From Natronospira sp. (lineage in GTDB: Bacteria > Pseudomonadota > Gammaproteobacteria > Natronospirales > Natronospiraceae): a stretch of DNA of 64,000 nucleotides. The notes under the pieces are model-generated. The model saw only the letters and a list, made by a program, of their open reading frames with translations, had not been told where the DNA came from and searched no databases. The stretch lies in contig PWMQ01000072.1 of NCBI GenBank assembly GCA_003558125.1, positions 124,001 to 188,000 on the forward strand. The letters are read 5' to 3'. How positions within the stretch are numbered: position 1 is the first letter of the stretch; the number at the start of each line of letters is the position of its first letter. The position numbers and the translations under genes are program-made. Shown piece after piece: positions 1 to 64,000 of this stretch.

Positions 1-1
1 T

Positions 2-241
2 ATTCTCTGGGAAGGCACACCCTGTGACCTCGAAGTGGAGTACACGACCCTGGAGAACATGATCATCTCGGATTTCGGGACTCGGGACGAGGTCATCCAG
101 TCCGGTCGGCTTAATCTGGATATCCGAGGTGGTGGAAGTTATGAGGTCGAGTTCCAGGACGGGCAGGTCTTCCTTGACGGCCAGCTTGTCGAACCCGACG
201 AAAACAACCCCTGCGCGGGTGCATTCGAGCTCACGTTCTGA
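2..241 (+). CDS. C-terminal fragment of an unrecognised protein (5' end outside window)
   Basis: The reading frame is open from the first bases of the window to the TGA at 239-241, so this is the 3' end of a gene that starts upstream. About 79 residues are visible. They are acidic, with two cysteines, and look like beta-strand-rich extracytoplasmic sequence (short alternating hydrophobic stretches such as SYEVEFQDGQVFLDG). No family is recognised. A GTG at 35 is in frame but is probably internal, because coding continues upstream without a stop. A strong terminator follows 26 bp downstream. Confidence 0.6.
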   Translation: MLWEGTPCDLEVEYTTLENMIISDFGTRDEVIQSGRLNLDIRGGGSYEVEFQDGQVFLDGQLVEPDENNPCAGAFELTF

Positions 242-267
242 GCAAAGCCTATCCAGTCGATAGCCAG

Positions 268-303
268 GAAAACGGCCCCTGATATCAGGGGCCGTTTTCT
301 TTT
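268..303 (+). terminator. Rho-independent terminator, perfect hairpin
   Basis: Bases 268-299 form a 32-nt perfect palindrome (arms GAAAACGGCCCCTGAT and ATCAGGGGCCGTTTTC) ending in a T-rich tail. It lies 26 bp after the stop of the partial gene. A-tract and T-tract flank the GC core, so it could also stop transcription arriving from the minus-strand hydrolase gene. Confidence 0.9.
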
Positions 304-424
304 GATGGGGGTGGGGCACATCCCTGTGCCGCCAGTGCGGTCAGTCAGCTTCCTGCCATGCCAGACCGCTTGAAGGGGGTGGCCCTTCAGGTTGAAACTC
401 TAGTATCCCCAATCAGAGGTCGCA

Positions 425-1192
425 TCACCCGTTTGGGTGACGTTCGGCAATACGCGTGATTGCTTTGTCCAGGGCCTGGTTAAAGGCATCCGGGGCTTCC
501 TGATTGAGAAAATGCCCGGTGTCGGGAATTATGGTCTCGGACATGTAGGGGGCCAGCCGTTCACGGGTTGCTCCGGGAATCAGCGGGCAATTAATGGCAT
601 GAATCGGACCGGCGTAATTGGCGAAGGACTCGCTGGGGTCCCAGCGCAGCAGTGCCGCCCAGGCCGGCAACGCCCAGCTCGGGTCCGCCGCGGCCATGCC
701 CTGGGCAATCCGCGCCTTGAGCGCTTCGCTGGCCTTGGGCCCGGTGGTGTTGTTCACAAGGTCACCCACGGCGGCGGCGAAATCCTCGGCGAAGGGCTCA
801 TAGAATCCATTTATTGTGGCCTCGTCCATGGCGCCGTAGTTGATCAGGAAGGTATCGGCGAGAACCACACCCATGACCCGCTCTGGCGCCATGGCAGCAG
901 CTTCCAATGCCACGGTCCCGCCCATGGAGTGTCCGACCAGAATGGCCTGCTGACTGTCGAGCTTGCCAAGCAGCTCAACCACATCACGGGCAAAGCCCCC
1001 CATGCTCCACTCCTGCCGGTCATCGGGAGCGCTGTCGCCGTGGCCGGGGAGGTCCATTGCCAGGGTCTCGTGCCGGCCCGCCAGATGTTGTAGCTGGGCC
1101 CGCCAGTGGTTCCGGCAGCAGGTCCAGCCGTGGATGAAGACCACGGCGGGGCCGGGGCCAGATTGGTGTTCGAAAGCGATGCCTTTGTTCAT
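425..1192 (-). CDS. Alpha/beta-fold hydrolase
   Basis: A 255-aa alpha/beta hydrolase of unknown substrate. The oxyanion-hole region is VVFIHGWTCC, the nucleophile elbow is VGHSMGGT (serine in G-H-S-M-G), and the catalytic histidine is in PDTGHFLNQEAP near the C-terminus. The frame stays open upstream on the minus strand, but homology-like sequence begins at MNKGIAFEHQ, so I start at the ATG at 1192. AAGGA lies about 11 nt before it. It is divergent from the LuxR-type regulator, which may control it. Family fold is sure; substrate cannot be told. Confidence 0.85.
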   Translation of the reverse strand: MNKGIAFEHQSGPGPAVVFIHGWTCCRNHWRAQLQHLAGRHETLAMDLPGHGDSAPDDRQEWSMGGFARDVVELLGKLDSQQAILVGHSMGGTVALEAAAMAPERVMGVVLADTFLINYGAMDEATINGFYEPFAEDFAAAVGDLVNNTTGPKASEALKARIAQGMAAADPSWALPAWAALLRWDPSESFANYAGPIHAINCPLIPGATRERLAPYMSETIIPDTGHFLNQEAPDAFNQALDKAITRIAERHPNG

Positions 1193-1375
1193 GGCGAGAC
1201 TGTTCCTTACCCGTTTGATCGGTAAAACAGAGGATATGGCGATCATCCTGCCCAAAAACACGGGTCGGCGCAAAATAGACTCAACTGAGTTATGGAAAAT
1301 TGGGTCTGCCTGGCCTAGACTTTCAGTGTGGAGGTTGATCTGTCTCCGGGGGCATGCTGAGGGGTGGCTCAGGCT

Positions 1376-2578
1376 ATGGCTTTTTCTGCTTTTCCCGAGG
1401 ACGGCGCCGCCGGCGGGGCGGATTTGCTGGACCTTGGCTACCGCTGTGCTGCAGAACCCGGCCTCTGGTCCGATTTTATCCGCAAGCTGGTGGCAGCCAC
1501 GGATTCCCGCAGTGGACGGATGCTGGTACTCAACCGTGCGGCCGACCAGGTTCTGGACAGCGTCAAGCACAATATCGATGCGACCTACCACAGTCGCTAT
1601 GTGGACCATTACGTCAATCTCCGTCCCTGGCGCCCCGAGTTGGCCCGGAAAGATCGTGGGCGCTTTTATTCCACCTGTCTGGATTTCTCCTGCCCCCAGG
1701 AGACCTTTTATCGGACGGAATTCTTCAATGACTGGGCCGCACCCCAGGATATCCACCACGGTATGTTGGGCACCGTATGGGAGGGGGACGCGCACAGTGT
1801 TCAGCTGCTCTTGCAGCGTACCCGCAGCCAGGGGCCATACAGCCGGGCCGAGACCCGGGATTTCAATGCCCTCGTGCCCCATCTTCAGAGAATTATCCGG
1901 CTCAGTCAGGCTTTCAACCGCCAACGACAAGTGGACCGTGCGGCGAGTGCGTCAAGCGAGAGTGGCGCTGTGCCATTCTTCCTTTTGGACGAAAAGGGGC
2001 GGGTGATCCATGCCACCCGGCAGGCCGAGCGCATTGCCGTCGAAGATGATCGGCTGCATTTGCATCAGGGCCGCCTGGAAGCTGTCGGCGGGCAGAATGC
2101 GTCCTTCCGCCGCTTGCTGGCCGAAGCCACCAGTGCGGCAGCGGGGCGCTGGCACAGCCCGAGCGGCTGTCTGGCCCTGGGAAGGCAGGCGGGGCAACGT
2201 CTGCTGCTGGTGGTCACGCCGGTTCACCCTGAGCACAAGTTGCTGGCGGTGGAGCGACGGGTGTTTGCGGCGGTATTTATTCACGATGAGGCTTGCCGGG
2301 TGAAGCTCTGTTGGCGGACCTTGCGGGATCTCTACGGATTTACCCCCGCGGAGTGTCGACTCATGGAAGAACTTGCCGCCGGCCACTCTCTCAAGGAGAT
2401 CGCCGGCCAGCGCCAGGTGTCCCCCAATACCCTCAGAAGCCAGCTGAAATCCCTGTTCCGCAAGACCGGCGAAAGCCGTCAGGCAAGGTTGGTGGCGCGG
2501 ATTGTCACCGGCCCGGCTCGTTGCCAGGCGGAACCCGCGCCCCTTGCCTTTAACGACAACCTCGAGCCCAACAGCTAG
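1376..2578 (+). CDS. LuxR-type HTH transcriptional regulator
   Basis: About 400 aa. The N-terminal two thirds have no clear signature and may be a GAF/PAS-like ligand domain. The last 80 residues are a LuxR/GerE helix-turn-helix: LYGFTPAECRLMEELAAG, then LKEIAGQRQVSPNTLRSQL, then KSLFRKTGESRQ. There is no response-regulator receiver domain. I prefer ATG 1376, with GAGGGGTGG about 10 nt upstream; a GTG at 1364 is in frame. It is divergent from the hydrolase and convergent with cydC, its stop overlapping the cydC stop by 4 bp (2575-2578). Target genes are unknown. Confidence 0.85.
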   Translation: MAFSAFPEDGAAGGADLLDLGYRCAAEPGLWSDFIRKLVAATDSRSGRMLVLNRAADQVLDSVKHNIDATYHSRYVDHYVNLRPWRPELARKDRGRFYSTCLDFSCPQETFYRTEFFNDWAAPQDIHHGMLGTVWEGDAHSVQLLLQRTRSQGPYSRAETRDFNALVPHLQRIIRLSQAFNRQRQVDRAASASSESGAVPFFLLDEKGRVIHATRQAERIAVEDDRLHLHQGRLEAVGGQNASFRRLLAEATSAAAGRWHSPSGCLALGRQAGQRLLLVVTPVHPEHKLLAVERRVFAAVFIHDEACRVKLCWRTLRDLYGFTPAECRLMEELAAGHSLKEIAGQRQVSPNTLRSQLKSLFRKTGESRQARLVARIVTGPARCQAEPAPLAFNDNLEPNS

Positions 2579-4257
2579 GTCCGTTCCAGACCACCATTTC
2601 TCAGGCGGAGCTGGCCGTGGGGGCACAAGGCCGGATGATGGCGGTGGTCAAGCAGAATCAACCCGCGGCCCCGGGTTTCCGTCACCAGCCAGTCGCTGAC
2701 TTTGTCGATACTGCCCCGGTCCAATCCTCGAAAGGGCTCGTCCAGGATCAGGGTCGGCGTATCACAGAAGACGGTGCGTATTAGCGCCACCCGGCGTGCT
2801 TCACCGCCGGACAGTGTGCGATCCATCTCCCCGACGCGAGTTTCCGGCGTGAGTCCCGCTTCACTGAGCCCGGTCGCCTGCAGGGCTCGAATCATTCTGT
2901 CCCGGTCCAGCTCAGGGTTACCGAGACGCAGGTTGTCTGCGAGGCTGCCAGCCAGGATGACACTGCGTTGCTCCAGGAGTGCCACGCGGGCGAAGCGTGC
3001 AGCTTCGGGCCAATGGCTCATCGCCTCCCCATCCATGAGTACCCGGCCCCCATCAGGTGAGAGAGCTCCCACCAGCAGGGCCGCCAGACGGGACTTGCCG
3101 GCGCCACTATCGCCGACAATGCTCCAGCGTTCGCCGGCCGGCAGCTGCAGGTTTACCCAATCAAGCACCGGCCTATCACTCAGACCCCGCGCCAGGGTGA
3201 CGCCCTCGAGCTGCCAGGCAACCGGTCCATGCCTTTCTCCTTGCGCCGCCATTGGGCTGTTTATCGAAGGACTGGTACGGGTCGCCGGGGCCAGACGGTG
3301 AGCGGCCACTCTAACCATGGCCCAGCGTCGCAGGGCGGGGACCAGGCCGGTGGCCAGTCCAGCGAGAGCAACCAGGCCGAGCAGGACCAGGACCCACCAG
3401 GGCAGGGCAGTCGCCTGTTGTTGCACGTGGGCGCTGTGGGTACTGATCAGCGTCAGGCCAACCAGGCCGAGACTGAACAGGAGCTGGATTCGGCTGTCGT
3501 TGCGGGCAGCTCCATCGGCCAGGTTTTTTTCTTCTTGCCGATGGCTGCTCGCCTGGTCGAGCCACTGCTCCAGATTCTGTTCAGACGGATCCGCGAACTG
3601 AAGTTCCCGGTGAGCGGCCAGAAGGTCATGCAAGCGGGTATTGGCTCGAGCCTGAGCCAGTGCCAGGCTGGCGTCACGGCGGCCGTGCTGAACCATGAAG
3701 GCGATCATGAGCAGCAACACGCCAACGCCGAGCAACAGGATGACCATCGCGGCGGTGGCACCACTCACGATCCAGGCCGTCAGGGCCAGCAGGAGCACGG
3801 CCGTGAAGAAACTGCTCAGTGGTAGCAGCAGGCCAGCGTGAAAATGTTCCAGTCGTTCAACATCCACCATCAAGCGGGTCAGCAAGGGGCCGTCGCGGAG
3901 CCCCGACAGGCTGGCAAAGGGGCGCTGCATTTGCTGGGTGAACAAGGCCTGACGGAGACGGCCGAGTATCCGGAAAACCGCTTCATGGACCACCAGCCGC
4001 TCCAGGTACCGCGACACGGTCCGGCTGACCGCGAAGAAACGGATCAGGGCGCCGGGAAAGAAAATCTCGACCGTCATCACCGCGCCGCCGGCGGCACCGG
4101 CCAGGGCGCAGGCAGTGATCAGCCAGCCAGCCGCGGCAACCAGGCCCAGCGTGGACAAGGCCGTGGTGAGTGCCAGCAGCAGGCCGCCGAACAGCCAGCG
4201 CCGCTGCCCTTTGGGCAAATCCCGGAGCAAATACTTCAGGAGCCGGCGGTTAGTCAT
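2575..4257 (-). CDS. cydC: Cysteine/glutathione ABC exporter subunit CydC
   Basis: A 560-aa half-transporter: six-helix membrane domain (about residues 15-330) fused to an ATPase. Walker A is GDSGAGKS near residue 382, the signature is LSGGEARR near 480, Walker B is LILDEP near 502, and the H-loop is LLDHRHH. With CydD it forms the inner-membrane heterodimer needed to assemble heme-bd quinol oxidases; in E. coli it exports reduced thiols. The start ATG at 4257 overlaps the cydD stop by 8 bp, implying translational coupling. An upstream in-frame ATG at 4359 would lie deep inside cydD and is rejected. Confidence 0.95.
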   Translation of the reverse strand: MTNRRLLKYLLRDLPKGQRRWLFGGLLLALTTALSTLGLVAAAGWLITACALAGAAGGAVMTVEIFFPGALIRFFAVSRTVSRYLERLVVHEAVFRILGRLRQALFTQQMQRPFASLSGLRDGPLLTRLMVDVERLEHFHAGLLLPLSSFFTAVLLLALTAWIVSGATAAMVILLLGVGVLLLMIAFMVQHGRRDASLALAQARANTRLHDLLAAHRELQFADPSEQNLEQWLDQASSHRQEEKNLADGAARNDSRIQLLFSLGLVGLTLISTHSAHVQQQATALPWWVLVLLGLVALAGLATGLVPALRRWAMVRVAAHRLAPATRTSPSINSPMAAQGERHGPVAWQLEGVTLARGLSDRPVLDWVNLQLPAGERWSIVGDSGAGKSRLAALLVGALSPDGGRVLMDGEAMSHWPEAARFARVALLEQRSVILAGSLADNLRLGNPELDRDRMIRALQATGLSEAGLTPETRVGEMDRTLSGGEARRVALIRTVFCDTPTLILDEPFRGLDRGSIDKVSDWLVTETRGRGLILLDHRHHPALCPHGQLRLRNGGLERT

Positions 4258-5986
4258 CTCGCAAGCTCCCGTCCCGAAGCACCAGGCAGCGATCGGCAGC
4301 CTCAGCGGCGGCGCGGCTATGGGTGAACATGAGGATGCTGCAGTCTCCAGCCTGTTCACGCAGCGCCTGCAGGATCAGCGCTTCATTGTCCGGATCCAGG
4401 CTGGCGGTGGGCTCATCCAGGATCAGCAGCCCCGGCCGGCCCAGCAGGGCACGGGCCAGGGCGATGCGCTGGGCTTCGCCACCGGAAATGCCGGCACCAC
4501 GCTCCCCCAGCTTGCTTTGCAGACCTCGAGGCAGGAGATCCGGGAGGTCGGCGAGTCCGACCCGATGCAGTACCCGCCAGTGCTCTGCCACACCGTGCTC
4601 ACCACCAGGGTCGAGATTGGCGGCCAGGCTGGCGGGCAATAGATGAGGTTGCTGCCCCAGCCAGGCCAGGCGCTGGCGTCGCACGGCAAGAGGAATTTCA
4701 TCGAGGGACTGGCCATCGAGAAGAATCCGGCCCGACAGGGGTTGCTGCCAGCCCAGCACGGCGGCGGCCAGGGTGGATTTACCGCTGCCCGAGGGACCAG
4801 TGATGGCCAGCCATTCGCCAGCGGGCAGCTGAAAGTCCAGTCCCTGAATCAGGGCTGATTCTGCATCCGGCCCCGCCGAGAGGCTGAGCTGTTCCACTGT
4901 CAGGTGGATGGGGCCGTTGATCGTCGGAGTACTGTCAGGCCTGGCGTCGTGACTGCCTGTCGATGGCTGGAGCAAGGGGCGGATTCGAGCGGCGGCTGTC
5001 AGGGCGGCGGCCCGTTCATGATAGCCGGCGGCCAGCCGTCGCAACGGCTGGAAGTACTCCGGGGCCAGCAACAGGATGGCCAGACCGGCACGAAAATCCA
5101 GGTCCGGCGCCGGTCCGAATTGGATGAAGTCAAGCAGGCCCAGTCCTATGTAGATGGCTACCGTGGCGATGGCCACGGCACTGAAAAATTCCAGTACGGC
5201 CGATGACAGAAAGGCGACTCTCAATACCTCCATGCTGCGTCGGCGGTAGTTCTCGGCAGCCTGTCCCACGGCCATCCCTGCCCGTGCTCCGGCCCGCATC
5301 AGTCGCAGTGTGGATAGCGCTCTCAGGCGGTCCAGGAAATGGCCACCGAGGCGTTCCAGTTCCTGCCGCCTCTCTTCAGCCAGGGAAGCGGTTCCCAGGC
5401 CAATCAGTGCGCTGAACAGGGGAATCAAGGGGGCGGTGAACAGTAGCAACAGGCCAGCCAGCCAGTCGAGACTGAATACCACCACCAAAATGATCAAAGG
5501 CTGGGCCACGGCCTGGATGCGCGCGGGCCAGTATTCCCGATACCAGGGGAGCAGGGCGTCCATGTCGCCCTGGAGTCGATTGACCAGACTGGCAGTGGAC
5601 TCTTCCAGTCGGCGTCTGCAGACCGGGTCCATGGCATTGCGGGTGGCCTGCCTTTGCAGACGATCCACGGTCTCGGATCCCAGCGTCAGGCTCATCTGCT
5701 CAATGTGCACGCGCAAGGCATGGCGGAGCAGGGCGATGCCGCTGAGCAGGCCCAGGCCCAGCAGCAGGCGGCTGTCTTCGAGCTCAGGCCGGGCAAAGGC
5801 AATATGGTCCAGGATCTGGGCGAGCAGCAGGAAAAAACTTACCAGCCAGACGGCGTCCAGGCCTACCAGCAGGGCAATGCCCAGGCGAGGACGAGCTGCG
5901 GCCTGCCCATCCAGCCATTGCCCATCTTCCCGGCGCTGGCGACGAGAGTCCTTGTCATGCCGTATGGCCGCGAGTGACGGGGTCAC
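4250..5986 (-). CDS. cydD: Cysteine/glutathione ABC exporter subunit CydD
   Basis: A 578-aa half-ABC transporter, partner of CydC. The membrane domain covers about residues 35-330. The ATPase has Walker A GPSGSGKST near 396, signature ISGGEAQR near 498 and Walker B LLILDEPT near 520. Translation starts at GTG 5986, with GGGAGC about 8 nt before it. It sits 60 bp after cydB and overlaps cydC by 8 bp, giving the order cydA-B-D-C in one operon. Having the exporter behind the oxidase genes supports the assignment over a generic lipid exporter. Confidence 0.95.
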   Translation of the reverse strand: MTPSLAAIRHDKDSRRQRREDGQWLDGQAAARPRLGIALLVGLDAVWLVSFFLLLAQILDHIAFARPELEDSRLLLGLGLLSGIALLRHALRVHIEQMSLTLGSETVDRLQRQATRNAMDPVCRRRLEESTASLVNRLQGDMDALLPWYREYWPARIQAVAQPLIILVVVFSLDWLAGLLLLFTAPLIPLFSALIGLGTASLAEERRQELERLGGHFLDRLRALSTLRLMRAGARAGMAVGQAAENYRRRSMEVLRVAFLSSAVLEFFSAVAIATVAIYIGLGLLDFIQFGPAPDLDFRAGLAILLLAPEYFQPLRRLAAGYHERAAALTAAARIRPLLQPSTGSHDARPDSTPTINGPIHLTVEQLSLSAGPDAESALIQGLDFQLPAGEWLAITGPSGSGKSTLAAAVLGWQQPLSGRILLDGQSLDEIPLAVRRQRLAWLGQQPHLLPASLAANLDPGGEHGVAEHWRVLHRVGLADLPDLLPRGLQSKLGERGAGISGGEAQRIALARALLGRPGLLILDEPTASLDPDNEALILQALREQAGDCSILMFTHSRAAAEAADRCLVLRDGSLRDD

Positions 5987-6046
5987 TGGACCTTGCTCCC
6001 GTGTTGGCTTCCCTCAATTGCTTCGGGAGAGGCGGTCAGCAAATTG

Positions 6047-7048
6047 TCAGTGGTAGCCAGCATCACTGCTGACTTTGCCCCGGAATATCCAATAGGTCCA
6101 GGCCGTGTAGCCCAGCACGAAGGGAATCACGAACAGGAAGCCCAGGAGCAGGAACAGCTGCGATCCGGGATCGGAGGCCGCATCCCAGAAGGTGTGTTCC
6201 GGGGGTACGGCATAGGGCCACATGCTGATCAACAGGCCGATGTAGAACAACACGAAAAGCGTCATGGTGGCCACGAATGGGGTGCCTTCCAGACGTCGGC
6301 GAATGGCGCTGTACAGCCACCAGCAGACCAGGAGAGTGGCCAGCGGGAAGATCCATAGTATGTGGGCGTTATCGAACCAGCGATTGAAGACGCGTTCGTT
6401 GGCCAACGGGGTCCACACGCTGACCACGACAAAGAAGGCCAGCATGCCTGCCAGCAACCAGGGCGTGATTCGCCAGGCCCAGGCCTGGGTTTCACCCTCG
6501 GTCTTCAATATGGTCCAGGTCGCGCCGAGCAGGGCATAGCCCGTGACCACGCCCAGGCCAGTCATGATGGTGAAGGGCGTGAGCCAGTCGAATGGGCCGC
6601 CTACATATTGAAAGCCTTCGGTTTCAAAGCCCTGAATATAGGCCCCCACCACTGCACCCTGGGCAAAGGCGGCCACCGTGGAGCCGATATTGAAGGAATG
6701 ATCCCAGAGGTAACGGGAGCGGTTGGCCTTGAAGCGGAACTCGAAGGCGATGCCGCGGAAGATCAGGCCCGCCAGCAAGAGAAAGACACCGATGTAGAGG
6801 GCCGGCAGGAACACGGTATAGACCAGCGGGAAGGCCGCCAGCAGGCCAGCGCCTCCCAGAAGAAGCCAGGTTTCATTACCGTCCCAGACCGGTGCCACCG
6901 AGTTCATCATGTCGTCGCGTGCCCGGTCGCTGGGGGCAAAGGGAAAGAGAATGCCTACCCCCAGGTCGAATCCGTCCATGAGGACGTACATCAGGACCCC
7001 GAAGCCGAGAATCAGGATCCAGATCATGGTCAGGTCGATCAGTTCCAT
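6047..7048 (-). CDS. cydB: Cytochrome bd-type (CIO-like) quinol oxidase subunit II
   Basis: A 333-aa membrane protein with about eight helices. It begins MELIDLTMIWILILGFGVLMY and carries the conserved VLMDGFDLGVGIL and WDGNETWLLLGGAGLLAAFP segments. It is subunit II of the inner-membrane quinol:O2 oxidase, paired with CydA. Its length, shorter than E. coli CydB (379 aa), fits the cyanide-insensitive oxidase branch. ATG 7048 has AGAGG 8 nt upstream and lies 12 bp after the cydA stop. Confidence 0.95.
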   Translation of the reverse strand: MELIDLTMIWILILGFGVLMYVLMDGFDLGVGILFPFAPSDRARDDMMNSVAPVWDGNETWLLLGGAGLLAAFPLVYTVFLPALYIGVFLLLAGLIFRGIAFEFRFKANRSRYLWDHSFNIGSTVAAFAQGAVVGAYIQGFETEGFQYVGGPFDWLTPFTIMTGLGVVTGYALLGATWTILKTEGETQAWAWRITPWLLAGMLAFFVVVSVWTPLANERVFNRWFDNAHILWIFPLATLLVCWWLYSAIRRRLEGTPFVATMTLFVLFYIGLLISMWPYAVPPEHTFWDAASDPGSQLFLLLGFLFVIPFVLGYTAWTYWIFRGKVSSDAGYH

Positions 7049-7060
7049 TGTTAGATCCTC

Positions 7061-8473
7061 TTAACGCTTTCCCGGGAGGTCCCAGGGTTGATCTTCAAAG
7101 CTGGTGTCGACGGTGGACAGGGGGCGCTTCGCGACCCCGCTTTCCTCGCTTTCCCGGGTAAAGGATTCCGGGCCAGACTTCATCACCCGACTCAGGTAAT
7201 AGACACCGGCCAGGAAGACCACCGCATACACGAGCACAAAGCCAATCAGAGTGAAGAGGGCCATCCCCCCGGTCAGGGAGGGGGTGATGCCTTCCTCGAC
7301 TCGCATGATGCCGTGAACCAGCCAGGGCTGACGGCCCACTTCGGTCACGAACCAGCCTGCAAGCACCGCCACGAAGGGGGCCGGAATCATCCAGGTATAC
7401 AGCTTGAGCAGGCGGGGCGAGTCATACAGCTTGCCCCGAAGCAACTGCACCAGGCCGGCCAGGGCCGCGATGATCATCAAAAGGCCCAGACCCACCATGA
7501 TGCGGAAGCTCCAGAACACGGTGGGGACATGGGGGCGGTCCTCCGGGGCCCATTCCTTCAGCCCTGGTACCTCGCCATCCAGTTCGTGAGTGAGAATCAG
7601 ACTGGCGCCTTTGGGAATGCCGATTTCCAGATAATTGCGCTCGCCGCGTTGGCTGGGTATGGCGAACAGCAGCAGCGGCGCACCTTCCTGGGTTTCCCAG
7701 ATCCCCTCCATGGCGGCCACTTTTTCCGGTTGGTGCTCGAAGGTATCCAGGCCATGCAGGTCACCCACCACCAGCTGGGTGGGTGCGAGCACGGCCATCA
7801 GCACCACCGTCATTGACAAGGCCTTGCGGCTGCTGGTGGTGGCCTTGCCCTTGCGCAGATACCAGGCGGAGATGCCCAGGACGACAAATCCGGCGGTGAG
7901 GAAAGCAGCCAGGGCAAAGTGCAGGAAGCGCAGGCCGAAGGAGGGATTGAAGATGGCTTCACCCCAGGAGGTCATCTGGAAGATACCGTCCTGCAACTCG
8001 ACGCCGGCAGGGGTCTGCATCCAGCTGTTGGCGGACAGAATCCAGAAGGACGAAATGAAGGTGCCAACCGCCACCATGCAGGCTGCGAATAGATGTGTGC
8101 CCGGTGGTACCTTGTTGCGGCCGAACAGCAGCACACCGAGGAAGACCGCTTCCAGGAAGAAGGCGGTGACCACTTCGTAGCTCAGTACCGGACCCAGGAA
8201 GTTGGCCGAGGCATAGGAGAAAGCGCTCCAGTTGGTACCGAACTGGAAGGCCATCACAATGCCCGACACCACGCCCATGCCAAAGACGACCGCAAATACT
8301 TTGGTCCAGAAGCGGGCAAGTTCCTCATAGACCGGGTTGCGGGTGCGATAGAGCAGGGCTTCCAGGTAGGCAATGAAGGCCGCCAGGCCAATGGTGAATA
8401 CCGGGAATATGGCATGGAAGCTCACCACGAAGGCGAACTGGATGCGGGAGAGGAGAACGGGATCGAGTTCCAT
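7061..8473 (-). CDS. cydA: Cytochrome bd-type (CIO-like) quinol oxidase subunit I
   Basis: A 470-aa subunit carrying heme b558 and the b595/d site. His20 in SFHAIFP matches the E. coli His19 heme ligand. GRQPWLVHG near residue 377 is the diagnostic quinol-oxidase motif. The Q-loop between helices VI and VII is short, as in Pseudomonas CioA. I choose ATG 8473 (MELDPVLLSRIQFAF); the frame is open to 8530, but the extra 19 residues are not family-like. First gene of cydABDC. The family oxidises quinol and reduces O2 to water without proton pumping, typically under low oxygen or cyanide. Confidence 0.95.
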   Translation of the reverse strand: MELDPVLLSRIQFAFVVSFHAIFPVFTIGLAAFIAYLEALLYRTRNPVYEELARFWTKVFAVVFGMGVVSGIVMAFQFGTNWSAFSYASANFLGPVLSYEVVTAFFLEAVFLGVLLFGRNKVPPGTHLFAACMVAVGTFISSFWILSANSWMQTPAGVELQDGIFQMTSWGEAIFNPSFGLRFLHFALAAFLTAGFVVLGISAWYLRKGKATTSSRKALSMTVVLMAVLAPTQLVVGDLHGLDTFEHQPEKVAAMEGIWETQEGAPLLLFAIPSQRGERNYLEIGIPKGASLILTHELDGEVPGLKEWAPEDRPHVPTVFWSFRIMVGLGLLMIIAALAGLVQLLRGKLYDSPRLLKLYTWMIPAPFVAVLAGWFVTEVGRQPWLVHGIMRVEEGITPSLTGGMALFTLIGFVLVYAVVFLAGVYYLSRVMKSGPESFTRESEESGVAKRPLSTVDTSFEDQPWDLPGKR

Positions 8474-8640
8474 CGCAGCCTCGCTTGAAAATGCGCCTAC
8501 AATCAGACCACGCCCTCCGGGGTGGCCCATGAACTCCTTGACTGGCGGTTGGACCTGAAGGTTCAGCGCAGCTGATGATCACCGCCAGGACTTTCACTTT
8601 AACACATCCTTATATAAATGCGAGGGGCATCTGTGGGTGA

Positions 8641-10263
8641 TCAGATTACCTGGTCGGCCCGGGGCTTTCCGGTCAGTGCCTCAAGCTGCGCCGCCTCGCT
8701 GGCCAGGGCCCGCATGGGCTCGAGAACGGTGACCATGTCCTGCCGGCAGTCTTCCTGGGCAGGCATGTGCTGCTCAAGATAAATTCGCAGCGTTGCCCCC
8801 CGAGTGCCGGTTCCCGACAGCCTGAAGACGGCGCGGCCGTTGTCGGTGAACAGGCGGTATCCTTGAGCCTCCACCCGGTGGCCACTGACTGGGTCGGTAT
8901 AATCGAAGCGATCCACCGGACAGTCCCGGTATTCGCCGGCTTCGACCAGGGTCGAGAGTCGCTCCATCACAGCCTGGCCCTGTTCAATGCTGAGATTGAA
9001 GTCGTGGCGGGCAAAGTAGTCGCGGCCAAAGCGGGACCAGTGCTCGTCCAGCAGTTCCGCCACGGTCATGTCCCGGCTGGCGAGGATTTGCAGCCAGGCC
9101 AGCACGGCCCAGAGTCCATCCTTCTCTCGAACGTGGTCGCTGCTGGTCCCAAAACTCTCTTCACCGCAAAGGCGAATATAACCGCCGTCCAACAGACTGG
9201 CGAAGAAGCGCCAACCCGTTGGGGTTTCGTGGCAGGGAATGCCGAGTTCCTGGGCGACCCGGTCCAGGGCACGGCTGGTCGGCATGGAGCGGGCCACACC
9301 CTTGAGCCCGTCAGCCAGTGCCGGTATGCAGTGGTGGTTGGCGGCAATCACCGCCAGGCTGTCACAAGGCGACACTACCAGCGCTCGGCCATTCTGACGG
9401 CCCAGGATCATATTCCGATCCCCATCGCCATCCGAGGCGGCGCCGATTTCGCCTTCCGGCAGGGCCTGAAAGGCCTCCAGGAAGGCATGCGCGTCATGGG
9501 GGTTGGGGTCGGGGTGGCTGCCGTTGAAATCCGGTTTGGGCTGCCCATTGCGGACAACATCTTCACTCAGTCCCAATTGATGGACGAATATCTCCCGGGC
9601 GTAGGGGCCGGTAACAGCGTGCATGGCGTCGAAAACAAAACGCCTGGGTTTGTTGTGGAGCCAGTCCCGGATGGCATCGAAATCGAAACACCGCGCCATC
9701 AGGTTGACGTGTTCCGCCACCGGGTCGACCACTCGAATCATCATGTCCTCGAGACGGCTTTCGCCGATTTCGGCAAAACCCGGGCAGGTCTGGTCGGAGA
9801 TGTGGTACTGCCGGATCTCACGGCTGCGCGTATGGATTCTGTCAGTCAGTTCCGCCGGCGCCTGTCCACCACCCGCGATATTGAACTTGATACCGAAGTC
9901 CCCATCGGGGCCACCGGGATTGTGGCTGGCAGTGAGCAGAAAGCCACCGGCCGCCGATTCCTGAGCGATCAGATGAGCGGCTGCCGGTGTCGAAAGCAGG
10001 GCCTGACATCCGATAATTACCTGCTCGACCCCGTTGGCGGCCGCCATGCGAAGGATGGTGTCGGCGGCCTGATCGTTGAAATAGCGTCCGTCGCCGCCGA
10101 CAACCAGGCGGCCACCTTTCAGTGACGGCACTGAGTCGAATACCGCCTGCACGAAGTTTTCCAGGTAATGGGGCGTCTGAAATCGACTGACCGGCTTGCG
10201 TAGTCCCGCAGTGCCAGGTTTCTGGTCATCAAAGGGGGTGGTGGCTACATCCTTGATTGACAA
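8641..10263 (-). CDS. pgm: Phosphoglucomutase (alpha-D-glucose phosphate-specific)
   Basis: A 540-aa cytosolic enzyme interconverting glucose 1-phosphate and glucose 6-phosphate. The active-site serine loop is LTASHNPGG, the metal-binding loop is SDGDGDRN, the sugar loop is CGEESFG, and the phosphate loop is RLSGTGTRG. E. coli Pgm is 546 aa. The start is a TTG at 10263, preceded by AAGGAG with 6-nt spacing; the next residues SIKDVATTPFDDQKPGTAG match the family N-terminus. The frame is open to 10377, but that region overlaps the divergent DUF1249 gene. cydA follows after 167 bp. Confidence 0.95.
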   Translation of the reverse strand: MSIKDVATTPFDDQKPGTAGLRKPVSRFQTPHYLENFVQAVFDSVPSLKGGRLVVGGDGRYFNDQAADTILRMAAANGVEQVIIGCQALLSTPAAAHLIAQESAAGGFLLTASHNPGGPDGDFGIKFNIAGGGQAPAELTDRIHTRSREIRQYHISDQTCPGFAEIGESRLEDMMIRVVDPVAEHVNLMARCFDFDAIRDWLHNKPRRFVFDAMHAVTGPYAREIFVHQLGLSEDVVRNGQPKPDFNGSHPDPNPHDAHAFLEAFQALPEGEIGAASDGDGDRNMILGRQNGRALVVSPCDSLAVIAANHHCIPALADGLKGVARSMPTSRALDRVAQELGIPCHETPTGWRFFASLLDGGYIRLCGEESFGTSSDHVREKDGLWAVLAWLQILASRDMTVAELLDEHWSRFGRDYFARHDFNLSIEQGQAVMERLSTLVEAGEYRDCPVDRFDYTDPVSGHRVEAQGYRLFTDNGRAVFRLSGTGTRGATLRIYLEQHMPAQEDCRQDMVTVLEPMRALASEAAQLEALTGKPRADQVI

Positions 10264-10312
10264 GGGAATCTCCTTGGGCAGTGCAGTGAATTGGCTGTGA
10301 TATATTGGCACC

Positions 10313-10780
10313 ATGCTAATCCAGACCGACAAGCAGGGGATCCGCCTGGTACCGAGACGCAGCTTTGCCGGCCTCATGGCGCTCTATGAGAGCAATTATC
10401 ACAGATTGGCCCAGCTGATTGAGCCCCTGGATGATCCCCCAGCCCGTGCCCGTTCCCATGTTGTCGCGGACCCTGTGCTGCACCTTGAGACGCTGGAGCG
10501 GTGCCGCTACACAGCGACACTGCGGCTGACCTATTGGTTCGATTCCGAGCACGGTTTGCTGCCGGATCCGGATCTGGTGGTGCGCATCTACCAGGATGCC
10601 CGCATGGCTGAAGTGACTTCCTGCTGTGAATTTCATCGCCATCGCCTATTGCGGCCGTGGGTAACCCCTGGGGGCGAGGAGATTCAGGAGCGATGGGCCC
10701 GAAATCAGATGTTCTACAAATGGCTGGAGTTCTGTCTCGAGAAGGGGCATCGACTGGGTCAGCAGGAAATGGCATTTTAA
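10313..10780 (+). CDS. DUF1249 (YqiB-like) protein
   Basis: A 155-aa cytosolic protein matching DUF1249, the family of E. coli YqiB, whose function is not known. Visible family features are FAGLMALYESNYHRLAQL at the N-terminus, the basic/aromatic core TLRLTYWFD, and the C-terminal KWLEFCLEKGH. Start ATG 10313 lies 49 bp from the divergent pgm start. The coiled-coil gene follows after 94 bp. Confidence 0.85.
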   Translation: MLIQTDKQGIRLVPRRSFAGLMALYESNYHRLAQLIEPLDDPPARARSHVVADPVLHLETLERCRYTATLRLTYWFDSEHGLLPDPDLVVRIYQDARMAEVTSCCEFHRHRLLRPWVTPGGEEIQERWARNQMFYKWLEFCLEKGHRLGQQEMAF

Positions 10781-10874
10781 GGCTTTGCTGGATGGTCACG
10801 GGTGGTTTTTCCCATCAAAGTGGCCACAATTGGGAGGGGACTGTCGGGTCCCGTGGCTGCAAAAGGAAGCTGCC

Positions 10875-12002
10875 ATGCGAGAGTGGTTAAGCCAGTTGCC
10901 GGTAATTGGTCGCCTGTTTACGGTGCCGGTACCTGAAGAGCGTCAAATTGAACCTCCAAGCAATCCGCAGCTCAATGCCGAACGTGCCAGGAGCCGCCAG
11001 CTGAGCGAAGAGCTGGAGCAGCTCAGGGAGAAGGCGACACGCCTGGATGAGCAGGTTCGCGAACTTGAGGCGCGGGGCGCTGCCAATGAGAGCAAGATTC
11101 AGGCCCTGGAAGAGATGCTGGCCGACCCTGATCGTGCTCAAAATGCCATTGTTTACTATCAGCTGCGTGAGATCTGGTTTGCCTGCCACCGGGAATTGGT
11201 CAACCTGGTCAAGGAGCTGAGCAGGCACATGGAGCAGGAAGAGCGTCAGCAGATGCTGGCCCGCTATCGCCAGGAACAGGAACGGGAGGCGACCGAACTT
11301 GAGCGCAGCCTGGAGGATTTGGCGGCAGAGCAGGAGGAGATTGAGCAGCGTCGCCGCAAGTTGCAGGAGGAGCTTTCCCGCTCCCAGCGTATCTGGCACT
11401 ACTTCAAGCGCAAACGGTTGACCGAGACGCTCGCCGGAATAGCCGATGAGCTAAAGCCTGTCGATGCCCAGATGTCCGACCTTCGCAACAGAATTCGGGA
11501 GGTTCAAGGTCGAGAACCACCGACATTTATCGGGTTGAGTGTTGAAGGCAGGCGGCAGGTCAATCTCGCGGCCATTGCCCTGGCCCAGTATCTCTATCTT
11601 CGTTTTCGCAAGGACAGCATCGCCGACATGGCCCGTAGTGCCCGCCGAAAACCGGTGCATGAAGCCTACTTCGGGCCCACGGACGAGTGCCTGAAAATCA
11701 TGCGTCAGATTCGTGAAGTGGAAGGCCGTTGGCGGAGCGACCGGGAACGCCCGGAAAAAGTCCGCCGTCGTGCCCGCTATCTGGCCGGGATGGTGAAATA
11801 CAAAGAGGCGAAGCAGACCGCGCCGGACATGAAGTCCATGGACCATCTGCAACCGAGTATTTCCGCTGAAGGCTCGGAAGTGGTTGGAGATTCCACGCCA
11901 CTGCCGGTTAATGTGCTGGAATGGGACCTTTGGGATCTCAGGGAAGCCATGCTGGGGGCTCCCCCTGCCGCGGTTGAGGAAAAGCTCGACGCGGATCAGT
12001 GA
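10875..12002 (+). CDS. Unrecognised coiled-coil protein
   Basis: A 375-aa soluble protein I do not recognise. Residues about 25-90 and 130-215 are long charged heptad-rich coiled coils (for example QLSEELEQLREKATRLDEQV). They are separated by a compact hydrophobic stretch containing YYQLREIWFACHRELVNLV. A basic region (ARSARRKP, RPEKVRRRARYL) follows, and the tail is acidic. There is no signal peptide; the N-terminal WLSQLPVIGRLFTVPVP could be a short membrane-associating helix. ATG 10875 follows AAAGGAAG; the frame is open to 10785 without a better start. The C-terminal coding end overlaps a hairpin (11988-12014). Confidence 0.7.
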   Translation: MREWLSQLPVIGRLFTVPVPEERQIEPPSNPQLNAERARSRQLSEELEQLREKATRLDEQVRELEARGAANESKIQALEEMLADPDRAQNAIVYYQLREIWFACHRELVNLVKELSRHMEQEERQQMLARYRQEQEREATELERSLEDLAAEQEEIEQRRRKLQEELSRSQRIWHYFKRKRLTETLAGIADELKPVDAQMSDLRNRIREVQGREPPTFIGLSVEGRRQVNLAAIALAQYLYLRFRKDSIADMARSARRKPVHEAYFGPTDECLKIMRQIREVEGRWRSDRERPEKVRRRARYLAGMVKYKEAKQTAPDMKSMDHLQPSISAEGSEVVGDSTPLPVNVLEWDLWDLREAMLGAPPAAVEEKLDADQ

Positions 12003-12014
12003 CAAATCCGCGTC
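11988..12014. terminator. Stem-loop across the coiled-coil gene stop, possible bidirectional terminator
   Basis: Arms GACGCGGAT (11988-11996) and ATCCGCGTC (12006-12014) pair perfectly over 9 bp with a 9-nt loop. The loop holds the stop codon of the plus-strand gene, and the structure lies 18 bp past the end of the convergent prc gene. On the minus strand TTTT follows 3-4 nt after the stem; on the plus strand there is no T-tract. Function as a terminator is inferred. Confidence 0.45.
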
Positions 12015-12032
12015 GGGCTCCGTTTGGCGCTG

Positions 12033-14201
12033 CTACTCGTCCGTCTTGATCGCGAGCAGACGGGCGGCGAAACGGCCCTCATGGTCCTCGTAGTCACCAA
12101 GCAGACGAGCAAGGTCGGCCACAATCCGGGTACTTTCAGTCAGCAGGATGTCCGGGTCACCGCTGCCTTCTTCCACTTCGTCCAGATCCTGGAGCGCCGC
12201 TTCACCACGGGCTGCGCGGCGAACATTCTCCTGGGCCAGGCGACGTTCACGGGCCTGCTCCTGCTCCTTTCGGCGTTCTTCGATATTGAGTGAGACATGC
12301 TTGCGCTCCTGGGCCTCCCGGTAGACGCGAATATCGTCCACCAGGGCGCTGAAATCGATGTCTCGCGCCGACCGCTCTTCATGCAGCTCGCTCAACTGCG
12401 CCACCAGTGACTGAGGCAGCCATTCACCGTCATAGCTGGCGGGATCGATCTCATCCCATCCCAGGGCGTTGTTCTTGGTGCTTTCGCCATAATCTTCCAG
12501 GGAAACTGCCGAGGGCAGCTCAACATCCGGAATCACGCCTCGATGCTGCATACTGCCGCCGCTGATGCGATAGAACATCCCGATGGTGAACTTGAGCTGC
12601 CCCACATCCTCCTCGTCCGAGAACCAGCGCTCCAGGTCGAGCAGGTTCTGTACGCTGCCCTTGCCGTAAGTCGGTGAGCCGATGACCACGCCCCGGCCAT
12701 AGTCCTGAATGGCACCGGAGAAAATCTCGGACGCCGAGGCGCTGAAGCGATTGACCATTACCCCCAGGGGGCCGTCCCATTCCACCGAGCCGGGAGCCGT
12801 CTCGGCAATTTCCAGCTCGCCTCGGGTGTCCATGAGCTGCACCACCGGTCCACCGTCCAGGAAAAGGCCTGCCAGCTCAGTGGCCTCCATCAGGGATCCA
12901 CCGCCATTATTGCGCAGATCCACCAGTACCGCGTCCACCTCGGATTCCTTCAATTCGGCCAGCAGGCGGCGAACATCCCGAGTGGTGCTGCGGTAATCCT
13001 CGCGCCCCTCGCGACGGGCCTGGAAATCCATGTAGAAGGTCGGAATGTGGATTACCCCCACCCGGTAGCTATCGTCGCCCTCTCCAATCTCTCGGATGTC
13101 CTTGCGCGCGGCCTGTTGGTCGAGCTGGACCTCGCTGCGCACCAACTCAATGGTCTTTTCCGGGTCGCCTGGCACGGCATCCGCCGGCAGGTAGCGCAGG
13201 CGTACCTTGGTACCTTCAGGGCCCCTGATTAGCTGGACGGCGTCATCGGTTCGCCAGCCGACGATATCCTGCATGTCGCAGTACTCACGTGCGGCCACGC
13301 CGGTGATCCGATCCTGGGGGCGCAGGGTGCCGTCCTGGTCGGCGGGCCCGCCGGAAAGAATTTCGGTGATGGTCACGTACTCGTCCCTGCTTTGAAGGGC
13401 CGCACCGATCCCTTCCAGGCTGAGACTCATACGCATCTCGAACTCTTCCGCCTCTCGTGGTGAGAAATAGGCAGTGTGGGGATCGAGCGCATGAGCGTGG
13501 GCGTTCATGAAGGTCTCAAAGATGTCATTCTGACTGCTTTGGCTGACCGTGCGCCGAAGATTCTGGTAGCGGCGGGTGAGGGTGTCGTTGATGTCTTCCC
13601 AATCCCGCTCGGCCAGTACCAGACCGAGGGCATCGTTCTTCAGGCGCTTGCGCCAGACCTCGTCAAGTGCCTCGGAGGACTCGGCCCAATCCGCGTCACT
13701 CCGATCAACCAGCATGGTCTCATCGGCGTCGAAATCCGGCTTCTGCTCGAGGAAGGCCAGGGTATACTCCAGCCGCTCCTCCAGGCGATCACGGAGGCGT
13801 TCAAACAGCTCAAAGGCCAATTTCACCCGATCGCCGCTGCCGTTATCGCCGCCCTCGCGGACCAATTCGGCGTGACGCGCCTGAAACTCCTCCACATCGT
13901 CGGCCAGCAGGTAGAAGCGGCCGGGGTCGATGCGGTCAAGATAGTTGTCGAACACTTCCGACGCCATTTCCGCCGTGAATTCCCGCGCCGCGAAATGGTG
14001 TCGCTCCAGCAGCCCGGTGATCAGTCGGTCCAGGAAAAGTTGCTGGTCACTGGGTTTCAGTGGGCGTGGCGTGGATTCATCCGTGTGGCCCACATGGCAG
14101 ACATCCATGTCCTTGTCGCCGTTTTCCTCGGCGAGCACGGGGCTGGTGAGCAGTCCGCTCAGTATCAAGGCGGTCAGAAAGGCCTGCAGGAGTTGCCGCA
14201 T
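12033..14201 (-). CDS. prc: Carboxy-terminal processing protease Prc/Tsp (S41A)
   Basis: A 722-aa periplasmic serine protease. A signal peptide ends near LTSPVLA-EE. The S41 catalytic Ser489 lies in FSASASEIF and Lys514 in PTYGKGSVQ, with the same 25-residue spacing as E. coli Tsp Ser430/Lys455. A PDZ domain (ITEILSGGPADQDGTLRPQDRI) precedes it, and a long Tsp-type C-terminal domain follows (DUF3340-like, rich in EERRKEQEQARERR). The family degrades tagged or misfolded periplasmic proteins and trims lipid-linked proteins and peptidoglycan hydrolases. ATG 14201 has GGAG about 10 nt upstream. It stands alone, convergent to the coiled-coil gene. Confidence 0.95.
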   Translation of the reverse strand: MRQLLQAFLTALILSGLLTSPVLAEENGDKDMDVCHVGHTDESTPRPLKPSDQQLFLDRLITGLLERHHFAAREFTAEMASEVFDNYLDRIDPGRFYLLADDVEEFQARHAELVREGGDNGSGDRVKLAFELFERLRDRLEERLEYTLAFLEQKPDFDADETMLVDRSDADWAESSEALDEVWRKRLKNDALGLVLAERDWEDINDTLTRRYQNLRRTVSQSSQNDIFETFMNAHAHALDPHTAYFSPREAEEFEMRMSLSLEGIGAALQSRDEYVTITEILSGGPADQDGTLRPQDRITGVAAREYCDMQDIVGWRTDDAVQLIRGPEGTKVRLRYLPADAVPGDPEKTIELVRSEVQLDQQAARKDIREIGEGDDSYRVGVIHIPTFYMDFQARREGREDYRSTTRDVRRLLAELKESEVDAVLVDLRNNGGGSLMEATELAGLFLDGGPVVQLMDTRGELEIAETAPGSVEWDGPLGVMVNRFSASASEIFSGAIQDYGRGVVIGSPTYGKGSVQNLLDLERWFSDEEDVGQLKFTIGMFYRISGGSMQHRGVIPDVELPSAVSLEDYGESTKNNALGWDEIDPASYDGEWLPQSLVAQLSELHEERSARDIDFSALVDDIRVYREAQERKHVSLNIEERRKEQEQARERRLAQENVRRAARGEAALQDLDEVEEGSGDPDILLTESTRIVADLARLLGDYEDHEGRFAARLLAIKTDE

Positions 14202-14389
14202 GAAGTCGTTACTCCGGTCCGTTGTTCTCAGGGGCGTGGCCCCGTCAGTAGTCGTTATTGGTCAGCATATTGGAACCTGACAGGGATTTCGAGTTCCAGT
14301 GCTGTGCCGATGGCTCCCGTTGCAATGTCCGCCCCAATACGGATAATTGCGGCGGCAAATCCGCCGTCAACCCCGCGAGGCCTCCTTCA

Positions 14390-14674
14390 ATGAAACCCCT
14401 GGCAGTACTCAACGGCATCATCATGGGGTCCAGTTTTGCCATCTGGATCGGATTGGTCGTGGTGTTGTTCTTGTATGGGCTGAATGCCCATTATGACTAT
14501 ATCAGGGAAGAGATTCCCAATCTGGTGGTGCATGCCGTGATATTCACCGGTGTAACCGTCGTGGCGGCCCTGAGCTTCTGGGGGACGGTGCGGGAGCGGT
14601 GGTGGTTGTGGTACGGACAGGCCGCCATGTATGCGGTTCTCGCGGCCGTGGTGGTCTATTACTGGCCGGAGTGA
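14390..14674 (+). CDS. Small membrane protein of unknown function
   Basis: 94 aa with three hydrophobic segments (VLNGIIMGSSFAIWIGLVVVLF, VVHAVIFTGVTVVAALSFWG, GQAAMYAVLAAVVVYYW), so an integral inner-membrane protein. I start at ATG 14390 because the upstream extension of the frame (to 14258) is polar, cysteine-rich and unlike coding sequence. No family recognised. It is divergent from prc and convergent with the 91-aa gene at 14700. Confidence 0.6.
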   Translation: MKPLAVLNGIIMGSSFAIWIGLVVVLFLYGLNAHYDYIREEIPNLVVHAVIFTGVTVVAALSFWGTVRERWWLWYGQAAMYAVLAAVVVYYWPE

Positions 14675-14699
14675 GTCAGGAACGGGGCCTTGGCCCGGC

Positions 14700-14975
14700 T
14701 CAGGCCAGGCGGCTCTCGTAGAGTTCGGCCAACATTGCCGTTACCGCCAGCGATAATCGCTCCAGTGTGGCCTCATCGGCGTAGACCCGATTGTGGAAGG
14801 CCAGCTGTTCGGCGATGCGGCGGGCGCGGGCCGGGGCATGGGCCATTCTCGCCCAGGAGCGATAGTCTGTTGCCAGCCGGGCCATTTCTTCCGCCGCCGG
14901 AAGGCCTTCCTGCTTCATGGCCGCGCTCACTTCTTCCCGAAGTCTACCGAGAAGGGCGTCCAGATCAGATTGCAT
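14700..14975 (-). CDS. Small helical protein of unknown function
   Basis: 91 aa, probably all-helical and soluble (MQSDLDALLGRLREEVSA, then AEEMARLATDYRSWARM, then AVTAMLAELYESRLA). GGAG lies 9 nt before ATG 14975. It follows the DASS transporter gene by 25 bp on the same strand and is probably cotranscribed with it. No recognised domain. Confidence 0.55.
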   Translation of the reverse strand: MQSDLDALLGRLREEVSAAMKQEGLPAAEEMARLATDYRSWARMAHAPARARRIAEQLAFHNRVYADEATLERLSLAVTAMLAELYESRLA

Positions 14976-15000
14976 GACCGTTCTCCATTCAAGGAATTCC

Positions 15001-16383
15001 CTAGAAGGGCAACAGCTTGACGGTCATGGCGGTAATGACCACCGCCCCAACCAGATTAAGTCCCAAGCCTCTCAGCGCCATGCTGCGGATCGGCACCCGC
15101 CCGGTCCCGAAAATGACCGCGTTCGGGGCCGTCGCCACCGGCATCATGAAAGCGCAGCTGGCGCTCATGGCAGCGGGAATCATCAGCAGCAGGGGATCAA
15201 TGCCTGCCGCCAGGGCGGTGGCAGCCATGACCGGCATCATCAGTGTTGCCGTGGCCGTGTTCGAGGTGGTCTCGGTCATGAAGGTGATGGTCAGGCAAAT
15301 GCCCAGGACCAGGACCGCCAGGGGCCAGTGGGTGTAGGCGGCAATGGCCTCGCCCAGGCTGGTACTCAGGCCGCTGGCTTCGAAGGCCTTGGCAATGGCA
15401 ATGCCACCGCCGAACAGAATCAGCAGCCCCCAGGGAATGCCTTCGGCGGTTTTCCAGTCCAGTACCCGGCTGCCGCGTCCGTCCGGCACAAGAAAGCACA
15501 GCACGACCACGGTCAGGGCCACGGTTGCATCCCCGGTGTAGCCGGGCATGGGCAGCCAGGCCGACCAACCGCCCAGGGGATCGGTGCGGGTCATCCAGGC
15601 CAGGGCAGCCAGGGCAAAGAGTGCCAGCACCCGGCGCTCGGCCGGCTGCCAGGGGCCCAGACGCTCGATCTCCAGTTTCTCCCCCTGCGGCATCCGCCAA
15701 CCCAGGAAGAGCCAGGTGATCAGAATCAGGAGCAGGGACGTGGGGACGCCAATGCGCATCCAGTCCAGGAATGAGATTTCCTCGCCGGTCATCTCGGTGT
15801 AGACGCCCATGAAGATGACGTTGGGGGGCGTCCCAATGGGGGTGCCCAGACCGCCGATGCTGGCCGCCCAGGCCATGCCCAGCAACAGGGGGATGGCCAC
15901 GCGCCTGTCATCGCAGCCCTTGAGCACCGCCAGCGCTACCGGCAACAGCATCAGAACAGTGGCGGTATTGGATATCCACATGCTCAGCAGGCCGCTGGCG
16001 AGCATGAAGCCCAGCAGTAGTCTTGCCCCGCCCTGGCCACCGACCAGGGTCACCATGCCCAGGGCCAGGCGCCGGTGGGCGTTATTTCGCTCCATGGCGG
16101 TTGACAGGATGAAGCCCCCAAGCAGCAGCAGGATCAGGCTGTGCCCATAGGCCTGGGCCACCTCGCCATGGGGCAGCACCCCGAGCAAGGGGAAGGCGGC
16201 AAAGGGGATGATGGAGGTGGCGGGAATGGGCAGGGCTTCGGAAATCCACCAGGTCGCGCAAAGCCCCGTCACTGCGGCGGTCCAGCAGGCCTCGATCGGC
16301 AATCCCTGGCGGTGGCATAGCAGGAAAAGGGCAAGTGCTATCAAAGGACCGCTGATGAGCCCGGTTTTCTTGATCTCCGGCAT
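15001..16383 (-). CDS. SLC13/DASS-family anion:Na+ symporter
   Basis: A 460-aa inner-membrane transporter of the divalent anion:Na+ symporter family, which carries dicarboxylates, citrate or sulfate. Two inverted-repeat SNT motifs that form the Na+/substrate sites are visible: WISNTATVLMLLP and TSNTATATLMMP. Each repeat also holds a proline-rich helix break, GTPIGTPPNVIF and PVATAPNAVIF. I use ATG 16383 (MPEIKKTGL); the frame runs to 16488 but would overlap the divergent oxidoreductase gene. A paralogue lies at 50757. Substrate is not predictable. Confidence 0.9.
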   Translation of the reverse strand: MPEIKKTGLISGPLIALALFLLCHRQGLPIEACWTAAVTGLCATWWISEALPIPATSIIPFAAFPLLGVLPHGEVAQAYGHSLILLLLGGFILSTAMERNNAHRRLALGMVTLVGGQGGARLLLGFMLASGLLSMWISNTATVLMLLPVALAVLKGCDDRRVAIPLLLGMAWAASIGGLGTPIGTPPNVIFMGVYTEMTGEEISFLDWMRIGVPTSLLLILITWLFLGWRMPQGEKLEIERLGPWQPAERRVLALFALAALAWMTRTDPLGGWSAWLPMPGYTGDATVALTVVVLCFLVPDGRGSRVLDWKTAEGIPWGLLILFGGGIAIAKAFEASGLSTSLGEAIAAYTHWPLAVLVLGICLTITFMTETTSNTATATLMMPVMAATALAAGIDPLLLMIPAAMSASCAFMMPVATAPNAVIFGTGRVPIRSMALRGLGLNLVGAVVITAMTVKLLPF

Positions 16384-16467
16384 TATTCTGTTCCGGCTGA
16401 TGAATGTCAGGGCTTTGGCAGTCACGTATAATGCCGGTCTGACTTCGAATGAACAACTGGAGCTTGT

Positions 16468-17553
16468 GTGATTGCGGAAACGGACCAATCAACCCTTCGG
16501 GCCGCGGTGGTGGGCGTGGGCTACTACGGCTCATTCCACGCCGAGAAGTACGCAACCCTGCCAGGTTGCGAACTGGTGGCGGTCGCCGATCACAATGAAA
16601 TGCACGGCGAACGGGCGGCTGTGGAGTATGAGGTCCCCTGGTTGCGGGATCATCGGGAACTGATCGGCAAAGTGGATGTGGCCAGCGTAGTCGTGCCTGC
16701 CAATGCCCACTATCAGGTGGCCAAGGACCTGATCGAGGCGGGCATCCATGTCCTGGTGGAGAAGCCGATCACTGAGTCGGTTGGACAGGCCCAGGAGTTG
16801 ATCGATCTGGCGGCGGCCAATGGCGTGACCTTGCAGGTCGGACACCTGGAACGGTTCAACCCCGCTTTCCAGGCTCTGCCGGACAATCTGCGCACACCCG
16901 ACTACGTTGAGTCCCACCGCTTGACGCCATTCCCCAAGCGCAACGTGGATGTGAGTGTTGTACTGGATCTGATGATTCATGACATTGATCTGGTTCACGC
17001 CCTGATTCCGTCACCGGTGCGTCAGATTGAGGCCAAGGGCGTGTCGGTGTTTTCCGATGCCCTGGATCTCGTCAATGCCGTGATTCATTTCGAGAATGGC
17101 GCGGTGGCCAATCTTACTGCCAGCCGGGCCAGTACCCAGCCCCAGAGAACCCTGCATCTGTTCCAGCACAATGCCTATACGGTATTGGACCTGCATGCGA
17201 AGGATCTGCTCATTCAGCATCGTGCCAGCGGTGAGAAGGGTGATATCGCCGTTGAGGAAATCCGTTGCGATAATCAGGATATCCTGCGCTCGGAAGTTGA
17301 AGCCTTTCTGACTGCGGTACGTTCCGGGCAAATGCCGATGGTCACGGGTCAGGATGGCAAGGCTGCTCTGGCAACGGCACATCACATCATGGAGGTGGTG
17401 CGTCCTGATCGTGCGCCCATGGAGCCCCTGTCCATTGATCAGGCCGTCGACACCCATGAAGGGCACGTTACCCATGACACTCACCCGGAGACCCGAGAGC
17501 CCGTTTTTTCTCGCAGCTCTCTGGTAGGCAAGAAATCCAAGAAGGAGTCCTGA
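16468..17553 (+). CDS. gnnA: Gfo/Idh/MocA oxidoreductase, probable UDP-GlcNAc 3-dehydrogenase (GnnA-like)
   Basis: 361 aa. The Rossmann motif is VVGVGYYGSFHAEKYA at the N-terminus, the catalytic E98-K99-P100 is in VEKPITES, and DLMIHDIDLVHAL is the second active-site segment. GHLERFNPAFQAL is a motif I associate with UDP-GlcNAc 3-dehydrogenases. It is coupled by a 1-nt overlap to a DegT-type aminotransferase. Together they would oxidise then transaminate C3 of UDP-GlcNAc to give UDP-GlcNAc3N, used for lipid A with amide-linked acyl chains. Start is GTG 16468. The last 30 residues (His-rich, then KKSKKES) extend beyond the family. WlbA-type C3-dehydrogenase is the alternative; the symbol is tentative. 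Confidence 0.75.
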   Translation: MIAETDQSTLRAAVVGVGYYGSFHAEKYATLPGCELVAVADHNEMHGERAAVEYEVPWLRDHRELIGKVDVASVVVPANAHYQVAKDLIEAGIHVLVEKPITESVGQAQELIDLAAANGVTLQVGHLERFNPAFQALPDNLRTPDYVESHRLTPFPKRNVDVSVVLDLMIHDIDLVHALIPSPVRQIEAKGVSVFSDALDLVNAVIHFENGAVANLTASRASTQPQRTLHLFQHNAYTVLDLHAKDLLIQHRASGEKGDIAVEEIRCDNQDILRSEVEAFLTAVRSGQMPMVTGQDGKAALATAHHIMEVVRPDRAPMEPLSIDQAVDTHEGHVTHDTHPETREPVFSRSSLVGKKSKKES

Positions 17554-18647
17554 TGGTTCCGCTTTTTGATCCCAAGCCCCAGCATGAACAGGTGGCTGCG
17601 GAAGTTCATGCCGAGACCCGCGCCGTTCTGGATAGCGGACAGTTCATCCTTGGTCAGCACGTCAGGGCCTTCGAGGAAGAAGTCGCGGACTATCATGGTG
17701 TGTCGGAGGCGATTGGTGTGGCCTCGGGTACCGATGCCTTGCATCTCTCGCTTCTGGCTGCCGGTGTGGGTCCGGGGGATGAGGTCATTACCTCACCTTT
17801 TTCCTTCATCGCCGGAGTGGAAGCGATCCTGTATTGCGGTGCCACCCCGGTGTTCGTGGATATCCGCCGGGACAGCATGAATCTGGACGAGTCCTTGCTG
17901 GAAGAAGCCGTCACCGAGCGTACGCGCGCCATCATGCCGGTGCACCTCTTTGGTTTGGCCCAGGACATGGACCGGATCATGGCAGTGGCCGAGAAACATG
18001 GGCTAAAGGTCATCGAAGACTGTGCTCAGGCTTTCGGTGCCCGTTTTGATGACCGCCCGGTGGGCAGTTTTGGTCACAGCGGCTGCTTCAGCTTCTTCCC
18101 GACCAAGAACCTGGGCGGGTATGGCGATGGTGGCTTGGTCACCACGGACGACCCCGAAATGGCCGAGCGTATTCGGGTCTTGCGCAGTCATGGCAGTGCG
18201 GTGCGTTACCACCACGATGTTGTGGGCTTCAACAGCCGCCTTGATGAAGTGCAGGCGGCGGCGCTCCGGGTCAAGCTTCGCCATCTGGAGGATTTCAATC
18301 AGTCACGCCGAGAGATCGCCGCTCGTTACCAGGAGGGCCTGTCGGGCCTGCCAATTCGCCTTCCCGAAGCGGGGGACCGCCATTACCAGGTTTATGGACA
18401 GTACACGGTGCAGGTTGAAGGCCGCGACAGGGTTCGTAAGCGGCTGGGGCAGGCGGGCATTGGCACGGCGATTTATTATCCCATCCCCCTGCACAGGCAG
18501 GCAGTCTGCGGTGATCGATATCAGTCTCTGAGTCTGCCCGTATGTGAGTCGGTGGCCGAGAGTTGCTTCTCCCTGCCCATGTTCCCAGGGATGACCCTGG
18601 ATCAGGCCGACGAAGTCATTGCGGCAGTCAAGGAGTCCCTTAGCTAG
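17553..18647 (+). CDS. gnnB: DegT/DnrJ/EryC1 sugar aminotransferase (GnnB-like)
   Basis: A 364-aa PLP enzyme. Schiff-base Lys185 is in FFPTKNLGGYGDGG, the cofactor-stacking region is ASGTDALHLSL, the PLP-pyridine aspartate is in VIEDCAQAFGA, and the substrate part ends in NSRLDEVQAA. AAGGAG precedes ATG 17553, which overlaps the oxidoreductase stop (TGATG). The pair predicts a 3-amino-3-deoxy sugar nucleotide. The stop codon TAG at 18645-18647 touches the 44-bp palindrome that follows. GnnB versus WlbC/PerB-type substrate cannot be settled from sequence alone. Confidence 0.8.
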   Translation: MVPLFDPKPQHEQVAAEVHAETRAVLDSGQFILGQHVRAFEEEVADYHGVSEAIGVASGTDALHLSLLAAGVGPGDEVITSPFSFIAGVEAILYCGATPVFVDIRRDSMNLDESLLEEAVTERTRAIMPVHLFGLAQDMDRIMAVAEKHGLKVIEDCAQAFGARFDDRPVGSFGHSGCFSFFPTKNLGGYGDGGLVTTDDPEMAERIRVLRSHGSAVRYHHDVVGFNSRLDEVQAAALRVKLRHLEDFNQSRREIAARYQEGLSGLPIRLPEAGDRHYQVYGQYTVQVEGRDRVRKRLGQAGIGTAIYYPIPLHRQAVCGDRYQSLSLPVCESVAESCFSLPMFPGMTLDQADEVIAAVKESLS

Positions 18648-18690
18648 GGAGCCTCTGATCAATCCATTAATGGATTGATCAGAGGCTCCC
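18647..18690. repeat. 44-bp perfect palindrome, member of dispersed inverted-repeat family
   Basis: Bases 18647-18690 are perfectly self-complementary (each arm starts GGGAGCCTCTGATCAATC and the centre is CCATT/AATGG). The first base is the last base of the aminotransferase stop codon. Each arm matches the end of the 361-bp element at 63266-63626 with a few changes, so this looks like two element ends joined head to head. No T-tract follows, but in RNA it would form a very stable hairpin and could end or protect the gnnAB transcript. Confidence 0.85.
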
Positions 18691-18728
18691 TGGAACCGGG
18701 GCTGGCCCCAGAACCAGACCACCAGGAA

Positions 18729-18764
18729 GGCGTATGCCTGGGTCTAAGGGCTCGGGCATACGCC
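18729..18764. terminator. Long stem-loop, possible terminator of the minus-strand gene
   Basis: Arms GGCGTATGCC (18729-18738) and GGCATACGCC (18755-18764) pair perfectly over 10 bp around a 16-nt loop. It lies 14 bp beyond the stop of the 152-aa minus-strand gene and 82 bp beyond gnnB. There is no T-tract on either side, so the role is inferred from position only. Confidence 0.4.
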
Positions 18765-18777
18765 ATTTAGGAATGCC

Positions 18778-19236
18778 TTACTGGACTTCGCGCTTGCCCA
18801 GCCAGCGGGCGTATTCGCGGATGAAATCCCGGATGATGGTTTCCCGGGTAATCTCGGACGTATGGGCGCCATGGCTGCTGTCGCGGCCGAGGCTCACTTC
18901 GGCGCGCACGATGTGACTTTCCTTGCCCGGATCACCCAATTCCGGGAAAGCGAAAAACATGCGGTGGTAGGCGCGGCCCCGCACCACATAGGAAAACTCT
19001 TCCTCGTCGGCGTGAAATACCGTCAGAGCAACCTGATAGTCACGCCGCTCGATCTCGCAGCGTCGGTCATATTGCTCCAGCTCCTCCTTCAGGGCCTCCA
19101 ATGCGGGAATGGCCGTCCGGCTGATGAAGTTCGATATCTGCCGCCTGGCGTGTTCCACGGAGGCGTGAGACATTTGCGGAGGTGACTGCATCTCCTCTTC
19201 GATCACCCTCTTGAGATCCTTGCGCCAGTCGGACAT
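18778..19236 (-). CDS. Conserved-looking hypothetical protein
   Basis: 152 aa, cytosolic and highly charged. The N-terminal half is helical with heptad character (IPALEALKEELEQYDRRCEIERRDYQ). The C-terminal half reads like an alpha/beta region (EFSYVVRGRAYHRMFFAFPE, IVRAEVSLG) and ends in a helix (FIREYARWLGKREVQ). I start at ATG 19236, which has AAGGAG 8 nt upstream; the frame is open to 19275. No family recognised; there is no signal peptide or membrane segment. Confidence 0.65.
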   Translation of the reverse strand: MSDWRKDLKRVIEEEMQSPPQMSHASVEHARRQISNFISRTAIPALEALKEELEQYDRRCEIERRDYQVALTVFHADEEEFSYVVRGRAYHRMFFAFPELGDPGKESHIVRAEVSLGRDSSHGAHTSEITRETIIRDFIREYARWLGKREVQ

Positions 19237-19488
19237 GAGCTTCTCCTTTTGTGATTCCCGGCGATCAGCCGCCATTCAGTATTTGTCGTGCACTCTCCAC
19301 TGATTCTATCAGGCCGGCGAGGCAATGCACCCCACTGAGGCCCTCCCGCCGGTGGTCGCGGCGGTGGACGACCGTCGGCTACTGCTTGCCGCGCCTTGCC
19401 ACCCCCGGTAGCATCCCGCCTTTGAATCCACGACTCGACCCGCACTGTTCGGGTCTCATGGCCTCATTTGCAACAGGGTAAGATTTCC

Positions 19489-21099
19489 ATGAGTGAGCAA
19501 GGCCCCAACACCCAGACAAGTCCGCAGAAACCCCGAATGGAAGATCGCGGCTGGTTCACCCGCTTTCTCGACACGGTCGAGTGGCTGGGGAATCTCCTCC
19601 CTCATCCGGTGACATTGTTCGCGATTCTCTGCGTATTGATGATCCTGATCAGTGGTGTGGTGGGCTTTTTTGACCTGTCGGTGGAGGATCCGCGGCCTGG
19701 CGCCGTTGGTGAGATCCAGGCCAACAGTCTCCTCAATGGAGATGGTCTGCGCTGGCTGGTGGAGAACCTGGTCTCGAATTTCGTTGGCTTTGCCCCTCTG
19801 GGTGTGGTGCTGGTGGCCTTGCTCGGGGTGGGGGTGGCGGACAAGTCCGGTCTCCTGAGCGCGGTGATCCGTTCCATTGTCATGAAGGCGCCGCCAAAGT
19901 TGATTGTCGCCGCACTGGTGTTCTCCGGGATAATCTCCAATACCGCCTCGGAAATGGGCTATGTGGTGCTCATTCCTCTGGCCGGGCTTATCTTTCTCGG
20001 TCTGGGTCGTCACCCATTGGCAGGCATGGCGGCGGCTTTTGCCGGTGTGTCCGGGGGTTACAGTGCCAATCTATTGCTGGGCACCATCGACCCCTTGCTG
20101 GCCGGCATTACCCAGGAAGCCGCGCAGCTCATCGATGAGAGCTATCGGGTGGATGCCACTGCCAACTATTTCTTCATGATCATCTCCACGTTCGTGATCA
20201 CCGCGGTCGGGACCTTTGTGACGGTGAAGATCGTGGAGCCCAAACTGGGTGAATACGATCCCTCCAATGCCTCGGAGGATCTCAGCGACGAAACCAGTCT
20301 GGATCCGATTACTCCTGAAGAGCGCCGGGGCATGAAGTGGGCCGGCATTGCAGCTCTGGGCATGCTGGGCCTGTTTGCCCTCTCGGTGGTGCCCGAGTGG
20401 GGTGTTTTGCGGCATCCCGAGACCGGGGAGGTGGCCCATTCACCCTTCCTCAACGGCATTGTTGCCCTGATTTTCGCTTTTTTCCTGGTGCCGGGTGTGG
20501 TCTTCGGTGTGGTAACGGGGCAGATGCGCAATGACCAGGATGTGGTCAATGCCATGGCCAGTGCCATGAGTACCCTGGGCCTGTATATCGTTCTGGTGTT
20601 TTTCGCGGCTCAGTTTGTGTCCATCTTCGGTGAGACCAACCTCGGGCGGATCCTCGCGGTGATGGGGGCCAACGGCCTGCAGAATATTGGTCTGACCGGG
20701 CCGCTGGTATTCCTGTTCTTTATCCTGATGTGCGGCATGGTCAACCTGAGCCTGGGGAGTGCCTCGGCTCAATGGGCGGTTACCGCCCCCATCTTCGTGC
20801 CCATGCTGATGCTGATCGGCTACAGTCCCGAGGTGATTCAGGCGGCTTACCGGATTGGTGATTCCACCACCAATATCATCACGCCGATGATGAGTTACTT
20901 TGGCCTGATCATGGCCTTCATGGTCAAGTACGACCGCAACACGGGTATCGGTACCATCATTGCCATGATGCTTCCCTTCAGCATCTTCTTCCTGATCAGC
21001 TGGATCACCCTGTTCTTTGTCTGGGTCTTCCTGCTGGGCATGCCGGTGGGGCCGGGTGCACCGACCTACTATGATATCGGGGCGGCGACCGGGTCTTAG
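19489..21099 (+). CDS. AbgT-family transporter
   Basis: A 536-aa inner-membrane protein of the AbgT family (E. coli AbgT imports p-aminobenzoyl-glutamate; MtrF and YdaH export sulfonamides). Family features are WLGNLLPHPVTLFAILC at the N-terminus, LLGVGVADKSGLLSA, SNTASEMGYVVLIPLAG, FAGVSGGYSANLLLGTIDPLL, and the second-repeat IGDSTTNIITPMMSYFG. I count about 11-13 membrane segments. I start at ATG 19489 (MSEQGPNTQ); an in-frame TTG at 19468 is less likely. It is monocistronic and followed by a REPIN. Import versus export cannot be decided. Confidence 0.9.
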   Translation: MSEQGPNTQTSPQKPRMEDRGWFTRFLDTVEWLGNLLPHPVTLFAILCVLMILISGVVGFFDLSVEDPRPGAVGEIQANSLLNGDGLRWLVENLVSNFVGFAPLGVVLVALLGVGVADKSGLLSAVIRSIVMKAPPKLIVAALVFSGIISNTASEMGYVVLIPLAGLIFLGLGRHPLAGMAAAFAGVSGGYSANLLLGTIDPLLAGITQEAAQLIDESYRVDATANYFFMIISTFVITAVGTFVTVKIVEPKLGEYDPSNASEDLSDETSLDPITPEERRGMKWAGIAALGMLGLFALSVVPEWGVLRHPETGEVAHSPFLNGIVALIFAFFLVPGVVFGVVTGQMRNDQDVVNAMASAMSTLGLYIVLVFFAAQFVSIFGETNLGRILAVMGANGLQNIGLTGPLVFLFFILMCGMVNLSLGSASAQWAVTAPIFVPMLMLIGYSPEVIQAAYRIGDSTTNIITPMMSYFGLIMAFMVKYDRNTGIGTIIAMMLPFSIFFLISWITLFFVWVFLLGMPVGPGAPTYYDIGAATGS

Positions 21100-21106
21100 G
21101 AGGCTA

Positions 21107-21121
21107 TGAGCTTCGAGCTCA
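21107..21121. repeat. Short hairpin after abgT-family gene
   Basis: TGAGCT (21107-21112), TCG, AGCTCA (21116-21121): a 6-bp stem with a 3-nt loop just after the transporter stop and before the REPIN. No T-tract. Part of the 3' region of the transcript; role unknown. Confidence 0.35.
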
Positions 21122-21128
21122 ACGCTGC

Positions 21129-21199
21129 TGTGGGAGCGGCATTCCAGCCGCGACAGGGGGCTGGTCACAGCCTTTTTCGCGGCGGACGCCGCTCCCACA
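21129..21199. repeat. REPIN: two REP sequences in inverted orientation
   Basis: TGTGGGAGCGGC (21129-21140) and GCCGCTCCCACA (21188-21199) are perfect inverted ends. Inside each, the motif continues to a second GC-rich arm (GCCGCGA at 21147-21153 and its mirror TCGCGGC), so each half is itself a REP hairpin. This is the layout of Pseudomonas-type REP doublets moved by a RAYT (TnpA-REP) tyrosine transposase encoded elsewhere. No other clear copy of the REP is present in the window. Confidence 0.85.
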
Positions 21200-21246
21200 G
21201 GCGGGTAGGTGCGAGGCTTTCCTTGCTCCTGTCAGTATGAATTCGG

Positions 21247-21909
21247 CTAGCGAATGTGTTCCCACCCCCAGGGCTCGGGTGGATTGTCTATCGCTTCGCT
21301 GAGATCGAAGGCGAGACGGAATACCTCGTCGCTGCCTTTGCGGCGGACCTGATAGTAGAGTCGGCCATCCTCGACCTCCATGGTCCAGACCCCACCCACG
21401 CTGCCTGGCAGCATGGCCAGTGTTTCATCGTCCACGGGGAATTTCAGCTGGTTACCGTCCGCCGGTGGGCGGGCCAGGCCGCCATAGTAGTGGGTATCCT
21501 GCACAGAGCCGTCCTGGTCGCGATGCTGATGCTTGAGGGTGACACCCCAGGGGTGGCGCTCCAGGACCCAGGTCCGGGAGCGGTCGTCACCCACATGCAG
21601 GGGCATCAGCATGCGCGAATCTTCGCAATGGCGCAGTTCCACCACCACATCCCGCTCACGGAAGCCATCGTCGCCCGGACGTGAGGCGACCAATTCACCC
21701 CGAAAGGCTTGCCCGCAATGAGGCGCCAGGGCCTGCCAGAAGCCGCTTCCTGGCCCCGTGGCGGGACGCTCAGGGCCTTGGGCTGTCTGGCCTGTTTCTG
21801 TGGGTGTGGTGCCACAGGCAGTTAGCCCAATGGATGCCAGTAGCACCAATCCGGTGGCCAGTTGACGGCAGGGCTTGTGAAAGAATGGTGAGGTAGTGGG
21901 GGCGGTCAT
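21247..21909 (-). CDS. Predicted lipoprotein of unknown function
   Basis: 220 aa. The N-terminus is a lipoprotein signal: basic residues, hydrophobic LATGLVLLASIG, then lipobox LTAC. The mature part is DUF-like with many charged residues and ends DNPPEPWGWEHIR. A CHQ-like pair of cysteines (HCGQAF, HCEDSR) could form a disulfide. ATG 21909 has AGGAGG 5 nt upstream; the frame is open to 22245 but lacks a good site. Function unknown; presumably anchored in the outer or inner membrane on the periplasmic side. Confidence 0.75.
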   Translation of the reverse strand: MTAPTTSPFFHKPCRQLATGLVLLASIGLTACGTTPTETGQTAQGPERPATGPGSGFWQALAPHCGQAFRGELVASRPGDDGFRERDVVVELRHCEDSRMLMPLHVGDDRSRTWVLERHPWGVTLKHQHRDQDGSVQDTHYYGGLARPPADGNQLKFPVDDETLAMLPGSVGGVWTMEVEDGRLYYQVRRKGSDEVFRLAFDLSEAIDNPPEPWGWEHIR

Positions 21910-22262
21910 TTGTCCTCCTGGGAATCGCTGATTGATCCATCCGCACCTGGCGAGGCGCAACGGGCGTAGTGTAGCCCCTGTGCAATGGGTACGCGAAGCG
22001 GCAAGCGATCCGCAACTTGTGTTCGGATCAGGGCTTGGTGTCTGGCCCGGGGGAGGGGAGAATTGCGCCTCCGGCATGAACCGAACAAGGGGGTGAGGTG
22101 GGAAAAATGCAATCGCTCCGGGTGCGGAGGGAGCAATCAGTGCACCCCGCCCGGTGGAGTCGGACGGCTCGGTGCGTATAATAGGCGACCCGGAGCTGCA
22201 CCAGTGGCCCCGGTCCTTGAAAATCGTTACCGCCCAGAAGATCAAGAACAGGGGTTTTCCTC
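21910..22262. other. 353-bp intergenic region
   Basis: No gene is supported here. It holds the divergent start regions of the lipoprotein (minus) and the HNH gene (plus). The clearest signal is a TATAAT at 22177-22182 oriented toward the HNH gene. The rest shows no repeat or RNA that I can recognise. Confidence 0.5.
22177..22182 (+). promoter_or_regulatory. Consensus -10 element upstream of HNH gene
   Basis: TATAAT is an exact sigma-70 -10 hexamer, 80 bp before the HNH start. The hexamer 17 bp upstream (22154-22159, GTGGAG) is a poor -35, so the promoter may be weak or activator-dependent. Confidence 0.45.
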
Positions 22263-23237
22263 ATGACCAAGATCGCCTTGCAAGCGGCCGCCGATCCCGA
22301 GTCCCGGGAGAACCTGGAGAAGACGCTGCTCGAGCCGGTGGTGCTCTCCGAGCTGAGTTCCATTCGCGGGACTGGTATCGCTGAGGAGCTGGCTACCATC
22401 TACCCCGGTGACATGGCTCGCATTGGCGGGGTCAAGTCGGGCCGGGCGAGTGAGCAGAAGGCCGAATGGGAGAAGCTGCAACGGGGCGATGTCGTGCTCT
22501 TCATGCGCGATGACATGGTTTTTCTGTCCGGTATCGTGACCTATCTGGTCAAGAATCCCGATCTGGCCCGAGAGCTTTGGGGTGAGGACGACAAGGGACA
22601 GGTCCCCGAGTGCATTTACTTCGTGGATGAGGTCAAGGATCAGTTCATTCCCCGCAAGACCATCAATCGGCTCATGAATCTGGGTGACGATTATGACTGG
22701 CCGGGTTTTGAGGTTCACTTGGAGGAAGCGGCGGCGCCGGTGGTCTACGGCTATGAACTGGAAAGCCATGTTTACTTTCCCATCGTCAGTGAAGACGAAT
22801 ACAAGCAGATCGTCCAGGAGATTGATCGTACCTCTCCCCTGGATACGGAAGGCCGGGCACGCCTGCGCAAGGAAGATGGCTTCCTTAGGGATCAGCTATT
22901 CCGGGGCAAGGTGATCGAGGAATGTGGCATTTGCGGCAACAAGTATCCCACCCAGTTCCTGATCGCCGCTCACATCAAGGATCGCTGGCACTGTACCACC
23001 GAGGATCGCCTCGATTACGAAAATATCGCCATGCCCATGTGCAAGCTTGGCTGTGAAGAGCTCTACCGCCGCAACTACGTCACCGTGATCGATGAGCGGG
23101 TGGCGGTGACTCGGGCGAAGGTGGACAGTAACGACCTCAAGGCCATACTGGTTCGCCTGTCGGGGCGGGTCTGCCCCTGGTTCAAGGGCAGTCGGAAATA
23201 TTTCGATTGGCACACACGGCTCGGGAAATACTTCTGA
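22263..23237 (+). CDS. HNH endonuclease with PUA/EVE-like N-terminal domain
   Basis: 324 aa. The C-terminal third is an HNH nuclease fold: C221-x2-C224, AHIKDRW with His237, Asn254 in DYENIAMPM, and C260-x3-C264, i.e. a zinc-stabilised HNH with its putative general base and metal ligands present. Residues about 70-140 (RGDVVLFMRDDMVFLSGIV, then WGEDDKGQVPECIYFVDEV) resemble PUA/EVE/ASCH modification-reader folds. That architecture matches modification-dependent (type IV) restriction enzymes; function here is inferred. No methyltransferase or other defence gene adjoins it. ATG 22263; ribosome site is weak (AGGGG). Confidence 0.7.
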   Translation: MTKIALQAAADPESRENLEKTLLEPVVLSELSSIRGTGIAEELATIYPGDMARIGGVKSGRASEQKAEWEKLQRGDVVLFMRDDMVFLSGIVTYLVKNPDLARELWGEDDKGQVPECIYFVDEVKDQFIPRKTINRLMNLGDDYDWPGFEVHLEEAAAPVVYGYELESHVYFPIVSEDEYKQIVQEIDRTSPLDTEGRARLRKEDGFLRDQLFRGKVIEECGICGNKYPTQFLIAAHIKDRWHCTTEDRLDYENIAMPMCKLGCEELYRRNYVTVIDERVAVTRAKVDSNDLKAILVRLSGRVCPWFKGSRKYFDWHTRLGKYF

Positions 23238-23288
23238 TTCGACAAACCGCTCAGGATGTCGAGTAACGGCGCCCTTAGGGGCGACGTT

Positions 23289-23756
23289 TCATTCCAGGCC
23301 CAGATCCCGCCGGTGATTGCGCCACCAGCGAAACTCATGCTGATTGCTGTAAAACCACTCGGTGAACTCTCCAAGGGTTTCGCGTGGGTCGGTTTCGCTG
23401 TCGATCTCACCGCTGCGAAAATACTCCCGAAGGTCTCTGAGGGCTGGACGGTACTCGGTTCGGAAGCGGACTGACAGTTGGGGATGGGCCTTGGTCAGTA
23501 CCGAGTTCCGGACCTGAGTCGCATGCATCAGGGCATCGTCCAGTGCCTCCAGCACCGGTTCCACTGTCTCGCCGCCAGGCTCCCAGTGGCGCGGCAATTC
23601 ATTGGCCAGACCGGCGGCCCGGCGTGCTTCGGCCAGGGACTGGAAAATGTGGCGAGCGTTCTGCTTTTCGCTGGAGTCCCAGGAAACGCCAAACTCGCAG
23701 CCCGCCAGGCCCACTGCCAGGGCCAGCAGAAGCATCCAGCTACACTGTCGCATCAT
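23289..23756 (-). CDS. Small predicted lipoprotein
   Basis: 155 aa with a lipoprotein signal: MMRQCSWMLLLALAVGLAGC, cysteine at residue 20. The mature part is helical and charged (ARHIFQSLAEARRAAGL, EPVLEALDDALMHATQVR), ending in a tryptophan/arginine-rich tail. Its ATG overlaps the stop of the upstream 187-aa gene (ATGA), so the two are translated together. No family recognised. Confidence 0.7.
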   Translation of the reverse strand: MMRQCSWMLLLALAVGLAGCEFGVSWDSSEKQNARHIFQSLAEARRAAGLANELPRHWEPGGETVEPVLEALDDALMHATQVRNSVLTKAHPQLSVRFRTEYRPALRDLREYFRSGEIDSETDPRETLGEFTEWFYSNQHEFRWWRNHRRDLGLE

Positions 23757-24316
23757 TCTTCTCCGGTTTCGTCCACCTCGCAGCCGATTATGGCTTCAAC
23801 ATCCAGTCTGGCGCCACCAAGGGTCCGGCCTTCCGGGCTCAGCAGCCACTCGCCATTATCGCTGGAAACATTGACCCCGACCCGCCCCAAGGCAATGCCT
23901 CGGATATCGCTGACCCGAGCCTCGATGTAGGGTTCGCCTTCCTCGCAGTCCGGTTTGGCTACCCGGTTACCCTCCAGGGTGTATTGTTCCTGCTGAATCT
24001 CGTCGTCCACGCTGACCGTGACAACGCGTGCGGCGTCAAACAGGCCGTTTTCATCGGTATCGAGCTGCCCCAGGAGCTGGAATGCAACAACCGCCAACAG
24101 CAAGACGCCATAGAACAGCATCTCCAGGCCGCCGCGCCCTTCGCTGACCGGACCCTCATCTTCGTCGGCCGGCATTTCGGTTCTCTCTTCCGGGTGGCGT
24201 ATATAGCGTTCCGCCGATTCCGGGGTCAGGTGCCCCTGTTTGGGGTAGGCGAGATCACTGGGATGACCGTTGGGCGGTGTCAGATCCTTGGGGCTGCCGG
24301 GTCGTTTCATGAGCAT
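23753..24316 (-). CDS. Single-pass membrane protein of unknown function
   Basis: 187 aa: a polar N-terminal cytoplasmic part of about 65 residues, one helix (MLFYGVLLLAVVAFQLLG), then an acidic periplasmic part with two cysteines (PDCEEG, IIGCEVDE). Two starts are possible, ATG 24316 and ATG 24310. It overlaps the downstream lipoprotein by 4 bp. No family recognised; the coupled pair may form a small envelope complex (inference). Confidence 0.6.
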   Translation of the reverse strand: MLMKRPGSPKDLTPPNGHPSDLAYPKQGHLTPESAERYIRHPEERTEMPADEDEGPVSEGRGGLEMLFYGVLLLAVVAFQLLGQLDTDENGLFDAARVVTVSVDDEIQQEQYTLEGNRVAKPDCEEGEPYIEARVSDIRGIALGRVGVNVSSDNGEWLLSPEGRTLGGARLDVEAIIGCEVDETGEE

Positions 24317-24403
24317 GTCCAGTTCTGCGGTACCTGACTATCTCTTAACACATCAGGCCCGTCCGATGACAGTCGGTTCCCTTGAGTAGGCCAGGCATGC
24401 GCC

Positions 24404-25090
24404 CTAGGGGCGCAGAATGCGCAACCAGAGGCCCAGATTGATGAGTGTGGCAAGCGACTGGGACAGGTAGGTCAGGGCCGCCGCCTGCAGGATCTGGCGG
24501 GCGCTGGACCGGTCCTGCTCGTGGAGATAGTCCCCCCGTTCCAGCAGGGGCAGAGCGCGACCGAAGCTGGCATCGGTCTCCACCGGCAGGGTGATCAGGT
24601 GGACGAGGGCCATCACCAGCATGGAGGCCAGACCGGCCAGGACCATGATCAGCATGATCCCGGGTGCCCGGAGCAGCAAAGCCAGAAAGGGACCGATCAT
24701 GATCATTCCCACGCCGATCCGTTGAAACGGCTGGGCCAATCGGACCAGCCTTTGTCGCCACCGGAACAGCCTCATGCCATCGGCATGCTGAATGGCATGA
24801 CCCAGCTCATGGGCGGCCACCGTGATGGCAGTCAGGGAGCGCCCGTCATGGTTTTCCGGGGACAGGCGGATGGTTGCCGAGGAGGGGTCATAATGGTCCT
24901 GACCGCTGCCCGTTCTCTCCACCCGCAGGGCCTCCAGGCCCAGCCGGCCGGCCAGGTGGTGAATCAGCTCCGCCCCCGTGCCCGGATAGCGGTCGTCCGG
25001 CTCATGATGCCGCCGCATCACCCGGTTGACCCACCAGCCGGGGAGCCACAGCAGAAGAACCAGAAGCACCAGAAAGATCGGGAATAGCAA
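24404..25090 (-). CDS. YugP-type neutral zinc metallopeptidase (membrane)
   Basis: A 228-aa membrane metalloprotease of the Zn_peptidase_2 family (B. subtilis YugP). HELGH in VAAHELGHAIQHAD holds the zinc ligands and catalytic Glu, and the third ligand is probably in LPVETDASFGRAL. There is an N-terminal helix (FLVLLVLLLWLPGWW), two central helices after the zinc motif and one at the C-terminus. The best start is TTG 25090, preceded by GGAGG with 5-nt spacing; the open frame extends to 26059, but that part is the antisense of lipA. Substrates are unknown in the family. Confidence 0.85.
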   Translation of the reverse strand: MLFPIFLVLLVLLLWLPGWWVNRVMRRHHEPDDRYPGTGAELIHHLAGRLGLEALRVERTGSGQDHYDPSSATIRLSPENHDGRSLTAITVAAHELGHAIQHADGMRLFRWRQRLVRLAQPFQRIGVGMIMIGPFLALLLRAPGIMLIMVLAGLASMLVMALVHLITLPVETDASFGRALPLLERGDYLHEQDRSSARQILQAAALTYLSQSLATLINLGLWLRILRP

Positions 25091-25225
25091 AATAACCTCC
25101 AAGGGGGCATGGAAATGCACTGACGCGGGGACGCCGCTAGCCAGTGCGGTCCTGAAATGAGAAAATAACAGGAATTGACTCATCCAACAGGCCATCCCGG
25201 CCTGACGACCCGTGGAGCAGTCGGC

Positions 25226-26233
25226 ATGAGCGAGTTCAAGGGTATCCCCATTGTTCGCAGCGGCCAGAAGGTGCGCAAGCCCCAGGGCTTTACTGCGATC
25301 AAGGACGGCATGAAGGCACGTCCCCAGACCGAGGACAAGCCGCGTGGCCGCAAGCCGAGCTGGCTGCGGGCCCGCATTCCCGCCGGGGAGAAGTACCAGG
25401 AAACCCGCCGGAATGTTAAGGAAAACCGCCTTGCCACGGTCTGCGAGGAGTCCAAATGCCCCAATGTGGGGGAGTGCTGGAACAATGGCACCGCGACCAT
25501 CATGCTGATGGGCGATGTCTGCACTCGGGCCTGCCGCTTCTGTTCCGTGGATACGGGCAATCCCCGTGGCTGGCTGGACCCGGAGGAACCGGCGAATGCC
25601 GCCCGTTCGGTCCAGCTGATGGATCTCCAATACGTGGTTCTGACCTCCGTGGACCGGGATGACCTGGATGACGGCGGTGCCCAGCATTACGCCGACTGTG
25701 TCCGAGAGATCAAGCGAGTCAATCCCAAAACCGCGGTGGAAGCTCTGACTCCGGATTTCCAGGGGCGCCTGGAGGACGTGGAAACGGTCGTGGATTCGGG
25801 TATCGAGGTCTTTGCCCAGAATGTGGAGACGGTGGAGCGCCTGACCCATGTCGTGCGTGACCGGCGTGCCGGTTACGATCAGACCCTGCGTGTCCTGGCC
25901 CATGCCAAACGCTATCGACCGTCTGTCCTGACCAAGACCAGTCTCATGCTGGGCCTGGGCGAGACCGAAGAGGAAATCGACCAGGCCATGGACGATCTGC
26001 GCGAAATCGGGGTGGATATCGTCACTTTCGGCCAGTATCTCCAGCCCACGGTCAATCACCTGCCGGTGGAGCGCTTTGTCCCGCCAGAGGATTTTCGCAA
26101 GTACCGGGAATGGGGCCTGGCCAAGGGCTTCCTCGAAGTCGTCTCCGGGCCGCTGGTCCGCTCCAGTTACCGTGCCGACCGGGTACTCGAGAAGAACAAC
26201 GTCGGCATGGACGACGGTAGCTCGGCGGCCTGA
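25226..26233 (+). CDS. lipA: Lipoyl synthase
   Basis: 335 aa. A radical-SAM enzyme that inserts two sulfurs into octanoyl groups on lipoyl domains. The auxiliary 4Fe-4S cysteines are in [12 protein letters not shown], the SAM-cluster motif is CTRACRFC, and the C-terminal RSSYRAD carries the serine that ligates the auxiliary cluster. I start at ATG 25226 (GGAG 8 nt before); a TTG at 25175 is in frame but its ribosome site is too close. lipB is not next to it here. crcB genes follow after 2 bp. Confidence 0.97.
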
Positions 26234-26235
26234 TC

Positions 26236-26625
26236 GTGGTGGCCTGGCTGGTGCTGGTCACCGGCGGTGCCGTCGGCGCCGTTTGCCGCTACCTGCAGAC
26301 GCTTGCGGTTCAGCATCTGGCCTCGTTCGACTTTCCCGTAGGGACCCTGAGTGTCAACCTGAGCGGCAGTCTGCTGATCGGGGTCCTGGCGGGCCTGATT
26401 CAGCTTGATCTGCTGCAAGGCAGTGAACATGGCCTACTCTGGCTGGCATTCGGGGTCGGCTTCTGTGGCAGCTATACCACGCTCTCGTCCTGGAGCCTGG
26501 ACACTTTGCGTCTGGGCCTTGAAGGCCGGCCCTGGCTTGCCGCCATCAATCTCGTGCTCACCCTGCTTGCCTGCCTGTTCTGTGTCACGCTCGGATTCCT
26601 GGGGGGGAGGGCACTTGTCGGCTAA
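26236..26625 (+). CDS. crcB: Fluoride channel Fluc/CrcB, first copy
   Basis: 129 aa, four membrane helices. It belongs to the dual-topology fluoride exporters. GGAVGAVCRYLQT, TLSVNLSGSLLIGVLAG (conserved Asn pore region) and GFCGSYTTLSSWSLD (the T-T-S track near the Na+ site) are visible. Start GTG 26236 is 2 bp after lipA. It overlaps the second copy. In species with two tandem copies the channel is usually a heterodimer with opposite topologies. Confidence 0.9.
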   Translation: MVAWLVLVTGGAVGAVCRYLQTLAVQHLASFDFPVGTLSVNLSGSLLIGVLAGLIQLDLLQGSEHGLLWLAFGVGFCGSYTTLSSWSLDTLRLGLEGRPWLAAINLVLTLLACLFCVTLGFLGGRALVG

Positions 26626-27076
26626 TGGCATCACCTTGCGATTATTGCCTTTCGTCGCGCTTGGGGGGGCGTTGGGCAGTGGCCTGCGCCATGGCCTGCA
26701 GCTATTGCTGGGCGAGCCCGGTGGCGCCCTTATGCCCATCGGGATTGAAGCCACGCTGACGGCCAATCTGCTCGGCAGCCTGCTGATTGGCGCCCTCGCG
26801 GTCTCAATGCGATGGCATGAGTCACTCAAGGGCAGGGTGGCAGTCCAGGCTTTTCTGCTCACGGGGCTTTTGGGTGGTTTCACCACCGCCTCGGTTTTCA
26901 GCCTTGAACTGCTGATGCTGCTGGAGAGCGACCAAGCGGGACTGGCGCTGGCTTATGGTCTGTGCACCTTCCTGAGCTGCCTGTTGGCCGCCGCCATTGG
27001 TTACTGGCTTGCCTGGCGAGTACTCCGCCGGCCAGGATTGCGGCGTCTGGCCCGAATACGTCGACGTAGCTCGTGA
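26615..27076 (+). CDS. crcB: Fluoride channel Fluc/CrcB, second copy
   Basis: 153 aa, four helices. ALGGALGSGLRHGLQ, TLTANLLGSLLIGALAV and GLLGGFTTASVFSLE match the family. The likely start is TTG 26615 (GGGAGG 4 nt upstream), overlapping the first crcB by 11 bp. No in-frame ATG lies before the first helix. The C-terminal tail is unusually basic (RRPGLRRLARIRRRSS), which by the positive-inside rule could fix the topology opposite to the first copy. Confidence 0.88.
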   Translation: MSANGITLRLLPFVALGGALGSGLRHGLQLLLGEPGGALMPIGIEATLTANLLGSLLIGALAVSMRWHESLKGRVAVQAFLLTGLLGGFTTASVFSLELLMLLESDQAGLALAYGLCTFLSCLLAAAIGYWLAWRVLRRPGLRRLARIRRRSS

Positions 27077-28407
27077 GCGTCGGTAGTCGCTGGCAGCGAG
27101 GGCAGCACGCCCTGTTTCTGGCCTTGCCGGTTCTGGCGGCCATGGTGTCCCAGAACGTCATGAACCTGGTGGACACGGCCATGGTCGGCACCCTGGGGGA
27201 TGCGGCCCTAGCCGCGGTGGGCCTTGGGGGCTTCGCCATCTTCATGTGTCAGGCCCTGGTCCTCGGGGTGGGGACCGCGGTTCAGGCCATGGCGGCCCGC
27301 CGCAAGGGGGCGGGGCAGGGTGGCCAGACGGCGGAGCCCCTCAATGCCGGCCTGCTGATCTGCCTGGTAGCGGGCCCACTGCTGTCACTGCCGCTTTTCT
27401 TCGCCATACCGCCCGCCTATCCCTGGCTCAATGCCGACCCGGAGGTCATTGAGAAAGGCGTTCCCTATCTGCAGACCCGGATCATCGCCATCACCTTCAT
27501 GGGCATGAACTGGGCTTTTCGCGGCTACTGGAACGCCGTGGACATGGCCAGGATGTACTTGTTCACCCTGGTCACCATGCACGTTCTCAACATCTTTCTG
27601 AATTATGTCCTTATTTTCGGGCATTTCGGCGCGCCCGCCCTCGGCGTCACCGGCGCCGGTCTGGCCTCGGCGATTGCCACTGCGGTGGGAACCCTGGTTC
27701 ATGTCTATCTGGCCCGTCGCCATGCCGGCAGTGCCGGTTTTTTTCGTACCCGCCCGCCAATGGACGTCATTCGGCGCCTGCTGCGCATATCCCTGCCGAA
27801 CGGTGTGCAGCAACTGTCCTTTTCCACCAGTTTCGTGGTTCTTTTCTGGATCATCGGGCAGATCGGTACTCGAGAAGTGGCGGCAGCCAGTGTCCTGATC
27901 AACATCATGCTGTTGGCGGTATTGCCGGCCATGGCCCTGGGGCTGACCACCGCCAGTCTGGTGGGACAATCTCTCGGTGCCGGGTCGGTCCGCGATGCCC
28001 ATCGCTGGGGCTGGGATGTGGTCCGCCTGGCCCTGGTGATGCTGGGCATACTGGCCTTGCCCATGTGGTTGCTGCCCGAACTGCTGTTGTCCGGTTTCAT
28101 CCATGATGATGAAACCCGCTCGCTGGCGATTACGCCCATGCGCCTGGTCGGGGTGTTCATGGTGGTGGAAGCCTTCGGCATGATCCTGATGCACGCCTTG
28201 CTGGGTGCGGGGGATGCCCGTCGGACCATGCTGACGGCGGTATCCCTGCAATGGCTGGGCTTTCTGCCCATTGCCTGGTTGGTCGGGCCGGGGCTGGGTG
28301 GGGGATTGTTGGCAGTCTGGCTGGCCCAGGGCGCTTATCGACTGGTCCAGGCGATGGTTTTCACCTGGTTATGGCAGCGGCTTAAGTGGGCTCGCGTGAA
28401 AGCCTAG
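27073..28407 (+). CDS. MATE-family multidrug/cation exporter
   Basis: 444 aa with 12 predicted helices in two six-helix halves. The DinF/NorM-type N-terminus reads ALPVLAAMVSQNVMNLVDTAMVGTLG, and the second half begins ISLPNGVQQLSFSTSFVVLF. Start GTG 27073 overlaps the second crcB stop (GTGA), so it belongs to the lipA-crcB-crcB-MATE transcript. Inner-membrane drug/Na+ or H+ antiporter; substrate not predictable. Confidence 0.9.
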   Translation: MSVGSRWQRGQHALFLALPVLAAMVSQNVMNLVDTAMVGTLGDAALAAVGLGGFAIFMCQALVLGVGTAVQAMAARRKGAGQGGQTAEPLNAGLLICLVAGPLLSLPLFFAIPPAYPWLNADPEVIEKGVPYLQTRIIAITFMGMNWAFRGYWNAVDMARMYLFTLVTMHVLNIFLNYVLIFGHFGAPALGVTGAGLASAIATAVGTLVHVYLARRHAGSAGFFRTRPPMDVIRRLLRISLPNGVQQLSFSTSFVVLFWIIGQIGTREVAAASVLINIMLLAVLPAMALGLTTASLVGQSLGAGSVRDAHRWGWDVVRLALVMLGILALPMWLLPELLLSGFIHDDETRSLAITPMRLVGVFMVVEAFGMILMHALLGAGDARRTMLTAVSLQWLGFLPIAWLVGPGLGGGLLAVWLAQGAYRLVQAMVFTWLWQRLKWARVKA

Positions 28408-28483
28408 GGGTGCGATCATGGTCTACAGCGGCCGGACGCTCGAAGAGTGCGGCGGGGGAGCCGGCCAGGGAAAAAGGGGCTGC

Positions 28484-28738
28484 TCAGGCGCGTGTATCGA
28501 CGATTTGGCCCAGGGTCTCCTGGGACTCGGAGGCAGACTCCACCACGCGGGCACCGGCGGCGGCCTGGGCCTCGTGGCTTATGTTGTTGACCAGCGCTTC
28601 GGTGATTTCCTGAGGCTGGGATTGATCGTCGCTGCCGGCGGCCGACTGACTGGCGATGGTGCGGGCCGAATTGCCCATGCCCACCTCGGCGCGCTGAATG
28701 GCCTGAGCCCCATTGTGGAAGCTGTTACCGATTTCCAT
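28484..28738 (-). CDS. Mini protein resembling flagellar rod/hook terminal helices
   Basis: 84 aa. The first 30 residues (IGNSFHNGAQAIQRAEVGMGNSARTIAS) and the last 35 (EAQAAAGARVVESASES then ETLGQIVDTRA) look like the N- and C-terminal helices of axial flagellar proteins (FlgB/C/E/G type) joined without the middle domain. A Q-rich linker separates them. ATG 28738. It is not in a flagellar cluster, but the FapA gene upstream on the same strand and the HDOD protein are surface/motility-type neighbours. The assignment is by pattern only. Confidence 0.5.
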   Translation of the reverse strand: MEIGNSFHNGAQAIQRAEVGMGNSARTIASQSAAGSDDQSQPQEITEALVNNISHEAQAAAGARVVESASESQETLGQIVDTRA

Positions 28739-28877
28739 CGTCGATCTCCTCGTGGCCCAAGGCCAGGAAGAAATTTACTGCCTGATCTCTAGTCCTCATT
28801 GTAGCCCAGGATCGGGAGAAATGCAGGATTCCCGGCTGGTCGCAGCCGCTGGCCTGATAGGCGGTGAGGGCCCGCAG

Positions 28878-30410
28878 TCAGGCATTGGTATCCACATCGA
28901 TTCGGTTCTGGCGTCGGCGATAGGTTCCGGCCGGGCTTTCCTGAGTGAACTGTCGCGAAACTGAGCCTATTTGCATGCAAACCTTGGCGAAAACAACGTC
29001 TTTTGCAGCGATGCAGGCATCTTCCTGGAGCCGGCGGGCGAGTGCATTCAGCTTTGAAAGTCGTTCCCGCAAATCATCGACCTCTTCCGGGGGCAGTTCC
29101 GCCTGAGTCAGTCTTCTTTCCAAGCGGCGGATGGTTTTCTTGAGTCGGAAGGCATTGCCAACGCGTAGGCTGGATTCGGCACCGGAGGGCCCGCCCAACT
29201 GGACGGCTCTGATGACTTCATAGGCATCATAGCGACCGCCGAGAATGTGTCCCTTGCGTGTGCCGCGCGCCCCGACCACCAGCTTTGGGCCGGCCTCCAC
29301 TTCGGAATGGGCAATCAGGTCTCGAACCATCAGGTCCCCACCGCAGCGGATCAAGGCATGTTCCACAAAGCGGGCTTCCACCGAGCCCTCGCACTGTATG
29401 ACGGCATTGAAGTCAACTCGGCCCCGGCGCCGCTGGCCGATCACGCCGCCGCGAATGACGATATCTCCCCCGGCATCCAGATGGGCGCCATCCACCGTCC
29501 CGGAGACAATAATGTCGTCCCTGGCGCGGACCCGCATTCCATGGGCAATTTCTCCCCGGACCCGGACACTGCCATTGAAATCGATATTGCCAGTGGAAAG
29601 GTCCACCGCATCCAGGTCCAGGGCCGGGCTGACGGTGACCGAATCCCCCTTCCAGATGGGTTGTCCATCAATGGATGCCACCAGCACATCCGGATCATCG
29701 GCACTGATTTCGACCCCGCGCTTGCCGGCCTTCAGACGCTGATCCTTGCCGGCTTTCGCCGGGATGGGCAGGCCGGTCACATCCACCCCGGCCGTGCCCT
29801 CAGTGGGCGGGTGACGCCGCAGCAATGGCTGACCCCGTTCGACGGTGATGACCCCACCCAGGTCTCTGAAATCGGCTCTCTCGCTATCGTCAATGCGGGG
29901 CCTGCGGTCCACCATATGAGGGACCAGTGGCTCAAACCAGGCGTCGTGTCCGTTCTCCGGTGCACGCCCTTCGGCGATGAGATGATCTTCACCATCGGCA
30001 CGCTGGACAATGTTTTTGACCCGCTCCAGATCGACGCCTTCCTCCAGTGACTCGGCGCGAAGAAGGTCCAACACTTCCTCCAGAGTTACCGGGACGCCGC
30101 CGGCCGGGGCCGAGACTCGAAGCCAGGCTTGCAGACCATCCTTGTCAATCCGCAGGTTGACTTCGCCGTCGGCGAGAAGGCCGATGGGGAAATTGGATAC
30201 CGTGCCGGTTTTCGCTTCCTTCAGAAAGGTATTGAGCTGTTTTGACTGAAGCTGACAATCCCCATGCCCGGCGGTAGCGATGGCTTCATTCAGTTTTGCC
30301 AGCGTCATCTCTCCCAGTGGCTGTTTGTTGCTCGCCAGGAGTTCCTTTCGGGTTTGATCTGTGCGGAATTGAATCCGCGGGTCTGAATCGATTTCGTCAG
30401 ATTCATCCAT
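28878..30410 (-). CDS. FapA/DUF342 polymer-type protein
   Basis: 510 aa. Residues about 95-250 are the FapA N-terminal region (GGVITVERGQPLLRRHPPTEGTAGVDVTG). Residues 250-420 are a right-handed beta-helix of short repeats (VRGEIAHGMRVRARDDIIVSGTV and following, GGDIVIRGGVIGQ, CGGDLMVRDLIAHSEV), as in polymer-forming cytoskeletal and DUF342 proteins. A coiled coil (RRLERRLTQAELPPEEVDDL) follows. Family members affect cell-shape, flagellar or membrane functions; the exact role is unknown. ATG 30410 lies 10 nt after GGGGGA. Divergent from the HDOD gene. Confidence 0.85.
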   Translation of the reverse strand: MDESDEIDSDPRIQFRTDQTRKELLASNKQPLGEMTLAKLNEAIATAGHGDCQLQSKQLNTFLKEAKTGTVSNFPIGLLADGEVNLRIDKDGLQAWLRVSAPAGGVPVTLEEVLDLLRAESLEEGVDLERVKNIVQRADGEDHLIAEGRAPENGHDAWFEPLVPHMVDRRPRIDDSERADFRDLGGVITVERGQPLLRRHPPTEGTAGVDVTGLPIPAKAGKDQRLKAGKRGVEISADDPDVLVASIDGQPIWKGDSVTVSPALDLDAVDLSTGNIDFNGSVRVRGEIAHGMRVRARDDIIVSGTVDGAHLDAGGDIVIRGGVIGQRRRGRVDFNAVIQCEGSVEARFVEHALIRCGGDLMVRDLIAHSEVEAGPKLVVGARGTRKGHILGGRYDAYEVIRAVQLGGPSGAESSLRVGNAFRLKKTIRRLERRLTQAELPPEEVDDLRERLSKLNALARRLQEDACIAAKDVVFAKVCMQIGSVSRQFTQESPAGTYRRRQNRIDVDTNA

Positions 30411-30647
30411 AATGCAATTCCCCCAGACAGCAATGCGAACGTCCCCTAATGGTTGAGGATAGCCGAAGCAAGGTGGAATTTGGATGATTCAGAGGTCGAT
30501 TTGACCTTTGCAAGGCCGGAATTGACGCTAAACTGTCTGATGGCTGCCCAGGTACAGATGATCAGATTGGGTGACAAAACGGCATGAGGGATGTGGGTGA
30601 CGCCCCATTGAGGCGACCGGCTTGTTTCATTACTCCAAGGAGCGGAT
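30411..30647. other. 237-bp divergent intergenic region
   Basis: It separates the FapA gene (minus) and the HDOD gene (plus) and must hold both promoters. TTGACC (30501-30506) and TTGACG (30522-30527) are -35-like on the plus strand, but neither has a good -10 at 16-18 bp. AAGGAG at 30637-30642 is the ribosome site of the HDOD gene. Nothing else is recognised. Confidence 0.4.
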
Positions 30648-32036
30648 ATGCTCAGGACCATACTGCAGAGAATCAGGGAAAGCTGGCAGGGAGAGGCCAG
30701 ACCGGTGAGGTCAGCCCAGCCTGCTCCCTCCAAGGCCGGGGCCGAGTCTGGCCAGGCAGCGAACAATGGCCAGGCCGGATCCTCGCAGGAGGCACCCAGG
30801 CCGACATTGCCGGAGTTGTTTGTGGGGCGGCAGCCCATCGTCAACAACCGCCGTGAAATCGTTGCCTACCAATTGTTGTTTCGAGGTGATTTGCGGGCCG
30901 ACGCCGCGGATGTTCATGACGACGTCGCCGCGACCGGTGATGTGCTTCTCAATACTCTGAACAACCTCGGACTGGATCGGGTGCTCGGGGATGCAGTGGC
31001 CTTTATCAAGGTGCCCCCGGAGATGCTGGAGCACCCGCTGCTGGAAATTCTTCCCACAAAGAAGATCATTCTGGATCTGCCCGCGAAGATCAAGGTCGAC
31101 GACGATATCCTGGCACGAATGGCGGAATTGAAGCGATTGGGCTACCGCTTTGCCATGACCAATTTTCGAACCAAGGACGCGCCTAGTGGGCTGCTGCGGC
31201 AACTGGACTTCATCAAGCTCAGTACCGGAGACCTCTCCGAACGGGAGCTCCACTCGGAGGTGCGGAGTCTACGGGGGCATGGCCTGCGCCTGGTAGCCGA
31301 AAAAGTGGAAAGTGAAGAAGATTTTCGCCGAGCTCGCTCCCTGTTCATGAATTACTACCAGGGTTACTTTTTTGCTCGCCCGGAGACCCTGCACATGCGC
31401 CGGGTTGATCCCCAATCTCAGAGGGTCGCCCGTCTGTTCAATCTGGTGCTATCCGATGCACCCAGAGAGGTCGTTGAAACGGAATTCAAGCAGGATGTGG
31501 CTCTGTCCTTTAACATCCTCCGCTATATCAACAGCCCGGGCATGGGGCTGCCGGAGAAGGTTACCTCGCTTCGTCATGCGCTGGTGATGTTGGGCAAGAC
31601 GCACCTGGCGCGCTGGCTCAGCATGATGATGATGCGCCATGGTGGCAAGAATGCCGCTCCCCGTGCCTTGCTCCGGACAGCCTTGATTCGGGGACGGACG
31701 ACGGAGATGCTGGGCATAAACCATTTGGGCAGCAATCATCGTGACCCCCTTTTCATGTGCGGCATGTTCTCCATGCTGGATGTCCTTCTCGGCATGAGCC
31801 TGGAGGAGGCGGTGAGGAGCCTCAACCTGCAGGAGCCGATCAGTCAGGCACTGGTGGATGGCAGCGGACCCTATCATCCCTACCTGGAATTGGCGCGGGC
31901 CTGCGATCATTTTGATGTGGAGGCAATCCGGGCCGGGTCCCGGCGTTTGGGCATCCCTTTGAGGCGGATCAATCAGATTCAGACCGAAGCCATGGTCTGG
32001 GCCCGACGCATGGACGAGGACATGCAGGAAGAATAA
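30648..32036 (+). CDS. Degenerate EAL + HDOD signalling protein (YuxH/CdgJ type)
   Basis: 462 aa. After a low-complexity linker (residues 20-60, rich in A, G, Q, S), an EAL-like domain runs to about 265. Its EAL motif is replaced (ELFVGRQPI, then VAYQLLFRG) and the metal acidic motifs are missing, so it should not cleave c-di-GMP. An HDOD domain follows (QDVALSFNILRYINSPG, LRHALVMLGKTHLARWLSMM). Such proteins scaffold motility or stress signalling, e.g. Vibrio CdgJ. Good AAGGAG before ATG 30648. A repeat-family end begins 2 nt after the stop. Confidence 0.88.
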   Translation: MLRTILQRIRESWQGEARPVRSAQPAPSKAGAESGQAANNGQAGSSQEAPRPTLPELFVGRQPIVNNRREIVAYQLLFRGDLRADAADVHDDVAATGDVLLNTLNNLGLDRVLGDAVAFIKVPPEMLEHPLLEILPTKKIILDLPAKIKVDDDILARMAELKRLGYRFAMTNFRTKDAPSGLLRQLDFIKLSTGDLSERELHSEVRSLRGHGLRLVAEKVESEEDFRRARSLFMNYYQGYFFARPETLHMRRVDPQSQRVARLFNLVLSDAPREVVETEFKQDVALSFNILRYINSPGMGLPEKVTSLRHALVMLGKTHLARWLSMMMMRHGGKNAAPRALLRTALIRGRTTEMLGINHLGSNHRDPLFMCGMFSMLDVLLGMSLEEAVRSLNLQEPISQALVDGSGPYHPYLELARACDHFDVEAIRAGSRRLGIPLRRINQIQTEAMVWARRMDEDMQEE

Positions 32037-32037
32037 A

Positions 32038-32068
32038 GGAACCTCTGATTAATTCATTCGCACCCGCA
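32038..32068. repeat. Solo end of the dispersed inverted-repeat element
   Basis: These 31 bases match the left end of the 361-bp element (63266-63296) with one difference (A for G at 32061 region). They start GGAACCTCTGATTAATTC, one base after the HDOD stop codon. No opposite end is found before pckG, so it is a solo or decayed copy. Confidence 0.8.
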
Positions 32069-32107
32069 GCAGGGCCCGGCCCATCGTTACAGCTTGCCAA
32101 TATTGGG

Positions 32108-33883
32108 CTAGCGTCGCTCGCCGGCAGCCTTGGCTTGCTGCTTGTTCAGGGCCTCGCGAACACGACGGAATTCCTCCATCAGCTGATCGGGCACGCGCTC
32201 ACCGAACTGCCCCAGGAAATCACCGATTTCGGTCATTTCCGAACGCCAGAGACCTTCGTCGATACTCAAAAGACCCTCCATGGCGTCTCGATCCAGATCA
32301 AGATCGGTCTGGTCAATCCCGTCCAGAGTGGGCAGGTAACCGATGGGGGATTCCACCGCTTCGGCATCGCCGTGGCTGCGGTCCAGCACCCAGCGCAGTA
32401 CCCGCAGGTTTTCACCGAAACCGGGCCAGATGAACTTGCCATTGCCATCCTGGCGGAACCAGTTGACATGGAAGATCTTCGGCGCCTTGTCCAGTTTGTT
32501 CCCCACGCGGATCCAGTGGTCCCAGTAATCGGCGAAGTTGTAGCCACAGAAGGGCTTCATGGCCATGGGGTCACGACGGACCACGCCCTGAGCACCGGTA
32601 GCTGCGGCGGTGGTTTCAGAGGCCATGCCGGCACCCACCAGCACGCCGTGATTCCAGTCCCGGGCTTCGAAAATCAGCGGGGCCACATCCTTGCGCCGGC
32701 CGCCGAAGAGAATGGCCGAGATGGGGACGCCACGGGGGGATTCCGCTTCCGGGCTTTGGCTGGGATTATTGTTTGCCGAGACGGTAAAGCGGGAGTTGGG
32801 ATGAGCGGCCGGGCCCATGTCCGCATTGTAGGGGCGGCCCTGCCAGTCATAGGCAGGCTCACCGTCCTTTTTGCCTTCCCACCAGGGCTGATTATCCTCG
32901 GTCACCGCCACGTTGGTGAAGATGGTGTCCTGGGTAATCATGTCGTAGGCATTGGGATTGGTCTTGGGACTCGTGCCCGGGACCACGCCGAAATAGCCGG
33001 CTTCCGGGTTGATGGCCCAGAGGCGGCCATCCTCGCCCGGATGCAGCCAGGCAATGTCGTCCCCCACGGTCCAGATCTTCCAACCCTTGTGACTTTCCGG
33101 GGGGATCAGCATGGCCAGATTGGTCTTGCCACAGGCCGACGGGAAGGCTGCCGCCACGTAATGGGTTTCACCCCTGGGATTCTCAATACCCACAATCAGC
33201 ATGTGTTCTGCCAGCCAGCCCTCCTGGCGGGCCTGGTGGCTGGCGATTCGCAGGGCGTGGCATTTCTTGCCCAGCAGGGCATTGCCGCCATAGCCGGAAC
33301 CAAAGCTCATGATTTCCAGTGATTCCGGGAAATGCATGATGAAGCGCCGTTCCGGGTCCAGCTCCCCGGTGGAATGCAGGCCCTTGACGAAGCTGCCCTC
33401 GCGCTCGATGCGCTCCAGCGCGGCCTGGCCCATACGGGTCATGCGCCGCATATTGATTACCACGTAGGGGCTATCGGTAATCTCCACACCGCAGCGGGAG
33501 AGGGGAGAGTCGATCGGACCCATGCAGTAAGGCACCACATACAGGGTGCGCCCTTCCATGCAGCCCTCGAACAGGCCCAGCATTTTTTCCCGGGCCTCAT
33601 CCGGTGCCATCCAGTGGTTATTGGGGCCGGCGTCTTCGCGGTCCTCGGTGCAGACGAAAGTCAGGTGCTCCACGCGTGCCACATCGGCGGGGTCGGAGCG
33701 GTGCAGATAGCAGTCAGGATGGGTTTTCTCATTGAGGCGGGTCAGTTCGCCGGATTCCAGCATGGCCTCAATCAGGCGGGCATCTTCCGCCTCGCTGCCG
33801 TCGCACCAGTGAATCCGTTCCGGACGAGTCAGTCGAGCTACCTCGTCCACCCAGCGGGCGAGTGTCGCGTTGGAAGTTGTCAT
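32108..33883 (-). CDS. pckG: Phosphoenolpyruvate carboxykinase (GTP)
   Basis: A 591-aa cytosolic enzyme converting oxaloacetate plus GTP to phosphoenolpyruvate, the first step of gluconeogenesis. The P-loop is FPSACGKTNLAML near residue 250. The GTP-type signatures are GKKCHALRIAS, the mobile lid region, NWFRQDGNGKFIWPGFGENLRVL, and the N-terminal ERIHWCDGS. The length fits the GTP class, not the ATP class. I start at ATG 33883 (GAGG 7 nt upstream); the open frame continues to 34306 but overlaps yoaA. Divergent from yoaA. Confidence 0.97.
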   Translation of the reverse strand: MTTSNATLARWVDEVARLTRPERIHWCDGSEAEDARLIEAMLESGELTRLNEKTHPDCYLHRSDPADVARVEHLTFVCTEDREDAGPNNHWMAPDEAREKMLGLFEGCMEGRTLYVVPYCMGPIDSPLSRCGVEITDSPYVVINMRRMTRMGQAALERIEREGSFVKGLHSTGELDPERRFIMHFPESLEIMSFGSGYGGNALLGKKCHALRIASHQARQEGWLAEHMLIVGIENPRGETHYVAAAFPSACGKTNLAMLIPPESHKGWKIWTVGDDIAWLHPGEDGRLWAINPEAGYFGVVPGTSPKTNPNAYDMITQDTIFTNVAVTEDNQPWWEGKKDGEPAYDWQGRPYNADMGPAAHPNSRFTVSANNNPSQSPEAESPRGVPISAILFGGRRKDVAPLIFEARDWNHGVLVGAGMASETTAAATGAQGVVRRDPMAMKPFCGYNFADYWDHWIRVGNKLDKAPKIFHVNWFRQDGNGKFIWPGFGENLRVLRWVLDRSHGDAEAVESPIGYLPTLDGIDQTDLDLDRDAMEGLLSIDEGLWRSEMTEIGDFLGQFGERVPDQLMEEFRRVREALNKQQAKAAGERR

Positions 33884-34060
33884 GGGGACCTCTGTTTCCT
33901 TGCTCGAAATTTCGGGGTACAGGCGAGGGTGCCGAGTATAGCGGGCCCCAAGGGCTGCTCGCCAGTCCATGTGACGATTCCATGACAGGCGCGCGACGAA
34001 CGGCAGCGGCGCAGTCCCCTGGGCGTGAGAAAAGCCGCCCGTGCCTGTAATATGCGCGCC

Positions 34061-36028
34061 ATGGATCAGCAGCCCGCCAAGACCCTTTTCGGCCTGCTGG
34101 GGGACGATGGCCCCCTGGCAAAGAGCCTGCCGGATTTTCGCGTGCGCGAAGAGCAGCAGCGCCTTGCCGATGCCGTGGCCGACACCCTGGCCTCCGGCGG
34201 CTCCTTGCTCGCCGAGGCCGGCACCGGGGTGGGTAAAACCTTTGCCTATCTGGCACCGGCCCTGGCCAGTCGCCGTCGCTGTATCATTTCCACCGGCACC
34301 CGCCACCTCCAGGACCAGCTATTTCATCGCGATTTGCCTCTGGTGATGCGCGCCCTGGGCCAGGAAGGAGAGATGGATCAGGTCGCCCTCCTGAAGGGGC
34401 GGAGTAACTACCTCTGTCTGCATCGCCTGGATGGGGCCCGGGATCGCGCCGACCTTGGGCGCAAGGAGCACGAGAGTCTGGAGGCATTGTCCATCTGGTC
34501 GCGCCGCAGCGACAGCGGTGATCTGGCCGAGGGGCCCCACCTGAGTGAGCGCTCCCGGCTATGGCCCTTGGTCACCTCCACCCAGGACAATTGCCTTGGC
34601 CAGGATTGCCCCCGGCACGATGAATGCTTCGTCCTAAAGGCCAGGCAGGCGGCCATGCAGCGTCGCGTGGTGGTGGTCAATCATCATCTGCTGTTGGCGG
34701 ATTTTGCTCTCAGGGAGGAAGGGTTCGGGGAATTGCTGCCCCAGGCCGATCTGGTGGTCGTGGACGAGGCCCATCAGCTTCCGGAAACCGCCAGCCGGCA
34801 TTTCGGCACCGGCGTCAGTGCCCGGCAGTTGCGGGATTTTGCCAGTGACTGCCTGGCCGAGGCGCTGCGAGCCAGTGCCGGCGTCAGTGGTTTTCGAGAA
34901 GTGCTGGATCAGCTCAATACCCGGATCCTGGCGGCTCGGGCCGCTTTGCCGGAAGGTGAGCACCGCAGCCGCTGGGATCCGCGGGAGCAGTCGGCGGCCG
35001 CCGAGGCGTTGCTTGACCTGTCCAGCACTCTGGCGGTGATCAACGAGCAGCTCGAGACCCTGGGCGGGCACAGTCGAGAGCTGGACAATTGCCGGCGCCG
35101 GGGCCTGGCCCTGCAGGAGCGACTGGGACTGTTTCTGCAACAAGACCCGGAAGAGGCGCTGGTTCGCTGGATGGAGGTGAGTGAAAGGGGCTTCATTCTC
35201 CATGCCACGCCCCTGTCCACCGCCGATCGTCTGGGGGAGTGGATTGGGAACGTGCCGGCAAGCTGGGTGTTCACCTCGGCGACCTTGGCCGTGCGCGAGG
35301 AGCTGTCCCACTTCCGTCAACGCCTGGGCCTGGAGACGGTTGATGAACTGGTGGTGGGCAGTCCCTTCGACTATGCGCGCAATGCAGTGCTTTACCATCC
35401 GCGGGAGCTGCCGCCGGTCAACGCCCCGGATTATGTGGAGCGTTTTGCCGAGGTGGTATTGCCACTGGCCGAAGCGGCCCCCGGCGGCAGTTTCTTTTTG
35501 TTCACCAGTCACCGGGCATTGCGGCAAGCGGCGGCCTATTTGGCAGATCGGACCGAGCGGGAGGTGCTGGTTCAGGGCGACGGGCCCAGGGCCCGCCTGT
35601 TGGCAGCCTTCCGGGAGAACGGCCGGGCCATCCTTCTGGGGACACAGAGCTTCTGGGAGGGGGTGGACGTGAAGGGTGAGGCGCTGAGTCTGGTGGCCAT
35701 CGACAAACTGCCCTTCCAGTCGCCGGGGGATCCGCTGATCGAGGCCCGGATCGAGGCCATCCGGGAGCGGGGCGGTTCCCCCTTCATGGAATGGCAACTG
35801 CCCCAGGCGGTGATCACCCTCAAACAGGGGGTCGGGCGTCTGATCCGTGATGTTGAAGATCGGGGCGTGATGGTGATCGGTGACCCCCGCTTGATGCAGA
35901 AGGGCTACGGCAAGATCTTCGTGGACAGTTTGCCGCCCATGGCCAAGACTCGGGACGGAGAAAAAGTGAAACGCTTTCTGGAAAGCCTCGGCCGACAGGC
36001 GCCTGAGTTCGAGGAGGAACCGACATGA
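34061..36028 (+). CDS. yoaA: XPD/DinG-family helicase YoaA
   Basis: About 655 aa. An iron-sulfur superfamily-2 DNA helicase. Walker A is AEAGTGVGKTFAYLAPAL near residue 55. The 4Fe-4S cysteines are spread over SNYLCLH, NCLGQDCPRHDECF. DEAH is in VVVDEAHQLP, and motif VI is LKQGVGRLIRD. E. coli YoaA works with the HolC (chi) subunit to resolve stalled replication. ATG 34061 or ATG 34052 are both possible. It overlaps tsaB by 4 bp, the same neighbour as in E. coli. Confidence 0.93.
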   Translation: MDQQPAKTLFGLLGDDGPLAKSLPDFRVREEQQRLADAVADTLASGGSLLAEAGTGVGKTFAYLAPALASRRRCIISTGTRHLQDQLFHRDLPLVMRALGQEGEMDQVALLKGRSNYLCLHRLDGARDRADLGRKEHESLEALSIWSRRSDSGDLAEGPHLSERSRLWPLVTSTQDNCLGQDCPRHDECFVLKARQAAMQRRVVVVNHHLLLADFALREEGFGELLPQADLVVVDEAHQLPETASRHFGTGVSARQLRDFASDCLAEALRASAGVSGFREVLDQLNTRILAARAALPEGEHRSRWDPREQSAAAEALLDLSSTLAVINEQLETLGGHSRELDNCRRRGLALQERLGLFLQQDPEEALVRWMEVSERGFILHATPLSTADRLGEWIGNVPASWVFTSATLAVREELSHFRQRLGLETVDELVVGSPFDYARNAVLYHPRELPPVNAPDYVERFAEVVLPLAEAAPGGSFFLFTSHRALRQAAAYLADRTEREVLVQGDGPRARLLAAFRENGRAILLGTQSFWEGVDVKGEALSLVAIDKLPFQSPGDPLIEARIEAIRERGGSPFMEWQLPQAVITLKQGVGRLIRDVEDRGVMVIGDPRLMQKGYGKIFVDSLPPMAKTRDGEKVKRFLESLGRQAPEFEEEPT

Positions 36029-36726
36029 GCAGGCTTGCCATTGATACCGCCACCGAGGCCTGCTCGGCGGCGCTGGAGCATGGCGGTCGGGTCTATCACC
36101 GCTATGAAGTTGCGCCCCGTCGCCATGCGGATCTCATGCTCCCCATGATAGAAAGCCTGCTGGCAGAGGCGGGCTGCGACCGCCGCGAGATTGAGTGGAT
36201 TGCTTTCGGCCGCGGGCCGGGTGCCTTCACGGGGGTGCGCATTGCGGCCGGCATCGCTCACGGCCTCTCTCTGGGGGTCGGCTGCGGTCTGGTGCCGGTA
36301 TCCAATCTGGAAGCTCTCGCAGTGGCTGCCGCGACAGAGCGGGGAGAAGCCCAGGTGCTTACCGCCATCGATGCCCGCATGGGCGAGGTCTACTGGGCCG
36401 GTTTCGGCGTTGATGGTGATCAGCTGAAAGTGATCGCGCCCGAACAGGTCTGTCCACCCAGTGCCGTCAGGGCGGGAGATATCGCGGTAAAGCAGGCGCT
36501 GGCCGTGGGGACCGGATGGGGCACCCATGGTGATGCCTTGATAGAGACACTGGGTGTTAGCCCCGCGACCATAATCCCGGATGCACTGCCGGATGCAGCC
36601 GTCATGCTTCGTATTGCCATGACCCGCGTCGCCCAGGGGACCCGCCCACAGGCACCCAGCGCGGCACAGCCGGTTTACCTGCGGGACAAGGTTGCCGTCC
36701 CTGGCGGTGGGACAAATCCATCCTGA
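36025..36726 (+). CDS. tsaB: tRNA threonylcarbamoyladenosine (t6A) protein TsaB
   Basis: 233 aa. An ASKHA-fold paralogue of TsaD that scaffolds the TsaD-TsaB-TsaE complex making t6A37 in ANN-reading tRNAs. Visible are the first-strand motif LAIDTATEACSAAL, the helix with HADLMLPMIESLL and the GRGPGAFTGVRIAAGIAHGL segment. ATGA overlap with yoaA at 36025 shows translational coupling. 73 bp of leader with PhoB boxes separates it from phoB. Confidence 0.95.
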   Translation: MSRLAIDTATEACSAALEHGGRVYHRYEVAPRRHADLMLPMIESLLAEAGCDRREIEWIAFGRGPGAFTGVRIAAGIAHGLSLGVGCGLVPVSNLEALAVAAATERGEAQVLTAIDARMGEVYWAGFGVDGDQLKVIAPEQVCPPSAVRAGDIAVKQALAVGTGWGTHGDALIETLGVSPATIIPDALPDAAVMLRIAMTRVAQGTRPQAPSAAQPVYLRDKVAVPGGGTNPS

Positions 36727-36782
36727 TTGTCATCATCCGGGCACGAAACTGTCATTTCGCTGTAATATTGCACTGATGTAAT
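36727..36782 (+). promoter_or_regulatory. PhoB-dependent promoter of phoB (Pho box plus -10)
   Basis: The Pho box is CTGTCAT (36749-36755), TTCG, CTGTAAT (36760-36766), an almost perfect pair of 7-bp direct repeats with 11-bp phasing. A further TTGTCAT sits two helical steps upstream (36727). TGTAAT (36777-36782) is the -10, exactly 10 bp past the box, as in sigma-70 PhoB promoters. It predicts autoregulation of phoBR. Confidence 0.85.
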
Positions 36783-36811
36783 CCGCATGGGTTTCAAGCA
36801 TGGAAGGTTCC

Positions 36812-37501
36812 ATGAGCGGAAAACAGATATTGATAGTTGAGGATGACGCGGCCATCCGGGAGATGATCGCATTTTCTCTTAAGCGGGCCGGTTTTGCGGT
36901 CAGTGAGGCGGAGGATGCGGAGCAGGCCCGGTTGAGAATCGCAGAGCAGCTGCCTGATCTGGTGATCCTGGACTGGATGCTGCCCGATACCAGTGGCCTG
37001 GAATATGCCCGCTTTCTGAAGCGGGAAGAGCTGACCCGCCGGTTGCCGGTGATCATGTTGACTGCTCGTTCCGAGGAGGATGACAAGATCCGCGGCTTTG
37101 AGAGCGGTGTGGACGATTACATCACCAAGCCTTTCTCCTCTCGTGAAATGATCGCCCGGATCGAAGCCGTGCTGCGTCGTGCAGCGCCGGAGAGCGAAGA
37201 CGAGCAGGTCAAGATCAATGGCCTGGAAGTGAACCTTGCCAGTCACCGGGTCTCTGCCGATGGTCAGTCCGTGGACCTTGGTCCCACGGAATATCGCTTG
37301 CTCACCTTTTTCATGACCCACCCTGATCGGGTCTACACTCGCGGGCAGTTGCTGGACCGGGTCTGGGGCAGCAATGTCTATGTGGAGGAGCGTACGGTGG
37401 ATGTGCATATCCGCCGTCTGCGCAAGGCCTTGGCGCCCGTGGGCTATGACAACTATGTGCAGACGGTGCGGGGAACCGGTTACCGTTTTTCTTCCGACTG
37501 A
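36812..37501 (+). CDS. phoB: Phosphate-regulon response regulator PhoB
   Basis: 229 aa. The receiver domain has the acidic pocket VEDDAA, phospho-acceptor Asp54 in ILDWMLPD, Thr in MLTARSEED and Lys in DYITKPFS. The OmpR-type winged helix ends RTVDVHIRRLRKAL and GYRFSSD. It activates the phosphate starvation genes. I start at ATG 36812 (MSGKQILIVEDD); ATG 36800 is in frame. The promoter carries its own box. phoR follows after 39 bp. Confidence 0.96.
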   Translation: MSGKQILIVEDDAAIREMIAFSLKRAGFAVSEAEDAEQARLRIAEQLPDLVILDWMLPDTSGLEYARFLKREELTRRLPVIMLTARSEEDDKIRGFESGVDDYITKPFSSREMIARIEAVLRRAAPESEDEQVKINGLEVNLASHRVSADGQSVDLGPTEYRLLTFFMTHPDRVYTRGQLLDRVWGSNVYVEERTVDVHIRRLRKALAPVGYDNYVQTVRGTGYRFSSD

Positions 37502-37540
37502 TGAGCGCCCGGTGACCCCGGGGAAAGGGAGGGTCGGTCA

Positions 37541-38839
37541 ATGCGAGCGCTCTGGTCGCTGGAACTGCTCAGGATTGTGCTGCTTCTGGTGCCGGCGGGC
37601 CTTCTGGGCTGGTTGAGCATCGGTCTGGCACCCGGGCTGGTTGTTGGCTTGTCCCTGTATGCCGCCTGGCATCTCTGGCAACTTTATCGTCTGGAGCGCT
37701 GGTTTCGGCTGGATCGGAAGAGAAACCCTCCGGTGGGGTCCGGTCTCTGGGGAGAGGTTTTTGATCATTACTATCGACTCCAGCAACGTCATCTAAACCG
37801 AAAACGCCGCCTTGCCCGTGTGCTCCGGGAATTCCGCAGTTCCACCGAGGCCATGCCTGATGGCACCGTGGTGCTGGACCGGCAGGGTCATATCGTCTGG
37901 TTCAATCAATCGGCCCAGGCAATGATTGGTCTCAAGGGCAGCCAGGACCTGGGGCAGCCCATCAGCAATCTCTTGAGGGAGCCACGCTTTCTCAAGCAGC
38001 TTTCCTCGAGAGAGGCCCCGGAAACCATTGAAGTCGGTTCACCAATCCATCGTGACCGGTGGCTCAATCTGAGCGTCGTCCCCTATGGCGAGGGTCAGCG
38101 CTTGCTGTTGATCCGAGATGTGACCCGTTTGCACCGCCTGGAACGCATGCGGCGCGATTTTGTCGCCAATGCCTCCCACGAGCTTCGCTCTCCCTTGACT
38201 GTGGTACAGGGCTATCTGGACGCACTGGGAGAGGATCCCCATGTGCAGTCCGAATGGCAGCGGCCGGTGGAGGAGATGCAGCGACAGACCCAGCGCATGA
38301 CTTCAATTGTCAATGACATGCTGGAACTGTCTCGGTTGGAGACAGAGGAGCCGGATGCGATCCGGGATCCGGTGGATGTGAGAGGCATGCTCAACCGCCT
38401 CAGGGAGGAAGCCCTGGCGCTGGGGAAAGGGCCGCGGGATGTGCAGGTTGAAGTAAGTGGACGGCCCATGATGCTGGGTGTGGAATCAGAGCTCTATAGC
38501 GCCTTCTCCAATCTCGTATTCAACGCCATGCGTTACACGCCGGAATCCGGCAGTGTTCGGCTTGTCTGGGATATTACGCCGGCCGGTTCAGGGCGTTTCT
38601 CCGTAATTGATACGGGTCAGGGTGTTGAGCCCAAGCATATCCCTCATCTTACTCAGCGTTTTTACCGTGCCGATCCGGCTCGGACCCGAAAAGAAGGCGG
38701 CACCGGTCTGGGCCTGGCAATTGCGAAACATGTCATACAGCGACATGGCGGTCGTCTGGAGATTGAAAGTCAGCCCGGCAAGGGCAGCACTTTCCGTTGC
38801 ATACTTCCTGCCGATCGTGTTCAGGCATCACCAAATTGA
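37541..38839 (+). CDS. phoR: Phosphate-regulon sensor kinase PhoR
   Basis: 432 aa. Two close N-terminal helices (LRIVLLLVPAGLLGWLSIG, LVVGLSLYAAWHLWQLY) are without a periplasmic domain. A PAS domain follows at about 95-190 (MPDGTVVLDRQGHIVWFNQ). His213 lies in NASHELRSPLTVVQGY. The ATPase has NAMRYT, DTGQGVEP and GTGLGLAI. It phosphorylates or dephosphorylates PhoB depending on PstSCAB-PhoU. AAAGGGAGGG precedes ATG 37541. Confidence 0.96.
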   Translation: MRALWSLELLRIVLLLVPAGLLGWLSIGLAPGLVVGLSLYAAWHLWQLYRLERWFRLDRKRNPPVGSGLWGEVFDHYYRLQQRHLNRKRRLARVLREFRSSTEAMPDGTVVLDRQGHIVWFNQSAQAMIGLKGSQDLGQPISNLLREPRFLKQLSSREAPETIEVGSPIHRDRWLNLSVVPYGEGQRLLLIRDVTRLHRLERMRRDFVANASHELRSPLTVVQGYLDALGEDPHVQSEWQRPVEEMQRQTQRMTSIVNDMLELSRLETEEPDAIRDPVDVRGMLNRLREEALALGKGPRDVQVEVSGRPMMLGVESELYSAFSNLVFNAMRYTPESGSVRLVWDITPAGSGRFSVIDTGQGVEPKHIPHLTQRFYRADPARTRKEGGTGLGLAIAKHVIQRHGGRLEIESQPGKGSTFRCILPADRVQASPN

Positions 38840-38884
38840 AACAAAGGCTTCACGTACTCGTCATTCATTGGGCCTAGGATGCCC

Positions 38885-38908
38885 CTGTCACTTCGGGACC
38901 TTTTATAG
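38885..38908 (+). promoter_or_regulatory. Weak candidate PhoB half-site and -10 before the porin
   Basis: CTGTCAC (38885-38891) is one good 7-bp unit; the next unit 11 bp on (GGACCTT) is poor. TTATAG (38903-38908) could be a -10, 11 bp beyond the second unit. Only suggestive. Confidence 0.3.
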
Positions 38909-38995
38909 GAATCCCTGGTGGAAGGGGCCCGGGAATTTGTCCGGCGCGCCAATACCTGACTCGATAAATTACTGAGGCTGTAAGGAGAATATTGA

Positions 38996-40108
38996 ATGAA
39001 CATGATCAAGTTCGGCACGCTTGCCCTCACTGCCGCTATTGGCGTCTCCGTTGCGGTGCCGGCCATGGCCGATCCCAAGCCCCGGGGGCGGATACATCTC
39101 GACTACGCCTTGCATGATGAAGATAATATCGATCTGGCGGATGGTCATCGACTCCGTCGTGCCCGTCTGGGTGTGAGTGGCAGTGTTGACGACAACTGGT
39201 CCTATCAGTCGGAAATCGACTTCGCGGAAAATGGTGTTGGCTTTCGCGATGTCTATCTGCGTTATACGGGCCTGGAGAATGGTGACCTCACTATCGGCCA
39301 TTTCAAGGTGCCTTTCGGCATGGATGAGCTGACCAGCTCGAATCACCTTGCTTTCATCGAGCGGTCCCTGCCCACCAGCTTTGCTCAGTCCCGTCGTACC
39401 GGCTTCGGTTACCGCAGCGGTGGTGATAACTGGGGATTCGCCAGCATGCTCTTTGGCCAGGGGGTCGGAACCAACAATGACCGTGTTTCTGACGGTGCTG
39501 ACGAGGGTTTTGGTATTGGCGCCCGCATTTTCGGCACCCCGGTGAACAATGACAACAGTATTCTCCACCTGGGCGCGGCCTTTACCAGCGAAGACACTGC
39601 TTCCAGTGAGGACGAAACCGCACGCTTTCGGGCCCGTCCCGAGTCCCGGGTCACGGGTATTCGACTCGTGGATACCGGCACCATCGATGAGGTTGACCGA
39701 ATCAACCGCTTTGGCCTGGAGGCCGGTTATCAGGTTGGTGCCCTGACTCTGCAAGGTGAGTATCTGTCAGTGAGCGCGGACCGGAAAAGCGGCTTCAGCG
39801 ATGTGGATTTTGATGGCTATTACGCCCAAGCCAGTTACGTCTTCGGGGGCTCGAAGCGGGCCTACCGTGGCGGTGCCTTCCGTAACCCGGAAGTCGGATC
39901 CTGGGAAGTTGCCCTGCGCTACAGTCATATTGATCTGAATGATGGCGATTTCCAGGGTGGTGAACAGGACAATATCACCCTCGGCTTGAACTACTATGCC
40001 GCCAAGAATGTTCGGTTCATGTGGAACTATATCGCGGTGGACGCCGATATGGGTGGCGTATCGGACAAGCCCAATATCTTCCTCTTCCGGACTCAGGTTT
40101 CCTTCTGA
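38996..40108 (+). CDS. OprO/OprP-family porin, probably phosphate-related
   Basis: 370 aa. A signal peptide ends MADPKP. The mature part is a phosphate-selective porin O/P-family beta-barrel (IHLDYALHDEDN, LRRARLGVSGSVDDNWSYQSEIDF, RDVYLRYTGLENGDLTIGHFKVPFGMDEL). It ends in phenylalanine (FRTQVSF), the usual outer-membrane signal. Family members include phosphate- and polyphosphate-selective OprP/OprO; its place between phoR and pstS supports phosphate uptake. The P. aeruginosa lysine-rich channel signature is not obvious. Terminator at 40137. Confidence 0.9.
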   Translation: MNMIKFGTLALTAAIGVSVAVPAMADPKPRGRIHLDYALHDEDNIDLADGHRLRRARLGVSGSVDDNWSYQSEIDFAENGVGFRDVYLRYTGLENGDLTIGHFKVPFGMDELTSSNHLAFIERSLPTSFAQSRRTGFGYRSGGDNWGFASMLFGQGVGTNNDRVSDGADEGFGIGARIFGTPVNNDNSILHLGAAFTSEDTASSEDETARFRARPESRVTGIRLVDTGTIDEVDRINRFGLEAGYQVGALTLQGEYLSVSADRKSGFSDVDFDGYYAQASYVFGGSKRAYRGGAFRNPEVGSWEVALRYSHIDLNDGDFQGGEQDNITLGLNYYAAKNVRFMWNYIAVDADMGGVSDKPNIFLFRTQVSF

Positions 40109-40136
40109 CACCCTCTTAGTAGTAGGTGCTTTTGTG

Positions 40137-40170
40137 AAAGGCCCTGTCTTCGGCAGGGCCTTTTCTTGTT
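40137..40170 (+). terminator. Rho-independent terminator of the porin gene
   Basis: AAAGGCCCTG (40137-40146) pairs perfectly with CAGGGCCTTT (40154-40163) over a 7-nt loop, followed by TCTTGTTTT. Confidence 0.9.
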
Positions 40171-40329
40171 TTGCTGGTCCCGCCCTATAGACCAGCGGCA
40201 TGGTGGTTCTGGCCGGGGCCATAGATAGGCCATGGCAAGCCGAAGGCAAAGCCCTGCCGGCTCCAAGGCCGGGACGCAAGCTGTCATTGCCATGGAAGGG
40301 TAATATCCCGACTGATCAACGCCTGGGAG

Positions 40330-40385
40330 CGGTCACAAAACTGTCAAATCACTTTCCTACCATTGTCATTCTTCAGGCCGACAAT
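40330..40385 (+). promoter_or_regulatory. PhoB-site array and promoter of pstS
   Basis: Four 7-bp units at exact 11-bp steps: CGGTCAC (40330), CTGTCAA (40341), CTTTCCT (40352), TTGTCAT (40363). GACAAT (40380-40385) lies 10 bp after the last unit, the right place for a PhoB-dependent -10. Several weak units in phase fit cooperative PhoB binding at a strongly induced gene. Confidence 0.75.
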
Positions 40386-40453
40386 GCTCCTGCGTATCGG
40401 GGAGACACTGGGTTTCCCTGCATTGACTCGCAAACCTGAAGAGGGAAGTGACC

Positions 40454-41416
40454 ATGCTGAGAAAGCTGATGACCGCCGGAATTGTCGCCGGACTGGCTGC
40501 CCCCGTCGTGGCGGTAGCCGATGTGGACCCCAACCTGCCCGAATACGAGGCCGTCTCCGGGATTTCCGGAAACCTGTCCTCCCAGGGCTCGGATACCCTG
40601 AACAACCTCATGGCCCTGTGGGCCGAGGAATTCCAGGACTTCTATCCCAACGTCAATATCCAGATCCAGGGTGCCGGCACCTCCACCGCCCCGCCCGCCC
40701 TGGCCGAAGGGACCGCCAACTTCGGGCCCATGAGCCGTGGCATGCGTGACAGCGAAATGGCCGACTTCGAGCGGGCACATGGTTATGAAGCCACACTGGT
40801 GCCGGTGGCCATCGACGTGCTTGCGGTCTACGTCAATCGGGACAATCCCATCGACGGTCTTACCATTCCGCAGATAGACGCCATTTTCTCCGACACCCGC
40901 CGCTGTGGTCACGATGAAACCATCACCCGCTGGGGGCAGGTCGGCCTGAGTGGTGCCTGGTCCAACCGGGATATCACTCTCTACAGTCGTAATGCCGTCT
41001 CCGGGACCTATGGCTACTTCCGTCAGCATGCCCTCTGCGATGGCGACTTCAAGGATGCCATCAACGAGCAGCCCGGTTCCGCCTCCGTGGTGCAGGGCGT
41101 CACGGAATCCCGTAATGGCATTGGCTACTCGGGCATTGGTTACAACACCTCGGGCGTGAAAGCCATCAAGGTCGGTCGTGAGGATGGCGAGCTTTTCGAG
41201 CCCAACGCCGAGAACGCAGCTACCGGCGATTATCCGCTGGCTCGCTTCCTGTACGTGGCGGTGAACAAGCACCCCAACGAGGAACTGCCGCCCCTGGAGC
41301 GTGAGTTTTTCAGGCTGGTGCTGTCCCGACAGGGCCAGGAAGTGACCGTTCGTGACGGCTTCATCCCCCTGCCGGCCTCCGTCGCTGAACAGTGGAGAGA
41401 TCGTCTGGGCCTGTAA
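40454..41416 (+). CDS. pstS: Phosphate-binding periplasmic protein PstS
   Basis: 320 aa. A signal peptide ends VVAVADVDP. Phosphate-site features are [12 protein letters not shown] (binding-loop serine), [23 protein letters not shown] and [13 protein letters not shown]. PstS delivers phosphate to PstCA in the inner membrane. ATG 40454 (GAGGG about 8 nt upstream); a GTG at 40448 is in frame but too close to the ribosome site. It belongs to the long PstS branch without lipobox. A terminator separates it from pstC. Confidence 0.94.
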
Positions 41417-41449
41417 CACAGCCCCTTCACGTTCATTGATGTGGCAGAG

Positions 41450-41478
41450 CGCCCGGTGACAGCCGGGCGTTTTTTTTA
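41450..41478 (+). terminator. Rho-independent terminator after pstS
   Basis: CGCCCGG (41450-41456) pairs with CCGGGCG (41463-41469) over a 6-nt loop, followed by eight T residues. It lets pstS be made in excess over pstCAB. Confidence 0.92.
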
Positions 41479-41532
41479 ATGTAATCAATGGCGTGTTTCA
41501 TTAATGAGATCCTTAACCATTGTGTCGCGAAA

Positions 41533-41566
41533 CTGTCATGTTTCTGTCATGAGTGCTCCGTAGCAT
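41533..41566 (+). promoter_or_regulatory. Perfect Pho box and -10 before pstC
   Basis: CTGTCAT (41533-41539), GTTT, CTGTCAT (41544-41550): two exact consensus repeats with 11-bp phasing. TAGCAT (41561-41566) is a -10-like hexamer 10 bp further. It gives pstCAB-phoU their own PhoB promoter behind the pstS terminator. Confidence 0.9.
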
Positions 41567-41606
41567 TGCCGGCGCAACGAGCGGACCCGTTCAGGACGGG
41601 CCACAA

Positions 41607-43940
41607 ATGGAAGCAGGCACTCGGGACAGATCAACGATGAGCAAGCAGAGTGAAGCAGGGTCGCCGGAGGCGGGCCACGGTGACGACGGCCTGATGCCCG
41701 GGCCGGAGGCCCGGACCCGGCTGCGTCGCTGGCGTCGAACCAAGGACTGGTTTGCCAAGGGTTTTGTGGCCATGGCGGGGATCGGTGTGATTATCTCCCT
41801 GGCGACCATCTTCGTGTATCTGTTCAGCGAAGTGACTCCCCTGTTCAAGGGTGCGGATCTGGATGAGCCGATCAGTTACGAAATGCCGGGTTTTGATCAG
41901 GCCGAGACACTCTATTTCGCCACTGATCGGCATAACGCCGTGGGCGTTCGCTATACGAGCGAGGGCCAGGCGATATATTTCCAGCCGGAGTCCGGTGAAG
42001 TCCTGCGAACCGAAATGCTGGACATTCCCCTCGGCGTGGCGATTACCAGCTTTGCGACCGGCGAGCCGCGGACCGGGTTGGCCGCATTTGGCCTGTCTGA
42101 CGGTACAGCCCTGGTGGTTCAACTCGAGTATGAGATCACTTATCCGGACAATCAACGCCAAGTAACCCCTCGCCTCAGGTTCCCGTTGGGCGAAGAACCC
42201 ATTCGGGTCGCCGAAGAACGTATTGCGGTGCGCAATATCGCCGTCCAGGAGGGGGGGCGCGGTTATGCCCTGATAACCGAGACCACCAACGGGGCATTGA
42301 CTTATGCGCGCTACGAGGCCCGGCGTCACTTCATGACTGACGAGGTGGAGCTGACTCGTAGCATGCATGCGCTGCCGACGCCCCCCGGTGAGATCTCCTC
42401 CATGCTGGTGGACATTACCCTGCGCAACCTGGTGATCGGCGACCAGCAGGGTAGTCTCCATTATTATGATATCCACCGTCCGGAGCAGGCTCGCCTGGTG
42501 GACAGTACCAGCGTGGTGGAAGGGGTGGAGGGCGGCGTCACCGCCATGGAATACCTGTTGGGCACCGTGTCTATCATCGTCGGCGGGGCCGATGGTTCCC
42601 TGACCCAATGGTTCCTGGTTCGCGACGAGGACAATGTTCGGCGTCTGACCCGCATTCGCGAGTTCGATCGTCATCCGGGTGCCATTACCCATATCTTCCC
42701 GGAATATGCCCGCAAGGGATTTATTGTCGGTGATGAAAGTGGTCATGTGGGGGTGCATTACGGAACATCAGCCCGCACTCTGGCCATGGAGCAGGTTTCC
42801 GATCAGCCCATCCGGCGGGTAGCCGTCTCACCGCGCAACAACAGCTTCCTGTTCACGGATGCGCCGGACCGGCTCACGTTCGGCCGCATGACCAATCCCC
42901 ACCCGGAAATATCCTTCGGCGCCCTGTGGAACCGGGTCTGGTACGAGGGCCGTGATCGGCCGGAGTATGTGTGGCAATCATCTTCGGCCACCGACGAGTT
43001 CGAGCCCAAGTTCAGCTTCGTGCCCCTGTCCGTCGGGACCCTCAAGGCCGCGTTCTACGCCATGCTTTTTGCCATGCCATTGGCAATCATGGGCGCCATC
43101 TACACGGCCTATTTCATGACGCCCCGCCTGCGCGGCGTGGTCAAGCCAACCATCGAGATCATGGAGGCCCTGCCGACGGTCATTCTGGGTTTTCTCGCCG
43201 GGCTGTGGATGGCGCCCTTTGTGGAGAACAACCTGCCGGCGGTATTCAGCATTCTGATCCTGATGCCCGTCTTCATGATGGCGGCCGCTTTTTTGTGGAC
43301 ACGTGTGCTCCCGGTCACTCTGCGTGAGCGGGTGCCGCCAGGCTGGGAGGCCGCCATACTGGTGCCGGTGGTGCTGGTGGTGGGCTATGTCTGCGTCAGT
43401 GCCAGCCCCTGGGTAGAGGTGGCCCTGTTTGACGGTGACATGCGCCAGTGGTTTACCGAGCAGGGTATCGCCTACGACCAGCGTAACGCTCTGGTTGTGG
43501 GCTTCGCCATGGGCTTTGCAGTGATTCCCACCATCTTCTCCATTGCCGAGGACGCGGTGTTCAACGTGCCCAAGCACCTGACTCAGGGCTCCCTGGCTCT
43601 CGGCGCAACACCGTGGCAGACCATGGTGGGAGTCGTGCTGCTTACCGCCAGCCCGGGGATCTTTTCCGGGGTAATGATCGGCTTCGGCCGAGCCGTGGGC
43701 GAGACCATGATTGTGTTGATGGCCACCGGGAACAGCCCGGTGGTGAATTTCAATATCTTCGAGGGAATGCGCACCCTGTCGGCCAACATTGCCGTGGAGA
43801 TGGGCGAGGCCGCCCGCGGCGGGACGCATTACCGGATTCTCTTCCTGGCGGCGCTGGTTCTGTTCATGGCGACCTTTGTCCTCAACACCATTGCCGAAAT
43901 CGTCCGCCAGCGTCTGCGGCGCAAGTACAGCTCACTCTGA
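41607..43940 (+). CDS. pstC: Phosphate ABC permease PstC, enlarged form
   Basis: About 777 aa, more than twice E. coli PstC (319 aa). One helix (GFVAMAGIGVIISLATIFVYLF) is followed by a periplasmic insert of about 430 residues with repeated beta-propeller-like segments (GGADGSLTQWFLVRDEDN, VGDESGHVGVHYG). The permease domain begins near 43030 (LKAAFYAMLFAMPLAIMGAIY), and the EAA loop is [16 protein letters not shown]. An in-frame GTG at 41553 lies upstream of the predicted transcription start and is excluded; ATG 41607 and 41637 are both possible. Overlong PstC also exists in pseudomonads. Confidence 0.9.
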   Translation: MEAGTRDRSTMSKQSEAGSPEAGHGDDGLMPGPEARTRLRRWRRTKDWFAKGFVAMAGIGVIISLATIFVYLFSEVTPLFKGADLDEPISYEMPGFDQAETLYFATDRHNAVGVRYTSEGQAIYFQPESGEVLRTEMLDIPLGVAITSFATGEPRTGLAAFGLSDGTALVVQLEYEITYPDNQRQVTPRLRFPLGEEPIRVAEERIAVRNIAVQEGGRGYALITETTNGALTYARYEARRHFMTDEVELTRSMHALPTPPGEISSMLVDITLRNLVIGDQQGSLHYYDIHRPEQARLVDSTSVVEGVEGGVTAMEYLLGTVSIIVGGADGSLTQWFLVRDEDNVRRLTRIREFDRHPGAITHIFPEYARKGFIVGDESGHVGVHYGTSARTLAMEQVSDQPIRRVAVSPRNNSFLFTDAPDRLTFGRMTNPHPEISFGALWNRVWYEGRDRPEYVWQSSSATDEFEPKFSFVPLSVGTLKAAFYAMLFAMPLAIMGAIYTAYFMTPRLRGVVKPTIEIMEALPTVILGFLAGLWMAPFVENNLPAVFSILILMPVFMMAAAFLWTRVLPVTLRERVPPGWEAAILVPVVLVVGYVCVSASPWVEVALFDGDMRQWFTEQGIAYDQRNALVVGFAMGFAVIPTIFSIAEDAVFNVPKHLTQGSLALGATPWQTMVGVVLLTASPGIFSGVMIGFGRAVGETMIVLMATGNSPVVNFNIFEGMRTLSANIAVEMGEAARGGTHYRILFLAALVLFMATFVLNTIAEIVRQRLRRKYSSL

Positions 43941-43976
43941 TCCCGCCATCGGGACGGTATTGACGGGAAACATGCA

Positions 43977-45641
43977 ATGACGAACTGGTTCAAGAGTGGC
44001 ACACCCTGGATCTGGCTGAACGCCGGTGCGGTGACCCTGAGCATGATCATGGTGATCGGCCTCATTGGTCTGATCGCCGTGCGAGGCCTCGGACATTTCT
44101 GGCCGTCGGATATTGCCGAGATCACGTATCTTTCTGAAGACGGTGAGGAAAGACGGCTGATCGGCGAATTGAGCCAGAGCGAGACCATGACCGCAGCCGC
44201 CATGCGAGAGACGGGGCTTGAGGTGCCGGAGGACCAGGAGGTGGTGGTACGACACCTGATCAAGCATGGCAACCGAGACCTGCTGCCCCGGGATTTTGCC
44301 TGGTATGTGGCGGAGCAACTCAGGGACTGGCGTTATCCGGAAAATCTGGTTCGCCTGGAGCGCCGGGAATGGGGTGACTTTTATGGCTACGTCCGGGAAG
44401 TGCGGGAAGGGGGTGTGCCGGTCGCCACCGGTGATGCCGCTCTCCAGGCCCTTGTGGATCTGGCGCCACAGAGTGTTCGTCTGATGGACGAGGTTGCTCG
44501 TATTGATCGCTACGAAATCGGTGGCGTCAACTTCCGGATGGAGCAGATTCGCCTGGAACGTCGCCGAGTTGAAATGGACGAGCGCATGTCCGAGACGGCA
44601 AAGGCCGAGCGTTACGAGGAACTGGACGCGGAGATGGGTTCGCTCCAGGAGGAATACAATCAGCTTCGTGAGCAGAGGCAGCTGAAGCGGGACCAGGCGG
44701 GCAATGTTTCCGCAGTTTTCGAGGTCATGGACGGTCGGATGGTGGAGATCAACTTCGCCAATCTTGTCCGGGCTACTGCGCCAAATGCCATGTCAACCTC
44801 AGAGAAAATCGGTGAGTACTTCTCCCGCTTCTGGCGCTTTCTCTCCGATTATCCCCGGGAGGCCAATACGGAAGGCGGTATTTTTCCGGCCATCTTCGGC
44901 ACGGTGACCATGGTCATGATCATGTCCATATTCGTCACACCCTTTGGTGTGCTCGCCGCCATCTATCTGCGGGAGTACGCCAAGCAGGGGCCGCTTACAC
45001 GAGCCATCCGTATTTCCGTGAACAATCTGGCCGGGGTGCCGTCCATTGTCTTCGGTGTATTTGGTCTGGGCTTTTTCGTCTATTTCATCGGCGGCAATAT
45101 CGACCAGGTTTTCTACCCGGAGGCCCTGCCGGCACCCACATTTGGTACCCCGGGCCTGATCTGGGTTTCTCTCACCCTGGCCTTGCTGACCCTGCCGGTG
45201 GTGATCGTCTCCACGGAGGAAGGACTGGCACGGATTCCCAAGACCGTACGGGAGGGAAGTCTGGCTTTGGGGGCCACCAAGGCCGAGACCCTCTGGCGGA
45301 CAGTGGTGCCACTGGCCTCGCCGGCCATGATGACCGGCTTGATCCTGGCAGTGGCCCGTGCCGCGGGGGAGGTGGCGCCGCTGATGCTGGTGGGCGTGGT
45401 GAAGCTGGCACCCAATCTACCGGTGGATGGACAGTTCCCCTATGTCCACCTGGAGCGCAGCATCATGCATCTGGGCTTTCATATCTATGACGTGGGATTC
45501 CAGAGTCCCAACGTAGAGGCGGCAAGGCCCCTGGTTTACGCCACCGCACTGGTTCTGGTGACCATCATCATCATCCTCAATCTGACGGCCATCGCGATCC
45601 GTAACCGGCTTCGCGAGAAGTACAAGAGCGAGAGTGACTGA
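43977..45641 (+). CDS. pstA: Phosphate ABC permease PstA, enlarged form
   Basis: 554 aa (E. coli PstA is 296). One helix ([19 protein letters not shown]) is followed by about 250 periplasmic residues with a coiled coil near residues 180-240 ([19 protein letters not shown]). The permease domain starts near [24 protein letters not shown]; the EAA loop is [18 protein letters not shown]. It pairs with PstC, and both carry periplasmic inserts, so they may contact each other or PstS. ATG 43977, 36 bp after pstC. Confidence 0.93.
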
Positions 45642-45684
45642 CTCTCAGGCTCGGTTTTCTACCAACAATCAATGGTATCAAGAC

Positions 45685-46539
45685 ATGACAGAGCAGAAGC
45701 AGGGAAAAGAGCCCGTCACCCATGCCATGGACCCGAAGTATTTCGCCAGTCAGGAGGGTGGCCGGCGACTGAAGCTTTCGGATGAGGAAAGCTGCATCAA
45801 TATCAGAGACCTGAAGCTCTGGTACGGCGAGGATCAGGCACTCAAGGGCATAGACCTGATGATCCCGTCCCGACGGGTTACCGCCTTTATCGGGCCCAGT
45901 GGCTGTGGAAAATCCACGCTGCTGCGATGCATGAACCGGATGAACGACCTTATCGACACATGTCGAATCGAGGGCAAGATAGAGATCGATGGGGAGGATA
46001 TCTACGCCCCCAAGGTGGATGTTCCTGAATTGCGGCGACGTGTGGGTATGGTCTTTCAGAAGCCCAATCCCTTTCCCAAGAGCATTTACGAAAATGTGGC
46101 TTACGGACTACGGCTTCAGGGGGTGCGTGACCGGCGCAAGCTGGATGCGGTGGTGGAACGATCGCTGAAACGGGCTGCCCTCTGGGATGAAGTCAAGGAC
46201 CGCTTGCACGAAAACGCCTTCGGCCTGTCCGGCGGCCAGCAGCAGCGACTGGTGATCGCAAGAGCCGTGGCCATTGAACCTGAGGTTCTCTTGCTGGATG
46301 AGCCTGCTTCGGCGCTGGACCCCATTTCCACGGCGAAGATCGAGGAGCTGATCTACGAACTCAAGAACGACTACACTATCGTGATCGTGACTCACAACAT
46401 GCAGCAGGCCGCCCGGGTATCCGATTACACCGCCTATCTCTACATGGGTGAGCTGATTGAGTACAACGACACAGTCAGCGTCTTCACCAATCCCAGGAAG
46501 AAGGCTACCGAAGATTACATTACCGGCCGCTACGGCTGA
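45685..46539 (+). CDS. pstB: Phosphate ABC transporter ATPase PstB
   Basis: 284 aa. Walker A is [10 protein letters not shown], the PstB-type region is [22 protein letters not shown], the signature is [14 protein letters not shown], Walker B is [11 protein letters not shown], and the H-loop is [11 protein letters not shown]. It powers phosphate import through PstCA. ATG 45685 is chosen on length; the frame is open from GTG 45634, which would overlap pstA by 8 bp and is an alternative. Confidence 0.96.
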
Positions 46540-46564
46540 TCTATCGCGACCGCAGGGGTGCGAC

Positions 46565-47302
46565 ATGGATAAACTGAATCTTGATCAACATATCTCCCGC
46601 CAGTTCAACCGTGAGCTGGAAGACGTTCGGAATAGGGTCCTCGCCATGGGTGGGCTGGTTGAGAACCAGATTGCGGGGGCAATCCGATCGCTGATCGAAA
46701 GCGATGCTTCAGTTGCCCAAGCAGTGATCGATGGCGACGGCCAAGTCAATGCAATGGAAAAGGAAATTGACGAGGAGTGCAATTTGATTCTGGCACGCCG
46801 CCAGCCGGCAGCCAGCGATCTCAGGCTGGTGATTGTGATCCTAAAGACCATCACAGATCTTGAGCGCATGGGTGATGAGGCAGAGCGCATTGCTCGACTG
46901 GCTTCGCGGCTTGCAGAGGGTGATCAGCCCGCTCATCGCTATCGGGAGCTGGGCCGCCTGGGCGGCTATGTGCAATCCATGCTCCGCGATGCGCTGGATG
47001 GATTCGCCCGCTTATCCCCGAAAGTGGCAGTTGATCTGGCTCGGGCGGACGAAACTGTCGATGCAGAGTATGAGGTCATCATGCGTCAGAATATTACCTA
47101 TATGATGGAAGATCCAAGGAATGTGCGACGCACCCTGGATATGAGTTTTGTGGCTCGCTCCCTCGAAAGAATTGGGGATCACGCCAAGAATATTGGGGAG
47201 TACATTATCTATCTCGTCGAGGGGAAGGACTTGCGACATGCGCCGGTTGAGGAAATGGAGCGAGAGATTGGGGGGGGAGGGAAGGAGTCAGAGAGCCCTT
47301 AG
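46565..47302 (+). CDS. phoU: PhoU regulator
   Basis: 245 aa, two three-helix bundles with the metal-binding E/D-x3-D motifs in LERMGDEAERIARLA and LERIGDHAKNIGEYI. It links PstSCAB to PhoR and keeps the regulon off when phosphate is plentiful. Last gene of pstCAB-phoU, 25 bp after pstB. ATG 46565. Confidence 0.96.
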   Translation: MDKLNLDQHISRQFNRELEDVRNRVLAMGGLVENQIAGAIRSLIESDASVAQAVIDGDGQVNAMEKEIDEECNLILARRQPAASDLRLVIVILKTITDLERMGDEAERIARLASRLAEGDQPAHRYRELGRLGGYVQSMLRDALDGFARLSPKVAVDLARADETVDAEYEVIMRQNITYMMEDPRNVRRTLDMSFVARSLERIGDHAKNIGEYIIYLVEGKDLRHAPVEEMEREIGGGGKESESP

Positions 47303-47325
47303 CGCTGCAGGCGATTTTTGTTAAA

Positions 47326-47359
47326 GACACGGGAGCGGCACCTTTGCCGCTCCCGTGTC
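47326..47359. terminator. Bidirectional terminator hairpin between phoU and BASS gene
   Basis: A 15-bp perfect stem (GACACGGGAGCGGCA at 47326-47340 with its complement 47345-47359) around a 4-nt loop, between convergent genes. On the minus strand TTTAAC follows; on the plus strand there is no T-tract. The GGGAGCGGC core resembles the REP at 21129 but the ends differ. Confidence 0.65.
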
Positions 47360-47376
47360 GGTTCTGATGTTATCAC

Positions 47377-48279
47377 TCAGGATTTGGCTGGTTCAACCTT
47401 AGCCTGATCCCGAGCAATTTCTTCCCGTTTGCTTCTGGCCCGATAGAAAAAGGTGATGATCGTCGAGTTGATGACGATGAATAAAGAGTACATCACCGGG
47501 ATCAGCATGATCTCCTGCTGAATAGCCCCATCGAAGGTAAGGACCACGATGAGAATGGCCAGCGGTCCGTTCTGGATGCCGGTTTCGAGAGATACCGTTC
47601 GGGCTTTCTGCTTGTTCATGCGGAAGCCGCGGCTAAACCAGTAGCCGATCAGGAAGCCGCAAAGGCCAAGGAATATGGCCGAGCCATATACTTCCGGGCC
47701 AGTCTCCATTAGAAGTTGCCAGTTTCTCGGGATCCAGGTAACGAGCAGGAATAGAATAACCACCACGCCCAGCAGGCCGCCGATCAACTCGGTTACGGCT
47801 CCGAAATTGGCGTTCTTCTTGCGCGCCCACATGCCGATGACCGTTGGAATAAGCAGAACGAAGAGGATGCTGGCAATGTTCTCGGGCGGAATTCGCAGTG
47901 CATCCTCGACACCTCGCGTATACAGCTCCATGACCAGTGGCACCATGATGAAGGCGGCAATGGTTGAGCAGATGGTCATCAGGATGCTCAGGCTCAGCAT
48001 GCTCTTGGAGAAATAGGCGAAGATGTTGGATGTGGTCCCGCCTGGTACGCAGCCCATCAGAATCAGGCCAATGGTCTGCGGGCCGCTGAGATTGAAGACC
48101 TGGGCCAGAATGTAGGCAATCAAGGGCATGAAAAGGTATTGAGACGCAAAGCCGATGCCGATGGCCTGGGGGTGACGGAGGGCGATGCGGAAGTCCTTGA
48201 AGGTCAGCGAGGCCCCCATGCCCAGCATGATGACAATCATCATGATTGCCAGTAGTTGTTCCTCAAGTGGTGTCAGCAT
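47377..48279 (-). CDS. Bile acid:Na+ symporter (BASS) family transporter
   Basis: A 300-aa inner-membrane protein with about ten helices. BASS-family marks are MLGMGASLTFKDFRIALRHP, ILMGCVPGGTTSNIFAYFS (Na+ site) and TVSLETGIQNGPLAI. Bacterial relatives carry organic anions, not usually bile acids. It lies 15 bp after fadD, so uptake of a carboxylic acid for activation by FadD is possible (inference). ATG 48279. Confidence 0.88.
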   Translation of the reverse strand: MLTPLEEQLLAIMMIVIMLGMGASLTFKDFRIALRHPQAIGIGFASQYLFMPLIAYILAQVFNLSGPQTIGLILMGCVPGGTTSNIFAYFSKSMLSLSILMTICSTIAAFIMVPLVMELYTRGVEDALRIPPENIASILFVLLIPTVIGMWARKKNANFGAVTELIGGLLGVVVILFLLVTWIPRNWQLLMETGPEVYGSAIFLGLCGFLIGYWFSRGFRMNKQKARTVSLETGIQNGPLAILIVVLTFDGAIQQEIMLIPVMYSLFIVINSTIITFFYRARSKREEIARDQAKVEPAKS

Positions 48280-48294
48280 GTTTCAGTCCCCTGG

Positions 48295-50061
48295 TCAGGC
48301 AGCAGTCTTGTTCTTGGTTTTGGCCGTGGCAGCCTTGCTGCCATCCTCGATTTCAGCCCGGAGCTCCTTGCGCAGCACCTTGCCAACCGGCGTTTTCGGT
48401 AATTCATCCCGGAAGATGAAGCGCTTGGGCCGCTTGTACCCCGCCAGGTTCTCCTTGCAATGAGCAGCGAGTTCTTGCTCGGTCAGGCTCTCATCGCGCT
48501 TGACGACGAATGCCCATGGCACCTCACCGGATTTCTCGTCGGTCACACCCACAACTGCCGATTCATGAACCTTGTCCACCTGGGCGAGGCATTCCTCGAC
48601 CTCATTGGGGTAGACGTTAAAGCCGCTAACCAGAATCATGTCCTTCTTCCGGTCCACGATGCGGAAAAAGCCGTCTTCGTCCATGGCGGCCACATCGCCG
48701 GTGTATAGCCAGCCGTCGCGGAGGGTCTTTTCCGTTTCCTCGGGGCGGTTCCAGTAGCCCTGCATGATCTGTGGTCCTTTGGCGATCAATTCGCCTGCTT
48801 CGCCCGGTGTCACGCATTGGCCTTCTTCATCCACGATCCGTACCTGGGTGCCGGGCGCTGGGATGCCAATGCTGTCCTGACGGGTTCGGCTGATGGGGTT
48901 GAAGCAGAGCAGGGGGGAGCTTTCGGTGAGGCCGTAACCCTCGGCAATGGGGCAGCCCACCACCTGTTCCCAGCGCTCGGCCACTGATTGATGCAAGGCC
49001 GTGCCGCCCGCCAGGGCGACCTTCATGGTCTTGGGGGGGTAGACGTTGAACCATTCCTCATTGAGGAGTGCGTTGTAAAGCGTGTTCACCCCTGTGATCC
49101 AGTTGACGGGGTAGTTCTCAATGGCCCGTTGACAGTTCTGGATGGGGCGAGGGCTGGGGACCAGTACATTGCGCCCACCATGGTGGTAGAAAAGCAGGAG
49201 ATTCACGGTGAAGGCGAAGATGTGATACATGGGCAGGGCGGTAACCACGCAGTCTTTACCCGGTTCCGCATAATCCTGGGAGATCAGGTCCAGCTGACGC
49301 ATGTTGACCAGGAGGTTTCCATGACTCAGCAGGGCCCCCTTGCTGACACCGGTGGTGCCGCCGGTGTACTGCAGGACCGCACCGTCCTCAAGACGGATTC
49401 CGCTGCTGTAGTCCGCCACCGAAATGGAGTCTTCATTGAGACGGCGACGGCCCACTTCCACTGCCCGGTGGATGGAAGTCGCCTTGAGATTATGGTCGGG
49501 AATGGCCCGGTTCCACCACCGTAATACGCCCTTCATGATTCCGCGCACAATAGGTGGGAACCACTGGGCCAGACTGCAAACGACGACATGCTTGACCGGT
49601 GTTTCTTTGATCACCGATTCCAGTTTGTCCATGAACATGTCAAGTATGACCACCACCTCGGCTCCGGAGTCGTTGAACTGATGACGCATTTCCGGGCCGG
49701 TGTAGAGGGGGTTGGTGTTTACCAGAACACAGCCGGCTTTGAGGGTGCCGAAGGCGGCGATGGGAAAAGACAGACAGTTGGGCATCTGTACAGCCACCCG
49801 GGTGCCTGCTTCCAGACCAAGCTCTTCTCGAAGGTAAACAGCAAAGGCGTCGGACATTTCCTCCACCTCTGAATAGCGCAGCGAGCCGTTCATGCCATTG
49901 GGCATGCAGGTGGTGAAGGCTATCTTGTCGCAGTAAGCCTGGGAGGCCTCCCGAATGAGATCGGGCAGGCTGTCGTAGCCGGCTACCACCTGGTCCGGCT
50001 CAATGGGGTGTTCGTACTGGTCCGACCAGGGTGCGCGGTCATAGGCCTGGCAATCGCTCAT
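48295..50061 (-). CDS. fadD: Long-chain acyl-CoA synthetase
   Basis: A 588-aa AMP-forming ligase. The AMP-binding motif is YTGGTTGVSKGALLSHGN, the A5-type motif is EGYGLTESSP, the A8 hinge is WLYTGDVAAMDEDGFFRIVDRKKD, and the C-terminal catalytic lysine is in ELPKTPVGKVLRKEL. The N-terminus DQYEHPIEPDQ and overall length match FadD. It activates fatty acids for beta-oxidation at the inner membrane. Possible TetR/PsrA-like operator 17 bp upstream of ATG 50061. Confidence 0.92.
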   Translation of the reverse strand: MSDCQAYDRAPWSDQYEHPIEPDQVVAGYDSLPDLIREASQAYCDKIAFTTCMPNGMNGSLRYSEVEEMSDAFAVYLREELGLEAGTRVAVQMPNCLSFPIAAFGTLKAGCVLVNTNPLYTGPEMRHQFNDSGAEVVVILDMFMDKLESVIKETPVKHVVVCSLAQWFPPIVRGIMKGVLRWWNRAIPDHNLKATSIHRAVEVGRRRLNEDSISVADYSSGIRLEDGAVLQYTGGTTGVSKGALLSHGNLLVNMRQLDLISQDYAEPGKDCVVTALPMYHIFAFTVNLLLFYHHGGRNVLVPSPRPIQNCQRAIENYPVNWITGVNTLYNALLNEEWFNVYPPKTMKVALAGGTALHQSVAERWEQVVGCPIAEGYGLTESSPLLCFNPISRTRQDSIGIPAPGTQVRIVDEEGQCVTPGEAGELIAKGPQIMQGYWNRPEETEKTLRDGWLYTGDVAAMDEDGFFRIVDRKKDMILVSGFNVYPNEVEECLAQVDKVHESAVVGVTDEKSGEVPWAFVVKRDESLTEQELAAHCKENLAGYKRPKRFIFRDELPKTPVGKVLRKELRAEIEDGSKAATAKTKNKTAA

Positions 50062-50204
50062 GCTTCAGTCCCCTTAATTCAAACAAGTGTTCAAGACTAC
50101 CATCGGATCAGCCGCAGCGGGTAGTGGGTGCGGCTAATCTGCCGGATTTGCCCGGCCTGGCCCGCCTATCAATGACGAGGAAAGCAGGCTGGGGCTTTGC
50201 TAGA

Positions 50205-50756
50205 ATGGCCCGAAACCACGCAATCACCGCCGGAGTGCCTGTCATCGTGCTGGATCGCCTGCTGGAAGCTCGTCCCTTCAATCTGCTCGCCGCCGCAGTG
50301 TGCGCGGTCCTGTTGGCCTATGCCTACTATAGCCAGTTCGTGGTTGGTCTGGAGCCCTGTCCGCTGTGCATTTTTCAACGGATCGCCATGATTGCCCTGA
50401 TGCTGGTCTTTCTGAGTGCCGCAGTGGTGGGGGGCGGCCCTGTGCGCTCCCGTGTGATGGCCGGGTTGACGGGCTTGACCGCGCTGAGTGGGGCCGGCAT
50501 ATCGGCCTGGCATATTCGTCAACAGAATCTTCCGGGGGAGGAATTTGCCGCCTGTGGTGCCGATCTCAGCTACATGATCGAGGTCTTCAGCTTCTGGGAG
50601 ACCCTGGAAATGGCCTTTACCGGTACCGGTGACTGCGCCGAGGTGGACTGGGCCTTCCTGGGCCTGTCCATGCCCGCCTGGGTGGGTATGTGGTTCGTCT
50701 TTCTGGGTGCCGCGGGCGTCTGGGCCAACTGGCGTGCTGCGCGTCCCCCCTTCTAG
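50205..50756 (+). CDS. dsbB: Disulfide bond formation protein DsbB
   Basis: About 183 aa, four helices. CPLC (Cys52/Cys55) lies in GLEPCPLCIFQR, and the second redox pair is in AACGADLSYM and GTGDCAEVDW. It reoxidises DsbA and passes electrons to quinones. The start is uncertain: ATG 50205 (GGGG 9 nt upstream) or GTG 50248. It ends TAG directly before the ATG of the second DASS gene, so the two are cotranscribed. Confidence 0.9.
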   Translation: MARNHAITAGVPVIVLDRLLEARPFNLLAAAVCAVLLAYAYYSQFVVGLEPCPLCIFQRIAMIALMLVFLSAAVVGGGPVRSRVMAGLTGLTALSGAGISAWHIRQQNLPGEEFAACGADLSYMIEVFSFWETLEMAFTGTGDCAEVDWAFLGLSMPAWVGMWFVFLGAAGVWANWRAARPPF

Positions 50757-52193
50757 ATGATGGCTCCCAGCGCCTGTCGTCGGGCATTGAAACTGCTGCT
50801 GGGTCCGCTCGTCTTCGCCATTACCCTGCTATTGCCACCCCCGGCGGTGCTCAGCCAGCCTGCCTGGCTCGTTTGTGGCCTGGCTGCCTGGATGATGATC
50901 TGGTGGATTACGGAAATCCTTCCTCTGGCGGTCACGGCGCTTCTGCCTGTCGTCGTACTGCCGCTCACGGGCACCCTGGCATTGGCTGAAGCAGCCGAAC
51001 CCTACGCCAATCCGGTGGTATTTCTGTTTCTTGGCGGTTTTGTCATTGCTCTGGCAATCCAGTCCAGTGGCCTGCACCGTCGCCTGGCCATGGCGGTGGT
51101 ATCTCTGGGTGGCAGCCGGCCTGATCGGCTAGTGGCAGCAATCATGGCGGCCACGGCGCTGCTGAGCATGTGGATCAGCAATACGGCCGCTACTGCCATT
51201 CTGCTGCCGGTTGCCTTGTCGGTGCTGGCTCTGTCCCAGCAGGATGACGGCCAGACCGTATCGGAGAGACTGGCGCCGGCTTTGCTTATTGGGGTGGCCT
51301 TCGCCGCCAATATCGGCGGCATGGCCACCCTGATCGGCACCCCGCCCAATGCCATCCTTGCCGCCTACCTCGGCGAGCAGCATGACATTCATCTGAGTTT
51401 TGCCGGCTGGATGATGATCGCCCTGCCCATCGCTCTGTTGTTGCTGCTGTTGGCATGGTGGGTATTGGTCCGCATCTGTTTTCCCGTGGGCCGCCAGGAC
51501 CTCAGCGGCCTCGCGGAGCGCTTCGAGCGTCAGCGTCAGGCCCTGGGGCCGTGGACCCCGGCTGAACAAAGAGTTGCCGGGGTGTTCGTCCTGGCGGTGC
51601 TGGCCTGGATGAGCAGGCCCTGGCTGACCACGTGGTTACCCGGACTGGATGACGCCATTGTGGCCCTGGCGGCCGCAGTGCTTCTTTTTGCCATGGGCAG
51701 CGGAGGCAGGGATGCCGAACCCTTGCTGCGCTGGGAAGATACCCGCCAGCTTCCATGGGGGGTGTTGATACTCATTGGTGGGGGTCTGAGTCTGGGGCTT
51801 GCGGTCAAGGAGAGCGGTCTGGCCGATACCGTGGCCCTGGGGCTCGAGGCGGTGGCAGCCCACCCCATGCCGGTGCTGGTGGTCACGGTGGCCGCTGTCG
51901 CCATGCTGGTCAGTCACGTCACGTCGAACACCGCTGCCGCCGCGACTCTGATTCCCATCGCCGCAGCCGTCGCCGTCGGGCAGGGAGAGTCCGCGCTGAT
52001 ACTCGCCATGCCCGTGGCCCTGGCCGCGTCCTGTGCCTTCATGCTCCCAAACGCCACTCCACCCAATGCCATTGTCTTCGGCAGCAATCGCCTGGCGGTG
52101 CCCCAGATGCTGAAAGCAGGGGCTGTACTCAGTCTGCTGATCCTCGCGTTGGTCGCGGGAGGCGGCTTACTTACCAGTTGGCTCGCAGGTTGA
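50757..52193 (+). CDS. SLC13/DASS-family anion:Na+ symporter, second copy
   Basis: A 478-aa membrane transporter and paralogue of the one at 15001-16383. SNT motifs are WISNTAATAILLP and TSNTAAAATLIP; the second-repeat breaks are GTPPNAILA and NATPPNAIVFG. The ATG starts on the base after the dsbB stop. The 3' end overlaps the convergent outer-membrane-like gene by 23 bp. Substrate (dicarboxylate or sulfate-like) is unknown. Confidence 0.9.
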   Translation: MMAPSACRRALKLLLGPLVFAITLLLPPPAVLSQPAWLVCGLAAWMMIWWITEILPLAVTALLPVVVLPLTGTLALAEAAEPYANPVVFLFLGGFVIALAIQSSGLHRRLAMAVVSLGGSRPDRLVAAIMAATALLSMWISNTAATAILLPVALSVLALSQQDDGQTVSERLAPALLIGVAFAANIGGMATLIGTPPNAILAAYLGEQHDIHLSFAGWMMIALPIALLLLLLAWWVLVRICFPVGRQDLSGLAERFERQRQALGPWTPAEQRVAGVFVLAVLAWMSRPWLTTWLPGLDDAIVALAAAVLLFAMGSGGRDAEPLLRWEDTRQLPWGVLILIGGGLSLGLAVKESGLADTVALGLEAVAAHPMPVLVVTVAAVAMLVSHVTSNTAAAATLIPIAAAVAVGQGESALILAMPVALAASCAFMLPNATPPNAIVFGSNRLAVPQMLKAGAVLSLLILALVAGGGLLTSWLAG

Positions 52194-53118
52194 AGAAGAA
52201 ACCGTGGTTCCAGACTGAACCCGACTCACTGGTAGCCACATCGTCCCGTCGGTAAGTATTGTCGAATTCCCCCAGGAGAAAGCCCATCAGTTGCACCTGG
52301 TAACCGAGCGAGAAGGTCATTCGCAGCGAGTCGTTCACATCCATAAGGCCGTAGTACCCCAGGGCGACGCGGGTATAGCCGCCGAGGCCCCTTCTTTCCT
52401 CGGTGATGGGGTCGGTCCCGGTGGCCGCCCTGAGAGCGTCCTCGTTCACGCCCCGGTTATTCAAGGTTTGATAGCCAAGAAAGGTGGTCAGGTCGGAGCC
52501 AAAGCCGGGGTTGCGATAGCCGGTGGCCACCGCCCGCATCCAGTCGTAGTCGATGTAGATGCCAAGGACTTCAAATTCGGTGGCGGTATCGATGAAGCTC
52601 ACCCCGCCGGGAACATCCACATTGAAGCGGCCCTCGGTGGGCAGGGTCCAGTTGCCATAGCCCAGGCCGACCCGGCCTCCATCACGGCGATGCTCCCAGC
52701 GGTATAGGGCGAAGAATTCGTAGTCCTCCTGAAAGCGCTCGGCTTCAGGAGAGATGTCCAGGTCTGCCGATGGCCCGTAGCTGCCACTGATCTGTCCCCG
52801 GTCCATGAACAGGCCCCAATCACCGAAGCCGAGGTAGCCGGCAATGCGGCGATTGCTGTCCTCGGAATCATCCAGATCCAGAAGCAGGCTGGCATAGAAG
52901 TTGTCACCCGCCCGGATACTGAAGTCCAGCAGGTAATGATTGTTGTCGTCGAATTCCAGGCCATCCACCCATTCGCGTTCATGGTTTTCCCAGTTCACCT
53001 GGCGAAAGCCCATGCCGCTATGGGTGGTGGGAATATTGCGAGTGCTGGCCAGGCTATCCAATGCGAACAGGCAGGCAAGGCAGCCGCCCAGGGCCGCGAG
53101 ACAGTTGGTTTTTTTCAT
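52171..53118 (-). CDS. Probable outer-membrane beta-barrel protein
   Basis: 315 aa. The signal peptide MKKTNCLAALGGCLACLFALDSLAS is followed by alternating-polarity strands rich in aromatic residues (YLLDFSIRAGDNFYASLLLDLDD, FFALYRWEHRRDGGRVGLGYGNWTL, GYTRVALGYYGLMDV). It ends in tryptophan (FFFNLRANW), as many outer-membrane proteins do. Family not identified (it resembles YfaZ-type small barrels only in layout). I use ATG 53118; the frame is open to 53157. Its end overlaps the convergent transporter gene. Confidence 0.65.
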   Translation of the reverse strand: MKKTNCLAALGGCLACLFALDSLASTRNIPTTHSGMGFRQVNWENHEREWVDGLEFDDNNHYLLDFSIRAGDNFYASLLLDLDDSEDSNRRIAGYLGFGDWGLFMDRGQISGSYGPSADLDISPEAERFQEDYEFFALYRWEHRRDGGRVGLGYGNWTLPTEGRFNVDVPGGVSFIDTATEFEVLGIYIDYDWMRAVATGYRNPGFGSDLTTFLGYQTLNNRGVNEDALRAATGTDPITEERRGLGGYTRVALGYYGLMDVNDSLRMTFSLGYQVQLMGFLLGEFDNTYRRDDVATSESGSVWNHGFFFNLRANW

Positions 53119-53316
53119 GAGTTCTTCTGATCCGGTGGAGCATCCCTGCGGATTCATCCGCTTGGTTTCTTAATTTACGGCTCTGATGACCCCGTGTAAC
53201 AGCCGGCCTCCCGCACGGCTCAGCCACTGAGATCCCACTTTGATACAGATTAAGTGGGTGGCGTGCATTCGTCCAGGTGGCATTTTTCCCAAATCAAGCG
53301 ATATTTGCTGCCCGAG

Positions 53317-54150
53317 TTAGCCGGCTCGTTCAAAGCCCTGCTGAGCCAGATAATCCGCCAGGGCTGCCCGCAGCCGCTGTTCCCGGTTGCCGGTATATCG
53401 AGCTGCCTGCTCATGCCACCATTCCAGGTGGATATAGGCAATCCGCACCGGTATGCGCTCCAGGCCCAGGATGTGCGAGATCATGGTCCGTTTGCGACCG
53501 GCATTGGCCTTTAGCAGGGTTCCATCTCGACCAATGGCCACATTCAGCTCATCCGGGCCCTTGTCGAGGCGAAAGCCTTCCTCTGTCAGGATGCGGAACA
53601 GATCCAGCAGCTCTTCCAGCCAGGCCAAGACCCGAGCTTCCGTATCGAGGAAGTAGCCCTTGTTCATGATGCGTCGCGGGTCACCGCGCTCGATGCGGGC
53701 CATCAGGGATTGGTAGGCCTCACTCTGTCTGAGGTCTTCCCGGTTGTGCCAGATATCCGCCATCATCTGGTAGCGGTCGTGATCCTCGATGCGGGGCGGG
53801 TCCAGATCCCAATCGCCGGTCCAGAAGAACCGCCTTCGGGTGGCGCCGTTGCCGAAGCGGACCCAATGCTGCAGGCTGCGGGGCGGTACCCAGACCAGGG
53901 TCTGGTCCCCCACATGGGCAAGGGCGCAGCGACGGCTTAATTGCCGATCTCCCGGCACCCCCAGATGACACCACCCCAACCAGGCGAGGTGGCCCAACGG
54001 TGCCCGTACCATGCGGTACCAGCCTTCCTTGATGCCCCGCGTCAGGCCGTGGCGAAACAAATGGAGTTTGAAGCCCAGCCTGGCCAGGCGACCGTTTGCC
54101 GATTCTTCCCGCAAGACGCCCCCGAAATCCGGTTGTACGAAGGGGCGCAA
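53317..54150 (-). CDS. Unknown protein with ParB/sulfiredoxin-like segment
   Basis: 277 aa from a TTG at 54150 with no clear ribosome site, so the start is uncertain. Residues about 200-245 (DELNVAIGRDGTLLKANAGRKR, then HILGLERIPVRI) have the order of ParB-like nucleotide-binding domains (I-x-R-D-G, G-x-K-R, I-P-V). The first part is basic (RLGFKLHLFRHGLTRGIKEGWYRM) and rich in tryptophan. Similar proteins are found next to surface-polysaccharide genes in other bacteria (general recollection). Function not assigned. Confidence 0.5.
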   Translation of the reverse strand: MRPFVQPDFGGVLREESANGRLARLGFKLHLFRHGLTRGIKEGWYRMVRAPLGHLAWLGWCHLGVPGDRQLSRRCALAHVGDQTLVWVPPRSLQHWVRFGNGATRRRFFWTGDWDLDPPRIEDHDRYQMMADIWHNREDLRQSEAYQSLMARIERGDPRRIMNKGYFLDTEARVLAWLEELLDLFRILTEEGFRLDKGPDELNVAIGRDGTLLKANAGRKRTMISHILGLERIPVRIAYIHLEWWHEQAARYTGNREQRLRAALADYLAQQGFERAG

Positions 54151-54180
54151 TTATTGGCGATCCGGGGACGGCTGTCGAGG

Positions 54181-54210
54181 GCCCGGCACCGGGAAGGACC
54201 GGTGCCGGGC
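54181..54210. terminator. Perfect GC-rich hairpin after pirin gene
   Basis: GCCCGGCACCGG (54181-54192) pairs with CCGGTGCCGGGC (54199-54210) over a 6-nt loop, 8 bp past the pirin stop. No T-tract; probably an RNA 3'-end structure. Confidence 0.5.
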
Positions 54211-54218
54211 TGTCTGCG

Positions 54219-55097
54219 TCAAGTCCGTTCCGTGGGTGGCATGGTGCCGAAACGGCCGCTGCGGAAATCCTCAAAGGTCTGCTGAATCTCTTCCTGAGTG
54301 TTCATTACAAAGGGGCCGTAGCCGGCGATGGGCTCGTCGATCGGCTCGCCCCCCAGTACCAGCAGCACCGCATCGTCATTGGCCTCCAGCAGTAGGCCCT
54401 CGCCGTCGGTGCCCAGCACGGTGACCTGATCGGGGCGCGTGATCGCCTCGCCATTGACCTGGATCGTGCCCTTGAGTGAAACCACAAGGCCGGTCCAGCC
54501 ATCCGGCAGGGGCAGGCGAGTGCTGGCGTCCTTGTTCAGGCGGACATCCCAGACGTGCATGGGCGTGAAGGTATCCGCCGGACCCTGCTTGCCTTCGTAT
54601 TCCCCCGCGATCACGCGCAGGCTGCCGGCACCATCCGGTAGCGATTGCACCGGGATATCGTCGTTGCTCAGGGTCTGGTAACCGGGATCGGTCATCTTGT
54701 CCCTGGCCGGCAGATTGACCCAGAGCTGGACCATCTCCAGTTCGCCCCCTTGGGCGGTAAAGGCCCGGGAGTGAAATTCCTGGTGCAGGATGCCGCCACC
54801 GGCGGTCATCCATTGCACATCGCCCGGGCCGATCTTGCCACCCGCGCCGGTGGAGTCCAGGTGTTCCACCTCGCCCGAATACACAATGGTCACCGTTTCG
54901 ATGCCGCGATGCGGGTGTTCACCGACGCCACGAGGCGTTTCGGCGGCATCGAAATCCATCGGCCCGGCATGGTCCAGCAGCAGGAAGGGACTGATGTGTT
55001 TGCCGTGTCGGTCATAGGAAAACAGTGAGCGCACCGGGAAACCATCACCGACCCAGTGCCGGGGTGGGGCATTGTAAGTGGCGAGAACCTTCTTCAT
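54219..55097 (-). CDS. Pirin-family cupin protein (first copy)
   Basis: 292 aa, a bicupin. The metal site is in GVGEHPHRGIETVTIVYSG plus MTAGGGILHQEFHS. The pirin fold is completed by the C-terminal cupin (GPFVMNTQEEIQQTFEDFRSG). Some members are quercetin dioxygenases and others regulators; which applies here is unknown. ATG 55097 has GGAGGA upstream. Divergent from the LysR gene, which probably controls it. Confidence 0.9.
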   Translation of the reverse strand: MKKVLATYNAPPRHWVGDGFPVRSLFSYDRHGKHISPFLLLDHAGPMDFDAAETPRGVGEHPHRGIETVTIVYSGEVEHLDSTGAGGKIGPGDVQWMTAGGGILHQEFHSRAFTAQGGELEMVQLWVNLPARDKMTDPGYQTLSNDDIPVQSLPDGAGSLRVIAGEYEGKQGPADTFTPMHVWDVRLNKDASTRLPLPDGWTGLVVSLKGTIQVNGEAITRPDQVTVLGTDGEGLLLEANDDAVLLVLGGEPIDEPIAGYGPFVMNTQEEIQQTFEDFRSGRFGTMPPTERT

Positions 55098-55184
55098 GTC
55101 ATCCTCCTGATGGATTGTCTGTACGGTTGCAGACAGTGTGGTACTGAGACGCTGACATGAGTAGGGGGCAAAATCTGTACTCAG

Positions 55185-55202
55185 CGTTCCAGATATGGAA
55201 CG
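55185..55202. promoter_or_regulatory. Candidate LysR operator between pirin and lysR genes
   Basis: CGTTCCA GATA TGGAACG is a perfect 7-bp inverted repeat with a 4-nt centre, ending 9 bp before the regulator start. It fits a T-N11-A type LysR site. A second imperfect repeat, GTCTG-N8-CAGAC, lies at about 55116-55133. Confidence 0.6.
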
Positions 55203-55211
55203 ATAGCCGCC

Positions 55212-56117
55212 ATGCAGGACTTAAACGACCTCTATTACTTCGCCCAGGTGGTGGAACATGGCGGCTTTGCCCCCGCCGCGCGGGCGCTCGGAGAGCCCAA
55301 ATCCAAGCTCAGCCGCCGCGTGTCGGCACTGGAGGCTCGCTTGGGTGTGCGTCTGCTCCAGCGCTCGACACGCCATGTCACCGTTACCGAGATTGGCCGT
55401 GTCTATTATGGCCACTGCAAGGCTATGCTGGTTCAGGCCGAATCCGCCCAGGAGGCCATCGACTCCAGTCGCGCCGAACCCTGTGGCGTGGTTCGCATGA
55501 GTTGCCCCATTGCCCTGCTGGATGCCCGTGTCGGTCCCATGCTGGCTGAATTCATGAGCAATAACCCGAGGGTGGTGGTTAACGTCGATGCCACCAATCG
55601 CCGGGTGGATCTGATCGAAGAGGGCCTGGATCTGGCCGTGCGGGTGCGCCCGCCACCGCTGGAAGACAGCGACCTGGCCCTGCGTCGACTTGCCGACCGT
55701 GGTCAGTGCCTGTTGGCCAGCCCTGAATTGGTGGCCCGCCATGGCGAGCCGCAAAGCCCCAGCGACCTGGCCGACTATCCCAGTCTGGCCCTCGGTCTGT
55801 CCCGGGACCGTCATGTCTGGCAGCTTCAGGGGCCGGGAGGCGAGGCCGTCCGCGTTCAGCACCGGCCCCGACTGGTCACCCAGAGCATGCCCGCCCTGCG
55901 TGCCGCCGCCGAGGCGGGGCAGGGTGTGGTGCAGCTTCCCCGCATGATGGTGACCGAATCACTGGCCGAGAATCGTTTGCGCAGTCTGCTGCCTGATTGG
56001 GCCCCGCCGCGGGAGATCGTGCATGTGGTCTTTCCATCCCGGCGCGGCCTGCTCCCGGCCGTCCGCGCCCTGATTGATCACCTGGCCGCGGGATTCGCGG
56101 CGCTGGAAGAGGATTGA
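55212..56117 (+). CDS. LysR-family regulator
   Basis: 301 aa. The N-terminal winged HTH is DLYYFAQVVEHGGFAPAARAL then KLSRRVSALEARLGVRLLQRSTR. A periplasmic-binding-fold effector domain fills the rest, with VDATNRRVDLIEEGLDLAVRV. This class often adjoins pirin or quinone-reductase genes and senses electrophiles; the effector here is unknown. It is divergent from the pirin gene. Confidence 0.92.
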   Translation: MQDLNDLYYFAQVVEHGGFAPAARALGEPKSKLSRRVSALEARLGVRLLQRSTRHVTVTEIGRVYYGHCKAMLVQAESAQEAIDSSRAEPCGVVRMSCPIALLDARVGPMLAEFMSNNPRVVVNVDATNRRVDLIEEGLDLAVRVRPPPLEDSDLALRRLADRGQCLLASPELVARHGEPQSPSDLADYPSLALGLSRDRHVWQLQGPGGEAVRVQHRPRLVTQSMPALRAAAEAGQGVVQLPRMMVTESLAENRLRSLLPDWAPPREIVHVVFPSRRGLLPAVRALIDHLAAGFAALEED

Positions 56118-56144
56118 AATCACAGTGATCCCCAGGAGTCCGAC

Positions 56145-57047
56145 ATGATCGTCACCCGACGTATTTCACTTAGCAAGCTATTGCGCTTCACCTGGCCCAG
56201 GTTTTTGATCCTGGCCTTTTTCACCCTGCTTGCCTGCCTGATTATGGACTATCTTGAGCGGGATCTACTGCAGGCCCTGTCCTACGCCGCCGGTTTTCTT
56301 GGGACGGCATTGGCCTTTCTGATCGGCTTTCGCAACAACGCCGACTACGGGCGATGGTGGGAGGGGCATCAGATCTGGTCGCGGCTCAAGTACAACTCGC
56401 GCAGTTTCGCCCTGCTCGTGCAGGGGCTGATTCCCGATGGGGAAGGGATCAACGGCATCCGTCGGCAACTCATTCATCGTCAGGCGGCTTTCGCCTGGTG
56501 GCTCAATCATTTCCTCCGCCGTCGCCAGCCGGGTAGCGAGATGGAGCCGCTATTGTCCCCGCAGGAGCGGAGAAAGGTCAGCGCCAGTCAGCATCCCCCA
56601 TTGGCACTGCTGAGACTTCAGGGGCAGACCATTCATGAGCTGGCCGAGTCCGGCAGGCTGGATGCCTACCGCCATGTTCGATTTACTGAATTGCTGCAGG
56701 CATTCAATGAAGCGCTGGGTAGCAGTGAGCGGCTGAAAAAGACCCCCTTTCCAATGCAGTACAGCTGGTTCATGAGCTATACCTTGATACTTTTCCTGCT
56801 GGTATTGCCCCTGAGCCTGGCCGGACACCTGGGCTACTGGTCCATCCCCTTTGCCCTGCTGATCGGATATGCCTATATCATGCTGGAATACGTGGGACGA
56901 CATATCGAAAACCCTTTCGAAAACGAGGTCAACGACGTCCCCCTTGACTACATTGCCCGCACCATCGAAATCGACCTGCGCGAGATGCTGGGCGAAACCG
57001 AACTGCCGGCACCCGTCAAGCCCAAGGGCCTGGGCTATCTTTTCTGA
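56145..57047 (+). CDS. Bestrophin-family membrane protein
   Basis: 300 aa. RFP-TM/bestrophin family (E. coli YneE). Signature segments are FLIGFRNNADYGRWWEGHQIWSRL, ASQHPPLALLR, FPMQYSWFMSYTLIL, and YVGRHIENPFENEVNDVPLD, the last an acidic/Ca-clasp-like motif. Prokaryotic members form pentameric ion channels. ATG 56145 follows AGGAG. 27 bp after the lysR gene on the same strand. Confidence 0.9.
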   Translation: MIVTRRISLSKLLRFTWPRFLILAFFTLLACLIMDYLERDLLQALSYAAGFLGTALAFLIGFRNNADYGRWWEGHQIWSRLKYNSRSFALLVQGLIPDGEGINGIRRQLIHRQAAFAWWLNHFLRRRQPGSEMEPLLSPQERRKVSASQHPPLALLRLQGQTIHELAESGRLDAYRHVRFTELLQAFNEALGSSERLKKTPFPMQYSWFMSYTLILFLLVLPLSLAGHLGYWSIPFALLIGYAYIMLEYVGRHIENPFENEVNDVPLDYIARTIEIDLREMLGETELPAPVKPKGLGYLF

Positions 57048-57136
57048 TAGGTGCTTCTAGCTTGATGGCCAGGTCTTTCTGCGAAAGCCGGGCGTCTGCA
57101 TTACTGTTTAGCATTTGAACAAAAGTGGGATCAGAA

Positions 57137-57823
57137 ATGAGAAAGATGATGACCGGGGCGGCCCTGATGTTTGCAGGGAGCACCTTTGCTGAAGTATTGC
57201 CGGAGCAGACTGCGACTGCCCGGGATTTTGTCCCGGGCGATTACCATGTGGTTGGGGCAGTGCAGGGCGATCTGAATCAGAACCAACGAGACGACTGGGT
57301 CTTTCTTGTCAGCCGGAACGACGAGGGCGAATCCGGGGGTAAGGATCAAGGCCGGACGGGCACTGGTGAGAGCGATGGACTGCTTGTCGTCTTCAATGAG
57401 GAGGACGGATATCGCCATGTGCTCTCGAACCTCGACTGCCTTGCTTCCGATAGTGAGGAAGGTGGGGTCTATTTCGCGCCGGAGCCGGATGTCAGTATCG
57501 ACCGTGGTAATCTGTATATTCATTTCCGTCACGGCCGATACGGTCATTGGACCTACAATTTCCGCTATCAGGGGGACGACTTTGAACTGATTGGCTACGA
57601 CAGCACGCAGCAACGGGGACCGGTTGTGGAGCGCTCCGTCAGCATCAATCTGCTGACCAAAAGAATGTTGATCAGGGAAAACATCAATCACGATGCCGAG
57701 GGCGGAGACGAGGAATTCGAAGAGACCTGGAAAGAGTTCGCGCTCCCCCAGCCAATCAGACTCGGCGAAATCGGGAGTTTTGAGGCGCTTGATGTGAAAG
57801 CGCACATGAAACTGCTCGATTAG
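57137..57823 (+). CDS. Periplasmic protein of unknown function
   Basis: 228 aa. A signal peptide ends STFAEVLP. The mature part has VQGDLNQNQRDDWVFLVSRND, an FG-GAP/integrin-type Asp-rich loop seen in repeat proteins (GDLNQNQRDD), then acidic segments. No family given with certainty. I use ATG 57137; ATG 57125 is in frame. The C-terminus overlaps the MFS gene stop by 4 bp. Confidence 0.6.
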   Translation: MRKMMTGAALMFAGSTFAEVLPEQTATARDFVPGDYHVVGAVQGDLNQNQRDDWVFLVSRNDEGESGGKDQGRTGTGESDGLLVVFNEEDGYRHVLSNLDCLASDSEEGGVYFAPEPDVSIDRGNLYIHFRHGRYGHWTYNFRYQGDDFELIGYDSTQQRGPVVERSVSINLLTKRMLIRENINHDAEGGDEEFEETWKEFALPQPIRLGEIGSFEALDVKAHMKLLD

Positions 57824-59286
57824 CGCTCTATATCGGGTGTCCCGGTTTCCTTCCTGGGCCTGGCACCGATGCCCAGCGTGAAGAGCAGGGCGATCACCGT
57901 GGAGGCGGCGGCCAGCAAGAAAGTATCGGAATAGGGTATGGCACTGGCCGCCGCGGTGTACAGTGGGTTCAGGGCGGCGGTGGCGACCTCCTGCCGGTGG
58001 GACAGGAAGGCACCCACTGTGGAAGCGCCCAGACCCGCCCCCATGAAAAAGAAGAGCTGATAGATGCCCGAGCCGATGCCGGCGATTTCCCGGGTCAGGG
58101 CAAAGGAGGCTGCATTGGCATTGGGGGACATGACGCCGGCATAGCCAATCCCCATGACCAGCAAGCCAAAGGCGATGACCGGTGGGGGGCTGTCGGTCTG
58201 GATGGAGAGGAAAAGCAGCCCCATCAACACCAGAGCCAGACTCCCCTGCAGTACCCGCCTCGGGCCGATACGGTCGGACAGTCGCCCGGCCATTCTTGAG
58301 AACAGGAAGATGGCCAGGGCACTGGGGGCTAGCACCATGCCCGCCCCCAGGGGACTCAGTTCGTGCTGCTCGATCATGAGCAGGGGGATCAGGAACAGGC
58401 CGCCGCCCAGAAAGGCCGCCTGAGCGAAAACGGCCACCCCGCAGGCCGAGAGATAGGTCCGGTTACGGAACAGCGCCGGTGGGGCGAAGGGGGTGGCCGA
58501 ATGACGGATATGAATGGCGAAGCCGAGCGCGGCCGCGATTGCCACGATCAGCGGGCCCCAGGTTCGGGGAGAGTCGGGCCCGGCCTGCTGCAAGCCGGTG
58601 ACGGCAAGGAAAAGCGCGGCGGCGCTGAGCGAAATCAGCAAGGCGCCCATCAGGCCGAAATGCCGTAATCCACCCTTTGCCCGGTCAGCCGCTGCGGTGT
58701 CCGGCATCCGCAGCCAGGTGGCGGTGGCCAGGAGGATCAAGAGCATGAGGGTGCCGAGAAACAGCCAGGGCCAGCCGCCCAGGCTGACGACCACGCCGCC
58801 CACGATGGGCCCGGTGGCCGCACCGATGCCCACACTGGAGATGACTGTACCGAAGGCCTGGCCACGCTCGCCGGGGGGGAAGAGGCGGGTGACGGAGCCC
58901 AGAGCCAGGGCCGGTATGGCGGCCGCGCCGGCTGCCTGCATCACCCGCCCGGCCACCAGCCAGGCAAAACTCGGCGCCAGGGCGCCCATCAGCGAGCCCG
59001 CGGCGAATACCAGCAGGGCCACCAGAAAGGTCTTGCGCAGACTGATGAAATCCGAGATTCGCCCGTAGAGTGCCGTACCCACGGCAAAGACCAGGGCATA
59101 GGCGGTGATGATCCATCCGGCCGCGCTGGCCGAGACCGCCAGATCGGCCCGGATACGCGGGATGGCGACGTTGATCATGCTGTTGTTGAGCACGCTGACA
59201 AATACCGCCAGCGCCATGATCGCCAGCAGCACCTGTCCGCTACTCCGGCTCACGCCCGAGTCGCGAGTCTGTGGATCAACGCTCAT
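57820..59286 (-). CDS. MFS transporter (DHA2/14-helix type)
   Basis: 488 aa. Motif A is LYGRISDFISLRKT, the motif C-like segment is GIGAATGPIVGGVVV, and 14 predicted helices fit the DHA2 drug:H+ antiporters. N-terminal NNSMINVAIPRIRADL is typical of this group. Export of drugs or metabolites; substrate unknown. ATG 59286. It is convergent with the periplasmic protein gene. Confidence 0.9.
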   Translation of the reverse strand: MSVDPQTRDSGVSRSSGQVLLAIMALAVFVSVLNNSMINVAIPRIRADLAVSASAAGWIITAYALVFAVGTALYGRISDFISLRKTFLVALLVFAAGSLMGALAPSFAWLVAGRVMQAAGAAAIPALALGSVTRLFPPGERGQAFGTVISSVGIGAATGPIVGGVVVSLGGWPWLFLGTLMLLILLATATWLRMPDTAAADRAKGGLRHFGLMGALLISLSAAALFLAVTGLQQAGPDSPRTWGPLIVAIAAALGFAIHIRHSATPFAPPALFRNRTYLSACGVAVFAQAAFLGGGLFLIPLLMIEQHELSPLGAGMVLAPSALAIFLFSRMAGRLSDRIGPRRVLQGSLALVLMGLLFLSIQTDSPPPVIAFGLLVMGIGYAGVMSPNANAASFALTREIAGIGSGIYQLFFFMGAGLGASTVGAFLSHRQEVATAALNPLYTAAASAIPYSDTFLLAAASTVIALLFTLGIGARPRKETGTPDIER

Positions 59287-59468
59287 AATGAATCCAGCTT
59301 AAAGGGGTGGGGACCTGGGGGTCCCATCAAGCGTGACGAGTGTCCCGAGGGATGGCATTCGTCCTGAGCGGAAACTGTATCAGGCCGCCCCGGCTGGTGA
59401 AAGCCGGCACAGTCATTTGCGATGCAATACGGAACTGCGCAATGATGCAGCCTCATGAGGGAGTCGCA

Positions 59469-59927
59469 ATGACAATGAATATATGGGTGGATGCCGACGC
59501 CTGCCCCGGTGTGATCAAGGAGATTCTCTTTCGGGCCGCGGAGCGGGCACAGGTGATGGTAACGCTGGTGGCCAATCAGCCCGTGCGGGTGCCGAAATCC
59601 CGTTTTATTCGCATGCGCCAGGTCAGCTCGGGCTTCGATGTCGCCGATGACGAGATTGTCCGGCAGGTGTCGGCCGGAGATCTGGTGGTCACGGCGGATA
59701 TTCCCCTGGCGGCGGAGGTCATCGACGAGGGCGCGGTGGCGCTCAGCCCGCGGGGAGAGCTCTATACCACGGCCAATATCCGCGCCCGGCTCAACATGCG
59801 GGACTTTCTCGACACCATGCGCTCAAGTGGTGTGGACACCGGTGGGCCACCGGCCCTCAGTCAGGCTGATCGCAAGGCCTTCGCCGGCCACCTGGACCGT
59901 ATTCTGGCGCAGCACAAAGGGGCGTGA
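59469..59927 (+). CDS. DUF188 (YaiI/YqxD) protein
   Basis: 152 aa with the family N-terminus [22 protein letters not shown], the NQPVRVPKS segment, [14 protein letters not shown] and [19 protein letters not shown]. It resembles PIN-type metal-dependent nuclease folds (acidic residues at DADAC and TADIPLA), but no activity is established. GAGGGAG 5 nt before ATG 59469; the frame is open from 59340 but with no better site. Convergent with dapE. Confidence 0.9.
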
Positions 59928-59937
59928 CGGCCGGTCC

Positions 59938-61065
59938 TCAACTCGCCATGCGCTCCAGGATATCCCGGTAAATCCCCGCCAACTGATCCAGCTCATCGAC
60001 CCGAATTCGTTCATCCACCGCATGAATGGTGGCATTGGTGGGGCCCAGTTCCACCAGTTGGGTCCCGGTGGGGGCGATGAAGCGGCCATCCGAGGTACCG
60101 CCGGAGGTGGAGAACTCGGGTTCCAGACCCGCCTGATCGCGGACCGCATCCCGGACCGCTTCCACCAGTGGTCCGCCCCGGGTGATGAAGGGACGGCCCG
60201 AGTCCCGCCAGAAGCACTCATGTCGCGGCGCGTGGCGTTCCAGTACCTCGTTTACCATCTGCTGCAGTCCCTCGGGTGTCTGCCGGGGGCTGTAGCGGAA
60301 GTTGAACCAGGCCTCGGCAGTGGCGGGAATGACATTGTTGGCGCCGGTGCCGGCATTGAAATTGGAGATCTGGAAGCTGGTGGGCGGAAAGTCGGCGTCG
60401 CCTTCATCCCATTGTCGCTGACTGAGTTCGCTCAGCGCGGCCGCCAGACGGGGGATGGGGTTGTCAGCGTTCTGGGGGTAGGCCACATGACCCTGGATGC
60501 CGCTGACCGTTACCTGGCCGGACAGTGAACCCCGTCGGCCATGGCGGACCACATCACCGACCCGTTCCCGGCTGGAAGGCTCGCCCACCACGCAGTAGTC
60601 GATACGGACGCCTCGATCCTTGAGTGTTTCCATGACCTTTTTGGTGCCTTCCTGGGCCGGGCCTTCCTCGTCGCTGGTGATCAGAAAGGCCAGGCGCAGA
60701 CCGGGGTCGGGGTGTTGGCTGAGAAAGTCTTCCACGGCGCAGATCATGGCCGCCAGCCCTCCCTTCATGTCCGCCGCGCCCCGGCCCCAGAGCCAGCCGT
60801 CACTCTCCACCGCCTCGAAGGGCGGATGAGTCCAGCTGTCTTCCGGGCCGGTTGGCACCACATCGGTATGCCCGGCGAAGCAGAACAGGGGACTTTTCTC
60901 ACCCCGCACGGCCCAGAGGTTGTCCACCTCGCCAAAGCGAAGCGCTTCGCAACGGAAACCGAGGGCCTCGAGGCGTTCTGCAATCAGCGCCTGGCAACCG
61001 GCGTCTTCGGGGGTGATGGAGCGGCGGCGGATGAGTGCCTTGGCAAGCTCGTTGACCTGGTTCAT
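59938..61065 (-). CDS. dapE: Succinyl-diaminopimelate desuccinylase
   Basis: A 375-aa zinc enzyme (M20 family) of the succinylase lysine/diaminopimelate pathway. Metal and catalytic residues sit in FAGHTDVVP (His), WGRGAADMKGG (Asp), TSDEEGPA (Glu-Glu), and HAVDERI (His). The dimerisation domain is SLSGQVTVSGIQGHVAYPQ. Last gene of dapD-yffB-pirin-dapE, 15 bp after the pirin gene. ATG 61065. Confidence 0.96.
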   Translation of the reverse strand: MNQVNELAKALIRRRSITPEDAGCQALIAERLEALGFRCEALRFGEVDNLWAVRGEKSPLFCFAGHTDVVPTGPEDSWTHPPFEAVESDGWLWGRGAADMKGGLAAMICAVEDFLSQHPDPGLRLAFLITSDEEGPAQEGTKKVMETLKDRGVRIDYCVVGEPSSRERVGDVVRHGRRGSLSGQVTVSGIQGHVAYPQNADNPIPRLAAALSELSQRQWDEGDADFPPTSFQISNFNAGTGANNVIPATAEAWFNFRYSPRQTPEGLQQMVNEVLERHAPRHECFWRDSGRPFITRGGPLVEAVRDAVRDQAGLEPEFSTSGGTSDGRFIAPTGTQLVELGPTNATIHAVDERIRVDELDQLAGIYRDILERMAS

Positions 61066-61080
61066 GAGGGTTGTTCGTCC

Positions 61081-62022
61081 TTACGGTTGTTTCCAGGGAA
61101 TGGGCGGGGCCTCGAGGCGTGGCCGGTTGGGCCGGGGGATGTGGCCGAACCGTTCGGCACCGGCCTCCCAGTCCTTCTGGGCCTCTTCGATTTCTTCGCG
61201 GCTGTGACCGACGAAGTTCCACCACATGTGGATGCGGCCTGGCATGGGTTCACCGCCGATGAGCAGGGCCCGGCCTGCCTGCTCACTGGCGATGGCCACC
61301 CGGTCGCGTCCCAGGCCCAGATAGGCCAGCTCATTCTCGGCGAAATGTTCACCCTCGATATCAATCCCGCCCTCCAGCGGCAGGATGCCGTATTCGAAAT
61401 CCGGGCGGAGGGAGAACTGCGTGCGAGCAGCTTCGGGCCAGGCCAGGTCCATGCCCAACAAGGGGGAGAAACTGAGGGTGGGGGCACGGTGTTCTCCCTG
61501 TTCCCCCATGAGCAGGGTGGCCTGAAAACCGTCCTGCTCGAAACGGGGCAGTTCGGGATAATGGTCAAAGCGGGGCGCTGTGTGACGATCTTCATGGGGC
61601 AGGGCGATCCACAACTGGGCGGCGTGAAGATCACTCTCACCGGGCAGTGAGGCCTCGGTGTGGCTGATGCCAGCGCCGGCGGTCATGAGATTGACCTGGC
61701 CCGGGCGGATGATCTGCTCGTAGCCCAGACTGTCCCGGTGCAGCAGCTTGCCCTTGATCATCCAGGTGAAGGTTTGCAGACAGGTGTGGGGATGGGGCCC
61801 AACCTGCATGCCGTCGCTGTCCGGGGCGAAGCGGGCCGGGCCGGCATGGTCCAGAAAGCACCAGTGGCCGATCAGGCGACGGCCCCGAGTGGGCAGGCTG
61901 CGCGCGACCGGAATGCCGCCCACATCGGAATGACGGGCTTGCAGGCGCTGTATCGTTGGCTGCTGTTCCTTGTTCGCGCAGTCCAGGTCAATGCAGTCGC
62001 GATCACCCTCGGCCGTTGTCAT
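61081..62022 (-). CDS. Pirin-family cupin protein (second copy)
   Basis: 313 aa. The metal site is in VGPHPHTCLQTFTWMIKGK and LMTAGAGISHTEASLPG. The C-terminal cupin ends HMWWNFVGHSREEIEEAQKDWE. It belongs to the YhaK-like/long pirin branch. It sits between yffB and dapE. AGGAG 6 nt before ATG 62022; an earlier ATG 62085 overlaps yffB and is not used. Confidence 0.9.
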   Translation of the reverse strand: MTTAEGDRDCIDLDCANKEQQPTIQRLQARHSDVGGIPVARSLPTRGRRLIGHWCFLDHAGPARFAPDSDGMQVGPHPHTCLQTFTWMIKGKLLHRDSLGYEQIIRPGQVNLMTAGAGISHTEASLPGESDLHAAQLWIALPHEDRHTAPRFDHYPELPRFEQDGFQATLLMGEQGEHRAPTLSFSPLLGMDLAWPEAARTQFSLRPDFEYGILPLEGGIDIEGEHFAENELAYLGLGRDRVAIASEQAGRALLIGGEPMPGRIHMWWNFVGHSREEIEEAQKDWEAGAERFGHIPRPNRPRLEAPPIPWKQP

Positions 62023-62041
62023 GGCAGGCTCCTGTGCCGTT

Positions 62042-62389
62042 TCAGCGTTTGAACAGTGTTGTCCAGTCATCGGCCTGAAAGCCAACCCGGAGAGTGCCGT
62101 TCTGGTTCAGCACCGGGCGTTTGATGATGGTGGGGTTGGCGACAAAGACGGCCGCGTCACCCTCGTTGGCCCGGTCCTTGTCTTTGTCAGTCAGCTTGCG
62201 CCAACTCGGACCGCGACGGTTGATCAGCTTGTCACTGCCGATTTCATCCAGCCAGCGATTGACCATGGCATCATCCAGGCCGTCCTTGCGCAGATCATGC
62301 CAGCCGTGGTTGATGCCCTGCTCGTCCAGCCAGCGGCGCGCCTTGCGGCAGGTATCGCAGTTGTGAATGCCGTAGAGGGTGATGCTCAT
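62042..62389 (-). CDS. yffB: ArsC/Spx-family protein YffB
   Basis: 115 aa. Thioredoxin-like fold with the single-cysteine CDTCRKAR N-terminus ([15 protein letters not shown]) and the RP-x-L motif (IIKRPVL). It is a glutathione-linked reductase-like protein of unclear substrate. Conserved beside dapE/dapD in gammaproteobacteria. ATGA overlap with dapD. Confidence 0.92.
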
Positions 62390-63210
62390 TCAGCGCTCCT
62401 GAGCAGTTCATTGATGCCCACCTTGGCACGGGTGGCGGCATCCACGCGCTTGACGATGATGGCGGCATACAGGCTGTGGCTGCCGTCCTTTGCGGGCAGG
62501 GTGCCGGGCACCACCACCGACCCGGCCGGCACACGGCCACGAAGGATCTCGCCGCTTTCCCGATCATAGATGCGCGTGCTCTGGCCAAGATACACCCCCA
62601 TGCTGATCACCGAGCCCTCTTCGACGATCACCCCTTCAACCACTTCCGAGCGGGCACCGATGAAGCAGTTGTCCTCGATAATGGTAGGCGTGGCCTGCAA
62701 GGGTTCGAGCACGCCCCCGATTCCCACGCCCCCGGACAGGTGCACATTTTTGCCAATCTGGGCGCAGGACCCGACCGTCGCCCAGGTATCCACCATGGTC
62801 CCGGAACCCACCCAGGCGCCGATATTGATATAGGAGGGCATGAGCACGGCACCCTTGGCCACATGAGCCCCGGCGCGTACCGTCGCCGGCGGTACCACCC
62901 GCACACCGTCGCGTCTAAAGTCAGCTTCCTCATAGTCGGCATGCTTGAGCGGTACCTTGTCGAAGAAACGGGTATAGCCGCCGTCGATCACCCTGTTGTC
63001 ACGCAGACGAAAGGAAATGAGCACGGCCTTTTTCAGCCATTCATTGACCACCCACTGACCATCCTGCTTTTCCGCCACCCGGGCCTCGCCCGAGTCCAGC
63101 ATGCCAAGCGCCTGATCCACTGCCTCGATCACATCCCGGTCCTCCTTTCCCGGGCCGATTTCGGCACGCTTCTCGAAGGCTTGTTCAATGATTGACTTCA
63201 GTTCTGCCAT
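62386..63210 (-). CDS. dapD: Tetrahydrodipicolinate N-succinyltransferase
   Basis: 274 aa. It makes N-succinyl-2-amino-6-oxopimelate from succinyl-CoA. The left-handed beta-helix of hexapeptide repeats is visible ([23 protein letters not shown], then [33 protein letters not shown]). The N-terminal helical domain is [21 protein letters not shown] 63210; overlaps yffB by 4 bp. Confidence 0.96.
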
Positions 63211-63265
63211 GATTTGGATCCTGTTCTGTTTGCTGGTAGTTCGGTGCTGGGTTTTGGCGTTATAG

Positions 63266-63626
63266 GGAACCTCTGATTAATTCATTCGCGCCCGCAGTTG
63301 GCGCTGAGAGCGTCTGATTCAAGGCGCATTGCGCAGCACAGTAGCCTCTGCGCTACGGGCAAGCAATGCAACGCAGAAGCAGGCGCTCTCAGCGCCAACC
63401 CCTTGTGGGCCAGAGGGATTTTCCCTCTCGTCTTCGTTGTTCGGCTCATCCCTGAGCCTCACCCCTCCCTTCGGTCGGGGCCTCGCGCAGAGCGCGAGTC
63501 CAAATACGTTCCCGACGCATTTGTGCTCCTCGCTCATGTAGCACAGCGGCTACACTACGCTCGTCGCGCCTCGCGAGAGGAAAAATCCCGTTGGCTGCGG
63601 GCGCGAATGAATTGATCAGAGGTTCC
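63266..63626. mobile_element. 361-bp inverted-repeat element (MITE-like), structured interior, no transposase
   Basis: Ends GGAACCTCTGATTAATTC (63266-) and the complementary right end finishing at GGTTCC (63621-63626) match over 31 bp with one difference. Inside is a nested hairpin: 15-bp stem 63298-63312 with 63384-63398, then GCATTGC (63326-63332) with GCAATGC (63363-63369), then GTAGC/GCTAC at the tip. Further hairpins are GGCTCA/TGAGCC (63443-63458) and CTCGCGC/GCGCGAG (63482-63498). No convincing coding frame; target duplication is not evident. Relatives are at 18647 and 32038. Confidence 0.8.
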
Positions 63627-63630
63627 TTAG

Positions 63631-63670
63631 ACACAGAGAACGCAGAGAATCCGCAGAGGAACACAGAGGT
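63631..63670. repeat. Four tandem 10-bp degenerate repeats
   Basis: ACACAGAGAA, CGCAGAGAAT, CCGCAGAGGA, ACACAGAGGT in four exact 10-bp steps, all built on C-N-C-A-G-A-G. They sit immediately after the element and just past the GxxExxY gene end. Confidence 0.7.
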
Positions 63671-63673
63671 GTT

Positions 63674-64000
63674 CTATTTTATCAGTCTTTTGACGCCATC
63701 TAGGAGTCGCGGGACATTGAAGTTAATCAATATCCATAGGGGTGGCCTGATAATCTCAGGTAACTGAGCACCTGTGCAGTATGCACAGGCATCAGTTTTT
63801 CGACGCTCTTGAGCTCCAAAATCAGTTTGTTTTCTACAAGCAGGTCAATCCGGTATCCGGATTCAAGTGCTGTACCCTTGTAGTCCACAGGTAATTGTAT
63901 CTGGCGAAAAAAATTCAGTTCGGCGCGCGAAAGCTCGTAAGCGAGTGCCTGTTCGTAAGCACTCTCAAGCAAGCCTGGCCCGAGCACACGATGCACCTCG
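63674..64000 (-). pseudogene. GxxExxY-family (PD-(D/E)XK-like) protein, frameshifted, 5' end outside window
   Basis: The visible frame has GPGLLESAYEQALAYEL, which holds the family's G-x-x-E-x-x-Y. It continues with YRIDLLVENKLILELKSVE (the D...ExK nuclease-like core) and stops at 63727 after SGHPYGY. In the next frame, downstream of the stop, the expected family end is intact: ILINFNVPRLLDGVKRLIK to the TAG at 63674-63676. One missing base near 63735 would restore a full gene. So it is a recent pseudogene, unless there is a sequencing error. Function of the family is unproven. Confidence 0.75.

Follow-up and report, generated by a model that had tools for sequence, protein, structure and literature searches.

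The 361-bp inverted-repeat segment at 63266-63626 of the window (the whole 64,000-nucleotide stretch of Natronospira DNA analysed here) is a multi-copy, non-autonomous mobile DNA element that carries no gene of its own and in which two elements are nested. It recurs with a constant architecture, its TIRs match IS5-type transposons in two lineages, it is flanked by YTAR-type sequences, its stems covary and its core is conserved. Most likely, it represents a family of IS5-type MITEs with a conserved double-hairpin core that is recognised when the DNA is single-stranded or forms a cruciform. The full explanation favoured here, a MITE-type element mobilised in trans by an IS5-type transposase, bearing a hairpin pair recognised by a protein and stems maintained by both repair and selection, is given a probability of roughly 0.6.

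The preliminary description treated the 361 bp as a single unit. It is in fact a host element of about 275 bp split by an 86-bp repeat at about 63440-63525 (Table 1). The matching ends, put there at 31 bp with one difference, pair over 32 bp, all but one of them matched (63266-63297 / 63595-63626), and form the outer stem P1, and the perfect 15-bp stem base lies exactly where it had been placed, at 63298-63312 / 63384-63398. The strong structure ascribed to the interior is evident from the fold of the whole region, at -214.5 kcal/mol compared with -137 ± 6 for dinucleotide shuffles (z -13; z -12 for the other strand), and from the compensatory changes that each pair of the hairpin model shows across Proteobacteria. 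The packed, nested hairpins are likewise real, but they are not a loose set: the order is TIR, hairpin A, mini-hairpin, inverted hairpin B, TIR, so that two inverted hairpins of about 104 nt and a 3-bp mini-hairpin are enclosed by the 32-bp TIRs. A covariance model built from hairpin A alone (R1) matches A and B convergently, 3-5 nt apart, and opposite-strand R1 matches occupy the place of hairpin B in own-genus and other copies (L042, L048, L016, L037, L155 and others). The loop of the mini-hairpin is usually CTNCGG or its complement CGNAGG, in either orientation, in nearly all of 39 loops. The element has no coding capacity, in agreement with the absence of a transposase or convincing open reading frame noted at the outset. 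Larger palindromes surround the element in three copies (L033, L036, L016), an example being GGCGGGTTGGTGGGGGCGTGCCCGG, which pairs across it.

Table 1. Positions of the element, its parts and its neighbours in the window.
Feature	Position	Strand	Basis
dapD	62386..63210	-	Pfam THDPS_N_2, 3e-27
Left flank ATAG, imperfect YTAR-type target duplication	63262..63265	+	sequence
Left TIR, outer stem P1, GGAACCTCTGATTAATTCATTCGCGCCCGCAG	63266..63297	+	pairs with 63595-63626; ends as in the IS5-family IS of sister genome G001
Hairpin A, 20-bp variable stem and conserved core ATTCAAGGCGCATTGCGCAGCACAGTAG..CTACGGGCAAGCAATGCAACGCAGAAG	63296..63401	+	covariance model R1, 118.9 bits; covariation
Mini-hairpin CCC-TTGT-GGG, between A and B	63400..63409	+	found in this position in almost all of 39 relatives
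Hairpin B, inverted homologue of A, 22-bp stem GCCAACGGGATTTTCCCTCTCG, interrupted by element C	63410..63594	-	R1 opposite-strand matches; uninterrupted copies
Element C, separate 86-bp structured repeat in the B core at the junction CTTCGTTG/CTCC	63440..63525	+	absent from L002, L003, L004; solo copies in G001, G000, G002
Right TIR, outer stem P1, CTGCGGGCGCGAATGAATTGATCAGAGGTTCC	63595..63626	+	pairs with left TIR
Right flank TTAG (YTAR)	63627..63630	+	sequence
PDDEXK_3 (GxxExxY-type) gene adjoining the element	63727..64000	-	
Single TIR copy without partner, remnant	32038..32069	+	sequence comparison
Solo 42-bp palindrome, same TIR type, no hairpin core, ends GGAGCCTCTGATCAAT	18648..18689	+	sequence comparison

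Blastn, suggested in the preliminary description as a check for copies, detects about ten related copies within the genome of the window itself (G000); further copies occur in two genomes of the same genus and one of the same family. The comparable own-genome copies are all about 275 bp long, and the best of them match the query at 1-177 and 259-361, with the middle missing; L002, L003 and L004 are uninterrupted 275-bp copies. The insert, element C, is a multi-hairpin repeat of about 86 bp with copies of its own (L056-L075); its boundary is placed to within 2 bp, with TG on either side. A dozen of its copies lie in the sister genome G001, mostly inside (TCGTTG)n hexamer arrays, and others are found near tRNA genes in G000 and G002. 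Its identification as a GA-cis RNA was rejected: the score of 20.3 falls below the cut-off of 34.7, and the resemblance does not recur above threshold in the other copies of element C.

The element sits between dapD and a PDDEXK_3 gene, upstream of dapD as originally stated. At the level of gene neighbourhood, the dapD and PDDEXK_3-type genes appear adjacent without it in the relative G002, and the relatives examined have no element at this site. In G000, L004 occupies the pilT-pilU spacer, which is element-free in three relatives, again at gene-neighbourhood level; a base-exact empty site was not obtained, the intergenic DNA of the relatives being too diverged. L004 itself (G000 C77:9783-10057) lies directly 3′ of the stop codon of what we take, from reading the sequence, to be pilT, before a presumed pilU, and the TAG stop is contained in its CTAG flank. 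Elsewhere in G000, a contig end (C52:27184-27413, L007) is a perfect inverted repeat, host flanks included. This copy was judged a probable assembly artefact at the contig end and was not accepted as a true element.

The TIRs link the element to IS5-type transposons. GGAACCTCTGATTAATTC occurs about 38 times in G000 with at most three mismatches, against none for a reversed-pattern control, and some of these copies are TIR-only palindromes of 34-63 bp flanked by YTAR. Such solo palindromes indicate that the core is not strictly needed, unless they are deletion remnants. In G001, the same ends bracket a 1178-bp IS5-family IS that is flanked by TTAG/CTAG and encodes a 320-aa DDE_Tnp_1/DUF772 transposase. 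G239 provides an independent second case: its elements have GGAAACACTGATTAATG ends and coexist with a resident IS5-type IS of about 1.2 kb that ends in GGAAACACTGATCAATG...ATTAAATCAGTGTTTCC and encodes a 328-aa transposase 48% identical to that of G001. The TIR of the element thus matches a resident IS5-type transposon in two lineages. This match is not general, as a PF01609 transposase was not found in the complete genomes G285 and G378 although each holds several elements; the mobiliser must be lost or different there. At least ten dissimilar kinds of TIR are found, differing by host (e.g. GGAAGGTCTGCACGAATAG, TGTCCTGTCACACG, TACTCTTTCAAGG, GGGCCTGTTGCCG, AACCCGGCAAGGG and AACCTATCTCATAATC).

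YTAR is a known target motif of IS5 (PMC10359306). It is present on at least one side in 43 of 53 hand-scored copies and on both sides in 32; among about 85 elements the ends are YTAR or CTAG, both sides often being identical. The window copy has ATAG/TTAG, and YTAR flanks are absent in several own-genus copies with diverged P1 (L033, L042, L045, L048). Mobilisation in trans by an IS5-type transposase is probable. The multiple copies, TIRs in common with a transposon of the IS5 family, flanks of YTAR type and the equivalent gene neighbourhood of relatives, which lacks the element, bear out the non-autonomous mobile element proposed in the preliminary description.

The architecture extends far beyond this genus. 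Of 369 genomes sampled from the class, R1 detects it in 57 (about 15%; 46 of 271 genera), usually in several copies each, and R1 matches occur in 31 of 398 genomes sampled from the phylum, other classes included. Named hosts are the Gammaproteobacteria MAG bin397, plasmids of Azotobacter chroococcum and Pseudomonas aeruginosa, Halomonas, Variovorax (beta) and Terrarubrum (alpha). Delimited by the P1 palindrome, the length is mostly 262-285 bp in about 85 elements. An exact-core string scan of 85,000 species genomes (GTDB contigs) gave a single match, in bin397, and the window copy matched nothing in plasmid and phage collections; diverged relatives used as queries in these collections matched Azotobacter, P. 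aeruginosa, Halomonas, Variovorax and Terrarubrum. By its structure, the element can be followed across many genera and no fewer than three classes, although little of its sequence is left, which is why sequence searches miss it.

Pairing is maintained across this divergence. Among 145 distinct hairpins, 94.4% of cells are paired and two-sided changes are seen in 36 of 36 pairs (0/500 shuffles), versus 33-41% pairing in slid control versions of the same set. For the own genus plus bin397 alone, 97.5% of cells are paired, with both-sided changes in 25 of 36 pairs (0/500 shuffles). Stems already differ strongly between own-genus copies and are unrelated in sequence between genomes, with pairing kept and core bases fixed; the covariation looked for at the outset, changes on both sides of stems that still pair, is thus present across copies. 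In 77 non-redundant hairpins, the information content is 1-1.9 bits in core columns and 0.1-0.5 bit in most stem columns, the former values being somewhat inflated because R1, which selected the matches, contains the core. Conserved core positions are partly unpaired, including A-A and C-A-A-G, and AAG / CAA bulges and a GCnG / CAAG internal loop are conserved across classes.

Conservation of the hairpin pair across Proteobacteria, while stems and TIRs are replaced, argues for a function of the pair itself, over and above TIR recognition. Tentatively, this can be taken further. The double-hairpin core, and not the TIR, might be the long-lived heritable unit, a Proteobacteria-wide structured mobile DNA that rides different transposons by exchanging ends and whose bulged cores are recognised by a putative dedicated protein (or serve at the RNA level); this extension falls somewhat short of even odds.

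A different reading is that of a mobile structured RNA, transcribed and functional in its folded form (double hairpin, UNCG-type mini-loop), for example by protecting or regulating neighbouring mRNAs. It is unlikely, despite the strong covariation, a mini-hairpin that, on one of its strands, reads C(UNCG)G in almost every one of 39 loops, and a preference for G.T over A.C (84 versus 16 in 67 non-redundant hairpins in core orientation; 33 versus 14 once the hot-spot stem positions 6-9 are set aside). A single functional RNA should show opposite wobble polarities in A and B, whereas the same polarity is expected of single-stranded DNA from each strand, or of transcripts from both. The polarity is in fact the same for both, although they lie on opposite strands and the core-oriented strand differs between them. 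The mini-loop, moreover, is found both ways round, and the complementary form, CGNAGG, would match a known type of stable DNA loop. Nor is there any gene-orientation or 3′-end bias among element sites (35 tandem, 12 convergent and 12 divergent by a simple ORF heuristic); a transcription terminator was rejected on the same counts, as convergent bias is absent. At the Rfam gathering threshold, no family covers the hairpins of the window and 20 relatives, and these sequences together with the copies of element C return just an unrelated t44 RNA and tRNAs. Of the mobile structured RNA first suggested, the structure is strongly supported, by its covariation, and the RNA is less supported: the Rfam threshold is not reached, orientation bias is lacking, and the wobble polarity corresponds to one hairpin per strand. 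Equal polarity on both strands, a mini-loop in either orientation and the lack of a terminator-like bias together favour a DNA-level role of the hairpins. The T.G pairs cluster at stem positions 6-8 from the core, with T 5′, and are found at position 6 in 22 of 67 hairpins; these hot spots could be a conserved feature instead of wobble tolerance.

Covariation by itself is weak proof of RNA where the arms of a palindrome can copy each other, and such copying is seen here. Arm divergence is 0.04-0.07 within elements versus 0.20-0.33 between them (two groups; 0/10000 permutations), and in L031 (G002 C1:100330) one arm of the hairpin A core is an exact copy of the other, a natural template-switch event. 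Concerted arms and this conversion show that template-switch repair operates, and part of the covariation probably stems from it. One could then regard the element as a passive IS5-derived MITE with a functionless core, all of its covariation arising from palindrome repair. We consider this slightly less probable again than a mobile RNA, because repair removes asymmetric bulges and yet the AAG / CAA bulges and GCnG / CAAG loop persist across classes; the length and the order of A, mini-hairpin and B are also constant under different TIRs. Repair does not account for these persisting bulges, and our reading is that repair and selection for folding both act on the stems.

That the element is REP/REPIN-like and is mobilised through single-stranded hairpins by a Y1 (RAYT) transposase is very improbable: two inverted hairpins with compensatory stems do resemble REPINs (PMC3116915), REP dimers inside longer palindromes are described (PMC3733652), and a RAYT is present in the own genome, but the repeats on either side of that RAYT are its own (GTAGGAGCGG...CCGCGAT) and not the element, 77 non-redundant hairpins show near-random foot positions and no conserved GTAG/CGTC foot tag, and the TIRs and YTAR flanks fit a DDE transposase. 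Within this genome, the RAYT is ruled out as mobiliser by the REPs that it carries. Locus L053 (G000 C27:1-1978) encodes a RAYT-type Y1 transposase of 165 aa, with a REP family of its own (GTAGGAGCGGATTYATCCGCGAT) on its flanks.

According to the preferred reading, that of a trans-mobilised MITE-type element, a unit of about 275 bp would have inserted once at a YTAR-type site between dapD and the PDDEXK_3 gene, to be split later by the 86-bp repeat. An IS5-family DDE transposase encoded elsewhere would cut and join at the TIRs and duplicate the YTAR target. Each strand, when single-stranded or extruded as a cruciform, would most likely offer one hairpin in recognisable orientation. A putative dimeric protein, the candidate partner of the core, would then, as judged most likely, bind both cores and aid transposition or replication of the element. 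Complementarity of the stem arms would be kept partly by arm-to-arm templated repair and partly by selection for folding. Small non-coding repeats tend to be regarded as debris peculiar to one genome; here, an architecture of constant length can be traced across classes. If its core is recognised by a protein, the element would be a parasite of transposons that keeps its structure while exchanging the ends that transposases recognise.

No description of the element was found in the open-access literature searched. It is apparently an uncatalogued new variant of MITE, although copies in some species may already be named. REPINs are about 100 bp long. With them and with BIMEs (inverted REP pairs), the element shares two inverted imperfect hairpins, compensatory stem changes, conserved motifs and a proposed recognition as single-stranded DNA; it differs in its length of about 275 bp, a motif at the hairpin apex instead of a GTAG/CGTC foot, DDE-type TIRs and the lack, in the own genome, of a RAYT link. 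IS5-family MITEs that target YTAR are similar in being gene-less, intergenic and multi-copy, with YTAR flanks and 15-30 bp TIRs shared with IS5-type IS. The conserved, covarying double-hairpin interior, common across classes under unrelated TIRs, sets the element apart from them, and the accessible part of a MITE review mentions no such shared interior (PMC10969869). REP dimers in long palindromes (GTAG-15, CGTC-1) also place a hairpin pair in mid-palindrome, but their outer palindrome, as described in PMC3733652, is one target sequence per species, whereas that of the present element is a transposon TIR, fixed in length, which varies with the host and ends in YTAR. TIRtrons and TIR repeats, in the same source, are likewise abundant palindromic TIR families unrelated to REPs; they flank Y1 transposases, whereas the two TIR matches found here are DDE transposons, a distinction drawn from their description that leaves room for overlap in some species (PMC3733652). 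In organisation, the closest relatives of the element are REPINs and REP dimers in palindromes.
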